Assembly: GCA_023301705.1 (NCBI GenBank)
Contig: JALZUE010000019.1
Coordinates: 1-64,000, forward strand
DNA: 64,000 bases
Direction of reading: 5' to 3'
Origin: Alteromonadaceae bacterium
GTDB lineage: Bacteria; Pseudomonadota; Gammaproteobacteria; Enterobacterales; Alteromonadaceae
Shown: piece by piece, positions 1 through 64,000 of the stretch
Layout: every line of letters starts with the position of its first letter
Position numbering within the stretch: position 1 is the first letter of the stretch
Notes under the pieces: model-generated
What the model was told of the DNA's origin: nothing
The model's database searches: none
Seen by the model: only the letters and a program-made list of their open reading frames with translations
Made by a program: the position numbers and the translations under genes

Positions 1-1
1 T

Positions 2-103
2 GCAACATGTGGTGGTGAACCAGGGCAACGTTTCGATTTCTTCTATGGTGGTTATGTCTTTGATTTAGATGGTAACAAATTATGTTTTTACCAAATGACA
101 TAA
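2..103 (+). CDS. C-terminal fragment of a VOC/glyoxalase-like protein (truncated by window start)
   Basis: Frame 2 reads ATCGGEPGQRFDFFYGGYVFDLDGNKLCFYQMT* ; 'YVFDLDGNKL' resembles the terminal strand of VOC-fold proteins. Confidence 0.55.
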   Translation, partial: ATCGGEPGQRFDFFYGGYVFDLDGNKLCFYQMT

Positions 104-323
104 TCATTATTTAATCAATGTTAGTTTTTATCCATTAATATTGATGATATGAATAATAAAATAGGCTGTATTCATAGCCTATTTTACTCCTTTCGATAAA
201 TGTAATGATTCATCAGTATTAATTTTCAATGTCAATTAAACATCAATTGGGTTTGTAGTATTAATAATTATAACTATCTATATATAGGTAGGTATAATTA
301 TTAATACTAAAAGGATCATCATT

Positions 324-1145
324 GTGACAAATCTATTAGAAAAAACACAGCTGCATTTTATTAAAACAGATGTTACTAAAACACCTGTTGTTAATTATTC
401 TGGTCATGATGAATCACAAGGCTACAGTGATGAATATATTTACCAAGAAGCACAAATATTTGATGCAAGGGTTGCTAAAGCTGATAATGCTGCCACTTTA
501 AATAAAGAAGCTTTCACGTTAACGACATTTCAACCAGCACTTGTTGATTATAATAATACAGAAGAAATTAAAACGGTATATTATGCTGATGTTGAAGCCT
601 TAGTAAAAAAAGAAACAGGGGCAAGCCATGTGTTTGTTTTTGATCATACAATAAGAAGAGGTTTGAAAAACTCAAATCGACAACCCGCATACCATGTTCA
701 CAATGATTATACGTTTAAAACTGGTCATGCTAGAGCTTTGTCTGTTTTAGGGAAAGATGTCGTTAAGCAATTCGCTAATAAAAGAATGATACAAATTAAT
801 GTCTGGCGTTCAATTGCTGGTGTAGTAGAAAAAGATCCATTAGCGTTAATGGATGCAACAACGCTTGATAATAAAGACTTAGTTAAAACAGACATTCATT
901 TTAATGATATGAATACCGGAGAGACACATCAAGGTGAAATTTTTGCGCTTAAAAAGAATAAAAATCAACGCTGGTACTACTACCCTGAAATGAATGACAA
1001 AGAAGCTATTTTAATTAAAGGTTTTGATACAGACAATCAACACTCATGTTTTGCAATGCATACTGCTTTTGCACTCGCAACGCAAAATAAACATTCAAAA
1101 CCTAGACAAAGTATAGAAACAAGAACATATGCTTTTTATGATTAA
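324..1145 (+). CDS. CmcJ/NvfI-like oxidoreductase/hydroxylase family protein
   Basis: 273 aa ORF; motifs YHVHNDYT, INVWRSI, DxxHxxR-like C-terminal region typical of CmcJ/NvfI family. Confidence 0.65.
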   Translation: MTNLLEKTQLHFIKTDVTKTPVVNYSGHDESQGYSDEYIYQEAQIFDARVAKADNAATLNKEAFTLTTFQPALVDYNNTEEIKTVYYADVEALVKKETGASHVFVFDHTIRRGLKNSNRQPAYHVHNDYTFKTGHARALSVLGKDVVKQFANKRMIQINVWRSIAGVVEKDPLALMDATTLDNKDLVKTDIHFNDMNTGETHQGEIFALKKNKNQRWYYYPEMNDKEAILIKGFDTDNQHSCFAMHTAFALATQNKHSKPRQSIETRTYAFYD

Positions 1146-1172
1146 AACATTTTTTCGTTCACAACATTTAAT

Positions 1173-1208
1173 AAAAGCAGCATAGATTAACATGCTGCTT
1201 TTATTTTT
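1173..1208 (+). terminator. Rho-independent terminator
   Basis: AAAAGCAGCAT-agattaac-ATGCTGCTTTT followed by T-rich tract, just after the 324..1145 stop codon. Confidence 0.75.
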
Positions 1209-1319
1209 ATTTACGTTTAATTTAAACGGTATACCCAATAATTTCATTCTATAAAATTAAAGGATAATAAACTCAGGTCACATAATTTTGTATGAAAAAA
1301 GAGTATTCGTTAGTTTTAT

Positions 1320-2879
1320 TTAACTTTGACGAATAATATAATCAAAGGCAGATAACGATGCTTTTGAACCTTCACCCATAGCAATTACTATTTGCTTGTA
1401 AGGTACTGTCGATACATCACCTGCGGCAAATATACCTGGTTCAGATGTTTCACAGCGTTCATTAATCATAATTTCACCGTATTTCGTTACATCAACAACA
1501 TCTTCTACAAAACTACTATTAGGTACTAGGCCTATCTGTACAAAAATACCCGCCACACTGTGTTGCTTTACTTCACCTGTATTTCTGTCTTCATAAGCAA
1601 GCGCTACTACTTTGCCATTTTCTGCAATGACTTCTTTTGTTGCTGCATTTTTAATAATGGTAATACGCTCATGCGCTTGTGCTTTTTCAACTAATACTTG
1701 ATCAGCTTTTAGTTCAGGTAAAAATTCAAATACGGTGACATGTTTCACCATGCCTGCTAAATCTAATGCAGCTTCAATACCTGAATTACCACCACCTACA
1801 ACAGCAACATCTTTACCTTTAAAGAAAGGTCCGTCACAGTGAGGGCAATAAGCAACACCTGAACCAATATTTTCTTTTTCGCCTGGTACACCAAGCTCAC
1901 GCCATTTGGCACCCGTGGCAACAATCACTGTTTTTGATTCAATGACTTCACCGCTTGATAAGTGTAATTTTTTAGGCGAACCAGCCTCACCTTTCTCTAT
2001 TTTTTCAACACGTAAAAACTCTTTAGTAGTGATATCGTAATCACTTAAGTGTGCCAGCATATTATTGGTTAATTCAGTACCCGTTGTTTTTGAAACTGAA
2101 ATTAAGTTTTCAATACCAACGGTGTCTTTTACTTGCCCGCCGATACGGTCAGCAATCATAGTGACTTTTAAACCTTTACGCGCAGCATAAATGGCTGACG
2201 CCACACCTGCTGGGCCAGCACCAACAACAGTTATATCTTGTAATGGAAGCTGTTCGGTGTCATCGCCACCAACAATATATGGAAAGCGTTCTATTAATTT
2301 ATCAACTAATTGTGCAGTGTCTATTTTACCATTAGCGAACAGCTCACCATTAAGGTATACGCTAGGTACGCCCTGAATATTTCGTTCTGAAATTAATGGT
2401 TGAAATAAACCACCATCAATCATTTCAGAGCTGATGTTTGCATTTAATAAGGCAAATTGATTTAACGATTGCACAACATCTGGACAGTTATGACAACTTA
2501 ATGAAATAAATACTTCAAAATGTAAATCGTCTTGTATTTTCTTAACCATTGTTGCCAATGTTTTATCAAGCTTTGTTTCAGTACCTGACGATTGCAATAT
2601 AGCTAATACTAACGAGTTAAATTCATGACCACTTGGAATACCTGAGAAATGAATACCGTTATTTTCTCCACCTACTTCGAGGTAAAAAGTAATTGGGCTA
2701 CGTAAATTTTCATCACGTTCAACTAAGCTCAAATTATCTGATACTGAGCAAAGCTGTGTTAGAAAATCTACAAGTTCAGTACGTTTATCATATTCACCGG
2801 TTTGTAACACTATTGATACCTTATTCTTCATATTCGCGGTATACGTTTTTAATGCGTTTAAAATATCGTTGTTTAACAT
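1320..2879 (-). CDS. ahpF: Alkyl hydroperoxide reductase subunit F
   Basis: 519 aa; tandem glutaredoxin-like N-terminal region with CHNCPD, FAD/NAD domains, CPHCDGP redox motif, GIFAAGDVS. Confidence 0.97.
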
Positions 2880-2989
2880 GTTACTACCTTACTTTGATGA
2901 TTATTCTGAACTTATGAGATAAAAAAAGACGAAAAGCAGATAAACTGGCAATTCGCCTAAGGGAAGTGTTAAGTTGATATAACTTAAAT

Positions 2990-3553
2990 TTAGATTTTGC
3001 CTACTAAGTCTAGGCTCGGAGTTAATGTCGCTTCACCTTGTTCCCAAGCTGCTGGACATACTTCACCGTCGTTTGCACGAACATATTGTGCAGCTTTAAC
3101 GTTACGAATCATGTCTTTAGCGTTACGACCAATACCACCAGCGTGAATTTGTTCAACTTGAATGATACCGTCTGGATCTGCTAAGAAAGTAGCACGTTGC
3201 GCCATATGGTCTTCTTCAATCATTACATCAAAACCACGAGTAATAGTACCTGTTTGGTCACCTAGCATTGGGTATTCAATTTGACCAATTGCATCTGAAG
3301 AATCGTGCCATGCTTTGTGTGAAAAGTGTGTATCTGTTGATACAGCATAAACTTCAACGTCTAGCGCTTGTAGCTCTTTGTATTGCTTAGCCATGTCTTC
3401 TAATTCAGTAGGACAAATAAAGGTAAAGTCAGCAGGGTAGAATAAAAATATTGACCATTTGCCTTTAACACTTTCAGATGTTACTTCAACAAACTCACCG
3501 TTATGGAATGCTTGAGCGCTAAATTCTGGGATAGACTTGCCTATTTGAGCCAT
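2990..3553 (-). CDS. ahpC: Peroxiredoxin, alkyl hydroperoxide reductase subunit C
   Basis: 187 aa; [16 protein letters not shown] peroxidatic Cys motif, EVCPAAW resolving Cys motif. Confidence 0.97.
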
Positions 3554-3732
3554 GGGTATTTCCTCGTTAAATTATTATTCGATTAAGTATTAAAAGCATG
3601 TCTGCTTTCGATGAAGTAATAATAGAGGGAATGGCTTTATTAATAAATTTAATAAAATTGATTTTTATGTTCAGAAATATTGAATATAAACAAATAAATA
3701 TTTAACCTGTCAGAAGGTACATAATAAAAACA

Positions 3733-3770
3733 TAAAAAAAGAGCTGTACTTCACATGGAAGTACAGCCCT
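3733..3770 (-). terminator. Rho-independent terminator of katG
   Basis: Minus strand AGGGCTGTACTTC-catgt-GAAGTACAGCTCTTTTTTT, directly downstream of katG stop. Confidence 0.85.
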
Positions 3771-3793
3771 ATTAGTTAATGTAAGTAATTAAC

Positions 3794-6019
3794 TTATTTT
3801 AAATCGAAGCGATCTAATTGCATTACTTTAACCCATGCTTTAACAAAGTCATTAACAAACTTTTTGTCAGCATCGTCAGAAGCATATACTTCAGCAATAG
3901 ATCTTAGCTCTGTACTTGAACCAAAAATAAGATCAACTGGTGTTGCTTTCCACTTTAATTCGCCAGAAGCACGGTCATTACCTTTATAAATACCTTCAGC
4001 AGACTCATCTTTTGTCCATACTGTTGCCATATCTAATAAATTAACAAAGAAATCATTTGTTAATGTACCAGGCTTATCAGTAAATACACCGTATGATGAA
4101 CCATCGTAGTTAGCGTCAAGTGCACGCATACCACCAACTAATACAGTCATTTCTGGAACAGTTAAACCAAGAGAGTTAGCTTTATTTACTAACATTTCTG
4201 CTGGCGATCTGTAACTATCTGTTGAGTAATAGTTACGGAAACCATCAGCATTTGGTTTCAAGTAGCTAAATGATTTAACATCAGTTTGTGCTTGTGTAGC
4301 ATCAGCACGACCAGGAACAAATGGCACTTCTACTTCATGTCCAGCTTGTTTAGCCGCTTCTTCTAATGCAGCAGCACCACCTAGAACAATTACATCAGCA
4401 AGTGATACTTGTTTTTTAGATGACTTCTTGTTGAACTTCTCTTGAATTGATTCAAGTTTAGCAAGCACTTTACTTAATTCTTTCGGGTTATTTACAGCCC
4501 ACTCGTTTTGTGGTGCTAAATTAATACGAGCACCATTTGCACCGCCACGCATATCAGTTACACGATGGCTAGAGCCAGAAGCCCATGCAGTACGAATCAG
4601 TTGTTGTGTTGTTAAACCAGATTTAAGAATTTCTTTTTTCAGCTTAGCTACGTCTTTATTTGTTACTACTTTGTAGTCAACCGCTGAAATAGGATCTTGC
4701 CATGTTAATACTTCTGCAGGAACCTCTGAACCAACATATCTAGCACGTGGCCCCATATCTCTGTGTGTTAATTTGAACCAAGCTTTTGCGAATGCTTTAT
4801 CAAAAACTGTTGTATCAGCTCTGAAGCTTTCAACAATTTTACGGAATTCAGGGTCTTCTTTAAGCGCAACATCTGTTGTAAACATAATAGGTGCATTACG
4901 TTTACCTGGAATATGTGCATCAGGTACTAAGAACTTTGCAGCTGGATCATCAGGTGTCCATTGTGTTGCACCTGCAGGGCTTTTCGTTTTAACCCAATTG
5001 AAGTTCATTAAGTTATCTAAGTAATTAGACGACCATTTAGTAGGAGTTACAGTCCAAGCACCTTCTAAACCACTACTTATAGTATCAGCACCTACGCCAG
5101 TACCACATTTGTTTTTCCAGCCTAAAGCTTGTTGTTCAATTGCTGCTCCACCAGGTGCATCACCAACACAACCAGCAGGCTTTCTTGCACCATGTGCTTT
5201 ACCTAATGTGTGACCACCAGCTAATAATGCAACAATTTCTTCATCATTCATTGCCATGCGGCCAAATGAACGACGAATGTCATTTGCTGCTAATAATGGA
5301 TCAGGGTTACCGTGAGGACCTTCAGGGTTTACATAAATTAAACCTTGTTCAAGCGCTGCTACTGGGCCTACAAGCTTACCTTTTTTATCATGGCGTTTAT
5401 CAGTAAGAAATTTCTTTTCAGGACCCCAGTATACTAGATCTGGTTCCCAATCATCAGAGCGTCCACCAGCAAAACCGAATGTTTTAAAGCCACTTGACTC
5501 TAATGCAACATTACCTGAAAGTACCATTAAATCAGCCCAAGAAAGCTGACGACCATACTTTTGCTTAACAGGCCACATCAAACGACGAGCTTTATCTAAG
5601 TTAACGTTATCAGGCCAGCTATTTAATGGATCAAAACGTTGTTGACCACCTGATGCACCACCACGACCGTCAGTAACACGGTAAACACCAGCACTATGCC
5701 AAGCCATACGAATCATTAATGGACCATAATGACCCCAATCTGCAGGCCACCAAGACTTTGAGTCAGTTAATGTTTGCTTAATATCTTCTTTAAGAACAGC
5801 TAAATCAATTTTCGCAAATTCTTCTGCATAATTATACTCTTCACCATAAGGGTTAGATTCAGCACTATGCTGACGAAGAGGAGCTAGGTTTAATTGGTTT
5901 GGCCACCAAAATTGGTTTGTTTTAGCATCTGTATCTTGTGCTAAAACAGATGTACTCATGGCCATCGATGAGATTGCAACTGATATTGCTGCTGCTATTG
6001 ACAGTGTTTTCTTCGACAT
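3794..6019 (-). CDS. katG: Catalase-peroxidase with N-terminal signal peptide
   Basis: 741 aa; [13 protein letters not shown] and [10 protein letters not shown] heme-peroxidase motifs, duplicated peroxidase domain; N-terminus [28 protein letters not shown] looks like a Sec signal. Confidence 0.96.
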
Positions 6020-6272
6020 TGTTCATTCTCCGTTTGTTTGAGTTTGAAAATTAGTTTTATTAATCATTGAACTACTTATGAATAATAAATTTAATGGTTG
6101 TATATCAGTGGTTTAGCTATTTACTATATGACCATTTTAGTCTATCTTTGTCATAATTGTTAGAAATAAATTGATTAAGTTGTGAAGTTATAACATTTCA
6201 TTAACAACTATTGATATTTGTTTATTTAATAGCATAGTCTTAACTTAGTATTTTTTAAAGTTGAATAAAATG

Positions 6273-6287
6273 ATAGCAATGTTCTAT
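6273..6287. promoter_or_regulatory. Possible OxyR half-site (ATAG-N7-CTAT) in the katG-oxyR intergenic region
   Basis: ATAGCAATGTTCTAT matches the ATAG-N7-CTAT half of the OxyR consensus; the flanking second half is not matched. Confidence 0.35.
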
Positions 6288-6354
6288 TTTTTTAAAGTGA
6301 TTGGTTCGGTTTATTGGATTAATATGTCATCAACATTCAATAAAAGTGATAAAT

Positions 6355-7257
6355 ATGATTTCAATTAAACAATTACATTATGCATTAGCGATAGAAAAGA
6401 CATTGCATTTTAAGAAAGCTGCAGAAGCATGTAATGTTTCACAATCAGCATTAAGTACTTCTATTAATGAACTCGAAAAACAATTAGGTGTTCCGATATT
6501 TGAACGGAACAATAAGAAGGTTTTAGTAACGGGTAATGGTCAATTAATTCTAGATAAAGCGAAAAGAGTTAAATTAGAGCTAGATGAATTATTACAAATT
6601 TCACAAATGCATAAGCAACCATTTGCAAATGAAATGACAATAGGTGTTATTCCTACTATTGGCCCTTATTTGTTGCCAAAAGTATTACCCGAGGTCAGGG
6701 TACAATATCCTGATTTTAAATTAAAAATTATAGAAGATCAGTCTCATGTATTAACCGAAAAAGTGAGAACAGGTGAAATTGATGCTGCTATTCTCGCTTT
6801 ACCTTACCCTGTAGATGGGTTGATGACGTTTAATTTTTGGGAAGAAGACTTTTACTGGGTATGTCATAAAGATGATTGTTCAAATACTTTAAGAGAAATA
6901 GCCAGTGATGAATTAGAAACTGAAAAATTAATGTTATTAAAAGAAGGGCATTGTTTGAAAGATCATGTACTTGAAGCATGTAAGCTACAAAGTACAAAAT
7001 CTAATACTGATTTTGATTCAACTAGTTTACATACTTTAATTCAAATGGTGGCAGGTAAATTAGGTACAACATTGGTCCCTCAAATGGCATTAGATAAATT
7101 AATATACAATGAACCTGAACTACGAGCTATTCATTTAAAAGAGCCTGGACCTCATCGAAGTATAGCGTTAGTTATAAGACCTAATTATGTCAGAACAAAT
7201 GAATTAACCTTGTTAAAAGACATTTTTACAAAGCAACTTATGCTTAAATGTTGCTAA
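6355..7257 (+). CDS. oxyR: LysR-family hydrogen-peroxide regulator (OxyR-like); start re-set from 6301 to 6355
   Basis: HTH MISIKQLHYALAIEKTLHFKKAAEACNVSQSALS; two cysteines in an OxyR-like EGHCLKDHVLEACK segment; adjacent to katG/ahpCF. Confidence 0.92.
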   Translation: MISIKQLHYALAIEKTLHFKKAAEACNVSQSALSTSINELEKQLGVPIFERNNKKVLVTGNGQLILDKAKRVKLELDELLQISQMHKQPFANEMTIGVIPTIGPYLLPKVLPEVRVQYPDFKLKIIEDQSHVLTEKVRTGEIDAAILALPYPVDGLMTFNFWEEDFYWVCHKDDCSNTLREIASDELETEKLMLLKEGHCLKDHVLEACKLQSTKSNTDFDSTSLHTLIQMVAGKLGTTLVPQMALDKLIYNEPELRAIHLKEPGPHRSIALVIRPNYVRTNELTLLKDIFTKQLMLKCC

Positions 7258-7300
7258 CTATATAGCTTAAAATAAACTGAACAGAGTGGTAAAATCTTAC

Positions 7301-8353
7301 TTACTCTTGTTCATTTGTTGAGTTTTCTTCAGCATAAAGCCTATTTTTCTGCTGCAATAGTTTATCAACATAACGTGACATTTTGAGTTTCTTCTTAATA
7401 TTATTATCTAAATAAACTTCTATTTCGTTTAATGTTTTCTGAATATTATCTATTTGATTAGTGATTGCTAATGGTGTTGAATTTTGTTCATTACTAGTTG
7501 ACGGTTCAATGCTTTGCATTTGGTTTGTACGTAATGATCCTGTTAATTCTATTTCCATTTCACTAGCTACTTGTTGCACCGCATGAATATTAATAACGTC
7601 GAGCTCTTCTAAAAAAGCATAAAGTAAAATACGGTCAACAAAAATATTTATTTTACGAGGTACACCTAATGCTTTTTCATGAATTAAGGCATAGCACTCT
7701 TCAGAAAAAATATTTTCTTTATTACACTGTGCTTGTTGCAAACGGTGGTTTATATATTCTTTAACCTCTTCTACGGACAAAGGCTTTAAATGTGCAGAAG
7801 CAATAATACGTTGTCTAAATTGTTCCATGTTAGGCGCTTGAATAATATCTTTTAATTCTTCTTGCCCAAGTAAAAAGCTTTGAATTAACGGTTTATTATT
7901 CAACTGGAAATTAGATAACATTCGAAGTTCTTCAACCGTTTCTGAAGGTAAATTTTGAGCTTCATCAACTAATAATAAAGCCCGCTTTCCTTGTTGATTT
8001 AGCTGAATCAAAAAATTTTCAATTGCACGTAGTAAATCTGCTTTACTATGGTTGTTAAGTGGAATTTTAAATTCAGAAGCGACTAGTTCTAATAATTCTT
8101 GTGGTGCTAATTTTGTTGTCACAATTTGAGCAGCAACAATATTCTCGTCACCAATATTATTCAGTAAATTACGTGCAATGGTGGTTTTACCGGTTCCTAT
8201 AGGGCCGGTAATAACAATAAAACCTTCACCTTGATCTAAGCCGTACTGTAAGTAAGATAATGCACGTTGATGATGGCTAGAAGCAAAGAAAAACCTAGGA
8301 TCAGGGCTTAATTGAAAAGGTCTTTCTTTAAAGCCATAATAATCTTCATACAT
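7301..8353 (-). CDS. XrtA-associated ATPase (ExeA-like AAA, TIGR03015-type)
   Basis: MYEDYYGFKERPFQLSPDPRFFF, Walker A GPIGTGKTT, Walker B LLLVDEAQNL; position in XrtA locus. Confidence 0.92.
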   Translation of the reverse strand: MYEDYYGFKERPFQLSPDPRFFFASSHHQRALSYLQYGLDQGEGFIVITGPIGTGKTTIARNLLNNIGDENIVAAQIVTTKLAPQELLELVASEFKIPLNNHSKADLLRAIENFLIQLNQQGKRALLLVDEAQNLPSETVEELRMLSNFQLNNKPLIQSFLLGQEELKDIIQAPNMEQFRQRIIASAHLKPLSVEEVKEYINHRLQQAQCNKENIFSEECYALIHEKALGVPRKINIFVDRILLYAFLEELDVINIHAVQQVASEMEIELTGSLRTNQMQSIEPSTSNEQNSTPLAITNQIDNIQKTLNEIEVYLDNNIKKKLKMSRYVDKLLQQKNRLYAEENSTNEQE

Positions 8354-8356
8354 GAA

Positions 8357-9922
8357 CTAAAAATCCTTATTTAAGGTAAAACTTACACGATTTTCGTCAT
8401 AGTTAAAGTTATCAACACTTGAACTACGATTAGTGTGCCCTAAAGTAAAAGACATATTTAATAAGTCACTAATATTTCTATTATAAGTTAAGGAGTAACG
8501 GCGAGTTAAATCAGTTTGTGTTGTTGTAGCTACATCAATACTTTGATCTGTATAACTAGATAATAAGCTAATTGTAGTTTGGTTAGATATACTTCGAGAT
8601 GCAGATAAAGATAAAAATTTCGTTAATGTTTCCGAACTATTATTATCACCTAAGTTTTCTCTACTTGTGTAACGGGCGTTCGTAGAAAAACGTGTTCTTT
8701 GTAATGTTAAAGTTGATGTCCAAGAAAATACTTTATTTAAAGAAAAAATATCATCATCAACTAACTCTAATGAAGTTACATTAATACTTGAAAGCGCATT
8801 AGTTTCAGGTTCGGACTCTAATAGTATAATACAGTCAGAAATATCGGTTGCAATATTAGTACAAAAGGTTTCAGAAGTAACTGATTCAAAATTATCTCGT
8901 GTAAATGTTCGTACGGTTTCATTATATGAAATGGTATTTGTTAATCGTCTATTTTGATGCGTAATCTGCGCACTATAACTATCACCAAAAAAGCGTTGTG
9001 TATAACCTAATTCAATCTGTGTGCGTGAACTTGGCTGCCAATTAAGAGATGCATCAGCAAAGGCTTCTTGTTCTTCTATAGTATCACTGCTATTTCCAAA
9101 GGGTTTATTATAAGAAAAATCGACAAAGAGCCTTGGTAATATTAGCCATCTGAAGCCAACACCATAAGACTCTGTTTCGAGTGACGTTGTTGAAACATTA
9201 CCTGAATTATCTTCTAAAAAATAACGTACAAAAGGTATGAAGGCATAATCAGTTATATAGCCTAATTGTACATCTACCGAACTTTGTCTAGAGTCACCGT
9301 TATTATTACTATTGTTTGATTCAATGAACGATAAATCAGAGTTCCAAAATAGATACCTAGCTGAAACACCATTTGTAGATGAAAAATTAAATGTGGTGCT
9401 GGTGCGTTCACCAATATCATCACCTGATGATGATGTTGAAAAATCTAATGTACTACTTGTTATATGGTATCTATTGTTCACATTATATAACAAACCTGTT
9501 TGATAATTTTCTGTTTGAACTGTGTCATTGAATAACAAATTGTTATTTGAGCTGGTAGCAATATTTCTCGACTGGTTTTGAATGGTTGCAGACCCGGTTA
9601 AAGATATACCGTTAGGCCATAGCTGAATCGTTCCATCTGCATCTAAAGCAGTAAAGCTTGAGTTTAAAGAGCTATCAAAGCTAAATAAAGAATAAGTATT
9701 GGTTGAAGATAATGAAAAAGAAGATGCATTACTTTCATATTCGCTAGTTAAATTAACATTAAACTGACTTACTAACCCACTTTGCTGATCAAAGCGTGAT
9801 AGTTCAAGATTATCCGAATAGGTTTCATCAATACTAATACTAGGTGTAAAAGAAAATGACTTAGCAAAACTTAATCCTGAAACTAAACTTGCCATTAAAA
9901 GTAAAGTAACTTTATTTCTCAT
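8357..9922 (-). CDS. XrtA/PEP-CTERM-associated outer-membrane beta-barrel protein (TIGR03016-type); start re-set to 9922
   Basis: Signal peptide MRNKVTLLLMASLVSGLSFA, alternating beta-strand pattern, terminal ..VSFTLNKDF aromatic C-terminus; synteny. Confidence 0.85.
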   Translation of the reverse strand: MRNKVTLLLMASLVSGLSFAKSFSFTPSISIDETYSDNLELSRFDQQSGLVSQFNVNLTSEYESNASSFSLSSTNTYSLFSFDSSLNSSFTALDADGTIQLWPNGISLTGSATIQNQSRNIATSSNNNLLFNDTVQTENYQTGLLYNVNNRYHITSSTLDFSTSSSGDDIGERTSTTFNFSSTNGVSARYLFWNSDLSFIESNNSNNNGDSRQSSVDVQLGYITDYAFIPFVRYFLEDNSGNVSTTSLETESYGVGFRWLILPRLFVDFSYNKPFGNSSDTIEEQEAFADASLNWQPSSRTQIELGYTQRFFGDSYSAQITHQNRRLTNTISYNETVRTFTRDNFESVTSETFCTNIATDISDCIILLESEPETNALSSINVTSLELVDDDIFSLNKVFSWTSTLTLQRTRFSTNARYTSRENLGDNNSSETLTKFLSLSASRSISNQTTISLLSSYTDQSIDVATTTQTDLTRRYSLTYNRNISDLLNMSFTLGHTNRSSSVDNFNYDENRVSFTLNKDF

Positions 9923-10814
9923 AACCATAACCATAGCCATAATATCCATATAAATCTTTATGTGTTCTTATTGCTTTGTTAATCACCAGACCAACAGCTA
10001 AGTTTTCACTTAATGCCTCAGTTGCTTTTTTTACGTCTTCAATATATGTTTTAGACTCTTCAGCTACAACAATTGCTTGTCCCATGAAACTAGATAAAAC
10101 CAATGTTTCAGTAATGCCAATTAATGGTGGAGAATCAAAAATCACAATGCGATCAGGGTATCGTTTCGCTAATTCATTTGCTAGTGTTAGCATTTTATCA
10201 CTGGCTAATAATTCATTTGATAAGTGATGAGGTTCACCGGCGGGTATAACTTTTAAATTATCAATATTAGTATTGTAAATTATATCACTGACATTGTCGG
10301 TTTCATTTAATAAGTACTCTATTAGGCCATTAGAGTCTGGTAAACCAAGCTCTCTGTTTAAACTCGGTCGTAAAACATCAGCGTCTATTAATAAAACGGT
10401 TTTGTCTTGTTCTAATGCAATACTTAATGCCAAGTTAATCGAAATAAAGGTTTTACCTTCATTTGGTTTTGAACTTGTTACCATGACCAAATTAGAATTA
10501 TTTAATGTTTTTGCGGCTTTACCAAAAGCATTATTTAGAATTTTACGCTTAATTTGGCGACATTCATCTTTAATACTACTTCTGATGCCATTTTCAATTA
10601 AATAACCTCTACTGCTCATATCATCTAAATCAACATTGAATGTGCTGTTAGGCGACTTAATATCAGTATTAATTTCTATAGTCTTTTCTGTATTTTGCGT
10701 AGAAACGTTTTCATTAACTTGTTGACTGTTTATATTATTTTGAGTCGATACGCTAAGTTCTTGCGCTTTATTTATTAGTTTTTGTTTTGCTAATGCTTTT
10801 TCTATTGTACTCAT
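9912..10814 (-). CDS. XrtA-associated tyrosine autokinase (BY-kinase, TIGR03018-type)
   Basis: Walker A SSKPNEGKTFISINLA, LLIDADVLRPS, Tyr-rich C-terminus YGYYGYGYGYEK. Confidence 0.93.
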   Translation of the reverse strand: MSTIEKALAKQKLINKAQELSVSTQNNINSQQVNENVSTQNTEKTIEINTDIKSPNSTFNVDLDDMSSRGYLIENGIRSSIKDECRQIKRKILNNAFGKAAKTLNNSNLVMVTSSKPNEGKTFISINLALSIALEQDKTVLLIDADVLRPSLNRELGLPDSNGLIEYLLNETDNVSDIIYNTNIDNLKVIPAGEPHHLSNELLASDKMLTLANELAKRYPDRIVIFDSPPLIGITETLVLSSFMGQAIVVAEESKTYIEDVKKATEALSENLAVGLVINKAIRTHKDLYGYYGYGYGYEK

Positions 10815-10817
10815 AAT

Positions 10818-12419
10818 CTAAAAAACCCTTTTTAAAGGAGCTTGAATTAGCTCAGGAAACAATGAATAACTTACAAAAAAAGCTAATATAAAAATTAACA
10901 GAATATTTGATGTAATGAATAATAATGTTTTACGCTTTTGCCATTTTTTTAGATTCATATTTTCAGCTGCTGATACAACACCCAAAATTGGAATCCCTGT
11001 TGCTTTAGATAGTTGACTAGAAGACGTTACTACTGGGTTAATTTGGCTAAATAAAAATGATAAGCCAATACCAGCAGCAAAACCAAAGACAGTAATTCCG
11101 GCAAAGTACAATGTATGCTTCGAACCAATAGGTTTTGTTGGTACCTGTGGAGCTTCTAATACTTTAAATTCAATCTTATTGGTGTTTTCACTCGCTACTT
11201 GAGCAAGTGATGCGGTTTCTTTACGGTTGAGTATTAATGTATATTTCTTTTTAATGACTTCATAATCGCGGTTTAAAGCTGTAAATTCGGCTTCAATTTC
11301 AGGTACCGTATGAATAAGATTTTGTAAGTTGTCTACTTTCGTTTGAAAGCTTTGAACACGAACCCTTAATGAAACAGCTTGGTTTTCTAATTGATTCACC
11401 TGTATTTGCATTTCTTGTAAAATTGGGTTGCTTGAAATTGTTCGGCTTCCTAAAGCATCATTTGTATTTTCATTGGCTAACGAAGCATAATATGTATCAA
11501 TTTCTTGTTTACGTAATTTTTTTAAATGTGCTTGTAACCGCTGAGCTTCTATTACATCAGGGTGTTTATCAGTAAATTTTAGTAGTAAGGTATCTAATCG
11601 TAAATCAAGAGCTTCAATACGCTTATCATAAGTAGTTTCAACACGGTCATTATTTTCAATGTTATCCGAAATTGTACTTGGTTGTGTTGAGCTATTTGCT
11701 AATTGTTCACGAGCTGAAACTAATTGTGTTTCTAATTCTTGTAGTTCTAATTTTGCTTGTGCTAAACGTTGCTTTTCAGCTTTTAATTCGGCGTAATACC
11801 CACCAGCACCAGGTAAAATATCATTATATTTTTGCTTATAAATAGTCACTTTTGATTCGGCTTCTGATAAACGTCTTTCATACTCACGTATTTGTTCATC
11901 TAAAAACTCTTGAGCTGAATCATTATCTTGCCTATCTTCACCTAATGTATTTTCAATAAAGACAGTTAAAGCGGCTTGAACAACTTTTTGTGTGATCTCT
12001 GGATCTGTAGCAGTATAAGAAATATTAAAAAAATTAGCACCTTTACCTCTTGAAAGTGATATTTTTATTTTGGTTCGTAAATTAGCTATAATATTTTCAA
12101 ACTTTTCAGGAGTATTAGCATTAATATCAAGATCGGTCATGCGAGCGATACGCTCTAAGTTAGTTCTAATCAATAAGGTTTTGGTCATTAATGAAATTTG
12201 GTTTTTAGGGTTCGTTTCAATAGTCAAACCACGTAATAACGGGCGTAAAATTGATTGTGTATCTGCGTGAACCCTTGCCGATGATTTATATATATCTGGC
12301 ATTTGAGCAACCCAAAACCAACCAACAGGACATATTAACCACGTCGCTATAATGATATAACGACGCTTTAACCATATACCTTTTAGGTAATCTAGTACTT
12401 GTTCTAATACTTCTTGCAT
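10818..12419 (-). CDS. XrtA system polysaccharide chain-length determinant (Wzz-like, TIGR03007-type)
   Basis: Two terminal TM segments, long coiled-coil, 'PQVPTKPIGSKHTLYFAG' Wzz motif. Confidence 0.92.
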   Translation of the reverse strand: MQEVLEQVLDYLKGIWLKRRYIIIATWLICPVGWFWVAQMPDIYKSSARVHADTQSILRPLLRGLTIETNPKNQISLMTKTLLIRTNLERIARMTDLDINANTPEKFENIIANLRTKIKISLSRGKGANFFNISYTATDPEITQKVVQAALTVFIENTLGEDRQDNDSAQEFLDEQIREYERRLSEAESKVTIYKQKYNDILPGAGGYYAELKAEKQRLAQAKLELQELETQLVSAREQLANSSTQPSTISDNIENNDRVETTYDKRIEALDLRLDTLLLKFTDKHPDVIEAQRLQAHLKKLRKQEIDTYYASLANENTNDALGSRTISSNPILQEMQIQVNQLENQAVSLRVRVQSFQTKVDNLQNLIHTVPEIEAEFTALNRDYEVIKKKYTLILNRKETASLAQVASENTNKIEFKVLEAPQVPTKPIGSKHTLYFAGITVFGFAAGIGLSFLFSQINPVVTSSSQLSKATGIPILGVVSAAENMNLKKWQKRKTLLFITSNILLIFILAFFVSYSLFPELIQAPLKRVF

Positions 12420-12442
12420 TATTTGCCTCTAAAAAGCGCTAA

Positions 12443-13087
12443 TTAAAACCATGTTTCAGGAATGATAATAATATCGCCTGGTAACATATCTACATTTGCT
12501 GAAATATCACCATTTTTTATTAAGTCAGTTATATAAACAGAATATTGTACTTGTTTACCGTTTTCTATACGAATAAGTGAGGCAGAGTTTCCATTAGCAA
12601 ACTCGGTTAAACCACCTACTTCAACCATCACATCGAGTAATGTCATATTTTCAGTATAACTAATTGATTGCGGCTCTTGGGCTTCACCCACAATGCGAAT
12701 TTGCTCACTAAATGGTCCAACAAATCGTGATACTGTAATAGTAACAATAGGATCTCGTAGGTAGGTACTTAAAATCTTTTCAAATTCACGAGCAAGTTGT
12801 GTTGGGGTCTTACCTGATACAGGTACATCTTCAACTAATGATGTTGTTATCTTGCCATCAGGTCTAACCGTAAAATTGCCTGATACTTCAGGGTTACGCC
12901 ATACAAAAATGTTTAAGCTATCACCTGGACCTACAAGGTATTCATATGAAGATATATCTTTTGTTGATGATGGGTGTAGTGTCGCAGACGGAAGAGTTGG
13001 CCCGGTATTACTACATGCATTGATTAATATGCTGGTAAAAAATAAAAAAACAATTTTTATTTTTTTATTATAAATACTTTTTATCAT
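12443..13087 (-). CDS. XrtA/PEP-CTERM system exopolysaccharide export lipoprotein (Wza-like)
   Basis: Lipobox LINAC; poly_export domain YLVGPGDSLNIFVWRNPEVSG; SLBB-like region; MLPGDIIIIPETWF. Confidence 0.93.
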   Translation of the reverse strand: MIKSIYNKKIKIVFLFFTSILINACSNTGPTLPSATLHPSSTKDISSYEYLVGPGDSLNIFVWRNPEVSGNFTVRPDGKITTSLVEDVPVSGKTPTQLAREFEKILSTYLRDPIVTITVSRFVGPFSEQIRIVGEAQEPQSISYTENMTLLDVMVEVGGLTEFANGNSASLIRIENGKQVQYSVYITDLIKNGDISANVDMLPGDIIIIPETWF

Positions 13088-13316
13088 GGCTATATCCTAA
13101 GCTTAAAAAGGAGTTTAAGTTAATTACTGATACAAAATAACAGATTGGCTATTATTTTGACATATTAATATGCTAATTTGATTATGAAAACATTGTTTAT
13201 TATTTCATAATAATATCCGTATAAGCATAGCTATTCTTTACTTTTGTTCAAATATTTCGTCTAATAAGCGATGACTTTTTATAGTCTCATTTTTTTATTA
13301 AGGAATTGTAGTTGTA

Positions 13317-14723
13317 ATGTCGAATCCAAAATATCGTGATGTTTCGTCAGGGAGTAAATATCTTGTAATATTAGAACTCTTTGTTTTAGCAACTACTCTA
13401 TATTCAACATTTTATTTAAACGATTACTTTTCGTTTATAAAGAACGTTGATACTCCCCAAAATATACTCGCTGTTTATGCCATTAGTTTTTCGCTAGTTA
13501 TTCAACTTTCTGCGTTGGCACTGGGGTTATATAACTCAAAGTTACGCGAAGGAATACGAGGAGTTATGCGTCGATTACTTGTATCGGTAGCGGTAGCCTT
13601 TTTCTTTTTAGCACTCATTAACCCTTTTTATGGTGATAAGGCATTATCTATAGAGTTGTTAGCTGTAAATGCATTAGCTTCTTTTATAGTGATTGCTCTT
13701 TTACGTACTATTGTCGTTCGTATCGGTTTTTTTGGCTTAAACAAACGTAAAGTTCTTATCATAGGAGCTGGTAATAGAGCTTCAATTATTGAACGACGTA
13801 TGCGAAGAGATGTTGATAGACAACACTTTGATTTACATGGTTTTGTTATATCCAATGGTGACTGTAAAGATACAGGCATTAAAAATGAAAACTGTATTGA
13901 TTTAGATGTACCTTTAGTGACTTATGTACTTGAGCATGACATTGATGAAATTGTGATAGCAAATGACGAACGACGAAATAGCTTACCTGTAGATGATCTT
14001 TTTGCGTGTAAAGTTAAAGGCGTAAATATCATAGAGTTATTAGACTTTATTGAGCGTGAAACTGGGCAGATAGCTGTTGATCTAATCTATCCAAGCTGGC
14101 TTATTTATTCAACAGGATTTGCTTCAACTCATGAATTACGTGATGCCTTAGACTGGATTTTCAATGCATCAATTGCCATCGTATTATTTATTTTTACGGC
14201 GCCAATTATGTTGTTAACTATGATTATTATGAAGCTTGATGAAGGAATGAAGGCACCCATTTTTTATTGTCAAGAGCGAGTAGGTTTAGACGGTGAAAGT
14301 TTTAGTATTGTAAAGTTTCGTTCAATGCGTGTTGATGCAGAAAAGAATGGAGCACAAATGGCAAGCGAAAATGATGATAGAACAACGCGTATTGGTCATT
14401 TTTTAAGAAAATACAGAATTGATGAATTACCGCAAATTTATAACGTGTTACGTGGTGAAATGGGGTTTGTTGGTCCTAGACCTGAACGACCAGAGTTTGT
14501 TCAGGGTTTGATCAAATCGTTACCTTATTATAACGAACGTCATAATGTTAAACCGGGTTTAACAGGTTGGGCTCAATTAAAGTACCCTTATGGAGCATCT
14601 GAAGCTGATTCACTTGAAAAGTTGAAGTTTGATTTGTACTACATTAAACATAGAAGTTTTCAATTAGATTTATTAATTCTTATTAGAACAGTTGAAATTG
14701 TATTATTTGGTAAAGGGCGTTAG
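13317..14723 (+). CDS. XrtA/PEP-CTERM-associated undecaprenyl-phosphate sugar transferase (TIGR03013-type)
   Basis: N-terminal TMs, Rossmann-like GAGNRAS, C-terminal FYCQERVGLDGESFSIVKFRSM and DELPQIYNVLRGEMGFVGPRPERPEF. Confidence 0.94.
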   Translation: MSNPKYRDVSSGSKYLVILELFVLATTLYSTFYLNDYFSFIKNVDTPQNILAVYAISFSLVIQLSALALGLYNSKLREGIRGVMRRLLVSVAVAFFFLALINPFYGDKALSIELLAVNALASFIVIALLRTIVVRIGFFGLNKRKVLIIGAGNRASIIERRMRRDVDRQHFDLHGFVISNGDCKDTGIKNENCIDLDVPLVTYVLEHDIDEIVIANDERRNSLPVDDLFACKVKGVNIIELLDFIERETGQIAVDLIYPSWLIYSTGFASTHELRDALDWIFNASIAIVLFIFTAPIMLLTMIIMKLDEGMKAPIFYCQERVGLDGESFSIVKFRSMRVDAEKNGAQMASENDDRTTRIGHFLRKYRIDELPQIYNVLRGEMGFVGPRPERPEFVQGLIKSLPYYNERHNVKPGLTGWAQLKYPYGASEADSLEKLKFDLYYIKHRSFQLDLLILIRTVEIVLFGKGR

Positions 14724-14730
14724 TAATTGT

Positions 14731-15618
14731 ATGGCTGAAATTAAAACTAAATCATCAATTATTAATGCTATGACTGTTGACGTAGAAGACTATTTTCATG
14801 TGTCAGCATTTGAAAATATAATTACACCTAAAGACTGGTTTTCTTGTCAACCAACAGTTGATTATAATACACGTAAAATACTTGATCTTTTTGCTAAACA
14901 TAATACAAAAGGGACTTTCTTTATTTTAGGTTGGGTTGCAAAAGCTTTTCCTGAATTAATTGCAGAAATTGCAAATCAAGGTCATGAAGTCGCTAGCCAT
15001 GGTATGAATCATCGTAGGGCTAGTACTCAAACATATGATGAATTAAAAGAAGATATTCAGTCAAGTATTAGCCTATTAGAAGATATAACTAGTCAAAAAG
15101 TATTAGGGTATCGTGCACCAAGCTTTTCAATTGGTAAACAGAATGAATGGGCATTTGAGCTTTTAGTAGAATTAGGTATTTTATATAGTTCAAGTACTTA
15201 TCCTATTGAACATGACTTATACGGAACGCCTGATTGGCCTCGTTTTGTTCATACACGTAAAGAAGGTATTATTGAAATACCTGTGCCTACGATACAAGAT
15301 AAAGGTGTAAATACGGGTATTGGTGGCGGAGGATACTTTAGGTTATATCCTTATTGGCTTTCTAATAAGCGTATTAATCAATATTTATCTACAGAGTCTG
15401 CGCCTTATAGTTTTTATTTTCACCCTTGGGAAATTGATCCTAATCAACCGCGAGTCAAAAAAGCATCGTTTAAGTCTAAGTTTAGGCATTATATTAACTT
15501 AGGACGAATGGAAGGGAAAATTGAACGGTTGTTAATTGATTACCATTGGTCGACCATGGCTGATGTTTATTTAGATGGAACTGACATTAAAGCAAGTTTG
15601 TTAAGAGAACCAAGCTAA
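14731..15618 (+). CDS. XrtA system polysaccharide deacetylase (TIGR03006/DUF3473 type); start re-set to 14731
   Basis: MTVDVEDYFHVSAFE, GTFFILGWVA, EVASHGMNHR, GYRAPSFSI, FYFHPWEIDP. Confidence 0.93.
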   Translation: MAEIKTKSSIINAMTVDVEDYFHVSAFENIITPKDWFSCQPTVDYNTRKILDLFAKHNTKGTFFILGWVAKAFPELIAEIANQGHEVASHGMNHRRASTQTYDELKEDIQSSISLLEDITSQKVLGYRAPSFSIGKQNEWAFELLVELGILYSSSTYPIEHDLYGTPDWPRFVHTRKEGIIEIPVPTIQDKGVNTGIGGGGYFRLYPYWLSNKRINQYLSTESAPYSFYFHPWEIDPNQPRVKKASFKSKFRHYINLGRMEGKIERLLIDYHWSTMADVYLDGTDIKASLLREPS

Positions 15619-17150
15619 TGAATCAGTGGCTAAACAAATTTTCTTTGATGTTAGTGTTAGCCTTAAGTTCGTGGTTTTTAGTTTTTTATCAGGGTATTGT
15701 AACCGCAGCCAATATTTGGGTAATTTCAGATATTTATAATCACTGCTTACTTGTTTTACCCTTCAGTTTATATTGTATTTATCGCAAACGTCACCTATTA
15801 CATTATTCAGATCTAAAGCCTTCTCTACTGCCTTTACTGCCTTTGAGCGTTATTTTATTTGTACAAGTATTTGCGACTATTGGCGACATTAATATTTTTA
15901 TGCACATTGCTACTTTTAGTGCATTACCCCTAATTATTTGGCTATGCGTAGGACACCGCATCGCTAGAATTTTAGCCTTTCCTTTATTCTTTATATTATT
16001 TGCTATTCCTATTGGTGATGAATTAATTCCTTACTTACAAGAGTTAACAACAGATATTGCAGTGCCTTTGTTACAGCTTTCTAATGTGCCTATTTATCGT
16101 AATGGTTTATATTTAGACATACCTGAAGGGCGCTTTTTAGTGGCCGAAGCATGCTCAGGTATTAGTTTTTTAATTAGCTCAATTGTTTTTGGTTTTTTAT
16201 ATGCTTATATTTCATTTTCATCGATAAAAAAACGTATCATATTTATTGCTGTTTCTATTATTGTACCTATTTTGGCTAATGCTATTCGTGTTTATGGAAT
16301 TGTCCTAACCGGACATTTAACTGATATGAAACATGCTGTTGGTGCTGATCATCTAATTTATGGTGGTGTGTTTTATACAATAGTATTATTTATTTTAATT
16401 GTTATTGGTGAAAAGTTTCGTGATAAAAATTACTCTATTTCTGATGGTCAAACATCAAGAAGTTATTTAAACGGAACTAAACCAGGTTTGTTCAAGCTAT
16501 ATATACCTATCAGCTTATTGATAGGAGCAATGATAATTCAACAAGCTTGGTTATATAACATTTCAAATATTAATACGCCAATATTTACAATACCTAAATC
16601 CGCTTTATTATCAAATGTTAATCGAGAAATACGTTATCAAGATGAGAAAATACCTGATTGGAATGCAAAGTTTAATGACAGTGATATTGAAGTTACTGGC
16701 GCGATAACTACGCCATTTATTTCAATTAGCCCTGTTAATGATAACTCTGCAATTATTAATACATTTATTTCATATTATTCAGGCACCGGAGCTGAACTTA
16801 TATCGTCAGCACATCGTTTGTTCGATACTAACAAGTGGGCTCAAGTTTCCAGTAAAAATAGAATCATTAACCAACAGCCAGTAACGTTATCATATATTGC
16901 ATCAGCTAAAGGGCAGCACCGTTATTTATTACATTGGTATGAGATAAATGGTAAACATTTCAATAGCACGCGTAATGCTAAGCTTTATCAAGCCTATTTA
17001 TCATTATTAGGTCAACAGGCTAGTGGTGTGAAGGTTATACTAACCACTAATTCACAAGAGCTTACCGAAAAAGCATTTGTCATGTTTGTTAATGATAATA
17101 TCGATGCTATACGATATAACTTATATACGGCACTACAAAAAAATTCATAA
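15618..17150 (+). CDS. xrtA: Exosortase A fused to C-terminal EpsI domain
   Basis: Multi-TM with catalytic EACSGISF, NAIRVYG, DHLIYGGVFY (Cys-Arg-His); C-terminal EpsI-like extension. Confidence 0.94.
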   Translation: MNQWLNKFSLMLVLALSSWFLVFYQGIVTAANIWVISDIYNHCLLVLPFSLYCIYRKRHLLHYSDLKPSLLPLLPLSVILFVQVFATIGDINIFMHIATFSALPLIIWLCVGHRIARILAFPLFFILFAIPIGDELIPYLQELTTDIAVPLLQLSNVPIYRNGLYLDIPEGRFLVAEACSGISFLISSIVFGFLYAYISFSSIKKRIIFIAVSIIVPILANAIRVYGIVLTGHLTDMKHAVGADHLIYGGVFYTIVLFILIVIGEKFRDKNYSISDGQTSRSYLNGTKPGLFKLYIPISLLIGAMIIQQAWLYNISNINTPIFTIPKSALLSNVNREIRYQDEKIPDWNAKFNDSDIEVTGAITTPFISISPVNDNSAIINTFISYYSGTGAELISSAHRLFDTNKWAQVSSKNRIINQQPVTLSYIASAKGQHRYLLHWYEINGKHFNSTRNAKLYQAYLSLLGQQASGVKVILTTNSQELTEKAFVMFVNDNIDAIRYNLYTALQKNS

Positions 17151-18013
17151 TGAAGCAGTTTCCTGGCCTTATTAATTCAATTTTAACGTATATTCAATTA
17201 CATGACGTAAAAGGTAAATACCGTTTTTATTTAATAACGCGTCAGCTTTTTAAACATTTCGTTTTACGTTATCAAGTAGGTAAAAAAACGTTTTATGTAC
17301 CTTATGATCAGTGGTGTTTTTGGTGTCATTATGGGCCTAACAATTACTATTTAGATGAAATGTTACCGTTTGCTAACATGATCAATCAAAAGCTATCAAC
17401 CTTTGATTTTATTGATTTAGGTGCCGATATAGGCACTGTTTCGGCATTAATGAAAAAACATTGTCAGGCTTTTAATCAGGTTATTGCGGTAGAACCTAAC
17501 CCATCATCATTTAATATTTTACAACAAAACTTAATGCAAAACGCATGGGTATTTAATTGTGCGGTTTCTGACTTTAATGGCCATTGTCAGTTTAATATGA
17601 AATCACAGCAAAGCAGTGATCATGAAGGTTATATCGACCCTTTTCAAATAGGTAAAACACCTGTCTACAGCTTAGATACACTAATTGAAGAAAAGCATAT
17701 TATACTTGCTGATGAAGTCGTCATTAAAATAGATGTTGAAGGGCAAGAACAGGCGGTATTCAAAGGGGCAAAACACACCATTCAAACCGCTAAAAAAGTA
17801 ATGGTATTACTTGAACTACACCCTGATACATTAAAGCGAGATAAATTAACGCCTGAATTAATTTTTCAACAAGCGAACCAGTTAGCAAATTTTACTTGGT
17901 TTGTTCCCCTGTTAAATAATGCTCAAGTAGACATAAATCAAAAGTTTTTTGAGCAATTTCCTTTACAGCAATATGATGTTATTGGTTATGCTGATAATAC
18001 AAAGCTGTATTAA
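17150..18013 (+). CDS. FkbM-family methyltransferase
   Basis: FIDLGADIGTVSALM, VIAVEPNPSSFNILQQNL, VVIKIDVEGQEQAVFKGA. Confidence 0.9.
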   Translation: MKQFPGLINSILTYIQLHDVKGKYRFYLITRQLFKHFVLRYQVGKKTFYVPYDQWCFWCHYGPNNYYLDEMLPFANMINQKLSTFDFIDLGADIGTVSALMKKHCQAFNQVIAVEPNPSSFNILQQNLMQNAWVFNCAVSDFNGHCQFNMKSQQSSDHEGYIDPFQIGKTPVYSLDTLIEEKHIILADEVVIKIDVEGQEQAVFKGAKHTIQTAKKVMVLLELHPDTLKRDKLTPELIFQQANQLANFTWFVPLLNNAQVDINQKFFEQFPLQQYDVIGYADNTKLY

Positions 18014-18035
18014 AAACACTATTAACGTTCCATTA

Positions 18036-19277
18036 TTATTCAATTGAATTGATAGTATTAATGTACTTCGCTAGTTTATTTATTAATGCTTTTTTAGCGG
18101 TTAATTTATCTGTGGTGTTATTAAGTAAAACAGCTTGAGCATTATTACGTTTAGTTATTCGTTTGTTGGTTAAGTTATTAGCAATTAGCACATTACTTGA
18201 CTGTTTAAATCGATACTCTATTGCACTGCGGTAAGCATGTTCAAGTACCACTATATTATGAGTAATATTTGTTTCTGGGCTATTTTCTACAATAATGCCG
18301 ACATCAGCATAAGGGTGTGTATTATTAATATGATAAATAATATTATGCTCAATGGTGCCGCCTAAATTACCAAAACGTAAGTTGTCTGTTTTGATTTTTT
18401 TAGACGGGTTATACATACCAAAACCGATACCTCTATCAGAATTAATAATAATATTATTCGTGACTTGGTTATATTCTGTATTGTTCCATATATGAATTGC
18501 ATGCTCTGCAATATGCTTGCTTGGGCTTGCTATGTTTTCAAATAAGTTATTGTTAATCTTCCAATATTGAATACCATGAGCATCAATACCACCAATGTAA
18601 TAGTTGGGGCCTACATCATTAGTATAGCGAAAAAAGCTATTTTCAATAACACCATAAGATGAAAAGTTATCAGGGCGTTTCTGTAAATCATAAGTTACTT
18701 TTAGTAATTGTTCATAACCATTTTGTAAAACGCAATTATGTATTTTGGGAGCATTTGCTTTATTTTCACCTGCTATTTGAATTAAATGGTTTGGTGAGTC
18801 TTGTAGTGTAACGCCGCTAAGTAAAAAGTTTGAGCCTGAAACCCGCATAAGGTTGTCAACACGTTTACTTGCTTTCATACCCCTGCCAACAATGACTGTT
18901 TTAAACGGATTATCTGACGTGGCAGTAATGCTAATGTTATTTGCTGTAACAAATAAGGTTGAAGGTGGGGTATAGGTGCCTTTAGCTAAACGAATATGGG
19001 TATTTCCTTGTTTATTCGCCTGTTTTAATGCATATACTAACTCTTGTGTATTACGTACTAATAGTTGATGCTGGGCCTCTACAACAGGCAACGCAGTCAA
19101 CCTAGAAAGAAAAAGCGCGTCGGTACTAATAGTTAAAGGCGTTTGGGTAGTACCTTTTAATGATAAAGCCTGCGTAGCTTGAGCTGGTAATAAGACTATG
19201 ATTAAAACAACAGTAAAAACTACGAATATACAAAAACGTTTAGTGTTAAGCGTTGTAATAAATAACCAAGAAAACAT
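18036..19277 (-). CDS. Secreted right-handed parallel beta-helix repeat protein
   Basis: N-terminal hydrophobic signal; repeated N-rich turns (NNLFENIAS, NQVTNNIIINSDRG, NITHNIVVLEHA, NVLIANNLT). Confidence 0.8.
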   Translation of the reverse strand: MFSWLFITTLNTKRFCIFVVFTVVLIIVLLPAQATQALSLKGTTQTPLTISTDALFLSRLTALPVVEAQHQLLVRNTQELVYALKQANKQGNTHIRLAKGTYTPPSTLFVTANNISITATSDNPFKTVIVGRGMKASKRVDNLMRVSGSNFLLSGVTLQDSPNHLIQIAGENKANAPKIHNCVLQNGYEQLLKVTYDLQKRPDNFSSYGVIENSFFRYTNDVGPNYYIGGIDAHGIQYWKINNNLFENIASPSKHIAEHAIHIWNNTEYNQVTNNIIINSDRGIGFGMYNPSKKIKTDNLRFGNLGGTIEHNIIYHINNTHPYADVGIIVENSPETNITHNIVVLEHAYRSAIEYRFKQSSNVLIANNLTNKRITKRNNAQAVLLNNTTDKLTAKKALINKLAKYINTINSIE

Positions 19278-19293
19278 AATTTTTCACCTTTAA

Positions 19294-19902
19294 TTATGTC
19301 GCAATATTATCGCTATTACGCGTACCTATTACTTTAGCTGGGTTACCAGCAACAATGGCATAATCAGGTACATCGTTAATAACAACAGAGCCTGCTGCAA
19401 CTACACAATGATTACCTATATTTGCCATTATTAAAGCACAATTACCTAACCAGCAGTCATCACCAATGTTAACTTGTTCGAAAGTACCACCTTGATCTTT
19501 AATTGGAACGCTTAAGTCATTAAAATTATGCTGACCTTTGCCACTCATAATATGTACACCACTACCAATTAACGTATCGCTACCGATAGTGCATTTTCCA
19601 ATATTACATTGTGGGCCAATATAAGTATTTTGATGAATACGGGTACTTCGCTGTGAAAATAATGTGCCGAAGCCAATCACAACATTAGGGTGGCAATAAT
19701 TCATAGTAAAACGATAAAAACCAGTACGAAAAAGACTACCTACTTTACCTGGTGACAAACTTAAAAATTGAGAAAAACTAGCAAACAACGCATCACCTTT
19801 AAATACTATGCTGAATACATAATAAAGAAGAGTGACTGGTGATATTAATACGGCAAATACGCAGAATATTATCGTTTTTAATGTGTTTTTTAATGCGTGC
19901 AT
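19294..19902 (-). CDS. Hexapeptide-repeat (LbetaH) acyltransferase
   Basis: IGPQCNIGKCTIGSDTLIGSGVHI...IGDDCWLGNCALIMANIGNHCVVAAGSVVINDVPDYAIVAGNPAKVIG. Confidence 0.9.
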   Translation of the reverse strand: MHALKNTLKTIIFCVFAVLISPVTLLYYVFSIVFKGDALFASFSQFLSLSPGKVGSLFRTGFYRFTMNYCHPNVVIGFGTLFSQRSTRIHQNTYIGPQCNIGKCTIGSDTLIGSGVHIMSGKGQHNFNDLSVPIKDQGGTFEQVNIGDDCWLGNCALIMANIGNHCVVAAGSVVINDVPDYAIVAGNPAKVIGTRNSDNIAT

Positions 19903-19943
19903 AACAACCTTGTTATTTATTATTTAATGACAGTTAATGAGTA

Positions 19944-21206
19944 TTAAGTTTGTTCAATAATCGCTTGTAAAGGGGCTAACTTACCTTGCCATGAATATTC
20001 GTCATTAATTAGGGTTAATGCATTATTAATTAATAATGTTGAAAGTGCTTTATCTACCGTTAAACGTTGTATTTGTTCTAAAAATTGCGCAGGTGTATCA
20101 GCCAGTAAAATATGCTCATCATTTTTACATTCAATACCTTCAGCACCCATAGGTGTTGATATAACAGGCAAACCACAAGCAAACGCTTGTAATACTTTAT
20201 TTTGTACACCTCTTGCTAGCCTAAAAGGAGCAACAAAGTAATCAGCCTTATGATAAAAAGGTAATATTTCATCAACAAAACCGGTGATAGTAATGCCATT
20301 ATATTTTTTCAAATGCATGACCGCAGCATTAGGGTTCATACCAGCAATAATAAACTCAGCATTAGGGTATGTTGTTATTATAGTTGGCCAGCACTGTTCA
20401 ACAAACCACACTACCGCATCTACATTCGGTTTGTAGTCCATTACACCGGTAAAAATGAACACAGGAGCATCATTTTGAACTGGCGTTGTTGCAGGGTAAA
20501 ACTCTTCGGTATTCATACCATTACCTAAAGTATGAATGTTATTCATAGTGTTTTTAGGTGATGAATTAGACGCTGCAATATAATCGTTAGTGTGTTGCTT
20601 AAATAAATTAACTTCAGCATCAGCAATAAAGAAACCAGCATCAAATTCTTTTTGTATTTTTCGCTCGTATGCAGCAATTAATTTAGCTTCTCGCTGATAT
20701 ACCCATTTCATAGGAATACTTGCTTTGCTTGCATACTGCTGCCATTTGTCTGAGTCTAAATCCATGTAATCAAGTAGTAGTTTTGGCTGCTTTGTTAGCA
20801 AGTTTAGTACTTGGCTATTGAAAATATATTTAGCAACCGCAGAGCTCGTACATAAAATGGCATCGTAGTGATTATTCTCTATTGCTGAATCAACTTTTTG
20901 TTGTAAGCGCTTACTATAAAAATTAGCAACACTTAACGATTCATTTTTGGCTAAGCCAGTTAATAATCTTAATGGTTTAGATGGTAATTGCACATATTCA
21001 CATGAAAAATTAGGTAGTTGCTTGAGTTGTTCGCAATCAGTGATTTCTTGTTCACTTTCAATTGGTGCAATCACATCAATAGAATGACCTAAATCGGCTA
21101 AAAACTTAGCTTGATTGAACGAGCGTATTTTTTCACCTTTATTTGCAGGGTAAGGAATGCGCTGTGCAATAAATAATATTTTTAACGTGGTGATAACAAT
21201 ATTCAA
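19944..21206 (-). CDS. XrtA/PEP-CTERM system glycosyltransferase (TIGR03087-type, GT4)
   Basis: ILFIAQRIPYPANKGEKIRSFN, LPFYHKADYFVAPFRLARGVQNKVLQAFACGLPVISTPMGAEGI. Confidence 0.9.
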   Translation of the reverse strand: MNIVITTLKILFIAQRIPYPANKGEKIRSFNQAKFLADLGHSIDVIAPIESEQEITDCEQLKQLPNFSCEYVQLPSKPLRLLTGLAKNESLSVANFYSKRLQQKVDSAIENNHYDAILCTSSAVAKYIFNSQVLNLLTKQPKLLLDYMDLDSDKWQQYASKASIPMKWVYQREAKLIAAYERKIQKEFDAGFFIADAEVNLFKQHTNDYIAASNSSPKNTMNNIHTLGNGMNTEEFYPATTPVQNDAPVFIFTGVMDYKPNVDAVVWFVEQCWPTIITTYPNAEFIIAGMNPNAAVMHLKKYNGITITGFVDEILPFYHKADYFVAPFRLARGVQNKVLQAFACGLPVISTPMGAEGIECKNDEHILLADTPAQFLEQIQRLTVDKALSTLLINNALTLINDEYSWQGKLAPLQAIIEQT

Positions 21207-21330
21207 CTATGTGTAGTTATTTGTTGTTAGCTTACCTTAAAATTGTATATATTTAAATTTAAGTTGTTAGGTTATTGTGCTTTAATTTAGCCTTTATATT
21301 TTATGATTTTCCTTATGAAGAGCGACATGT

Positions 21331-23871
21331 ATGTTGGCGATAATTAAACGAATTCCTGGTGTTAAATTTTTATATTTTTTACTGGTGTGTTTTGTTTTTT
21401 TTCAACTTGTTTTAGTACAAAAAAATTCATTAGTTAAGCCAAGTGCCGCAATTACGCCACAAGAAACACGGTTAGCGAGCAAAGTCGCAAAAAAGCTTGC
21501 TGATAAACTTGCGTCTAAACATTCATCAATAGAAATTACTATTGAAAATAATGAGTTATCGGCTGTTGCTAAAATGGCGAGTCACTTACTACCTAAAACA
21601 CAGGTCGTATTAACAACGTCAAATATTGGTATATTGCTCGCTTCTTCAACACAAGTTAACTTACCTTTTAAGCGTTATTTAAATATAACGTGTTTAGTTT
21701 CGCAAACAGCAGAAAATTCAAAATTACATGATTGTAAAATAGGGTATTTACCCATTTATGGTTCATTACTTGAGTGGATAGCGCTAACTGGGTTTTCAGT
21801 GGTATTAGGTGAAGACTTTGCTGATACCGCTCAAGATTTATTAGCGAATATTGAATACAGTAACGCAAGTATAAAATTACATGCAAAAAAATCGAAGTTT
21901 CTAAAAGAGCAAGTTAATCAATCTATGAGTCGAATTGGTGACTTTGCAAGTAGCTACCAACAAAATGCAACGGTAGATAAAGAAACTATTGTGTATTACC
22001 TTAATGAGCTTAATAAGGTTAAATCAAGTGAGTTAGCGCCTTACGTTGGCGCTTCGTTTTCACTTGCCCAAGAGCGTTCAAAATATAATGATCCTGTTGA
22101 AGAAAATACGGCTGTTCTGTGGGCGTTAGCAATTAAATTTGGTGATTATCACTTTGCTTCATTAATGGGGCTTAAAGCCAATAAAAGTTATTCGGCAGTA
22201 CCTACAACAAGAGGTCGTGTTGATTTAACACAGCATTTTATTTATTCAGCTATTTTAGATCAGCTAGGCGATTTAGATGTTGGCTTAGCGATAGGCGAAG
22301 CTAAAGAGTTACTTGATTCACTTAAAGGTGGCAGTGGCTTTAGTTTTTCAGATTTAGCTGCTGATAAAGCAGGTTTAAAAATTTCACACTTTTCAACCAG
22401 TAATAAAAATAATGCCTTATATACTCAAAAGTTACTTGCCAATGTAACAACCGAAGATGCTTATTTTCCGTTTATACATGACTTACCTGACGGCTTTAAA
22501 GATAAAGACTACCAAAAAGTTATTTCTTCAATAGAATCTAAAAACTATCGATATGTTGAAACCGAAATAGACAAGCGCATCAATAAACTTGCTGTTTATA
22601 ATAAAAATAATACCATTAAGCGATTGCACAAAAATATTGCTGAAAGTAAAAGTGAACAATGGCTACCGCCAAGTGAATTCAATCAGTTTAAGTTTTGGCA
22701 CAAAGTAGATACTAATATTCATAGTGACTTCTCTGATGGAAGACATAGTATCAATGAAATAGCTGAAAAAGCTCACCTCTATGGTTGTGAAGCAATAGCG
22801 ATTACAGATAGCGGCGATCTTGATTTCACCAATGTACTTTCGTCTAAATACTTTAATACAGTTCAACAGGCTAATGAGCGCTTTCCATTAATGACTGTAA
22901 TGCCGGGGTTAGAATGGAACATTCCACCGTTTAGAGGGCGAGAGCATGTCACCGTTATTTTACCTAATACAGTGAACCAACAGAAAAATTTAAATGCATT
23001 TCGTAATCGCTTTGATCAGTTTAAACGTTACGATGAAAAGTTGTTATCGCCAGAACAAGCCTTTCAATGGTTAAATGAATATGGGCATGACAATAGTGCT
23101 ACTAAGCCTTTGGTGATGTATAACCACCCAAGTAAAAAAGACGCACAACAACGTGAAAATTTACATGACTTTACCTATTGGCGACAGTTCACTGATTTAA
23201 TGGTTGGCTTCTCTGGTGCCCCAGGGCATCAAAAACAACAAGGTAAAAATCATGGTGGCTATAATCGCTATGTAAAAACAGTGAATGGCTGGGATCCTGT
23301 CGTTGAAAATGTTGGTGGTGAGTGGGATCAACTTTTACAGCAGGGTTACAAAGTATGGGGAGCTAGAGCAACGTCTAATTTTCAAAATACAAAAACTGAT
23401 TATTGGCCGTGTGAATATTCTTCTACTCATGTTTTGAGTAAAACGAATAACCACAATGATATTTTACAAGGCTTTCAATCAGGGGCTTATTGGGCGCAAC
23501 ATGGTAACTTTGTAAAATCGTTAGCGTTCAATATAAAAACGGCGAATAATACTTTAGTTATGGGTAATGCCGCGAACGTGAACCCAAAAGAGCAAGTTAA
23601 CATTCAAATAGCAGTAGAATTAAACGTTGTAAATTGGCGTATAGAGTTAGTATCGCTTAATGAGCTAGAGCTTATTGTTATTACCGACAATAATATTGAA
23701 ACGATTAAGCTAGACATAACCGAGGCTAAACAAAACACAGTAACAATAAATTACCCTTATATTATTAAATCAGAAAATACTGTGTTTCGCTTAAGGGGTA
23801 AAAGTACAACAAGCAAACAAAGAAACCTAATGTTTTACAGTAACCCAATAAAGCTTATTCGAGTTCAGTAA
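21331..23871 (+). CDS. Membrane-anchored protein with C-terminal PHP-like metal-dependent hydrolase domain
   Basis: N-terminal TM (FLYFLLVCFVFFQLVLV); C-terminal KVDTNIHSDFSDGRHSINEIAEKAHLYGCEAIAITDSGD (PHP motif), MPGLEWN, VMYNHPS. Confidence 0.75.
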   Translation: MLAIIKRIPGVKFLYFLLVCFVFFQLVLVQKNSLVKPSAAITPQETRLASKVAKKLADKLASKHSSIEITIENNELSAVAKMASHLLPKTQVVLTTSNIGILLASSTQVNLPFKRYLNITCLVSQTAENSKLHDCKIGYLPIYGSLLEWIALTGFSVVLGEDFADTAQDLLANIEYSNASIKLHAKKSKFLKEQVNQSMSRIGDFASSYQQNATVDKETIVYYLNELNKVKSSELAPYVGASFSLAQERSKYNDPVEENTAVLWALAIKFGDYHFASLMGLKANKSYSAVPTTRGRVDLTQHFIYSAILDQLGDLDVGLAIGEAKELLDSLKGGSGFSFSDLAADKAGLKISHFSTSNKNNALYTQKLLANVTTEDAYFPFIHDLPDGFKDKDYQKVISSIESKNYRYVETEIDKRINKLAVYNKNNTIKRLHKNIAESKSEQWLPPSEFNQFKFWHKVDTNIHSDFSDGRHSINEIAEKAHLYGCEAIAITDSGDLDFTNVLSSKYFNTVQQANERFPLMTVMPGLEWNIPPFRGREHVTVILPNTVNQQKNLNAFRNRFDQFKRYDEKLLSPEQAFQWLNEYGHDNSATKPLVMYNHPSKKDAQQRENLHDFTYWRQFTDLMVGFSGAPGHQKQQGKNHGGYNRYVKTVNGWDPVVENVGGEWDQLLQQGYKVWGARATSNFQNTKTDYWPCEYSSTHVLSKTNNHNDILQGFQSGAYWAQHGNFVKSLAFNIKTANNTLVMGNAANVNPKEQVNIQIAVELNVVNWRIELVSLNELELIVITDNNIETIKLDITEAKQNTVTINYPYIIKSENTVFRLRGKSTTSKQRNLMFYSNPIKLIRVQ

Positions 23872-23920
23872 ACGTATTACAATACCGTTAATAACAAATT
23901 AAATTTAAAATAAGGAACAT

Positions 23921-24976
23921 GTGTTGGCGAATACAAATATCATCAATAAAGATATAGGCATTGATAATCGTCATTATATTAACCAGTTAAGAGGAGCATC
24001 TATTCTTCGTGTAATGATGGCTCATTTAGGTTTGTCATGGTTTTATTTACCTTATTCTAGTTATGTAGGGTTATTGTTACCCTTATTGTTTTTTGTTTCT
24101 GGTGCTGTTTCTTACTTTAGTTTTTTACGTGCGCAAAGTATTACAAAATTTATCGTAAAGCGTGTTGTGAGCATTGTATTGCCGTTTTATATACTTTTTG
24201 CATTGATTGGCGCAGTTGCTTTGTTTTACGACGATTGGACCTTTAGGCGTTTATCGTATTGGTTTTTAATGCGACCAGAATACCAAGACATGCCTTTTTC
24301 ATTAGGGCAAGTGTGGTATTTACAAACATTAACAATGATTACATTAATGTCGGTGCCTTTCTTTTATTTTTCACGAAAAAATACAAACTACTTACGTTAT
24401 TTATTAGCGATTACATTTATTTTCATATGTATTCATTCTGTTTTTAATATTCATCAGTATTTTATATTTGGTGCTGTTGATTTTTATTTAGCAATATCTA
24501 ATGGTTTTTTCTTTGTATTAGGTGCGCTTTATTATAGCCATCAATCATTTTTTACTGTTAAAAAGCTACTGTTACTACTGCTTATAACAAGTGTCACTTT
24601 TGGCGTGTTTGTTATGATAGAAGGTGGATCTTTAGGAGTACATAAAGAAAGCCCTAGCTTGTTATATATAGCGGGCTTTTTAGCGGTGTTAAGTGCGTTA
24701 ATGTTATTTAAAACCAATATACAAAAAATATTAGGCTTAATTACACCATTAAATTGGTTATTTGTGTATTGCAGTAAACATGCTTATTCATTGTTTTTGT
24801 TACATACACTAATGATAGGCGTTGTTGAAGCCCATGTCTTCACCGAAAGCTTAACAGGTAATGCTAAAATGGCATTAGTGAAAATGGTTGTTGTTATTGC
24901 ATTAACATTATTGATAGCCCCAGTATTTACAACACTGTGTAACAGTTGCACCAATTATATAAAACGGTTTTTGTGA
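23921..24976 (+). CDS. Acyltransferase family 3 membrane protein
   Basis: ~10 TM segments; YINQLRGASILRVMMAHLG; SLFLLHTLMIG. Confidence 0.8.
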   Translation: MLANTNIINKDIGIDNRHYINQLRGASILRVMMAHLGLSWFYLPYSSYVGLLLPLLFFVSGAVSYFSFLRAQSITKFIVKRVVSIVLPFYILFALIGAVALFYDDWTFRRLSYWFLMRPEYQDMPFSLGQVWYLQTLTMITLMSVPFFYFSRKNTNYLRYLLAITFIFICIHSVFNIHQYFIFGAVDFYLAISNGFFFVLGALYYSHQSFFTVKKLLLLLLITSVTFGVFVMIEGGSLGVHKESPSLLYIAGFLAVLSALMLFKTNIQKILGLITPLNWLFVYCSKHAYSLFLLHTLMIGVVEAHVFTESLTGNAKMALVKMVVVIALTLLIAPVFTTLCNSCTNYIKRFL

Positions 24977-25069
24977 TGGCATCAATACTTGTTTTGAATC
25001 ATTGCCGAATCACTATCTAAAAAAAGTGAATTAAGTAGCCAAAACTTAGTAGTATTGGCTACTGTTTTC

Positions 25070-25870
25070 TTACTGCTTACGTTTTCTAAAAAGGTAGAAT
25101 GAAAGCAATAAAAATAAAATAGGTACTGGCCACTTCAGCATATAACTTATTTTTTCAAAGTAGTATTTTTTAGTAATAAAGTGCTGAACATTACGCCAAA
25201 CCGAATAATCGGCCTTATACATTTTTTCAAAAAATAAGCGATCATTTTCAGTATAGCCTTGCTCAGTATATAATTTTGCAACTGATTGGTAGTGTATCTT
25301 CGTTGATTCTTTATCAAGCGGAATACTCACACCAAAATCAGCATCAAGTAAAACACTTTGCTGGTTGTTAAATGTTGCTTCAACAACAACGTGCCCTGGG
25401 TATACTATAATGTTATTCGCAATGTTATGTTTATTTAATACTTGTGAAAGAATCATTGAAGCATCACCACAAATACCAATACCACGCTCTAAACTGCGTT
25501 TGTAATCAGCAAAGTGGTAACGATTGTACTCAGGAATAGTAGTAACTTTACTCATTAAATATAAAAAATAATTTTCCCAAATAGGTACTAGTTGGTTAAA
25601 CTTTTCAGGCGAGTATTTGCCCCAATGAATATGGGCCAACCCCTTTGCTATTAAGTTAGTTGCTCTGTAGGCAAATTCACTGTCTGATTCATCAATACGT
25701 TTATTTAACCCCGCGATTACTTCATCGTAAGGTAGAGGTTGATCATTAATAAATCGTAAATCATTATTGGTGATGTTTTCAGGTCTAATATTTTGCGTTA
25801 AACCATACATATTAATAGCAAGTAAACTACTACCTACAACAAATAATAAAACAGATACATATAGCTTCAT
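25070..25870 (-). CDS. Membrane-anchored transglutaminase-like cysteine protein
   Basis: Putative Cys-His-Asp triad in ERGIGICGDAS / YPGHVVVEA / LLDADFG; N- and C-terminal TM helices. Confidence 0.65.
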   Translation of the reverse strand: MKLYVSVLLFVVGSSLLAINMYGLTQNIRPENITNNDLRFINDQPLPYDEVIAGLNKRIDESDSEFAYRATNLIAKGLAHIHWGKYSPEKFNQLVPIWENYFLYLMSKVTTIPEYNRYHFADYKRSLERGIGICGDASMILSQVLNKHNIANNIIVYPGHVVVEATFNNQQSVLLDADFGVSIPLDKESTKIHYQSVAKLYTEQGYTENDRLFFEKMYKADYSVWRNVQHFITKKYYFEKISYMLKWPVPILFLLLSFYLFRKRKQ

Positions 25871-25905
25871 GAAAACTAACCTTATTGCCCTTAACAGTTA
25901 AGCTA

Positions 25906-27003
25906 TTAAGCTAAGCTTGAATATAAAGTATTTATTTTATCAATAAACACCGTTTCACTAAAGTGTTCTTCTACGCGAGTACGTGCTTGTTTTTCTAAAC
26001 GTTGTTTAAGCGCATTATCTTCAAGTATGCGAAGTACGGCTGCCGATAATTGAGGGTGGTTTTTTGCTTCAACGAGTAAGCCAGAGCTTTCATCAATAAT
26101 GGCTTCAGGAATACCATTAACGTTAGTTGAAACTATTGCTTTACCACATGCCATTGCTTCAAGTATTGAAATAGGAAATGCTTCTTCATGCGATGCACAT
26201 ACATAAACATCTAAGTGATCAATTAACGCTTTTACGTTTGAAACTTGACCATGAAAAGTAACCTTGTCAGTAATACCTAAATCACTTGCCATTACTTTTA
26301 ACGTACCTTCGCGTGGCTCTTGCAGTATATCGCCACCAATAACATCAAAGTGTGTATTAGGGTACTTTTGAATGACAGTACTTGCCATTTGCAAAAATTC
26401 ATCATGGCCTTTTCTGTGTTGTAAGTTTGCTACAATGCCCACTCTAATGGCGTTACTGGGCTTATCAATTATCACCGGAGAAAACTTTGTTATATCAACG
26501 CCATTATGTATTACCCACTGCTTTGATTTAGGGCATAAATCAGCAAGCATTGGGCCTACGTCGTCTTGTAATTCTTGGCTGCAAAATATAAACGCGTCTG
26601 GAAAATCTTTTTCATTAAATACCCATGAAGCAAATGAACGTTTAAATGGGAAATGCACATGGCAAACCACTTTTACGCCTTGTTTCTTTGCTGTTTTAAG
26701 TAAACTGCGCGTACTTAATAAATCACCCGTATGAAAAATATCAATATGGTTTTGCTCAATTAGTTTTTTCCATTTTGCATTACTTTGTAGGGTTTTTATT
26801 GGGTGTTTAAAATCAGGCTGATGAATGTTATGTGTTAAAGGTGTAACATTAAAAGCTTCACATTCTTGTGTTAACTCGCCTATTTCAGGGCAAACTAAAT
26901 ACTTTGAATTTTCTTTGTTATTCAAGCCACGCATTATGGCTTGGCTAACCCGTTCAGCACCACCAATAACACCAACACAGTGAACAAAACATATACTTTT
27001 CAT
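25906..27003 (-). CDS. Glycosyltransferase family 4
   Basis: GVIGGAERVSQAIM; DVYVCASHEEAFPISILEAMACGKAIVSTNVNGIPEAI. Confidence 0.92.
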   Translation of the reverse strand: MKSICFVHCVGVIGGAERVSQAIMRGLNNKENSKYLVCPEIGELTQECEAFNVTPLTHNIHQPDFKHPIKTLQSNAKWKKLIEQNHIDIFHTGDLLSTRSLLKTAKKQGVKVVCHVHFPFKRSFASWVFNEKDFPDAFIFCSQELQDDVGPMLADLCPKSKQWVIHNGVDITKFSPVIIDKPSNAIRVGIVANLQHRKGHDEFLQMASTVIQKYPNTHFDVIGGDILQEPREGTLKVMASDLGITDKVTFHGQVSNVKALIDHLDVYVCASHEEAFPISILEAMACGKAIVSTNVNGIPEAIIDESSGLLVEAKNHPQLSAAVLRILEDNALKQRLEKQARTRVEEHFSETVFIDKINTLYSSLA

Positions 27004-27172
27004 GTACGTAACGCCTTTAAAACAACAATGATAAAATACAAGACAGTATGTCTTAAATGAGGTAGATAGGGTAACATACTTTACTTACTGAAAAAGCATA
27101 CCTTAATGTATTAATCGTTATGAACAATAACAATAAAAGGTATGTATACAAGACCGAATAAATAGGTTTTTA

Positions 27173-28159
27173 ATGATAAATTTAGTTATAAAAAAATTTA
27201 AAATAAAAGTGCAAAAAATACAACATTATTTCACTAGTGTTATTTTATCATTTTATTTACCAGGTAAATTTAATGAACAAAAAGTCTATGTATTAACTTC
27301 ATCACCACGCTCTGGTAGCACCTTACTTGGGCAAATATTAGATGAAATACCTGATTCATGCTCGCTTTTTGAACCGCTACAATTAACTCATGTACCTGAA
27401 GCTAAACAAGCCGGCTTTTTATGGCGTACAGATATTGCTGAATCAAAAGAGTGGGTTTCTGGGAAAAACTTCTTTCAACGCATATTTGAAGGGCGTGTTA
27501 TTAATCGCTGGACAACCATGGAAATGACATTAGCTAAATCGTTGAAAGCGAAATGTATGGTGGTTAAATTTGTTCGTGCAAATCGTTTATTACCTTGGTT
27601 GTGTAATAACTTTTCTTTACCTGCGCCTATTTTATTATTGCGTCACCCGTGTGCTGTTGTTGCATCGCAAATGAGTTATGATTATTCATGGTCAAATATT
27701 CAACGACCAGAAATACCTGAATACATAAAAGCTTACCCGAAATTTGTTGAGCTTATTGAACAAGCGAATACCGAATTAGAGTTTTTAACCATTGTATGGG
27801 CGCTTGATCAGTTGCCTGTATTATTAGCGCAAACACCACACCCATGGATGATTGTTACCTATGAAGACTTAGTTCTTCAGCCAGAAACTACATTAAAACG
27901 TATTTCAAATGAGTGGAATGTTAATATTAACATGGAAAAAGCTTTAGCTAAGCTTAAAAAGCCTTCTACTGTAGTAAGTACATCAGGTATTAGTGGTGTA
28001 AGCGGCTGGCAGAAAAAGTTAACGCCAGAACAAATTACGACTATTTTACATATTGTACATGGTTTTGGGTTATCGTTTTATACTGAACAAAACAGTATTG
28101 ATTATGAAAAATTATACGATGAGCAGCTTGCCGAACAAATTAAACAAGTGGGCTGTTGA
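27173..28159 (+). CDS. Sulfotransferase family protein
   Basis: VYVLTSSPRSGSTLLGQIL 5'-PSB loop; ILLLRHPCAVVASQMSYDYSW 3'-PB-like segment. Confidence 0.85.
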   Translation: MINLVIKKFKIKVQKIQHYFTSVILSFYLPGKFNEQKVYVLTSSPRSGSTLLGQILDEIPDSCSLFEPLQLTHVPEAKQAGFLWRTDIAESKEWVSGKNFFQRIFEGRVINRWTTMEMTLAKSLKAKCMVVKFVRANRLLPWLCNNFSLPAPILLLRHPCAVVASQMSYDYSWSNIQRPEIPEYIKAYPKFVELIEQANTELEFLTIVWALDQLPVLLAQTPHPWMIVTYEDLVLQPETTLKRISNEWNVNINMEKALAKLKKPSTVVSTSGISGVSGWQKKLTPEQITTILHIVHGFGLSFYTEQNSIDYEKLYDEQLAEQIKQVGC

Positions 28160-28182
28160 GTATTTAGGTTAGAGCGTTATTT

Positions 28183-30039
28183 ATGAAAAATGAAAGATAT
28201 AGATTAGATATTCAAGGGCTTAGAGCTATTGCAGTTCTTTGTGTAGTCATATTTCATATTGCACCAGATTACTTACCCGGTGGGTTTGTTGGTGTTGATA
28301 TGTTTTTTGTTATATCTGGTTATTTAATTATTGGTCATATAATTAAAGATTTAAAAAACAACAGTTTTAATTTATTAAATTTTTATTCTAAGCGTGTTGT
28401 TCGTTTATTTCCTGCTTATTTTGTTTTGATGGTTTTTTGTCTTGTTTTTGCATATATACTTTTTCTGCCTAGTGAATTTTAACGCTATGTCTATAGTGCT
28501 ATTACATCAATCTTCTACACATCAAATATTTGGTTTTTTACACAATCTGGTTATTTTGATAATACTTTACAGATGTCGCCATTACTACATACATGGTCGT
28601 TATCAGTAGAAGAGCAGTTTTATATTCTATTTCCTTTGTTATTGGTTTGGTTATATAAAATAAGTCAACGTAAAGTTGTAATTTCTTTAGCTCTTATTGC
28701 TTTGTTAAGCTTCTTAGTGAGTGAGTTTTATTTGAAACTAAATTCACCAATGGTGTTTTTTCTTTCTCCTTTCCGTTTTTGGCAATTTATTGTGGGTGGG
28801 TTACTGGCAATTACATATTTTAAAGCGCCTAAAAAAGCGCCTGCAACAATTATAAGCTTATTGGCTTTAATTACTCTTTTCTTATGTTTTTTCATTTTTG
28901 ATAAAAATACTTTATTTCCTGGTGCTAATGCAATCGCACCTACGTTAGCAACAGTATTGTTAATTTATTCTGGGGTAAATAATACAACAATTACTTATCG
29001 TTTACTTTGCCTGCCTATTTCCATTTTTATTGGTAATATTTCTTATTCATTCTACTTGTGGCACTGGCCAGTTATTATCTTTTATAAGTATAGTGTTGAC
29101 TTCACTCTTGTAAGACATCATATGTTGATTGTTTTGTTAATTGCTATTTTTTGCGGTTACTTCTCATATAAATATATTGAAAACCCATTAAGAAGCTTAA
29201 ATAAAAAGCTTTTACCTTTTTCGATTATTATTGGTTCGTTGGTTTTGAGTGGCTTTTTATGTATTTTAATGTTGTTTTCTATAGACTTTCAAAGTAAAAA
29301 CATTTCTGATGATAAAAAAGTTTTTGCATCTTACCTTGATTATGAGCCTGGAAAAGTACAAAGGTTAGGTACTTGTTTTTTAACTAGTATTCATAATGAT
29401 TTTTCTTATTTTGATAAAGATTTATGTGTTGAGTTAGAAGAAAATAAAGCAAACTATGTGTTGATTGGCGATAGTCATGCAGCTCACTGGTACAGTTCTT
29501 TAAGAGCTCATATGAATGTTAATCAAACTTTAACTCAAGTAAATGCAAGCGGTTGTAAACCTATTCTTTCATATGAAGGCCATAGTCGTTGTACAGATTT
29601 AATTCGTTGGGCTTATGAGAGTTTATTTTTATCAAATACAATTGATACTGTTATTCTTTCAGCTCGCTGGACGAATAGAGATATCGAATCACTTAAAGAT
29701 ACGATTCTGTATTTGGAGGAATATACTAGAACAATTATTGTACTTGGTCCTATTCTTGAGTACGAACAAGACTTACCTAGGCTGCTTGCTGTTTATGGTG
29801 AAGATGGTGTTAGCAAATACAATAAATATAAAAAAATAAAGTCTTATGATGACTTATACAGAACTGAATTATTAAAAACATCGGCTAATTACATTTCTGT
29901 AATTGATATTATTTGTGAAGAAAAAAAGAAATGTATATCAACTGTAAATGGTAATATACCGTTACAATTCGATTATGGCCACTTAACAGGTGAAGGTGCT
30001 AATTTATTGATGGATAATATTAAAAAAGGCACCTTTTAA
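28183..30039 (+). pseudogene. OafA-type acyltransferase with C-terminal SGNH domain, interrupted by an in-frame TAA at 28480-28482
   Basis: ORFs 28183..28482 and 28573..30039 are in the same frame; between them RYVYSAITSIFYTSNIWFFTQSGYFDNTLQ reads openly; N-term RLDIQGLRAIAVLCVVIFH, LLHTWSLSVEEQFY, SGNH VLIGDSHAAHW. Confidence 0.85.
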
Positions 30040-30178
30040 TATTATTTTATCTGTATCGCTTGCACTGTAACGTGGTTAATATTTACATCAATAAAAACCA
30101 CATTAAAGAAATTGAATAAAGCTAAATAGGTTGAATAGCTCTTTGCTTAGGCGATCTGTAATTCTTGGTAATGATGTT

Positions 30179-30865
30179 TTATGTTTTATTTTCCCATGGA
30201 AACTCTGTCGCTGTACTAGTTTTTCCTATAAAAGCGAGAAATGTTTGAAACGCGCTTTTTTCTGCAATGTTCACTGTTAGTAAATCTTGTGGTCTATCTT
30301 TAAAATAATTTTCAACATATGCAATGTGATTTTGGTATTGCCTAATAAGTTGTTCTTTATTGAATGGGTCTGCTTGTGTTGTTTGGTGAGCATCAACAAT
30401 AAACTTTGCTCTAAATGTATTACTCACATAAGTTGATTTTAATAAATCATCGTATGTTGCAATACCGTCAGTTACCCCTGAACGTTTAGAATAGTATTTT
30501 ACAAATGAGTTATACCACTGCTCTGGCGAATCTCTAACAGTTAATATAAATTTGCTGTTTGGAAAAGCCTTATCTAAATAAGGTATTATTTGATAAAAAC
30601 TAAAAGGTACGTCTTGAAATACTTCTGCACTTTTACAGTATTGAATGATAGGAGCATAGTCGTCTTCAAGGTAGCACTGTTCAAATAAGTGCTCAGCGAC
30701 ATCTTGCTCTCCAATTACGTAACCAAATTCAGCAAACGCTGCTTTTAAACTTGTGGTACCGGTTTTATTACGGCCAATACAAAATATTTTTTGTTTGCTT
30801 TTAACGCGTTTTGCATTAATAAGTCTTCGTATTCTTTTTTTGACTAAAGTAAATATAATAGGCAT
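30179..30865 (-). CDS. Sulfotransferase family protein
   Basis: KIFCIGRNKTGTTSLKAAFAEFGY; FILTVRDSPEQWYNSF. Confidence 0.85.
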   Translation of the reverse strand: MPIIFTLVKKRIRRLINAKRVKSKQKIFCIGRNKTGTTSLKAAFAEFGYVIGEQDVAEHLFEQCYLEDDYAPIIQYCKSAEVFQDVPFSFYQIIPYLDKAFPNSKFILTVRDSPEQWYNSFVKYYSKRSGVTDGIATYDDLLKSTYVSNTFRAKFIVDAHQTTQADPFNKEQLIRQYQNHIAYVENYFKDRPQDLLTVNIAEKSAFQTFLAFIGKTSTATEFPWENKT

Positions 30866-30883
30866 AAAATTAACTTTTAATAA

Positions 30884-31810
30884 TTAAGCAGATAATGCTT
30901 TAGGTAGGCCAATAGCCACAAATAGTACTCTTATTAGCCCTCTAAACGACACCTTACGACGTTTAATAAAGGTTTTACATAAACTAAGGTGTTTTAATTT
31001 TGTTGCGCAGGCGTTTTCCCATAGTTGGTATGCTAGGTAATCGTCGAATGACGCTTTTGTATAGTTATTATTATTTAATAGCGCTAATACATGGTTAATA
31101 ATAATAATACGTGAAGCAGCTGATTTTTCACTTTCAGCGGTCATTATACTACCCGGCCGTTGTCGATAAAAATAATAATCTAACGAAAATGCTCTTACGC
31201 GTTTTGCGGTAAAAAAGGCTTCAAAGGTAAAGGGCACATCTTCAAAAATTAGCTTATCAATAAAGTTAAGCTGATGCTGCTGCATAAATTCACGTTTGTA
31301 AATTTTATTCCAACAGTTAATGCGTTTATAGCGAGCGTTGAACGACGTTTCTAGTAGGTTTAACCCTGATGTTACGCCTAAGTTAATCACGTTATTTGGA
31401 ATAGTTAGTTCTTGTGCTTTTGCATTACTGTCACCCCAAAACGTTAGGCTTTGTGCAATGGCAATGTCTAAATCGTCTGCTTTGGCGTGTTTGTATAGTT
31501 CAAGTAACGCATCACTACTAATGTAGTCGTCGCTATCAATTAAGGCGATATATTCACCTTTTGCCACGTTAATACCTGCATTTCTAGCAGATGACAAACC
31601 ACCATTGGATTTATTTACTACTTGTGTGTGGTTAGGGTATTGCTGTGCAAATTGCTCAATAATTTTATCGCTGTTATCAGGCGAGCCATCGTTAACCAAA
31701 ATCACTTCATAATTGAGTGTGGCTAATGAATAAATAGAATGTAAACAGTCTTCAAGGTATTCTTCTACATTGTATATAGGCACAATGATTGATAATTGAA
31801 TATTATTCAT
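30884..31810 (-). CDS. Glycosyltransferase family 2
   Basis: LSIIVPIYNVEEYLEDCLHSI...VILVNDGSPDNSDKII...NGGLSSARNAGI...LIDSDDYI. Confidence 0.95.
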   Translation of the reverse strand: MNNIQLSIIVPIYNVEEYLEDCLHSIYSLATLNYEVILVNDGSPDNSDKIIEQFAQQYPNHTQVVNKSNGGLSSARNAGINVAKGEYIALIDSDDYISSDALLELYKHAKADDLDIAIAQSLTFWGDSNAKAQELTIPNNVINLGVTSGLNLLETSFNARYKRINCWNKIYKREFMQQHQLNFIDKLIFEDVPFTFEAFFTAKRVRAFSLDYYFYRQRPGSIMTAESEKSAASRIIIINHVLALLNNNNYTKASFDDYLAYQLWENACATKLKHLSLCKTFIKRRKVSFRGLIRVLFVAIGLPKALSA

Positions 31811-31841
31811 ATTATTTTACTTTCTCTGTATTTTTTATTGG

Positions 31842-32696
31842 CTATTTAACAGGGTAAATTCTACCGCCAGTTAGTTTTTTATAGCCAATATATGAATATT
31901 TTAATGCCATAACTCTTAACGATTTATACCAATGTGCTATACCTGAAAACTGTTTGATTTGGCTATATTCTACTTCTTGAAAGTCAGGGTGTAGGTTATT
32001 GGCTTTTTTAATAGCTTCCCATGTTGCTATACGATCATCTCGGCTTTGTAGTAAGTCTATTTCACGTTTGTTATTAATTTTCTTTTCATCTCGTGGGTTT
32101 ATACACGAAATGTAATCAATAATGGCTATTTTATTGTGTTGTTCATCGTTATTTGAAATAAGCTCTGAATACCATAAGTCTACACCCCAGCCAATCAGTT
32201 CAGGGTCGTAAATACGCATGAATTTTGTTAATTCTGTTTGAGTGAACATTGGGCAAGCAACTTCTACAAAGTTAGCGTAGCGTAAAAAACTAAACGGTTG
32301 TACTTCGTTTAGTTTGAAACTAACTTTACCGCGTTTATCAAAAGCAGGCTGTAATAATGATAAGTTTTGTTTTATTAATGTTTCAAATAATTGGCCAATA
32401 TCAGTGCCAGTAAATATTAAGTCATCGTCTAATACGAATATCGCATCATATTGGCTAACAATGTTATCCCATTGTTGATAAATATAATGTAATACAGGAA
32501 ACTTACCGCCTTTACGCATCATGTAGTAGTCTGCAACGTCACTGTATTTATTTTCTTCATCACCAAAGTAGCTTATCCATAGGTCAAAGTTTTTATTACC
32601 GTTTAACCAATGCGCTAAATTACTGTTATCACCTGCAGAGGTAAAGACTAAAAATTTGCTTTGTGGTGTTGGTAGTTGCTTTGTTAAGTTTGTCAT
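31842..32696 (-). CDS. DUF707-like putative glycosyltransferase
   Basis: FLVFTSAGDNSNLAHWL, YDAIFVLDDDLIFTG, ELIGWGVDLWYSELI. Confidence 0.65.
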   Translation of the reverse strand: MTNLTKQLPTPQSKFLVFTSAGDNSNLAHWLNGNKNFDLWISYFGDEENKYSDVADYYMMRKGGKFPVLHYIYQQWDNIVSQYDAIFVLDDDLIFTGTDIGQLFETLIKQNLSLLQPAFDKRGKVSFKLNEVQPFSFLRYANFVEVACPMFTQTELTKFMRIYDPELIGWGVDLWYSELISNNDEQHNKIAIIDYISCINPRDEKKINNKREIDLLQSRDDRIATWEAIKKANNLHPDFQEVEYSQIKQFSGIAHWYKSLRVMALKYSYIGYKKLTGGRIYPVK

Positions 32697-32705
32697 TATT
32701 GTTAA

Positions 32706-33599
32706 TTACACCTTGTAAGCTTTTTTATCTGTAAATACCCAACCGCCCCAAGATTTAAATGAGTCAACCTTGGTTAGTAATGTTGATTTAAAATCAATGT
32801 TTTGTGGTTGTAATGAAATATGATTTACACCAAATGTATTCAAAAATTTAGGTGTTAATGGCAAACCATGCACGCCACCGTCTTTACCAGTATGGTTTTC
32901 ACCCGTATTTAAAATCCAACCTACAGTAGGTATAGGAATTTCTTTAACAACAAGGTTTCGTTCTTGATAAAACGCTAGTTGGTGTCTGTGGTTACCTAAT
33001 ATATTTGTTAATAAGTGATCATCAAGCTGCTCTGCTATTAACGCCTGTGAGGGCTGTTCGTCAGTTATTTTATCAACGCCGGTTAACGCCATTAATGTGT
33101 CATATTTATAAATGAAGGTAGAGCCACAGTAGCGGCAAACACCGTATTTTTTAATATACGTTTGGTTTTTATAATTAACAATATAACCTGAGTTTGAATA
33201 CCATAGATCAACATTTTTGTTTTTTGTTGTTTCTATAATATTGGTATTGATCCAGTCATCACCGTCCATAATAAACACATAATCTGGCTTATGTGCTTTT
33301 AAATACAATAAACCACGGGTTGTTTTTGTACCCTTATCAAATTTTACTGCATCTAATGGTACCGCTGTACCTTTGTTGGTGTCTGATGGCGTAAAATCTA
33401 CAGGTAAAAAAACAACTTTTTGTTGTTGTTGCGCAGTTAATTCAATGTTGGGTACTTCGTTACATACCACGACAAAAATAAAGTCTTCATTGGTATTTTG
33501 TGCACAAACAGAGGTAATGGTTAGTTTTAATAAGCTAAGCACTTCATCATAATTATTTGACGTTGCAGGGTGGCGAATAGGGCAAACAAAAGCAAACAT
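32706..33599 (-). CDS. Putative GT-A-fold glycosyltransferase
   Basis: FAFVCPIRHPATSNNYDEV, KPDYVFIMDGDDWINTNII (DxD-like). Confidence 0.6.
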   Translation of the reverse strand: MFAFVCPIRHPATSNNYDEVLSLLKLTITSVCAQNTNEDFIFVVVCNEVPNIELTAQQQQKVVFLPVDFTPSDTNKGTAVPLDAVKFDKGTKTTRGLLYLKAHKPDYVFIMDGDDWINTNIIETTKNKNVDLWYSNSGYIVNYKNQTYIKKYGVCRYCGSTFIYKYDTLMALTGVDKITDEQPSQALIAEQLDDHLLTNILGNHRHQLAFYQERNLVVKEIPIPTVGWILNTGENHTGKDGGVHGLPLTPKFLNTFGVNHISLQPQNIDFKSTLLTKVDSFKSWGGWVFTDKKAYKV

Positions 33600-33660
33600 G
33601 CTATAACAACCTTGTTGTAATATGTGTATTAGTATATTGATTAAGTATTTTGATCATCTG

Positions 33661-35136
33661 CTAGCCTTGCTTGTTATTTGTTAAGCGCGCTGGTAAAAAA
33701 CGCTCACTTAAGTTCCAAAGGTACTGCCACTCTTTACTGTAACTTTTTAATATATAACCCATTACTACCATAGTAATAAGATATATAGTGAAAAACGGAA
33801 TAGCTTTGCTAAGCAATTGTACAATCACAGGGTAATTAGTATTAATTTCTGGCGTTAGATAATAACTTAACAGTAATGATAGCACTATTGGGCTTAAGCC
33901 AATAATTAGCTTTACTAAGGTACTAAAAGACGTATATTTTAATGTGATGAAAATAAAGAATACAATAGCAATTGCTAACTCTAAGCCAACCTTCATTTCA
34001 GCAAACTCTATTACAGTATTAACACCTGTATAAATTAATATGCCGTAAATCATAACAAAAGAGAATGTTTGAAAATAAAACACACTTTTTGCACTACCTA
34101 AAATAACAATTACATCAAGCGCTTGGCGCTGTAGATTAAAGGCAATTATTGATAAGCAAAATATAGCCATTAATTCTGAATATTCTAACCAGTTATCACC
34201 TAGTAAAGTGGCAACAATTAAGTAATGTTCTTGCATTAAAAATAACGTAATAGGCGCAGCAATAACAAAACTAAATATAAAAGATACATTATATTGTTGG
34301 TTAAAATAGTGTTTGTTGTCTTTAATTTTTCTTAATTCAACTAACAACGGTTCTGAAGCTGGTTCTAATAGAAAGCTAATTGGCATAGACGCATAGTATT
34401 TTATAGTGTGGTAAGAGCCTAAAGCACTTTTATCAAACATTGAACTCACTAATAAAGTATCGAGTTGTGCTTTTAAAAAACCAACAAATGATTGTAGCAT
34501 CCACCAACCAGAGAAATTCCATTGTTCTTTTACATTTTTTAAACAAAAACTTAAGCGGTGATGATAAAGGAAGTACCCGCCAATGGTATTTAATGAGTAA
34601 GTAGTTAATTGGCCTAATACTAAAGCCCAGTAACTTTTGAAAGTTACTGAACTTATAATTACAACAATAATTGCGATAATTTTAGTGATAATAGAGAGTT
34701 TAACAATGGGGAGGTAGTTTTGATCGCGCCTTAACATAACTAAGGCAGGGTTACCTAATGAGCGTATTACCCATATACCCGCAAACGCCCATAAAATTTC
34801 TATTAATCTATCGTCTGTATAAAAATCAGCAATAAAGGGGGCCGCTATAACCAGTAGTAATGCCATACATAAATTAGACGAAAAATTAATCGTCCACGAT
34901 GTATTAATCATGTCTAAATTAATGGTTTCTGACTTTAGTAAATATTTAGCGCCACCAAATTGTTTCATTGCATCAATAAAGCTCATTACTACGATGGCAA
35001 TAGCGATTAAACCAAAGTCTTCAGGTACTAAAAGCCTAGCAAGTATCATTGTACTAACTATGCCTACAAGCTTTCTTAATACTGCTTCGCCACTGATTAA
35101 AAAACTGCTAGACAATACTTTTTTTAAATTACTCAA
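33661..35136 (-). CDS. Oligosaccharide flippase (Wzx-like, MOP superfamily)
   Basis: ~12-14 TM; GEAVLRKLVGIVSTMILARLLVPEDFGLIAIAIVVMSF. Confidence 0.9.
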   Translation of the reverse strand: MSNLKKVLSSSFLISGEAVLRKLVGIVSTMILARLLVPEDFGLIAIAIVVMSFIDAMKQFGGAKYLLKSETINLDMINTSWTINFSSNLCMALLLVIAAPFIADFYTDDRLIEILWAFAGIWVIRSLGNPALVMLRRDQNYLPIVKLSIITKIIAIIVVIISSVTFKSYWALVLGQLTTYSLNTIGGYFLYHHRLSFCLKNVKEQWNFSGWWMLQSFVGFLKAQLDTLLVSSMFDKSALGSYHTIKYYASMPISFLLEPASEPLLVELRKIKDNKHYFNQQYNVSFIFSFVIAAPITLFLMQEHYLIVATLLGDNWLEYSELMAIFCLSIIAFNLQRQALDVIVILGSAKSVFYFQTFSFVMIYGILIYTGVNTVIEFAEMKVGLELAIAIVFFIFITLKYTSFSTLVKLIIGLSPIVLSLLLSYYLTPEINTNYPVIVQLLSKAIPFFTIYLITMVVMGYILKSYSKEWQYLWNLSERFLPARLTNNKQG

Positions 35137-35176
35137 ATGATACTCGGTTAATTTTGGTGTTGTTTATTTAGTATTG

Positions 35177-36043
35177 TTACGAAGAAAATTTTGCTAACAG
35201 TTTTGTTAATCGTTTTTTCACTAAGTGCTTTTTAATAAAGCCAAGCTCTGCTGTATCACGTATAAAATTTGCTTCAATTTCTACATTTACAGTGTGCATT
35301 GACTTAGGCCAGTCTTTGCTGGGTAGTTTATCAAGGTAGGTTTCTTGTATTTTACCTAGCTCATAACGTGCAATTCGACTGATATATAGGTTGATATCGT
35401 CACGTGAAAACACTGATAAACTATCAAAGTAGTAACCTGAGCTTTCTAGGTAGGTGACTCTGTTAGGTAAGTTGTCATTACCAAAGGTTAAATCAGTATT
35501 AACGGCTTTTGTAATGAATGAATCTATCCAGTTTAACCCTGTTGGCAAATGAAATTTTTGTGTTTGCATCATTTCAATGAAATTGCTGCTTAGTCCGTAT
35601 AAATTGCCAAATAAACATGAACGCTCTGTAACTAAACTACGATAAAAGTCTTTATTTCTTCCACTTTGAGGCATGCCAGCTATTGCATTGGCATTAGGTG
35701 TTTTTATTAATTTATCAAATAATAAAGGAAAGGCATTTTGGGTAAACATAACATCAGCGTCAGTAAAAAAATGAACGTTAGAATCGTCGTGTAAATGATG
35801 TACGTACTGATTCCATGCGTTACATTTATCACCTAAGGTTAGTTCTATAATGTTCAGCTTTTCATACGCTTTTTTTGTTTTTAATGTTTGTAGAACACTT
35901 ACTGTATTATCAGTACAGCCATTTGCAATGACTGTTAGGTGCTGCAATCGGTCATCAATATTGTTAAAAATACTGTCAACAGACTTTTCAATGTTTTGCT
36001 CTTCGTTATAGGCAAACATAACAATAGAGTAGGTAGATGACAT
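35177..36043 (-). CDS. Glycosyltransferase family 2
   Basis: YSIVMFAYNEEQNIEKSVDSIF, VIANGCTDNTVSVL, FFTDADVMFT. Confidence 0.9.
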   Translation of the reverse strand: MSSTYSIVMFAYNEEQNIEKSVDSIFNNIDDRLQHLTVIANGCTDNTVSVLQTLKTKKAYEKLNIIELTLGDKCNAWNQYVHHLHDDSNVHFFTDADVMFTQNAFPLLFDKLIKTPNANAIAGMPQSGRNKDFYRSLVTERSCLFGNLYGLSSNFIEMMQTQKFHLPTGLNWIDSFITKAVNTDLTFGNDNLPNRVTYLESSGYYFDSLSVFSRDDINLYISRIARYELGKIQETYLDKLPSKDWPKSMHTVNVEIEANFIRDTAELGFIKKHLVKKRLTKLLAKFSS

Positions 36044-36044
36044 A

Positions 36045-37574
36045 TTAAAAGTAGTTCCTATTTTGATGACGTTTCATTTCGGTTTTATCTATTGTTTCAG
36101 TATCTTGAGCTTGTAGCTTTTTAAAGATAAATAACTTAGCTAAATTAAACAGAAGTATAAAATAAAAGGCTTCAAAAATAATTAAGTCTAAGAAAACGGC
36201 TGAAATAAAGTATGCGACTAAAGAAGCCGTACAGGCAATATTAACATATTCTAATAAAGGATATTTTTCTATACCACTTGTTCGGCAATATTTATAATTT
36301 TTATAGTTTAACCAGAATAAAAATAAAAATAATAAACCTACAGGTAACCCTGTATTGGCTGAAAAGTTTAAAAACGTATTATGGGCAACATGTACAGACT
36401 TACCCGGAAATAATCGATCAGAAGCCATTTGAAAACGTTGAGGGCCAGCCCCTAATATTGGGTATTTTAAAATAAGCTGCCTACCTACTTGCCAAGAGAC
36501 CAATCGGGGGTTTAGTGGCTTTTCTCTATCAGCTGATTGTGCTTCAGATAATGTATTACTTGAACGGTTTAACATAGCACCACCTTGTGTAGCGATGGCG
36601 CCAACTAAACCAATAATAATGAGAATTTTAAATAACTTTAAACTTTTAAAGCGATTTTTAGCATTGTCTTTTTGTATTTGTAGGTCTGCATTTTTTTTAA
36701 TTTCTTCTAATGAAAGCGCTTGATTTGACTCTGTAACGGTATTTTCAATATCAGATTTGTGTTCATTTAAATTATTGAAGCGACTAGCTATCGCTTTTTT
36801 AGGTTGTTTATATGGTTTAAGAAGAAATAAACATAATACCGTTGTACAAACAATCGCTAACATAGCACCACGAGATCCAAATAAAAATAATGAATGCCAC
36901 AGTAGAGGTAATACAGCTAAACAACTCCATTTGAGGAAAAAATTCTTAATATAAAAATAACCTAAAAAGATAAAAGGCATACCCATGGCAATTAATGCCG
37001 ATAAAGCATTCTGATCTCCTATTGAGGTACCTCTAGGGGAAATTAGGCGACCGTTTTGAAACATGTCCCAGCGGTTATTTAAATATAAGTCGTTTGCCCA
37101 ATACACGTAATAAACCGTGATATAAGCAAACATAATAGCCATACCTAAAAAGGCTTTTTTATATTGGTCTACATTGCTTAATATGCCTAAGCCAATAAAA
37201 TACATAATGACAATGGTATTAAAGGTACTAAGCACTATTTCAGCTCTTACACCCGCAAAATATACTTGAAAGGGGCTGAGAATGTCAGATATGTGCATTA
37301 ACCCCCACATGATGAGAATAGAGAAGCTTTGTTTGTTTTTATAAATACTTATATCAATTTTTTTTGTCACTAATAGCTTCATCCACCCTAAAATAGAGAG
37401 TATTGCTAACATTTTTGAAAGTGACATAAAGCTAAAGTATGGAAACTCGTATGGCCATACATAGCTTGGCTGCATAATACCGTTTAAAAAATAAAATAGC
37501 GCGGGTATCCAAGGGCTAAAAACAACTGCCGTAGCAGAAACTAATAAAAAGAAATAAACGAATGCTTGTACCAT
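36045..37574 (-). CDS. O-antigen ligase/polymerase-like protein, probably the XrtA-associated O-glycosylation ligase
   Basis: Multi-TM, SRGAMLAIVCTTVL, PILGAGPQRFQ...HVAHNTFLNFSANTGLPVGLL (Wzy_C-type). Confidence 0.8.
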   Translation of the reverse strand: MVQAFVYFFLLVSATAVVFSPWIPALFYFLNGIMQPSYVWPYEFPYFSFMSLSKMLAILSILGWMKLLVTKKIDISIYKNKQSFSILIMWGLMHISDILSPFQVYFAGVRAEIVLSTFNTIVIMYFIGLGILSNVDQYKKAFLGMAIMFAYITVYYVYWANDLYLNNRWDMFQNGRLISPRGTSIGDQNALSALIAMGMPFIFLGYFYIKNFFLKWSCLAVLPLLWHSLFLFGSRGAMLAIVCTTVLCLFLLKPYKQPKKAIASRFNNLNEHKSDIENTVTESNQALSLEEIKKNADLQIQKDNAKNRFKSLKLFKILIIIGLVGAIATQGGAMLNRSSNTLSEAQSADREKPLNPRLVSWQVGRQLILKYPILGAGPQRFQMASDRLFPGKSVHVAHNTFLNFSANTGLPVGLLFLFLFWLNYKNYKYCRTSGIEKYPLLEYVNIACTASLVAYFISAVFLDLIIFEAFYFILLFNLAKLFIFKKLQAQDTETIDKTEMKRHQNRNYF

Positions 37575-37584
37575 TTTAGTTGCT

Positions 37585-38751
37585 CTAGCTAGCTTTATGT
37601 ATATCGTTAAACAGTGTTTTTGCTTTTAATGAATGGGCTTGCCAGTCAAGCGTATTTACTACGTGTTTTCTTGCGTTTATTCCCATGGTATTTATTAATT
37701 CTGGTGTATTAAGTAGTGTATTGATTTTAGCAGATATCATGGCACTATTTGTACAATCAACAATATACCCCGTTTCATTTAATAACATGGTTTCAGCGGT
37801 GCCACCTGAATCACCGGCAATAACTGGTTTTTCACATGATTGAGCTTCAACCAACACCATACCAAAGCCTTCAATATCATTACCTACCGTACGGTTAGGT
37901 AAAATAAATACATCGCATTGCTGGTAACATTGAATCATTTCGTCATCACTTATTTCAGCATGAAATAGTACGCTGTCGGTTAATTGTAGTTCAGATATTA
38001 ATTTTTTTAATGCTGGCTTTTCTTCACCATTGCCGACTATTGCGTATAGAACATCAGGATGCTTTTCTTTAATTTTAGGTAACGCTTTTATCATCATGTC
38101 GTGGCCTTTACGTTCTTGTAAACGGCCTACAGTAAGAATAACTTTTTTGTTCTCCCAACCAAGTGATTTTTTAATATTGGTATCTAGCGCTGCGGGAATA
38201 AATTTAGTGGTGTCGCACCCAGGGTTTAAAATAGCAATTTTTTCTTTATCGGCTTGCCAGCGTTCAATTAAAATATTGGCTGTGTTTTGGCTGTTACTGA
38301 CTAATGTTTTTGCATGCTTTAATACATTACTAACTAACCATGATAATTCTCTACTGGTTGATGCAGTTTCAACATCTTCACCATGTACGTAACATAAAAA
38401 AGGAATGCCAGTAAAAAGGCTTAGTAACCAGCCCATTACCCCTTCAGGTAAGCAGCGGCCACAGTGAATAGCGGTAATTTTATGTTGTTTTATGGCTTTT
38501 TTTAAACGCCAAAAGGTTTGCCAGTAAAAACGTAACCCTGTTAAGCTTTTTATGCCCCAAGAATTTGATGATAAATTAATACGTTCTACGTTTAAGTCAT
38601 GTGTTGTATCAAAACGTTCAGTGTTATCGCTTTGCCCTGCAATAATTACATATTCATCGCGTGGCAATCTTGAATATAGTTCCCAAAACCAACGGCCGCT
38701 ACCACCATGAATAGGAGGAAATATTTCACTAATCAATAATGTTTTTTTCAT
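37585..38751 (-). CDS. Glycosyltransferase family 4 (start re-set to 38751)
   Basis: MKKTLLISEIFPPIHGGSGRW; ILTVGRLQERKGHDMMIKALP; EGFGMVLVEAQSCEKPVIAGDSGGTAE. Confidence 0.93.
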   Translation of the reverse strand: MKKTLLISEIFPPIHGGSGRWFWELYSRLPRDEYVIIAGQSDNTERFDTTHDLNVERINLSSNSWGIKSLTGLRFYWQTFWRLKKAIKQHKITAIHCGRCLPEGVMGWLLSLFTGIPFLCYVHGEDVETASTSRELSWLVSNVLKHAKTLVSNSQNTANILIERWQADKEKIAILNPGCDTTKFIPAALDTNIKKSLGWENKKVILTVGRLQERKGHDMMIKALPKIKEKHPDVLYAIVGNGEEKPALKKLISELQLTDSVLFHAEISDDEMIQCYQQCDVFILPNRTVGNDIEGFGMVLVEAQSCEKPVIAGDSGGTAETMLLNETGYIVDCTNSAMISAKINTLLNTPELINTMGINARKHVVNTLDWQAHSLKAKTLFNDIHKAS

Positions 38752-38755
38752 ACCG

Positions 38756-39874
38756 TTAAACCTTTGCTGAATAAAGTGAGGCAAATTTTTCGTTCATTGC
38801 TTGTTGGTGAAAATTTTCATTGAATAATTTTTCACCTTGCTCACCATATTGCGTTATTAATTGTGGAGATGATACAAGCTGATTAATTGCATTAGCAAAA
38901 GCATCAGCATCATCATTAGGTGTCACTAAGCCATTCTTTTCATGATGAATAATTTCAGGGTTACCACCTGCGTTTGTCACTACACAAGGCTTTTTAATCG
39001 ACATTGCTTCAAGTAATGTCATAGATGTACCTTCACTTAATGAAGAAAGTAAAAATATATCCATTAATGCAATGTGCTCTGCAGGTTTAGGTTCGTAGCC
39101 TGCTAAAATAACATTGTTTTTTAAGCTTAATTGTTCAATACATTGTTCTATTTTTTCACGTTCTTCACCGTCACCTACTATCAATAATGTACAGTTTGCA
39201 TGTTGCTTTATTACTTTAGCAAATGCCGTTAGCATCATAATATGGTTTTTTATTGGATCAAAACGCGCGACAGTACCCAGTACTAAATGATTTTCAGGTA
39301 TACCCAAAGAAGCTTTTAATACTTTTGCTTTATCATCATCAAACGTCATGGGTGCTATGCCGTTATATAATACTTTTATTGAACGTGATGGTATGTTTTC
39401 AAACTCGGTAAGTGCATGTTTTGTCGCTTTAGAAATAGCCGTGACTCTATCAGTAAATAGGTTTAATAACGGGTTTATTAACTTACGTTTCCACGTACTT
39501 GAATCAGGATAGAACCTACCGTGTTCTGTGAAAATTACCTTTGTGCGTGAGAACATTGCTGCAATAACACCATAGACCCAAGGTGTATATTGATGACAAT
39601 GCAGTATATCAATTTTGTTATCTATAATAATTTTACGTATATTGCTAATGAGTGCTTTATCAAAACCTGGCTGACGATTAAGTTCATAAAAGGTTATGCC
39701 GTCATTCATTAAATCTTTAGCAAATGGCCCTAACGGTGATTCTATACACAGTACTGACATTTCAAAGTTTTGTTTATTACTACCGTCGATAATATTTTTA
39801 ATCACCATTTCAGTACCACCAATACGCATGTCGTAGGTGATATGAAGAATTTTTAGAGGAGTATTTTTTTTCAT
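38756..39874 (-). CDS. XrtA/PEP-CTERM system glycosyltransferase (TIGR03088-like GT4)
   Basis: ILHITYDMRIGGTEMVIKNII; LGTVARFDPIKNHIMM; IFLLSSLSEGTSMTLLEAMSIKKPCVVTNAGGNPEII. Confidence 0.85.
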   Translation of the reverse strand: MKKNTPLKILHITYDMRIGGTEMVIKNIIDGSNKQNFEMSVLCIESPLGPFAKDLMNDGITFYELNRQPGFDKALISNIRKIIIDNKIDILHCHQYTPWVYGVIAAMFSRTKVIFTEHGRFYPDSSTWKRKLINPLLNLFTDRVTAISKATKHALTEFENIPSRSIKVLYNGIAPMTFDDDKAKVLKASLGIPENHLVLGTVARFDPIKNHIMMLTAFAKVIKQHANCTLLIVGDGEEREKIEQCIEQLSLKNNVILAGYEPKPAEHIALMDIFLLSSLSEGTSMTLLEAMSIKKPCVVTNAGGNPEIIHHEKNGLVTPNDDADAFANAINQLVSSPQLITQYGEQGEKLFNENFHQQAMNEKFASLYSAKV

Positions 39875-39888
39875 AATATCGGTATCTC

Positions 39889-40917
39889 TTATGCCACTCT
39901 AGGCTGTGAAGCTTGAAAACGACTGCGCATATTCATAATAGGTTGCTCAACGACGCGATAAAGTACTTCTGAGGCTAAACAAGAAATAATAAATGCAGCT
40001 AATATGTAAATACTGAAGTGTTGATTAATAAATAATTTTTTACACAGTGCTAATGCATCAGGGTGTAAAAGATAAATAGCGTAAGAGCGTGTAGAAACGT
40101 AATATATAGCCGTGTTTATTGGTTGGTAAAAAGAAATATGTGTTTTATTCGCCCACAAAATAAAGCTGCCAAATAATACAGCCAATAACAGTTTACTTGG
40201 ATCAGTGATAAGCGAATTCGGAAACCACCTAAAGTAATAAAAACTAAGATATATACACAGGCTTACTACTGCTAAGGGTATTGCAGCGCGCATTAGTTTT
40301 TGCCAAACGTTAGGGTAACTATAATAAATATTGGCAAGAAGTACGCCCATTACACAGCAATCCCAGCGTACATGAGTTTCTTTTAAACTGTTGTAAAGTT
40401 CTAACTCTCTAAAAAGTGTAGGTAGTAGTAATAACACGATTAATACAACAGTTCTTATGTGCTTGTTGGTTTTGGTGAGCAATGCGATACATGGCGCAAT
40501 AAATAAATAAAACTGCTCTTCAACTGATAAAGACCAGCTTACAGTGAATAAAGTTAATGGATGTTCGTAGTTTTGAATAAAAAAGAAATGCTCTATTGGA
40601 AAGCTAACATTGTCTTTGGTGATATATTGTTGTGCAACGGTAAATAATAAAACGGCATAGTAAGCGGGTAATGTGCGCATCCATCGCCTTACCCAAAAAC
40701 GCTTAATATCAATGTTATTAAATTTACCTAGTTCTTTAAATAATTGATAGCCAATAAGCCAACCAGATAAAACAAAAAACAAGTCAACGCCTGTACCACC
40801 AAACCCCAAAGGTGCTAGGTGACTAGGAGAGCCATAACTCAATACGCTATGACCAGTAAAAACCATAAGAATGGCTAAGGCACGAAGTAAATCTAACGCA
40901 ATATTTCTGTTTTGCAT
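39889..40917 (-). CDS. Acyltransferase family 3 membrane protein
   Basis: ALDLLRALAILMVFTGHS, GGTGVDLFFVLSGWLIG, SWSLSVEEQFYL. Confidence 0.93.
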   Translation of the reverse strand: MQNRNIALDLLRALAILMVFTGHSVLSYGSPSHLAPLGFGGTGVDLFFVLSGWLIGYQLFKELGKFNNIDIKRFWVRRWMRTLPAYYAVLLFTVAQQYITKDNVSFPIEHFFFIQNYEHPLTLFTVSWSLSVEEQFYLFIAPCIALLTKTNKHIRTVVLIVLLLLPTLFRELELYNSLKETHVRWDCCVMGVLLANIYYSYPNVWQKLMRAAIPLAVVSLCIYLSFYYFRWFPNSLITDPSKLLLAVLFGSFILWANKTHISFYQPINTAIYYVSTRSYAIYLLHPDALALCKKLFINQHFSIYILAAFIISCLASEVLYRVVEQPIMNMRSRFQASQPRVA

Positions 40918-42840
40918 TTATGAATAACTCGATTTTTTAGTCATGTAGTTGTCCCACCACATTTGAAACATTAACATGCTCCATAAAATTGTTGAGTTAT
41001 CTTTCTCTACATTTTTATGTTCAAACCATAGTTTAGCTATTTGTTCTTTTTTGAAGAACTGGCTTAACCCTTCAGTTCTATTTAATAGGCGCTCTTCTGT
41101 GATGGTTTTTAGTTCATTACGTAACCATGAGGCTAATGGTACTGAAAAACCCATTTTTTTACGATACAAAATATCGTCACTTAAATCGTCTTTGAATGCT
41201 TCTTTCAGTAAGTATTTTTTCTCAATTTTACCATCGCTAATATTAAACTTTAATTGTGATGGAACGGTGCAAGCGAATTCTATAATGCTTGAGTCTAAAA
41301 TAGGTGCTCTAACTTCAAGCGAGTTTGCCATACTCATGCGATCAACTTTGACTAAAATACCACCGGGTAAATACGTTTTCATGTCTGTATATAAAATACG
41401 AGATAAGTGATCGTTACCATCACATTGATTATAGTGATCAATGGTTTGTTTTGATGGATGATAGCCATTGAGTTGAGCTTGTGTTTCATCGTTGACTAAC
41501 GCTTGCCATGTACTGTCTTTAATAAATGAATTTGAAATATAAAAACCCATTGCAGGATCAACGCTTAAGCTATTCAACAAAGAACTTGCACGCTGACAAG
41601 CATTGATATTAATACTTGCAGCTAGTTTCGACAAACTTGGAAAGGCGCCTTTACGAATCCATTTAGGTATTTTGTTACGTAGCTTATTTTCTACATGATC
41701 AACCGCATACTTTTCATAACCAGCAAACACTTCATCACCACCGTCACCTGCTATTGCTACCGTGACTTTTTCTCTGGCAAGTTGCGATACAAAATACGTT
41801 GGCACAAGTGAAGGATCAGCAAACGGCTCGTCAAAAAAGCTAACAATGTGCTCTAAATTGTCTTCAACATTTTCTTGTACAATCAGTTTATGATGGTCAG
41901 TTTTATATTGCTCGGCAACCATGGCGGCAAACTTGGTTTCATCGAATTTTTCTTCATCAAAACCTATTGAGCATGTTGTTATTGGTTTCGCTTGTTTTTC
42001 GGCTGAAATTTTAGCCATTAAAGCAACAACACCACTTGAGTCTACACCACCACTTAAAAATGCGCCTAATGGTACATCTGACACCATACGTTGTTCGGTA
42101 CATACTTTTGCACGCGCTTGTAGTTCAGCTTTTAATTCTGCTTCGCTGGCGGTTGATGTTTTGGCAAAGCTAATGTTCCAGTATTTTTTCTTTGTTATGC
42201 CTTTTTTATCAATGGTTAAATAATGACCTGGTTCTAATTTATGAACATTTTGATAAATGGTTTTAGGATCAGGAATATATTGATAAGCAAAAAAGTCATA
42301 TACAGCATCAAGGCGAATATCTTTTGGAATATAATCGAGCGTGAGTAGTGACTTTAATTCAGAAGCGAATGCGATGTCGTTATTGTGTTGGTAATAATAC
42401 AGGGGCTTTTTACCAATGCGATCGCGGGCAATAAATAAGCTTTCTTTGCTTTTGTCCCATAAGGCGAATGCAAACATACCAGTAATTCGTTTTAATAATT
42501 CAACACCTTCAAATTGATATAATGCCAGTATCACTTCGGTATCGGTATGGGTTTTGAACTGGTAGCCTTTTTCAATAAGTTCTTCGCGTAGTGTTAAAAA
42601 GTTATATATTTCACCGTTAAATGCAATTACATATTGTTCGTCAGATGAATGCATTGGTTGCACCCCAGCCTCTGATAAATCAATAATAGCTAACCGACGA
42701 TGACTTAAACCAACATTATTATCAAAATATTCACCACCAGCATCAGGGCCACGGTGGTATATTGCTTGCCCCATCGTTTGTAATGTTGCTTGGTCACTTT
42801 GAGGTGAATGAAATGTGGTTAATCCGGCAATACCGCACAT
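40918..42840 (-). CDS. asnB: XrtA/PEP-CTERM system asparagine-synthase-like amidotransferase (TIGR03108-type)
   Basis: MCGIAGLTTFH class-II glutaminase N-terminus, YHRGPDAGGEY, LSGGVDSSGVVALM PP-loop. Confidence 0.93.
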   Translation of the reverse strand: MCGIAGLTTFHSPQSDQATLQTMGQAIYHRGPDAGGEYFDNNVGLSHRRLAIIDLSEAGVQPMHSSDEQYVIAFNGEIYNFLTLREELIEKGYQFKTHTDTEVILALYQFEGVELLKRITGMFAFALWDKSKESLFIARDRIGKKPLYYYQHNNDIAFASELKSLLTLDYIPKDIRLDAVYDFFAYQYIPDPKTIYQNVHKLEPGHYLTIDKKGITKKKYWNISFAKTSTASEAELKAELQARAKVCTEQRMVSDVPLGAFLSGGVDSSGVVALMAKISAEKQAKPITTCSIGFDEEKFDETKFAAMVAEQYKTDHHKLIVQENVEDNLEHIVSFFDEPFADPSLVPTYFVSQLAREKVTVAIAGDGGDEVFAGYEKYAVDHVENKLRNKIPKWIRKGAFPSLSKLAASININACQRASSLLNSLSVDPAMGFYISNSFIKDSTWQALVNDETQAQLNGYHPSKQTIDHYNQCDGNDHLSRILYTDMKTYLPGGILVKVDRMSMANSLEVRAPILDSSIIEFACTVPSQLKFNISDGKIEKKYLLKEAFKDDLSDDILYRKKMGFSVPLASWLRNELKTITEERLLNRTEGLSQFFKKEQIAKLWFEHKNVEKDNSTILWSMLMFQMWWDNYMTKKSSYS

Positions 42841-42865
42841 AGTAACTTCCTACTGTAAATATTTT

Positions 42866-43915
42866 TTATAAGCTAATATATTTTCTGATAGCTGGCCCTA
42901 ACATGACCGAGGTGTTTACCGGAAGCTTCTTCCATACTTGTTCAACGGTATCACGTAGCTTACCTTTACCTGTTGATGCCACCTCTGGTAAAAGCTGGCC
43001 TTGTTTGAAGGTTTTCCAATCAAGTGCTATAGGTTCACAACCCCACTGTTGTTTGAACTTATAAGTACCTTCACCAGGTGTTGAACGACCAAAATCAAAG
43101 CTAGAAAAGTTGTTATCAGCAGCAAATGATAATAATGACCAATATAATAACATGTTAGGAGCAAGACGGTTAAAGTCGGCGTTTGTTGATGCCCATGGTA
43201 TAGCGCAGTGTTCACCGTTAAACAATACAATGCCTGCACCCACAACAGTCTCGTCTTTATAGATATTTGAAATTATCATATTGTCTTGATAGTTACTGAC
43301 AATTTCTTCAAACCATTTTTTACTGTGTACCGGAGAGCCTAAATCTCGCATATTGCGAGAAAACACTTCATAGAAGCCGTCAATATGTTTTTTATCTCTA
43401 CCTAAAGAGCTGGTTAGGCCATTTTTTTCAGCTTTACGAATTTGACTACGTAATTTTGATTTAAACCCTGTAAATAATGCATCAGATGTTTCTGGTAATG
43501 TTAATACCATGCGCACTTTATTAGCATTATCTAGTACTTCAGGAGTGTTTTTCGATAATTCAATACTTTGTCTATGTTCAAATACAGAGATGTTATTTTG
43601 TTGACAATAAGCTAAGGCTGTATTTAATAATTCTTGATTAATTTCATCAGAATTGGCCAGAGCACCACCGACATCACAAAAAGGTAATGATGATAATTTA
43701 CCGCTTTTTAATGGCGGCTTGATAAAGACACTTGGTAATATACCAACAATTTGATTATTACTTTCAGCAATCCAAGCTAATGCTTTATGACCATAAGCTT
43801 GTTCGGTTGATAATAACCAAGCATATTTATGATAAGGGCTGGCGTCAGGGTGAGTACCAACATAATTGTCCCATGCAGTTTGCTCATTGTGGGTAATTAA
43901 TCGTACAACGATCAT
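42866..43915 (-). CDS. FemAB-like XrtA/PEP-CTERM system-associated protein (TIGR03019-type)
   Basis: WDNYVGTHPDASPYHKYAWLLSTEQAYGH; FDFGRSTPGEGTYKFKQQWGCEPIALDW. Confidence 0.9.
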   Translation of the reverse strand: MIVVRLITHNEQTAWDNYVGTHPDASPYHKYAWLLSTEQAYGHKALAWIAESNNQIVGILPSVFIKPPLKSGKLSSLPFCDVGGALANSDEINQELLNTALAYCQQNNISVFEHRQSIELSKNTPEVLDNANKVRMVLTLPETSDALFTGFKSKLRSQIRKAEKNGLTSSLGRDKKHIDGFYEVFSRNMRDLGSPVHSKKWFEEIVSNYQDNMIISNIYKDETVVGAGIVLFNGEHCAIPWASTNADFNRLAPNMLLYWSLLSFAADNNFSSFDFGRSTPGEGTYKFKQQWGCEPIALDWKTFKQGQLLPEVASTGKGKLRDTVEQVWKKLPVNTSVMLGPAIRKYISL

Positions 43916-43930
43916 ACTACTGAATTCCTG

Positions 43931-44911
43931 TTAATTGTTTTTTTTTAATTTTTCGTGTGCTTCTGAAAGAGTTAAAAACTCAACCTCAGCATATGTTTGT
44001 ATATGTTTGATGACTTCGCCAATACGTTGGCAAATATTTTCACGTGCGTTAAGTTCATTGTTTAAACCCGTTACTTGCTCTAGCAGACTAGAGCTATGAA
44101 GGTACATATGAAAAGTATGTTCACCGCGTTTAAAGCAAGTATCAACAAGACGTTTCATATCATTAGCGGAACATAATTCGGGGCTTAAATACAACTTTCT
44201 TAATAAAAGGCTATGCCACAGAAAGCCAATAATACGTAGCTTATTTAGTGGTGAAGAAGCGGAAATTTTATGCAGTTTTTGAGAGAAATTGTAATTTGTA
44301 CGATTAAAACCACAGGTTACAGGCATTTCTAAAATATCACGCTGTTCACTTTTTTGGTTCGTATTGTCATAGCTTGGCCAGTAGGCATGGCTTGGTGCAT
44401 TTTCACATGAAAAATAATTATGATGATATAAAGGGTATACGCTTGAATCAGTGCTAATGTTATATTTTTTGATAAGCGCTAGCACCTCGCCGTTAATACC
44501 CCAACGACCAGTACGAAAAGAGCTTGGTTTGCAATGTAGCTTTTGCTCTATTATTGCTAATAAAGCTTTTAATTTAGCTTCAACATGTTCAATAGGTAAA
44601 TTAATAACATGTGATGAAAACTCATTGGTATCATCAAAAAAAGGAGGATTAGCCCAAGGGTGTAAATGCGCACCGAACTCACATTCATTTTTATTAAGTG
44701 AATTTAATATACCCGCACTTTGCTTGTTATTGGCAACTGCATAATCCACTAAGTATGTAGGTTTAATGCCTAGCTCTTGACAAAACAGTTGAAATGCAGG
44801 AATTTCATGAACATTTTGTACCGAAAAGTTATCGTTAGGAAAAGGACCAGACCAGTCCCATTCTTCTTCGGTATCTACCGATAATATAAACGTAACTAAG
44901 GGTTTGTCCAT
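43931..44911 (-). CDS. NodB-like polysaccharide deacetylase
   Basis: FILSVDTEEEWDWSGPFP, CEFGAHLHPW, SFRTGRWGING. Confidence 0.8.
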   Translation of the reverse strand: MDKPLVTFILSVDTEEEWDWSGPFPNDNFSVQNVHEIPAFQLFCQELGIKPTYLVDYAVANNKQSAGILNSLNKNECEFGAHLHPWANPPFFDDTNEFSSHVINLPIEHVEAKLKALLAIIEQKLHCKPSSFRTGRWGINGEVLALIKKYNISTDSSVYPLYHHNYFSCENAPSHAYWPSYDNTNQKSEQRDILEMPVTCGFNRTNYNFSQKLHKISASSPLNKLRIIGFLWHSLLLRKLYLSPELCSANDMKRLVDTCFKRGEHTFHMYLHSSSLLEQVTGLNNELNARENICQRIGEVIKHIQTYAEVEFLTLSEAHEKLKKNN

Positions 44912-44917
44912 ATTTGA

Positions 44918-46054
44918 TTACTTCACCATCTCATTAAATAATGTTGTGTATTCGTCGGCCATACGTTGAGCAGAGTAATGTGTATTAACAAATTCTCGTG
45001 CATTTTTAGCCAGTTTATCTGCTAATGGTTGATCAAACAATATTTGTTCCCAATATGCTGTAAGAGTTTCTTTTTCACCTAAGGGAGCAAGTAATCCACT
45101 TTCATTATGCGTAATTAATTGGTCAATACCTGCAATGTCGTAAGCAGCAACAGGAATACCCATGGCAGTGGCTTCCATTAAGCAACGAGGAATACCCTCA
45201 AGAGACGAGGTCATAGCGAATAAATCAAAACTTTGTAATTGCGCTAAACGATCATCTCTGAAACCCAAAAAGTGCATCGCGTTAGCATGCTTTAACGTTT
45301 TTGCATATTGCTCTAGTTCAGCGCGTTGATCGCCATCGCCTAATAAACTTAATTTTAGATTACCGTGTTTTTCTTGCAGTGTATCGAATATATCGAGCAA
45401 ATCGAAAATGTTTTTTCGGCTAATCATTTGACCAACAAAGCCAACATGTTTAATCTTTTCATCAGGCGTAAAAGGTTTTAAGCGTTGCTCTTCAACTTCT
45501 GATAAATCTACGCCATTTTGAATATAAACCAACTTCTCTTCTTTCACACCAAACCGTCTTGAATCATCACATAGCTGTTTCGATAACGGCACAACTTTAG
45601 TGGCAAAACGCATAATTTGGCAGCCAGCCCATATAAAGCTACGTAGTTTAAAGTCTTTTGCATTCTCAAACCCATGAGGCGTTACTATAACCTGAACACC
45701 TGCTTTTTTTGCGGCAATCACGCCTAGTATGTCTGACTTATAACCATGTGTGTGTACAACATCTATATTACGCTCTTTAATTAAAGCAACTAGTTTATTA
45801 ATGACTTTAAGGTCGAACTTATTACTCATGGGTACTTCAAACACATCGCCAATAAAGCCACATGTTTGTTTGTAATGCTTTACGAGTTCTAAATCATGAG
45901 AATTATCTTCTAAAGTAATAGCAAGATCACAGCGAATGTTGTCACTGTTTAAATGTTTCGCTAGTGCTAAAATCCAGCGTTCTGCGCCATAAAAACCTGT
46001 AGAGCAAATAAACTGTAAAACATTAATTTTCTTTTTTGAAGCTGAAGTAGTCAT
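44918..46054 (-). CDS. Glycosyltransferase family 4
   Basis: STGFYGAERWILALAKHL; HVGFVGQMISRKNIFDLL; FAMTSSLEGIPRCLMEATAMGIPVAAYDIAG. Confidence 0.92.
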   Translation of the reverse strand: MTTSASKKKINVLQFICSTGFYGAERWILALAKHLNSDNIRCDLAITLEDNSHDLELVKHYKQTCGFIGDVFEVPMSNKFDLKVINKLVALIKERNIDVVHTHGYKSDILGVIAAKKAGVQVIVTPHGFENAKDFKLRSFIWAGCQIMRFATKVVPLSKQLCDDSRRFGVKEEKLVYIQNGVDLSEVEEQRLKPFTPDEKIKHVGFVGQMISRKNIFDLLDIFDTLQEKHGNLKLSLLGDGDQRAELEQYAKTLKHANAMHFLGFRDDRLAQLQSFDLFAMTSSLEGIPRCLMEATAMGIPVAAYDIAGIDQLITHNESGLLAPLGEKETLTAYWEQILFDQPLADKLAKNAREFVNTHYSAQRMADEYTTLFNEMVK

Positions 46055-46058
46055 TCGT

Positions 46059-47021
46059 TTATTTGTTCTCTTTAATGGAAAATGATTTAAAAATACCTGC
46101 TACTGTACCTATGGCACGGGCAGGGAAGTACATACTATAAAATTGTATTATATAATGAAGCGGTATTTTTTTCTTAGCAATGAAAAACAAACGTAAACTA
46201 TAAACACACGGGGGGAATAACGCCATTAATATACTAGTAAAAAATAAGCTTATTTGACCTATAATTAAACAGAGCGCGCTGATAATAAATAGCATTAACA
46301 TACCAATAGGAATAATAAAGCTAGGCCATTCTCTTAACGGTATGCTTCTACCTTGAATTGACTGCAGGTTTGATTGTCCACGCCAAATTTCTTTGTGGTA
46401 CATTTGTACATATTCTTTATCTTCACCAATATGAATATAGGTTGCTTTTGAGCTGTAATAAAGTTCACCGAGTTCATGTACTTTATCGGTAAAGTAATAA
46501 TCTTCACAAGTGGTTAAATGTTCTGGAAAACTTTTTACTTTGATAAAGGTTTCTTTTGCTAACAATAAATTTCTACCGGGTAAAAAATTTACATTGCAGT
46601 CTATTTCTGCATTACTTAACACAGTACGTATTTGCTCTAGTGGTGGTGGGTTGTCACCATTGATTTGCATTGCGCTGACTAATAGTCGTTCTTTTTTTTC
46701 ATTTAGTAATGCTAACATTTCTGTTAGCCAATGAGTTGACAGGCCAACATCAGCATCTAAAAAAGCAAAAAAATCACCAGCTGCTTGTTTAGCGCCAACA
46801 TTGCGCAAAGCTGATATTGTTAGGTTTTCTTCTTGATAGTTAATATGTAAATCAATTTCTTGGTTTTCAAATGATTGTAACGATGTTAATTGTTTATTCT
46901 GCGTTACAATAATGATTTCAATATCACTATGTGAAAAATCTTGTTGAAAAATACTCGCAATTGTTTGTACTAAAAATTCTTCTCTTCCTTTGTGAGGAAT
47001 AATAAAACTCACTTTTTCCAT
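46059..47021 (-). CDS. Glycosyltransferase family 2 with C-terminal TM region
   Basis: VSFIIPHKGREEFLVQTIASIF, RNVGAKQAAGDFFAFLDADVGLS. Confidence 0.9.
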   Translation of the reverse strand: MEKVSFIIPHKGREEFLVQTIASIFQQDFSHSDIEIIIVTQNKQLTSLQSFENQEIDLHINYQEENLTISALRNVGAKQAAGDFFAFLDADVGLSTHWLTEMLALLNEKKERLLVSAMQINGDNPPPLEQIRTVLSNAEIDCNVNFLPGRNLLLAKETFIKVKSFPEHLTTCEDYYFTDKVHELGELYYSSKATYIHIGEDKEYVQMYHKEIWRGQSNLQSIQGRSIPLREWPSFIIPIGMLMLFIISALCLIIGQISLFFTSILMALFPPCVYSLRLFFIAKKKIPLHYIIQFYSMYFPARAIGTVAGIFKSFSIKENK

Positions 47022-49699
47022 TATGGCTTAGATCCTAGCTTTAGTAGTACGTTGTCTATTTTTTTTACACGTTGTCTTAACCATGTCAGCTCTGTTTTTA
47101 CTGTGGTATTGAGTAGACTTTGACATAACAACTTCCATGCTTTTGAGTCTGAATTATCGACCGTCTTTATAGCGCTTATATCTTGTATTATAGCTGAATT
47201 ATTGATGGCTGTATTGTTTGATGAATGAACTTCAACATAGCTTTTAATACCATGATTTTGCATTAAAATACTTAAAATACGAGAAAAGTAATGGGTCTTT
47301 TCATTAGTTAAAGCTAATTCAACGTATTGATAAATTTCATTGGCCTTTTGTTGGTACTTTGAAATAACAGCTAAAGATGTATTCGTGTACTTTTGAGCAT
47401 AATGCGCTGATAAATAAAGAACATTTGCTTTACGAATATCTTGTGCTGCCCAAGTATGGTTTGGGTATTCTAAGGCATCAGGCGTATGTAAATAAGGTTG
47501 CTCAAATTCACTCATCCAATTGGCAAAGTGTAACAGTAGTGCTTGTGTATAATAAAATGATTCGTCAAATTGATTGAGCTGTTCTTTTATTTCTAAGTAA
47601 CGGGTAACTGCTTGTAGAAATACAGTATAGAACCAGCATTCTTCAATATTATTTAAATGCCTATCATTTAAGTTTTCTGTAGGTGATGCCGTCTGCTTTA
47701 TAATTAAACTGGCTTGATCTAAGTATGATTGTTTGTTTGATACTTGATAAGCATCTATTAATGCAACAATGTAGTTTCCTGTACCGCGATCAAGTGGGTA
47801 TTTATTTGTAATGACATTTTTTACACCAGGGTATTCTTTATTTTTTATTTTTAATAATGTATCGAAAAATGAGCCATTGCCTTCATACACATAAGTGATC
47901 CATTGTGCTAAATTTAATACGGTATCTTTAGAGCTTTGATTACCTGTTAATAAATAATGAAGCGCTAACCCTGTGGTATAACAATGCTGGCCACCCGGGC
48001 CACCACCACCTGCATGATCTTGGTAAGCATCAGCTTTTTGATATTTAGAATAGGTACGGTGTGTTGCTGTTTCGGCAGGTAAGTAATGATCTGTATGCCA
48101 AAACAAGCCTTGATTATATTCAACTTTGTCTTGGTGAGTATGATAAATATCAATATCTTTAATGTGTTGAGATAAGTCTTCAGCTAACTGTCGCCATTGA
48201 TCATTGTTTGTTAATAAATACTGACGTAAAAAACCATATAATGGATCATACTGATTATTATAGTGAGATATTAATATAGAATTTTTAGTGTGTTCGTTAG
48301 TGTTGTCATCTTTATATTCAAGCGTTTCATGATCAGCGTATATATCACCAAAATTACGCCAGCCAAATTCATCTATTTGTTCTCTTTTTTCGAAGAAATT
48401 ATTTTTATGTGTTAAACCTAGTTGAATTAATGCATCAATAGCGTCATTACCCTTACTACTTTCATTTATGGCAAAAAAAGGTAATGTATTGGTTGATGCT
48501 AAATATTTAGGCGAAATATTAATATTTAAAGGCGACTTTATTGCTTCAAGCGATGCATTATCAAGCGCAATATAAAAGGTGTGTGTTTTTTGCTCGCCGG
48601 GTTGCAATTCATGAGCTTGGTTATGTTGACTAGGAAAAAGTCCTAAAACCACATTATTATTTACACGTTCAATACTTTTAGGGAAGTTTTGCCAAAAATC
48701 TTTTAAGTGAATATAAAATGTTTTGTCTTTTGAATATTCAATATTGTCATCACTACCAGATAATAAGGAAACTGATGGCGAAGCACGTAAGCCTTCTGAA
48801 ATAATTGAGCTTTTTTCAGTAAATTGATAGCCTTGAAAAGCTAATGTGTTTTTTCTATTCGCATTGACATGATTGTCACATTGCCAATTTTGACCGCCAC
48901 TACTTGCTTGAAATAAAGAACTTTCGTTATTGAATGCTAGCCAACTCTTTTGATTATTCAGTTGCACCTTAGCATTGGTATGCTTAAAAATAACATTGCA
49001 GGCATTAAAAAGTACTGAGTTTTCATTACCTAGATCCCATTTTCCTCCCATGCCTACCATAGGTTTTTCATTTCTTAATACAAAATCAATTTTTACGGTA
49101 TTAAGTTGATAACAAAAGGTAAAGGTAGCATCAAACGATAGTGACTTATCTTCTGTACTATTGCCAAAATAGCCGTTAAATAATAGTGTTTTCGTTAATT
49201 TTTTTTCAGGTGTAATATATTCAATATTAGAGACTTGAATGGGTAGTTCTTCATTATTCTTATCTAATAAATTAATTGACCATGGTAAACACTGAAAACC
49301 TAATGTTGTTTTGTTTAAGGTGTAAGTATGTTTTGTACAGGCAATATCAATTGTATTTTCTTGTTTTATCTTGGTGACTTGTTGAATTAATTGCGTTTTA
49401 ATTGGCGTTTTTTGTTCGATAAGGCAATACTTGGTAATATTTTGATGTGAAATAAATTCACATAATAACCACTTTATTGAGCCGTCAGGCCATAAGGCTA
49501 ATGTGGTGAAGTCAGCTTGGAATACTTGTTGTTCTGTTATTGTGTTTTTTTCATTGATTAGTTCTTTATTATCAACTTGAATACAAAGCATTTTAGTTGA
49601 AAATAAGGATGATTTAGCAAAAGGAATTGAAACGTTAACTACTTGATTTTCTAGGTGAACAACAGATTGACTGTTTATGGTAAATGGAACTTCCAACAT
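47021..49699 (-). CDS. Large protein with YetA/PcRGLX-like N-terminal (RIFT-barrel-like) region and helical toroid-like C-terminal region; putative polysaccharide-active enzyme
   Basis: N-term VNVSIPFAKSSLF...TTLALWPDGSIKWLLCEF pattern; HTDHYLPAETATHRTY, GGGGPGGQHCYTTGLALHYLLTG, WFYTVFLQAV; no signal peptide visible. Confidence 0.6.
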   Translation of the reverse strand: MLEVPFTINSQSVVHLENQVVNVSIPFAKSSLFSTKMLCIQVDNKELINEKNTITEQQVFQADFTTLALWPDGSIKWLLCEFISHQNITKYCLIEQKTPIKTQLIQQVTKIKQENTIDIACTKHTYTLNKTTLGFQCLPWSINLLDKNNEELPIQVSNIEYITPEKKLTKTLLFNGYFGNSTEDKSLSFDATFTFCYQLNTVKIDFVLRNEKPMVGMGGKWDLGNENSVLFNACNVIFKHTNAKVQLNNQKSWLAFNNESSLFQASSGGQNWQCDNHVNANRKNTLAFQGYQFTEKSSIISEGLRASPSVSLLSGSDDNIEYSKDKTFYIHLKDFWQNFPKSIERVNNNVVLGLFPSQHNQAHELQPGEQKTHTFYIALDNASLEAIKSPLNINISPKYLASTNTLPFFAINESSKGNDAIDALIQLGLTHKNNFFEKREQIDEFGWRNFGDIYADHETLEYKDDNTNEHTKNSILISHYNNQYDPLYGFLRQYLLTNNDQWRQLAEDLSQHIKDIDIYHTHQDKVEYNQGLFWHTDHYLPAETATHRTYSKYQKADAYQDHAGGGGPGGQHCYTTGLALHYLLTGNQSSKDTVLNLAQWITYVYEGNGSFFDTLLKIKNKEYPGVKNVITNKYPLDRGTGNYIVALIDAYQVSNKQSYLDQASLIIKQTASPTENLNDRHLNNIEECWFYTVFLQAVTRYLEIKEQLNQFDESFYYTQALLLHFANWMSEFEQPYLHTPDALEYPNHTWAAQDIRKANVLYLSAHYAQKYTNTSLAVISKYQQKANEIYQYVELALTNEKTHYFSRILSILMQNHGIKSYVEVHSSNNTAINNSAIIQDISAIKTVDNSDSKAWKLLCQSLLNTTVKTELTWLRQRVKKIDNVLLKLGSKP

Positions 49700-49828
49700 T
49701 ATAAAAAAAACAATACACTATGATTATATATATAAATAGTGCGGCTTATGGGTGTTATTTGTCAATGAATATATTTATTAATCAGCGACTAAATAAGGCA
49801 CGCAGGGAAACATTATAAATGGGAACGT

Positions 49829-50935
49829 ATGCACTCTGATATATTTGTTACGCTAAACGCTTATCAGCAATCAGATTTATCTTTTGTGGAGTCTGAATGG
49901 CTTGCTTTAGAAAAGAAAAGTAATAGCACCTTTTTTTTAACATGGGCGTGGGTCGGCCCATGGTTAATTCAGCTTTGCAATAAACAGCAATCGTTTTACC
50001 TTTTATGCGCTAAAAAAGAAGAAGAAATTGTTGGCTTGTCGATTATTGTAAAAAAAAATCGTAAAGTCCTCGGCTTGTTTAATATTCAACAATGGTGGTT
50101 GAATCGTTCTGGTGATGAACTATTAGATCAGTGCTGGATTGAAGAAAATAACTTTTTAATGGCCGCTAACAATGAAGCGGATATTCAACAAGCAATGTTA
50201 CGCTATATTCAAAACAGCGATACTTGGACAGAATTCATCATTGGTATGTCTGATCAATCAACTATAGATTGTTTTTCTTCATTGTCTGTTGATTCTTATA
50301 TATTGCATGATGATAAAGGTTATAAGCTTACTTATCAAAATATTAAAAATAGTGAACAATATACACAAAGTGTATTGTCTCGAAATACTCGGCAAAAATT
50401 AAAACAATCAGAAAAGTTATTATCAAAAGATGGAACATTAACGATTAAATCGTTATCAACTTCAGAAGACAAACTCAAGCATATTGATGTTATTGCAAGC
50501 TTACATATTAAACGATGGGAAGATACACTAACGCCAAGTGGTTTTACCAATAATGATTTCAAGCGTATTTTTACTAAGGTTATACAAAGTGAAGATGTTG
50601 AAATTTTGTACTTAGTACAAAAAGAAAAGAGCTTAGGGTATTTAATATTTTTTCTTTATGGTGATAAGGTATCTTTTTATTTATCAGCTTTAACATCAAA
50701 TAGTGATAATAAAATTAAGTTAGGTATGTTATTTCATCAAAAAGCGATGATGTATTACTTGGGTTTAGGTTTTACTGAATATGATTTTTTAGCTGGCGAT
50801 GCCCGTTATAAAAAATCATTAACTAATAATTTTTATTGCCAACAGATAGTTTGTTTTTACCGTCAAAAATTTATACTAATTACTGAAAAGTGGTTAAAAA
50901 AGCTAAAGAATAAAATAAAATCTTTTCTACAATAG
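49829..50935 (+). CDS. GNAT/BioF2-like acetyltransferase (CelD/BcsL-like)
   Basis: FFLTWAWVGPWLIQLC; SRNTRQKLKQSEKLL; LGMLFHQKAMMYYLGLGFTEYDFLAGDARYKKSL. Confidence 0.8.
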   Translation: MHSDIFVTLNAYQQSDLSFVESEWLALEKKSNSTFFLTWAWVGPWLIQLCNKQQSFYLLCAKKEEEIVGLSIIVKKNRKVLGLFNIQQWWLNRSGDELLDQCWIEENNFLMAANNEADIQQAMLRYIQNSDTWTEFIIGMSDQSTIDCFSSLSVDSYILHDDKGYKLTYQNIKNSEQYTQSVLSRNTRQKLKQSEKLLSKDGTLTIKSLSTSEDKLKHIDVIASLHIKRWEDTLTPSGFTNNDFKRIFTKVIQSEDVEILYLVQKEKSLGYLIFFLYGDKVSFYLSALTSNSDNKIKLGMLFHQKAMMYYLGLGFTEYDFLAGDARYKKSLTNNFYCQQIVCFYRQKFILITEKWLKKLKNKIKSFLQ

Positions 50936-51046
50936 TTGCCAATATACTCAAACGGTAATGAAAGTTTTTTAGATGTAAAACACATAATGTACTGGAGTGC
51001 GGTTAACAATCTCTAGATAAAAGATAACTTAATAAGGATGCTATTA

Positions 51047-53830
51047 ATGACTCAGGTTAATAAGTTACTAAAGGTTTTAGTAACCACTTCAATGGTACTT
51101 GGAAGTTATGCATGTACAGATACTAAAACGATTGAAGAGTATCAAGCACAAGCACAATCATTTATTCAAAATAATGATCCAAAAAGTGCGATAATAGCAT
51201 TGAAAAATGCTAATGCATTAGATCCAAGTAATGCTTCTTTGCGTTTTGAATTAGGGGTGTTGTATCTAGAGCAGGGTGATTATTTAAGTGCTGAAAAAGA
51301 ATTAGAAAGATCTCAATCATTAGGTTTTGATAGCGCCCAAGTATTACCTGAACTTGTTGAAGTTAAATATAAACTAACAAAGTTTGAGGATGTTTATACG
51401 CTGATTGAAAACTCATCGATATTATCTGATAGTGCACAAATTAAAGTATTAACTTTTGCCGGGCTATCGGCTTTAGCTCAGCAAGAGCGCTCTAAAGCTG
51501 TCGATTATATTGATCAAGCTAATTCTGTGACTGGTGAATCTACTTACGGACAAATTGGTAAAGCTTATCTAGCGACATCAGAAAAAGAGATTGAAGAGGC
51601 ATTAATTCTTGTTAATAGTTTAATTGCTTATGCACCAAAGATCACAGAAAGCTATTTATTAAAAGGCTATTTATTACAAAGTACTAAGTCTTATATTGAA
51701 GCAGCCGAAGCATTTGAAAAGTATGCTCAATTACGCCCAAGAGAACTACAAGTACAGTTTTTTATTGCTCAAAATTATATCAGCGCTCAATTAATTGATA
51801 AAGCTGAACCAATTGTTAATGCATTAGTCAAGCAATTAGATAACCATTCGTTAGCCAATCAAATGAAAGCTCAAATATCTTTTCAACAAAAAGATTATGA
51901 ACAAGCAAAGCGTTATGGTGAAAAGGCTTATCAACTTAATAGAAACTTGTCTGTATCAGCTGTTATTGCCGGTATGAGTGCGTATTATTTAGAAGATTAC
52001 CAACAAGCTTATAATCTATTAATTAAAGTAGATAACTTAACAACGACACAGCAAAGTATTAATAAAGTATTAATAGAATTACAACTTCGTCTTGGTTATG
52101 AAAATGAAGCTCTTCAGAGCTTGAATACATTAATTGATAACGGGTATGCAGATACGGCATTACTTACTGCAGCTAGCAGTAAATTGTTAAACACAGGCAA
52201 CAAGACTGCTGCTCGAGAGTTATTACAAGAATCTATTAAATTAAATACTGATAATGTAGAACAAGTAATCAATCAAGGTATTTTAAAGTTAAAACTTGAT
52301 GATTTAAGTGGTATTGAAACACTTGAAAAAGCATTAGAGCTTGATCCAACATCGATTAAGGCTGAATCAAGTTTAGCTTTAGGGTATTTAAATAATAAGC
52401 AGTATGACGAAGCTACTGCTATAGCCCAAAAATGGCAAGGTGAGAAGGATAAAGAAATACAAGGTCTATTATTAGAAGCGGAAGTTGCTCATAAAAGAAA
52501 ACAAATAGTAAGTGCTAAGTCTTTGTTAAATAAAGTACTTGAAAAAGACGATAAAAATATTTCAGCATTGTTTCGTTTAGGAGTTTATAACCACCAAGCA
52601 GAAGATTATGCCAATGCATTTTCATTTTACCAGAAAGTAATTAACATTGATCCTCTGCATGTTAATGCAACTAAAGGTATTATTACACTTTCTTATAAAG
52701 ATACGAATCTTGCTGATAAAGCACTTACACTTTATCAAGACAAAAGTAATGAACTCCCAGAAAATGATGTTTTAAAGTTAAATCTAGCATATTTGCATAT
52801 TACAAAAAATCAAACAGACAAAGCTCTAGAGTTACTTTTAGCGCTTAAAAAGTCAGTATCTAATGGCAATGCTGAAGTTGATTTAGTTATTGGTGATGTA
52901 TATGCACTAAAAGAAGAATGGCAACAATCACTTAAGTTTTATAGCTCAGTAACTGAGAAAAAGCCAAATAGCTTAATTGCAGCAACTAAATTATATGAAA
53001 ATTATTTAAAGGTTGGCGATTTAAAGCGTGCATTGATAGAAGTTGAGCGTATTTCACTGGTCTATCCTAATAGCCTTGGTTTACTCTTAACGAAAGTTAG
53101 TTTTCAGTCATTATTAAATATAAAACCTAGAGCTAGCGATATAGAGTTATTACAAAACAATCCGAATAGTAGTGAGCATTGGGTGCTTAATAGAGCTTTA
53201 GGTAACCAAGCATTTTCTAATGGAGATAATACGTTAGCAAAAACACTGTTTGAAAAAGCGTATAATGTAGAACCTTCCAGTGTTAATGTCATCGCTTTAT
53301 CAAAAGCGATAGGAAGATCTGAAAGCATTAATAGTACTATTCGCGTACTGAATGAGCATCGCTCAGCTGTTAATGCAAAAGACATACGTGTAAATGCTAT
53401 GCTAGCGAATGCATATTTACAGATAAAAGATTTAAAAAGTGCAGAGTCAACTTACCTTGATATTCTTCAACAAACGCAAGATAGTGTTTTAGTGTTAAAT
53501 AACTTGTCATATATTTATCATGAGTTTAACAATAAAGACAAGGCATTAAATTATGCAGAACTAGCTATAGCGAAAGCACCAAATGTCATTGCTGTAATAG
53601 ATACGTATGTTCAAGCCTTATTATTGAACCAACAACCTGCATTAGCGATTAAACAGTCAGATAAAATTTTAGCTATATCACCAGGTAATGTTGATGCATT
53701 ACTTCATAAGGCTAAAGCTTATATTCAACAGAATAATAAAGAACAAGCAATGATCATATTGAATGGAATCGATAGTGATACGCTTGAAATTGAAGAAAAA
53801 GTTAAAAAATTAGTCAATAGTATTAATTAA
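51047..53830 (+). CDS. prsT: PEP-CTERM system TPR-repeat protein PrsT (TIGR02917-type)
   Basis: ~927 aa of TPR repeats after a signal/lipoprotein-like N-terminus (MVLGSYAC); YQAQAQSFIQNNDPKSAIIALKNA; adjacent PEP-CTERM substrates. Second ATG at 51047 is better spaced from AAGGA. Confidence 0.9.
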   Translation: MTQVNKLLKVLVTTSMVLGSYACTDTKTIEEYQAQAQSFIQNNDPKSAIIALKNANALDPSNASLRFELGVLYLEQGDYLSAEKELERSQSLGFDSAQVLPELVEVKYKLTKFEDVYTLIENSSILSDSAQIKVLTFAGLSALAQQERSKAVDYIDQANSVTGESTYGQIGKAYLATSEKEIEEALILVNSLIAYAPKITESYLLKGYLLQSTKSYIEAAEAFEKYAQLRPRELQVQFFIAQNYISAQLIDKAEPIVNALVKQLDNHSLANQMKAQISFQQKDYEQAKRYGEKAYQLNRNLSVSAVIAGMSAYYLEDYQQAYNLLIKVDNLTTTQQSINKVLIELQLRLGYENEALQSLNTLIDNGYADTALLTAASSKLLNTGNKTAARELLQESIKLNTDNVEQVINQGILKLKLDDLSGIETLEKALELDPTSIKAESSLALGYLNNKQYDEATAIAQKWQGEKDKEIQGLLLEAEVAHKRKQIVSAKSLLNKVLEKDDKNISALFRLGVYNHQAEDYANAFSFYQKVINIDPLHVNATKGIITLSYKDTNLADKALTLYQDKSNELPENDVLKLNLAYLHITKNQTDKALELLLALKKSVSNGNAEVDLVIGDVYALKEEWQQSLKFYSSVTEKKPNSLIAATKLYENYLKVGDLKRALIEVERISLVYPNSLGLLLTKVSFQSLLNIKPRASDIELLQNNPNSSEHWVLNRALGNQAFSNGDNTLAKTLFEKAYNVEPSSVNVIALSKAIGRSESINSTIRVLNEHRSAVNAKDIRVNAMLANAYLQIKDLKSAESTYLDILQQTQDSVLVLNNLSYIYHEFNNKDKALNYAELAIAKAPNVIAVIDTYVQALLLNQQPALAIKQSDKILAISPGNVDALLHKAKAYIQQNNKEQAMIILNGIDSDTLEIEEKVKKLVNSIN

Positions 53831-53940
53831 TTTCAATGTCTTTTTATGTACTCAATGTATTGTCAGTATACTTTACAGTCTTAAATTGATAGTTGTTTTT
53901 TTTATATGTAATGCTATGTTTTTTAATGATTTATCTGTAT

Positions 53941-53956
53941 TGGCATTATGTATGCA
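53941..53956 (+). promoter_or_regulatory. Sigma-54 (RpoN) type -24/-12 promoter element
   Basis: TGGCATTATGTATGCA: GG and GC doublets with canonical spacing; 62 bp upstream of ATG 54019. Confidence 0.75.
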
Positions 53957-54018
53957 TTGTATGGACAAGTATACGAAATGAAATTTAATTATTGCCCACA
54001 GTGGTAAATGGAGTATTT

Positions 54019-54774
54019 ATGTTAAACTTGAAAAAAATATTTGCAGCAGCAACTTTAACTGTGGCTGCAATGGCGTCAGCTAATGCATTTGAAGTATCTT
54101 TAGATAACTTTCAATACGAGCCAAACGTTAGTATTGCTGTTGATGGTGATACTAACAGTATCTTATCTTTAATTGATCCTACAATTACAACGCCTCTTTT
54201 AGAAGCTACAGCAACAGCACAAACAATTAACCCATTAATCGCTGCAGATGTTGATTTTACATTAACATTGATTAGTGATGAAAATGGCGGTGAAACTGAT
54301 TTTTCTGATTTACTTAGTATTTCTAGTGTAGCTGCTGGAGCAGGCTCTTTGACCTTTAGTGAATCTGCTGGTGTTCAAGCTGAATTAGAAGTAGTTTATA
54401 GTGGTACTAATAACGCAGCGTTAGATGCTTCGCCTTTCACTGCTTTTTACTTTGATCTTTCTGAAGATTCAGGTGATGAAGGTTTTCAGTTAGCTTTAGA
54501 GTTTTTAGACACTGACGGTAACTCAGAAGTACTTAAAGTTCTTGCAAATGAATTAAATGTAGTTGATGAGCGTGTGACAGTGCCTTACACTGAAATTTCA
54601 GATTTAGTTAACCTTACATCTTTAGCTTCAATATCAGCAACAATTTCATCACCAGGTGTATTTGCTGACTTAATCTTAGTTGACCTTGGTTTTATTAACG
54701 TTCCAGAGCCTACTACTTTAGCTATTTTTGGTTTAGCTCTTTTAGGTTTTGGTGTACGTCGCCGTAATGCATAA
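54019..54774 (+). CDS. PEP-CTERM sorting domain-containing secreted protein, paralog A
   Basis: Signal peptide MLNLKKIFAAATLTVAAMASANA; C-term VPEPTTLAIFGLALLGFGVRRRNA. Confidence 0.95.
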   Translation: MLNLKKIFAAATLTVAAMASANAFEVSLDNFQYEPNVSIAVDGDTNSILSLIDPTITTPLLEATATAQTINPLIAADVDFTLTLISDENGGETDFSDLLSISSVAAGAGSLTFSESAGVQAELEVVYSGTNNAALDASPFTAFYFDLSEDSGDEGFQLALEFLDTDGNSEVLKVLANELNVVDERVTVPYTEISDLVNLTSLASISATISSPGVFADLILVDLGFINVPEPTTLAIFGLALLGFGVRRRNA

Positions 54775-54797
54775 TTATTAAATAATTATTCTTTATG

Positions 54798-54826
54798 AAA
54801 AGCTCCATTTAATGGAGCTTTTTTTA
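54798..54826 (+). terminator. Rho-independent terminator
   Basis: AAAAGCTCCATTTAATGGAGCTTTTTTT just downstream of paralog A. Confidence 0.9.
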
Positions 54827-54960
54827 TGTCTGAAGATTAATTATCACACAGTTATTGATTGTTAGTTATTCGTTTTTATGTGTCAGGTATTTTTACATAA
54901 ATGAAAAATCATTTTATTTAGAAATACTCAACTGTATGTTATTTAACCGTTTTTTGTGTT

Positions 54961-54976
54961 TGGCATTTTTAATGCA
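54961..54976 (+). promoter_or_regulatory. Sigma-54 (RpoN) type -24/-12 promoter element
   Basis: TGGCATTTTTAATGCA, 13/16 identical to the site at 53941; 56 bp upstream of ATG 55033. Confidence 0.75.
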
Positions 54977-55032
54977 CGATTTGTATGCTTATTGCTCAAA
55001 CATAAAAGCCTGAAAAGGATAACGGAGATTAT

Positions 55033-55767
55033 ATGTTGAATGTAAAAAATGTAATTACAGCTGTATTATCATCGATAGTAATACTTTCTGTAAATGCAAA
55101 TGAAATAGTGCTTGATAGTTTTGATTATGATCCAAATATCAGTATTGCTGTTGATGGAGATACAGATAGTGTATTAAATTTGTTAAGCCCTCCTGTTGTG
55201 ACGCCATTAGATGTTGCTACGGCTTCTACACAAACGACTAACTCACTCATTGCTGCTAACGTAGATTATACATTATCGTTGGTTAGTGATAGCGATGATG
55301 TTGGTGATAATTTAAGTATTTCTTCAGCGAATTCGGGAGGTGGTACACTTGTTTACAGTGAATCAGCCGGAATTCAATCAACATTAGAGCTGTCCTATTC
55401 TGGGGTTGGCGGTACATTATTAAATATATCTAACTTTACTGGTTTTTATCTTGATGTTGTATCTGGCGTAGAAGGTTTTTCACTTGATTTGGCTTTTACA
55501 GATATTAATACCAGTGAAGGTAGTATTTTTGTTGACGGTAATTCGCAAGATTTATCAGGAGATAGAATTGTTATAGACTTTACAGAACTTGAGGATGTTG
55601 TTGATTTGAGCGTTCTGACGTCTGTATCTGCAACAATATCATCGCCAGGGCTTTTTGCAGATTTAATTATTACTGAAATTGGCTTAGTGAATGTTTCTGA
55701 ACCTACGACATTAGCCATTTTTGCATTGATTTTATTAGGGTTTGGTGTTCACAGACGTAATGTCTAA
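55033..55767 (+). CDS. PEP-CTERM sorting domain-containing secreted protein, paralog B
   Basis: Signal peptide MLNVKNVITAVLSSIVILSVNANE; C-term VSEPTTLAIFALILLGFGVHRRNV; extended similarity to paralog A (SIAVDGDT). Confidence 0.93.
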   Translation: MLNVKNVITAVLSSIVILSVNANEIVLDSFDYDPNISIAVDGDTDSVLNLLSPPVVTPLDVATASTQTTNSLIAANVDYTLSLVSDSDDVGDNLSISSANSGGGTLVYSESAGIQSTLELSYSGVGGTLLNISNFTGFYLDVVSGVEGFSLDLAFTDINTSEGSIFVDGNSQDLSGDRIVIDFTELEDVVDLSVLTSVSATISSPGLFADLIITEIGLVNVSEPTTLAIFALILLGFGVHRRNV

Positions 55768-55795
55768 ATGTAAATAAAAGCAATAAACATATATG

Positions 55796-55824
55796 AAAGC
55801 CCGGATAGCTGTAGAGGGCTTTTA
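55796..55824 (+). terminator. Probable Rho-independent terminator
   Basis: AAAGCCC-ggatagctgtaga-GGGCTTTT downstream of paralog B. Confidence 0.6.
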
Positions 55825-55872
55825 ATATTTTGATAAACTTGGTTTATTAAACATAATAAAAAATATTCATTG

Positions 55873-56970
55873 TTATGGTAATAGCAACTCTGACAATGGT
55901 TTTCTTATAGATCTTGAACTTGCCACTGATGAACGTCCATAACGTGCCATATAAACACTATTGAATGTGTTTTTTTCTCCAATAAAATACTTTAATTTGT
56001 CATCCATTTTTTTTACATTTTTCATTGCTTTGGTATTTTGACTAAATTGTATATTCTTTCGAACCATTTCTGCGAACATTATAGGTGTGTATTCAGGCTG
56101 AAAGCCTAAGCCTAATTTTTCAAATGTTAGCCATAAACGCATAACGACTTGTCCACTTTCGACAAATTCTTCAAGTGTTTCAATCGGTTTATTGTAAGTT
56201 AGTAAGAAGTGACCACTACAACGGATTGATGTACAAAAATCCATTAAAAATTTAGCCCAGACAGTACCAGCTAAATATTTTTCTATGAAGTGGAAACGTG
56301 ACCAGTCAGCTAATGCCCATTTAGTTAATGCAGTTGTAATTGGATCAATTCCTAACGATTTTGGAGGAATTTTTGTTGCACTAAACTGCTCATTACCTTT
56401 ATGCCAATCTATAACTTTTGAATGAACACGGTAACCTTCTTCCATGATATAGCGAGTAGTGGAGTTACCATATAATAATTTTCCTATTTTGAATTTTTGA
56501 GACGTTTTTTCAAAAAAATGTATAGAAAATTCGTTAGGTATACAGGTTAATAGTTCATTTTTTTCTATTAGTGTAAGCGTTTTTAACCCCATAGGTTTAC
56601 GCTGAACAGAACGGCTTTTAATTGATGTAAATAATGCGCTTTTATTTTTGGTTGTGGGGATTAGTTGCGCATTAAAAATAATTGTTTGCTCGGCACTTTG
56701 AGTTAGCTTTGTATATTGAACTTCATAACCGAGCTCTAGCGCTGTAATGTTTAATGTTTCAAATAAAAAGCCAAGGCTCAGCCAAGTTACATGACCATTG
56801 ATATCGTAAACCATCCAGTCAGACTGATCTTTACAATGAATTTCGAAACTCGTTTCTGTAAGTAGCTTAAATCGCCATGGTTGGATATTATCAGGGCTTG
56901 GACACCAACGAGCTTCTTCTAAGATTTTTAGAACTAAATTATGTGGGTTTGATGAACTATTGTTTTTCAT
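55873..56970 (-). CDS. Nitroreductase-like flavoprotein
   Basis: ILEEARWCPSPDNIQPWRFKLL (nitroreductase N-terminal motif), LGFLFETLNITALELGYEVQY. Confidence 0.8.
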   Translation of the reverse strand: MKNNSSSNPHNLVLKILEEARWCPSPDNIQPWRFKLLTETSFEIHCKDQSDWMVYDINGHVTWLSLGFLFETLNITALELGYEVQYTKLTQSAEQTIIFNAQLIPTTKNKSALFTSIKSRSVQRKPMGLKTLTLIEKNELLTCIPNEFSIHFFEKTSQKFKIGKLLYGNSTTRYIMEEGYRVHSKVIDWHKGNEQFSATKIPPKSLGIDPITTALTKWALADWSRFHFIEKYLAGTVWAKFLMDFCTSIRCSGHFLLTYNKPIETLEEFVESGQVVMRLWLTFEKLGLGFQPEYTPIMFAEMVRKNIQFSQNTKAMKNVKKMDDKLKYFIGEKNTFNSVYMARYGRSSVASSRSIRKPLSELLLP

Positions 56971-56994
56971 AGCTAAAAACCAAAGAATATACGT

Positions 56995-57858
56995 TTATTT
57001 ATCATTTTTTAACACTACTCTTTTGGCAACATAAAACATAATTCGTTGTATAGGGTTTCTATTGCCCCAAGGACGCCATGTTTTCACCATTTTATTTTTA
57101 TATGCGTCAAAATGAATACCGCTAGGAGCTGTGATTAATTTACCCCTACCTAATAATATTTTTAATACATAAGATGCAGCAGCTCCTCCACAGAGTTTGA
57201 CTCCCATAGGTAATGAAGGCGCTTTTTGAGCAATAAAATCACTAGTAGAAGGGTCAACTAAATAACTTCTTTGCATTAATGATGGGCTTAAACCAATTAA
57301 AAACTTTACTAATTGTTCGTTTTCAGTTTTGCAATCTTCAAAACGAAAATATTCTTCATAATTCATACTGTCAGGTGTAAAGCATAATAAAGCTACCCCC
57401 ATACCTATTGGAGCAGCAGTCACTACCGGAATATTTTTTTCATAACATTTCTTATACACTAGTTTTCTTGCTTTTAATGCAAAATAATCGAGGCTGTCAA
57501 TGTATACATCGACATCAGTTAGAAATTCATCAATATTGCTTTCGTTAATACCTTCTGGAAAACTATTAACTTGTGCTTCAGGGTTGATGTCATAAATTAC
57601 TTTTTCCATTACTTCAACTTTAGGTTGATTAATGGTCGACATAAAAGCACCAGCTTGACGGTTAAAATTATGTACTTCATATTCGTCAAAGTCTGATATT
57701 TGAAATTGACAAATACCTAATCGAGCTAACGTTACTATATGTTCACTGCCAACACCGCCCGCGCCAGCAGTTGCTATTCGTTTTGTTTTAAGCGACAACT
57801 GTTCATCTTCTGTTAGCCACCCAATGTTACGAGAAAAAGCATTTAAGTAATTAAACAT
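56995..57858 (-). CDS. ThiF/E1-like adenylyltransferase
   Basis: RIATAGAGGVGSEHIVTLARLGICQFQISDFDEYEVHNFNRQ; DVYIDSLDYFALKARKLVYKKC; VTAAPIGMG. Confidence 0.92.
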   Translation of the reverse strand: MFNYLNAFSRNIGWLTEDEQLSLKTKRIATAGAGGVGSEHIVTLARLGICQFQISDFDEYEVHNFNRQAGAFMSTINQPKVEVMEKVIYDINPEAQVNSFPEGINESNIDEFLTDVDVYIDSLDYFALKARKLVYKKCYEKNIPVVTAAPIGMGVALLCFTPDSMNYEEYFRFEDCKTENEQLVKFLIGLSPSLMQRSYLVDPSTSDFIAQKAPSLPMGVKLCGGAAASYVLKILLGRGKLITAPSGIHFDAYKNKMVKTWRPWGNRNPIQRIMFYVAKRVVLKNDK

Positions 57859-57878
57859 TCAAAGTCCTTATGATTAGT

Positions 57879-58700
57879 CTAAAGCTGTTCATGTTCAAGC
57901 TGCTTAGCAACTTCTTTTTCTATTTCAACAAATAAACTTTTAAAGCCGTGAGTTAAACTGCTGTGAAATATTTCGGCATTAATATAGTAAGGCGCTCTTT
58001 TACCGTGGTATTCAATAGGTTCACCAATCTGAATAAACTTAATGCCAACAAATTTCATACTACGTGCTAATTTTGGTTCCATCATAACGTAAGCGTGCTT
58101 CATACCAGACTTTAATGCCATGCTTGCACTGGTCATATATAAGCCAATGGCAATAAATGGAAAACAGCGCAATTCAGTTTCAGAATAAACATTTTCACTT
58201 ATAACACCTGTTGCTGAACCTTTAAATTTATCATCTTTACGGCGACGAAATTCAGGTTTAACCGCTAAGCGTGAAATTTCACAAATTTCTTCTCGTTTAA
58301 AGAGTGCAGGATCAAACTCATCATGTTGAATCGAATCTTTACAATAATGTTCGATAGGCAGAAGTTCTTCAGGTGAAGATGAGGTCACTAAGCGAACACA
58401 ACTAGTGTATTGGTCAGAGGGAATATGTTTGATTAGTGAAAATATTGAATGTTTGTCGAAACTGTCTTTTTCAAGTTTATCATTTGTACAAGGCAGGAAG
58501 CTTAACTCATCACAATATACTTGGTGACGAATTTTATGAACTTCAGTGAGCATTGCTTCAGTGTTTGCTATTTTAGGCTGTAAGAAGGTAATGAAATGTT
58601 CAGCTATATTGTTTGCATCTTTGTTTACTTTTACAGATACAATTTTTTTAGTGACATCACCGATGATAGGTGTATTTAATAGTTTTTTCCTCCAACTCAT
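57879..58700 (-). CDS. PEP-CTERM/exosortase system-associated N-acyl amino acid synthase-like acyltransferase (TIGR03694-type; start re-set to 58700)
   Basis: MLTEVHKIRHQVYCDELSFLP autoinducer-synthase-like N-terminus, EICEISRLAVKPEFRRRKDD, ARSMKFVGIKFIQIGEPIEYHGKRAPYYI. Confidence 0.9.
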   Translation of the reverse strand: MSWRKKLLNTPIIGDVTKKIVSVKVNKDANNIAEHFITFLQPKIANTEAMLTEVHKIRHQVYCDELSFLPCTNDKLEKDSFDKHSIFSLIKHIPSDQYTSCVRLVTSSSPEELLPIEHYCKDSIQHDEFDPALFKREEICEISRLAVKPEFRRRKDDKFKGSATGVISENVYSETELRCFPFIAIGLYMTSASMALKSGMKHAYVMMEPKLARSMKFVGIKFIQIGEPIEYHGKRAPYYINAEIFHSSLTHGFKSLFVEIEKEVAKQLEHEQL

Positions 58701-58898
58701 TATTACCTCTACACATGCTATGGTTATTATGTGGAATTCAGTCAAAAGGTTGGTTAGTTCCCGTATTCCTAACAATAGAGTATAGTACTAAATTAAATAT
58801 TCGCGCATAACTAAAATTATAGATAGAATGTGAGCACGTAAGTTTATGATTAAACATACTAAATTTCTAGTTGTGATTTTGAAGATGAGAGAGTTACA

Positions 58899-59666
58899 TT
58901 GAAAATATATCGTTATTTTTTATTCATGGGTCTTATACTCATTCATGTTAATAACTCATACGCGTTACCATTAATTCAAGTTATTAAAGAGGTTAAACCT
59001 TCAGTTGTGGGTATTGGCACTTATACGCCTATAGCTCAACCTAAAAGTAAGTTAGCAGGTACAGGCTTTGCTGTTGCAAATGGGCAATATATTATTACTA
59101 ATGATCATGTATTACCTGTAACGCTCAATGAGGAAATTAATGAACGAATCATTGTTTTTGTGGGCAGTGGTCAGCAGGTAACATTACGGGATGCGACAGT
59201 AATTGATCGCAGTAAAGATCATGATTTAGCATTATTAAAAATTTCTGGTGATAAATTAGCTGCTATGAGGTTAGCAGAAAAATCGTTTATTGATGAAGGA
59301 ACATCCATTGCGTTTACTGGTTTTCCTATCGGTGCTGTTTTGGGGATATACCCGGTAACACACCAAGGTATTGTTTCTGCGGTAACACCTATTATTATAC
59401 CTGTTGATGATTCTAAAAGTATAAGTATTAAAATGTTAAAACGTTTAAGAGATCCGTATATGGTCTACCAGTTAGATGCAGTTGCTTATCCAGGAAACAG
59501 TGGCAGTGCTTTATATAGAGCAAATACCGGAGAGGTTGTTGGTGTGATTAATAAGGTATTTGTACAAAGCACTAAAGAAGCTGTGATATCGGCTCCAAGT
59601 GGCATCACTTACGCTATTCCTGTTAAGTATGTGCATGAGCTATTAGAAAAGAATAATATTAAATAA
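58899..59666 (+). CDS. Secreted trypsin-like serine protease
   Basis: Signal peptide; catalytic triad TNDHVLP / DHDLALLKI / YPGNSGSALY. Confidence 0.87.
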   Translation: MKIYRYFLFMGLILIHVNNSYALPLIQVIKEVKPSVVGIGTYTPIAQPKSKLAGTGFAVANGQYIITNDHVLPVTLNEEINERIIVFVGSGQQVTLRDATVIDRSKDHDLALLKISGDKLAAMRLAEKSFIDEGTSIAFTGFPIGAVLGIYPVTHQGIVSAVTPIIIPVDDSKSISIKMLKRLRDPYMVYQLDAVAYPGNSGSALYRANTGEVVGVINKVFVQSTKEAVISAPSGITYAIPVKYVHELLEKNNIK

Positions 59667-59678
59667 ACTCAGTATGAT

Positions 59679-60479
59679 TTAATGTAGTTGAGCTAATAAT
59701 TTTTGTTTATTTGTAAATTTTATCGCTGTTGATATTTTAATCAAGGTGATGTTTTCGTTAGATAACTTTGGTATTAATTTATTTAAGGTGTTAATCGTTT
59801 CTGGGTGGGGGTGAGCAATACCTACTGCAACTTGTCCTTTTTGAGCATTTTTATGCGCTAATGATATTAATGTTGAAAATTGCTTAGTGATACTTTCTTC
59901 TGTTAATACATTATCTAAAAATACATGTCTTCTTAGGTTTGGCACTTGATGTTGATCAGCTGTTTTTCTGCCAACGCTTAATGTCGTAGTCATACTGTCT
60001 AAAAACATCATGTTATGATTTTTTAGTATGCGCATTGTCCATACCATAGGAAAGTCTAATTGCGTTAATTTACTGCCCATATGATTATTAATACCAACAG
60101 CAAATGGAATTTCTTTGAATGCACTTTCAAGTTGATGAATAAAATCTTGTTCTTGCATATCACTTGTTAAAGCCCCAGGCCCTAATGCTTTACCAATACT
60201 CGATTCCATTGGAATATGAAGTAAAACGTCACGGTTAGTTTCATGCGCTTTTAACGCAAGTCTTTTACCATAGGGAGTGTGAGGTAATACAGCATAAGTA
60301 ATATTGCCTGGTATATTCAATGCTTGTTCATCTGTTTTCCTATAACCAATATCGTCAATGACGATGACTATTTTGCTTTCGGCGGCATAGATTGTACCAA
60401 AAGGAATTAAAAGGCATGTGAGAAGGGTGATTAGCAGGGTTAATCGTTTATTTAAATATGCTACTAAGTGATATTTCAT
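59679..60479 (-). CDS. Divergent polysaccharide deacetylase family protein (YibQ-like)
   Basis: IVIVIDDIGYRKTDEQAL, GINNHMGSKLTQ, VGIAHPHPETI. Confidence 0.92.
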   Translation of the reverse strand: MKYHLVAYLNKRLTLLITLLTCLLIPFGTIYAAESKIVIVIDDIGYRKTDEQALNIPGNITYAVLPHTPYGKRLALKAHETNRDVLLHIPMESSIGKALGPGALTSDMQEQDFIHQLESAFKEIPFAVGINNHMGSKLTQLDFPMVWTMRILKNHNMMFLDSMTTTLSVGRKTADQHQVPNLRRHVFLDNVLTEESITKQFSTLISLAHKNAQKGQVAVGIAHPHPETINTLNKLIPKLSNENITLIKISTAIKFTNKQKLLAQLH

Positions 60480-60551
60480 GTTGTTATTTTATTATTATTA
60501 ATTGTGATTACTTGAATAATTACGAACCTAATGTCGATAATTAATGAACTA

Positions 60552-61712
60552 TTACTTACTTAATTTACACCATGTTTTTGCATTGACTGCTTGACCTTTA
60601 TAACGTACTTCAAAATATAGTGCTGATTGGCTTTGTCCACCACTTTGGCCAACCAATGCTATGGCTTCACCAGCTTTAACTTTATCACCTACTGACTTTA
60701 ACAATGTTTGATTATGACCATATAGGCTCATATAGCCTTTACCGTGATCAATAACAGTGACTAACCCATAGCCTTTTAACCAATCTGAAAAAAGTACTTT
60801 ACCATCATAAATACTATTGACTTGATGACCAAGGGGCGCTGAAATTACTGTACCTTTCCATGTTAAATACCCTTGTTTCTTTGAACCAAAAGAATGACGA
60901 ATTCGTCCTTTAACTGGCCAAGATAATTTACCTTTTACTTTCGATAAACCATCAAGCTTTACTGTTGCTTTTGCTCGTTTAGCTTGTTCAGCTAATTTTT
61001 GTATTTCAACTTTTAGGTTTTCTTCTTCATCGATTAATTTGGCTAAACGTTTTTTGGTAGATGAAAGCTGACTATTCAATTTTTTAATTGTATCGGTACG
61101 TGCCAACTTAGCTTGTTTTAAGTTATTTTGCTGAATGACCTGTTGAGATTGTAATTTTCTTAGTTCTTCTGATTTTTCTTGTTGTTCGGTTACGACAATC
61201 GTTAAATTTTTTATTGTTTGTTGAAAGTTATCAATTTCATTAATGCGTGCTTTATTAAGGTATTGATAATAAGTGATATTACGTTGAACCTCACTGGGCT
61301 TATCTTGATTTAATAGCAGTTTTAAGTAGTCATTATTACCAGAGGTATATGCACTTTGTATTTGCTTTGCTAATAATATTTCTTGCTGTTTTTGTTGACG
61401 AGTCAATTGCTGTTTTGTTTTCGACAGCTCAATTAATTTTTGTTGAATGGAATGTAATTGTATTTTTGTGTTATTTAATGCTTTTGCAACAATTGAAATA
61501 GCAATATCGTCTTGTTTGAGTTTTTGTTCAATATGTTTGGTTTTTTGATTAACTTCACTAAGTGTTTGTTGGTGGGTAAATATTTCATTTTTTAAGGTTG
61601 AAAGTTTATTTGAGGTATTATTTTCAGCTGAAAATAAAGTAGTACTTACTATGCAGCAAAAGCTACATAGTAAGTGTATAGATATGCTAGATATCGTTTT
61701 AGGAATTAGCAT
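60552..61712 (-). CDS. envC: Murein hydrolase activator EnvC (degenerate LytM/M23 domain)
   Basis: Signal peptide, long coiled coil, C-terminal LytM fold (LSWPVKGRIRHSFGSKKQG...SLYGHNQTLL...ALYFEVRYKGQAVNAKTWC). Confidence 0.93.
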   Translation of the reverse strand: MLIPKTISSISIHLLCSFCCIVSTTLFSAENNTSNKLSTLKNEIFTHQQTLSEVNQKTKHIEQKLKQDDIAISIVAKALNNTKIQLHSIQQKLIELSKTKQQLTRQQKQQEILLAKQIQSAYTSGNNDYLKLLLNQDKPSEVQRNITYYQYLNKARINEIDNFQQTIKNLTIVVTEQQEKSEELRKLQSQQVIQQNNLKQAKLARTDTIKKLNSQLSSTKKRLAKLIDEEENLKVEIQKLAEQAKRAKATVKLDGLSKVKGKLSWPVKGRIRHSFGSKKQGYLTWKGTVISAPLGHQVNSIYDGKVLFSDWLKGYGLVTVIDHGKGYMSLYGHNQTLLKSVGDKVKAGEAIALVGQSGGQSQSALYFEVRYKGQAVNAKTWCKLSK

Positions 61713-61739
61713 TACTAGTGAATAACTAAAGCGAGGTGC

Positions 61740-63281
61740 TTAAGTTAAATTCACTAGGTTAGTTCCTGTCATTTCTTCAGGCTGTTCCATACCAATTAAA
61801 TTTAATATAGTTGGTGCTAAATCGCTTAATGCACCTGATTGGGCCATTGTTGCATTTCTACCGACATAAATTAATGGTACTGGCTCACATGTATGCGCGG
61901 TATGTGCTTGACCTGATTCAGGATCAACCATTTGCTCAGCGTTACCGTGATCAGCTGTAATTAAGCATTCACCACCTACTTTTTCAATTGCATTTACAAC
62001 ACGTTCAATTGCATTATCAACCGCTTCACATGCTTTAACTGCAGCATCAAAATCACCAGTATGACCTACCATGTCGCCATTCGGGTAGTTACAAATAATT
62101 ACGTCATGCTCACCAGATTCAATAGCGCCAACTAATTTATCGGTTAGTAAAATTGAATTCATTTCTGGCTGTAAGTCGTAAGTAGCAACTTGTGGAGAAG
62201 GGATTAATATGCGTTGTTCACCTTTAAATTCGTCTTCACGACCACCGCTAAAGAAAAATGTTACATGAGCATATTTTTCTGTTTCTGAAATACGTAATTG
62301 TGTTTTGTTATGCTTTTCTAACCACTCACCTAATACGTTATTTAATTCAGCTGGTGGGTAAGCACATGATGCATCAATATCAGCTGCGTATTGTGTTAAC
62401 ATGACGAAATCACATAACTTAGGAGAACGCGCTTTTACAAAGCCTTCAAAGTTTTGTTCTGTAAATACACGGGTAAATTGACGAGCACGATCAGCACGGA
62501 AATTCATAAATACCATTGAATCACCGTCTTCAACTGTAATTACATCACCATTTGCATCGGTAATCGCTGTAGCTGAACAAAACTCATCATTTTCATCACG
62601 AGCATAAGCTGCTTCTAAAGCCTCACTTGCCGAAGTTGATTGGAACTTGCCTTTACCATCAACAATAACGTTGTAAGATTCTTCAACACGTTCCCAGCGT
62701 TGATCTCTATCCATAGCAAAGTAGCGACCAATAATTGATGCAACTTGACCACAGCCAATTTCAGCAAACTTTTCTTCAGCTTTTTTAATCGGTAACTCAG
62801 CGCTTTTAGGTGGTGTATCACGGCCATCTAAAAAGGCGTGTAAATAGATTTTTTCTGCACCACGATTTTTGGCTAATTCAATCATGGCAATAATATGATC
62901 TTCATGACTATGAACACCGCCAGGTGATAATAAACCACAAATATGAACCGCTTTATTGTTTTTTACAGCTTTATCAACCGCTTCACATAATGCTGGGGTA
63001 TCTTTAAATTCATCATCAGAAATTGCTTTTGTGATACGTGTAAAGTCTTGATATACAATACGACCAGCACCTAAGTTTACATGACCAACTTCTGAGTTGC
63101 CCATTTGTCCGTCAGGTAAACCAACATCCATGCCTGATGTACCTATTAACATGTTTGGCTTATTTTTCATTAAGTCATCAATAACAGGTGTTTTTGCATG
63201 AAAAATTGCATTTGATTCAGTGTTTTGTCGGTAGCCCCAACCATCTAATATGATCAACACCGTAGGTTTTTTATTTGGCAT
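61740..63281 (-). CDS. gpmI: 2,3-bisphosphoglycerate-independent phosphoglycerate mutase
   Basis: [56 protein letters not shown]. Confidence 0.98.
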
Positions 63282-63544
63282 GCCTGTTTCCTATAAATTA
63301 CGTCATGAATTCCTACTTTATTCTGCCATATTTTCATGATTAATTACACTAGAGAAATTTAGGAAGCGTTGATTAATATCTCGACTTTTATACAGCTCTT
63401 TAATAATACAATGCGTTACTTTAATGGTGAATGATTTTACGTACATTGCTTTCTTATTAAAGTTTTGGTTTATAAAGCTGTTTTTTAAAACTATTTTACT
63501 CTGTATACTGTAGCCAATTTTTTTGTATTGTAGTTGGTTTATTT

Positions 63545-63973
63545 ATGGAACAATTTATTACTTTTCTTGGCAATAATGCATTGCTAAGTGCTGCTTGGCT
63601 TATTTTAGTTATTTTTATTGTTGTAGCTTCAGTTAAAATTCGCTTATCACCTTTTAAGCAATTATCGCCTCAAGAACTTACTTTTTTAGTGAATCGTGAA
63701 AATGGTTTAGTGGTTGATATACGCCCTGAAAAAGACTTTAAAAAAGAGCATATTGTTGATGCGATTCATTTTTCAAATGAAAAAATCACAGCAAAAGAAA
63801 CTGTAGGTCTTGAAAAATATAAAGATAGACCCATCATTATTACATGTGCATCAGGTTTGAACTCTCCTAAAGCGGCGAGTACTTTATTGAATGCAGGTTT
63901 TACTCAAATACATACACTTAAAGGCGGTATTAGTGCGTGGTCAGCTGCGAGTTTACCATTAGCAAAAAAATAA
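63545..63973 (+). CDS. Rhodanese-like domain protein with N-terminal TM (YibN-like)
   Basis: N-terminal TM; VVDIRPEKDFKKEHI, ITCASGLNSPKAASTLLNAGF, LKGGISAW; divergent from gpmI-envC-yibQ. Confidence 0.92.
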   Translation: MEQFITFLGNNALLSAAWLILVIFIVVASVKIRLSPFKQLSPQELTFLVNRENGLVVDIRPEKDFKKEHIVDAIHFSNEKITAKETVGLEKYKDRPIIITCASGLNSPKAASTLLNAGFTQIHTLKGGISAWSAASLPLAKK

Positions 63974-64000
63974 CTTAATTTAAGTTTTAAGCGAGATTAT

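Follow-up and report, generated by a model that had tools for sequence, protein, structure and literature searches.

Introduction

What does a compact operon for an N-acyltransferase, a ThiF/E1-like adenylating enzyme and a nitroreductase-like flavoprotein make, and why does it sit among PEP-CTERM genes? The question arises from a 64,000-nucleotide stretch of DNA (hereafter, the window) of an Alteromonadaceae bacterium, the source genome being a MAG of 2.89 Mb, 80% complete, in which TIGR03694, PRK08223 and exosortase are each represented by a single gene. It touches on two wider problems of exosortase biology, namely the partner to which sorted PEP-CTERM proteins are joined and the reason for the presence of an acyltransferase in exosortase loci.

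Enzymes of the same three kinds have been characterized in mycobacteria. TyzA N-acylates tyrosine or phenylalanine, TyzB (a ThiF protein) performs an ATP-dependent cyclisation, and TyzC, a flavin oxidase of the nitroreductase superfamily, desaturates with O2 to give C12:0-tyrazolone (PMC10404671). TrzA and the fused protein TrzS (Rv1355c) carry out the same chemistry with tryptophan; in TrzS, replacement of the ThiF Asp with Ala abolishes cyclisation and product, and desaturation is impaired when a flavin-site Arg is mutated (PMC12856293). OxzA and OxzB of Pseudoalteromonas rubra produce acyl-tyrazolones and phenazolones (de Rond et al. 2021, as cited in PMC10404671). Operons combining N-acyl amino acid synthase (NAS), ThiF and nitroreductase genes occur in producers of thalassotalic and kyonggic acids, with a similar cluster in stieleriacine producers, and a Massilia that makes saturated products only lacks both tailoring genes (PMC12479983). 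The link between acyltransferases and exosortases is attributed by citing papers to Craig, Cherry and Brady (2011); the family and the exosortase link of those TIGR03694 acyltransferases are common to the window, and the passages citing that work do not mention ThiF.

Here, we propose that the operon encodes a pathway from N-acyl amino acid to acyl-oxazolone of the Oxz/Tyz/Trz kind, a reading to which we assign a probability of about 0.8 from sequence and comparative analysis. It would extend acyl-oxazolone/N-acyl-dehydrotyrosine biosynthesis to another marine lineage.

Results

The operon lies in a PEP-CTERM/exopolysaccharide locus

The trio consists of three minus-strand ORFs (57879-58775, 56995-57858 and 55873-56970) separated by gaps of 20 and 24 bp and encoding, from 5' to 3', a TIGR03694 acyltransferase, a ThiF protein and a nitroreductase-superfamily flavoprotein. 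ORFs and family matches agree with the initial annotation in this arrangement and in the PEP-CTERM genes alongside. The features of the locus are as follows.

57879..58700, minus strand: TIGR03694 N-acyltransferase, putative N-acyl amino acid synthase, operon gene 1 (TIGR03694, Pfam, AlphaFold model)
56995..57858, minus strand: ThiF/E1-like adenylating enzyme, PRK08223; putative ATP-dependent azlactone-forming cyclase (NF006077, ATP-site residues)
55873..56970, minus strand: Acg-like nitroreductase-superfamily flavoprotein; putative O2-dependent alpha,beta-desaturase (PF00881, NF047509 Acg family, PDB 2ymv)
55033..55767, plus strand: PEP-CTERM-type protein, variant motif VSEP, convergent neighbour (C-terminus VNVSEPTTLAIFALILLGFGVHRRNV; weak NCBIfam PEP-CTERM match)
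53992..54774, plus strand: PEP-CTERM protein (PF07589, 34 bits; PF07589 at 54700-54765 in the whole-genome search)
51038..53830, plus strand: PrsT TPR lipoprotein, XrtA/PEP-CTERM system (TIGR02917, 518 bits)
15618..17150, plus strand: exosortase of the EpsH/XrtA type, same locus (PF09721, 213 bits at 15672-16412)
58899..59666, plus strand: divergent trypsin-like (HtrA-type) protease (PF13365)

With its exosortase, about 41 kb from the trio, its PrsT gene and its two paralogous PEP-CTERM genes, the window is a PEP-CTERM/exopolysaccharide locus. Both PEP-CTERM genes lie on the strand opposite to the trio and are therefore neighbours outside the operon; the product of the one at 55033-55767 falls below Pfam detection and clusters with that of the other as a paralogue. 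A promoter and terminator scan of positions 55700-59000 gave no signal above that of shuffled sequences. The nearest named relatives of the window's ThiF belong to Catenovulum species and Endozoicomonas sp. G2_1.

The acyltransferase has a LuxI/FeeM fold

The first gene product reaches 246 bits with TIGR03694, whose curated cut-off is 112, and is recognised by the Pfam models Acetyltransf_5 and FeeM; with that cut-off passed and an exosortase in the genome, it belongs to the exosortase-associated acyltransferases. The initial annotation was right about the gene at 57879-58775, less so about its TTG start at 58775: translation probably begins at the ATG at 58700 (273 aa), which is preceded by AGAGG (AGAGG-TAATA-ATG), the TIGR03694 match starting well inside both versions. 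The AlphaFold model (pLDDT 85) matches LasI, BjaI, TofI and FeeM (2g0b) at 12-16% identity, FeeM being an N-acyl amino acid synthase, and family, Pfam and fold matches together identify the LuxI/FeeM-fold synthase that an acyl-oxazolone pathway includes. Seven residues (R58, E77, D79, D82, R103, E141 and R144) are invariant across 25 relatives, those from R58 to R103 being aligned with AHL synthases by HMMER. In order and approximate spacing, we take this set to resemble the catalytic residues of the LuxI family.

The ThiF protein retains an ATP site

The second product scores 391 bits against NF006077/PRK08223 (cut-off 266), which places it in that family, and 143 bits against PF00899. Its GxGGVG motif, R67, K80 and D124 are conserved and align with E. 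coli ThiF, as expected of a ThiF-like cyclase with a predicted intact ATP site; we take D124 as the counterpart of the TrzS Asp at which an Ala substitution abolishes cyclisation. The Rv1355c model aligns with residues 9-148 only (67 bits). Matches to Rv1355c (67 bits) and PRK14851 (274 bits) both score lower than the cut-offs of these models, which were chosen for whole fusion proteins. The translated sequence contains no CxxC zinc pairs and a single invariant Cys, C138, and among the neighbours examined there is no ubiquitin-like or sulfur-carrier gene of the sort that an E1 system has. The expectation of such a partner, raised in the initial annotation, does not apply to a ThiF of this type, and the substrate, which had been left open there, can be suggested from homologous pathways solved in 2021-2025 (PMC10404671, PMC12856293). 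PRK08223, named "hypothetical protein" in NCBIfam, thus becomes a candidate azlactone-forming cyclase.

The flavoprotein resembles Acg

The third product matches the PF00881, NF047509 Acg family, Rv1355c and PRK14851 models, the alignment to Rv1355c covering its C-terminal half along 358 residues; the suggestion that ThiF and nitroreductase domains are fused in Rv1355c-type proteins was correct (PMC12856293). Its profile finds Acg (PDB 2ymv) with an E-value of 7e-16, and its predicted model finds the same structure with an E-value of 4.5e-12 and a TM score of 0.72. By sequence and fold it is thus an Acg-type flavoprotein, encoded here adjacent to ThiF. Acg is also the closest solved relative named for TrzS (PMC12856293).

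A predicted route to an acyl-oxazolone

On the proposed reading, the TIGR03694 enzyme would attach a fatty acyl chain to the amino nitrogen of an amino acid, for which tyrosine or phenylalanine is the probable choice. ThiF would then use ATP to adenylate the free carboxylate, with ring closure by the amide oxygen giving a five-membered azlactone (oxazolone), in which the Acg-like flavoprotein, using FMN and O2, would introduce an alpha,beta double bond. The product released may be an acyl-oxazolone or, once hydrolysed, an N-acyl dehydro-amino acid, for example a lipid resembling thalassotalic acid. Homology to the solved pathways thus favours the original view of the trio as an N-acyl-amino-acid tailoring pathway in which ThiF may activate a carboxylate and the flavoprotein oxidise the product, likeness to the biochemically proven enzymes having been assessed through models.

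The supposition that this was an under-described system did not hold, as the same trio had been proposed for thalassotalic acids in Thalassotalea (PMC12479983). The cluster of Thalassotalea sp. PP2-459 (NAS, ThiF BI291_02100 and nitroreductase BI291_02095) likewise contains the three kinds of gene in an operon of a marine gammaproteobacterium; its genes are separated by less than 10 bp or overlap, as against 20 and 24 bp here, and PMC12479983 does not discuss an exosortase context. The same three activities have been demonstrated for mycobacterial TyzACB (Rv2336, Rv2337c, Rv2338c) and TrzAS (Rv1356c, Rv1355c) (PMC10404671, PMC12856293), to which the likeness is distant, the Rv1355c model matching the window's ThiF and flavoprotein with 67 bits each; exosortases go unmentioned in PMC10404671. 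OxzA/OxzB, as described in the citing paper, also combine acyltransferase, ThiF and nitroreductase domains, the latter two fused there and separate here.

Acyltransferase and ThiF form the core, and ThiF follows the exosortase

Two genome samples were surveyed, one of 248 genomes from the order and one of 274 from the class. In the order sample, TIGR03694 was present in 47 genomes, PRK08223 ThiF above the cut-off in 32 and exosortase in 67. TIGR03694 and exosortase were both present in every one of the ThiF genomes, and exosortase accompanied TIGR03694 in 47 of 47. Acyltransferase and ThiF were no more than 5.1 kb apart in 29 of the 32, a recurrence that rules out a chance neighbourhood, and ThiF was at most 54 kb from the exosortase in 22 of 23 genomes with both on one contig. 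In the class sample, exosortase was found in 25 of 26 ThiF genomes as against 84 of 274 (31%) overall, and in 23 of 35 TIGR03694 genomes, which makes ThiF the stricter exosortase companion in that sample. Six of the 26 ThiF genomes of the class lacked a TIGR03694 gene, an observation at odds with an acyl-oxazolone product. Genome counts are phylogenetically correlated, so that Fisher p-values for these co-occurrences overstate the evidence, and a further survey of named ThiF loci shares some species with the order sample, the two sets of counts not being independent.

The flavoprotein is distributed differently. A single-sequence query with the window's protein reached only six genomes and a profile was required; it matched 11 of the 32 ThiF-bearing genomes of the order, ten of them beside ThiF and one weakly and unlinked. 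The trio as a conserved unit is thereby ruled out, and the absence of the flavoprotein beside ThiF in the other 22 genomes means that the conserved function is not a desaturated oxazolone. The flavoproteins beside ThiF fall into two groups only 16-20% identical, which excludes a single lineage and indicates that the association with ThiF arose or was kept more than once. On a ThiF tree of 97 sequences the presence of the flavoprotein switches about 18 times, an approximate count from a quick tree with many weak forks. It occupies the same slot in Catenovulum agarivorans and Endozoicomonas sp. G2_1; in Catenovulum maritimum and C. sediminis, a PEP-CTERM gene holds the slot taken by the flavoprotein in close kin. 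Of 80 named loci, 11 encode a ThiF-flavoprotein fusion, which in most cases adjoins the acyltransferase, as in OxzA and OxzB. Far from being unique to this genome, the trio recurs in many genera, including as a ThiF-nitroreductase fusion beside the acyltransferase. Its recurrence as a system therefore stands, and its standing as a conserved unit does not: the stable core is acyltransferase plus ThiF, with the flavoprotein optional and ThiF itself following the exosortase system.

PEP-CTERM genes recur next to ThiF

Across 75 named ThiF loci with an intact ORF, a PEP-CTERM gene was found within about 8 kb in at least 53 and in the same-strand run in at least 39, lower bounds given that the regular expression used misses some true motifs (e.g. 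VPEPES in locus L177). The same loci included an acyltransferase in 56 cases, PrsT in 53, the flavoprotein in 28 and a patatin-like lipase in 22; a divergent trypsin-like protease was present in 41, and in 21 of 33 loci of the order. In 30 ThiF genomes searched for PEP-CTERM sequences (331 matches, on average 11 per genome), a match lay within 6 kb of ThiF in at least 25, as against about 1 in 30 expected at random positions (11 x 12 kb in about 4.3 Mb), a comparison confounded in part, since the locus is itself rich in PEP-CTERM genes. The proximity persists in five genomes with ThiF and exosortase on different contigs (G205, G235, G173, G079 and G153), and in one clade (G009, G034 and G055) a PEP-CTERM gene stands between ThiF and acyltransferase.

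Discussion

How the product of the operon is used allows several readings. The free N-acyl (dehydro-)amino acid may itself be the real product, with ThiF acting transiently, by activation, ring closure and subsequent hydrolysis, to provide the flavoprotein with a cyclic intermediate that it can desaturate. N-acyl dehydrotyrosines only, and no oxazolones, were isolated from trio-bearing Thalassotalea, Massilia and Stieleria (PMC12479983), which also speaks against the acyl-oxazolone reading; in TrzS, cyclisation must precede desaturation, and acid or methanol readily hydrolyses the ring (PMC12856293). That same lability means, however, that oxazolones may have been lost during extraction, and a free acid leaves unexplained why most genomes without the flavoprotein keep ThiF. 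We consider this reading possible, though on the unlikely side. Very improbable, by comparison, is a true E1 role, in which ThiF would activate the C-terminus of a ubiquitin-like, sulfur-carrier or other protein, such as a PEP-CTERM protein, independently of the acyltransferase product: the fold and ATP site are common to ThiF, MoeB and E1 enzymes and PEP-CTERM genes lie close by, but the protein has the single Cys and lacks the zinc pairs and ubiquitin-like neighbour described above, and ThiF is tightly linked to the acyltransferase and repeatedly fused with the flavoprotein.

A further possibility shares its first two reactions with the acyl-oxazolone pathway and differs in the fate of the product. 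Acyltransferase and ThiF would here be accessories of the PEP-CTERM/exosortase system, with a nucleophile of a PEP-CTERM protein, exopolysaccharide or membrane lipid as acceptor of the reactive azlactone or the acyl adenylate, and the flavoprotein as an optional tailoring enzyme. The nesting of ThiF within the exosortase set (all 32 ThiF genomes of the order, and 25 of 26 in the class, where the overall frequency is 84/274) points this way, as do the PEP-CTERM genes at its side (at least 53 of 75 loci, at least 39 in the same-strand run; at least 25 of 30 genomes within 6 kb, against about one expected), including the gene between ThiF and acyltransferase and the association that holds with the exosortase on another contig; the roughly 18 switches in flavoprotein state and the lipase in 22 of 75 loci fit as well. 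Co-occurrence is not chemistry, however, and would look no different if these genes belonged to a common biofilm/EPS regulon; the relatives that have been characterised yield free small molecules (PMC10404671, PMC12856293, PMC12479983), ThiF presumably resides in the cytoplasm while exosortase substrates are exported proteins, and five of 30 genomes have no PEP-CTERM gene near ThiF among the matches listed. On balance we find such a role for this operon doubtful, and the acyl-oxazolone pathway remains our preferred reading of it.

The acyl-oxazolone/N-acyl-dehydrotyrosine architecture and the acyltransferase-exosortase link are already known; the nesting of ThiF with the exosortase is apparently new. 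No report of a link between ThiF or oxazolones and exosortases was found in the open-access literature, a search that leaves out most subscription papers and is therefore weak evidence of novelty: exosortase with ThiF and oxazolone with PEP-CTERM co-occur there in one paper each, only as single word mentions and on other topics by title, and PEP-CTERM, nitroreductase, acyltransferase and exosortase were not found together. This nesting is the part worth following up. In the class sample, the enzyme of the putative carboxylate-activating step is a closer companion of the exosortase than the acyltransferase is, and a two-enzyme reaction with a predicted reactive product would offer a direct way into the questions of PEP-CTERM attachment and of acyltransferase presence. 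We therefore put forward, as a speculation with the odds well against it, that in exosortase-bearing proteobacteria the conserved pair of acyltransferase and PRK08223 ThiF supplies the PEP-CTERM/exosortase system with an activated N-acyl amino acid (azlactone), for example as a lipid group on sorted proteins or exopolysaccharide, and that oxazolone and dehydrotyrosine products are an offshoot where a flavoprotein joined.

A comparable setting occurs outside the proteobacteria. The stieleriacine cluster of Stieleria maiorica likewise comprises NAS, ThiF and nitroreductase genes (PMC12479983), and differs in an additional methyltransferase, several NAS genes and its planctomycete host; EPS genes lie upstream of it, and inside it is a PEP-CTERM gene, as pointed out by Kallscheuer et al. 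2020 (PMC7293339).

Other genes and features at the acyltransferase loci

Several further features adjoin the acyltransferase/ThiF operon or its relatives, or concern ThiF proteins found elsewhere:

Window, 58899-59666, divergent from the operon: trypsin-like protease
Window, 55790-55825: inverted repeat AAAGCCC...GGGCTTT
Locus L093, 11893-13527: FAD_binding_4 (PF01565) oxidase
Locus L088, 3891-6756: TIGR03098 and TIGR03099 genes
Genome G087, contig C2, 838691-839440: divergent ThiF protein
Genome G103, contig C88, 13454-14242: divergent ThiF protein

A divergently transcribed trypsin-like protease adjoins the operon in 41 of the 75 named loci, the relatives' counterparts of the window protein forming cluster 3, and is a candidate additional component of the acyltransferase/ThiF system. 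A patatin-like phospholipase often lies upstream of the acyltransferase in the same direction (L104, L082, L088-L090, L067, L071 and others); the window operon has none. The inverted repeat separates the nitroreductase gene from the convergent PEP-CTERM gene and looks like a terminator common to both; it is not among the output of the terminator scan.

At six of the eight acyltransferase loci without ThiF, the oxidase (~540 aa) is encoded a few genes from the acyltransferase, with members of the same protein cluster at L094, L095, L097, L099 and L100, and none of the surveyed ThiF loci carries one. It is possibly another oxidising enzyme acting on the same N-acyl amino acid. In some relatives (L088, L093, L095 and L096), the acyltransferase adjoins genes of two families, TIGR03098 (an acyl-CoA ligase associated with the exosortase A system) and TIGR03099 (a PLP decarboxylase), which suggests further lipid or amino acid chemistry at these loci.

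The divergent ThiF proteins of G087 and G103 score below the PRK08223 cut-off and come without any TIGR03694 or exosortase match. Their neighbours are an oxygenase-like gene and an ArgC-like gene, and they probably belong to a different system.
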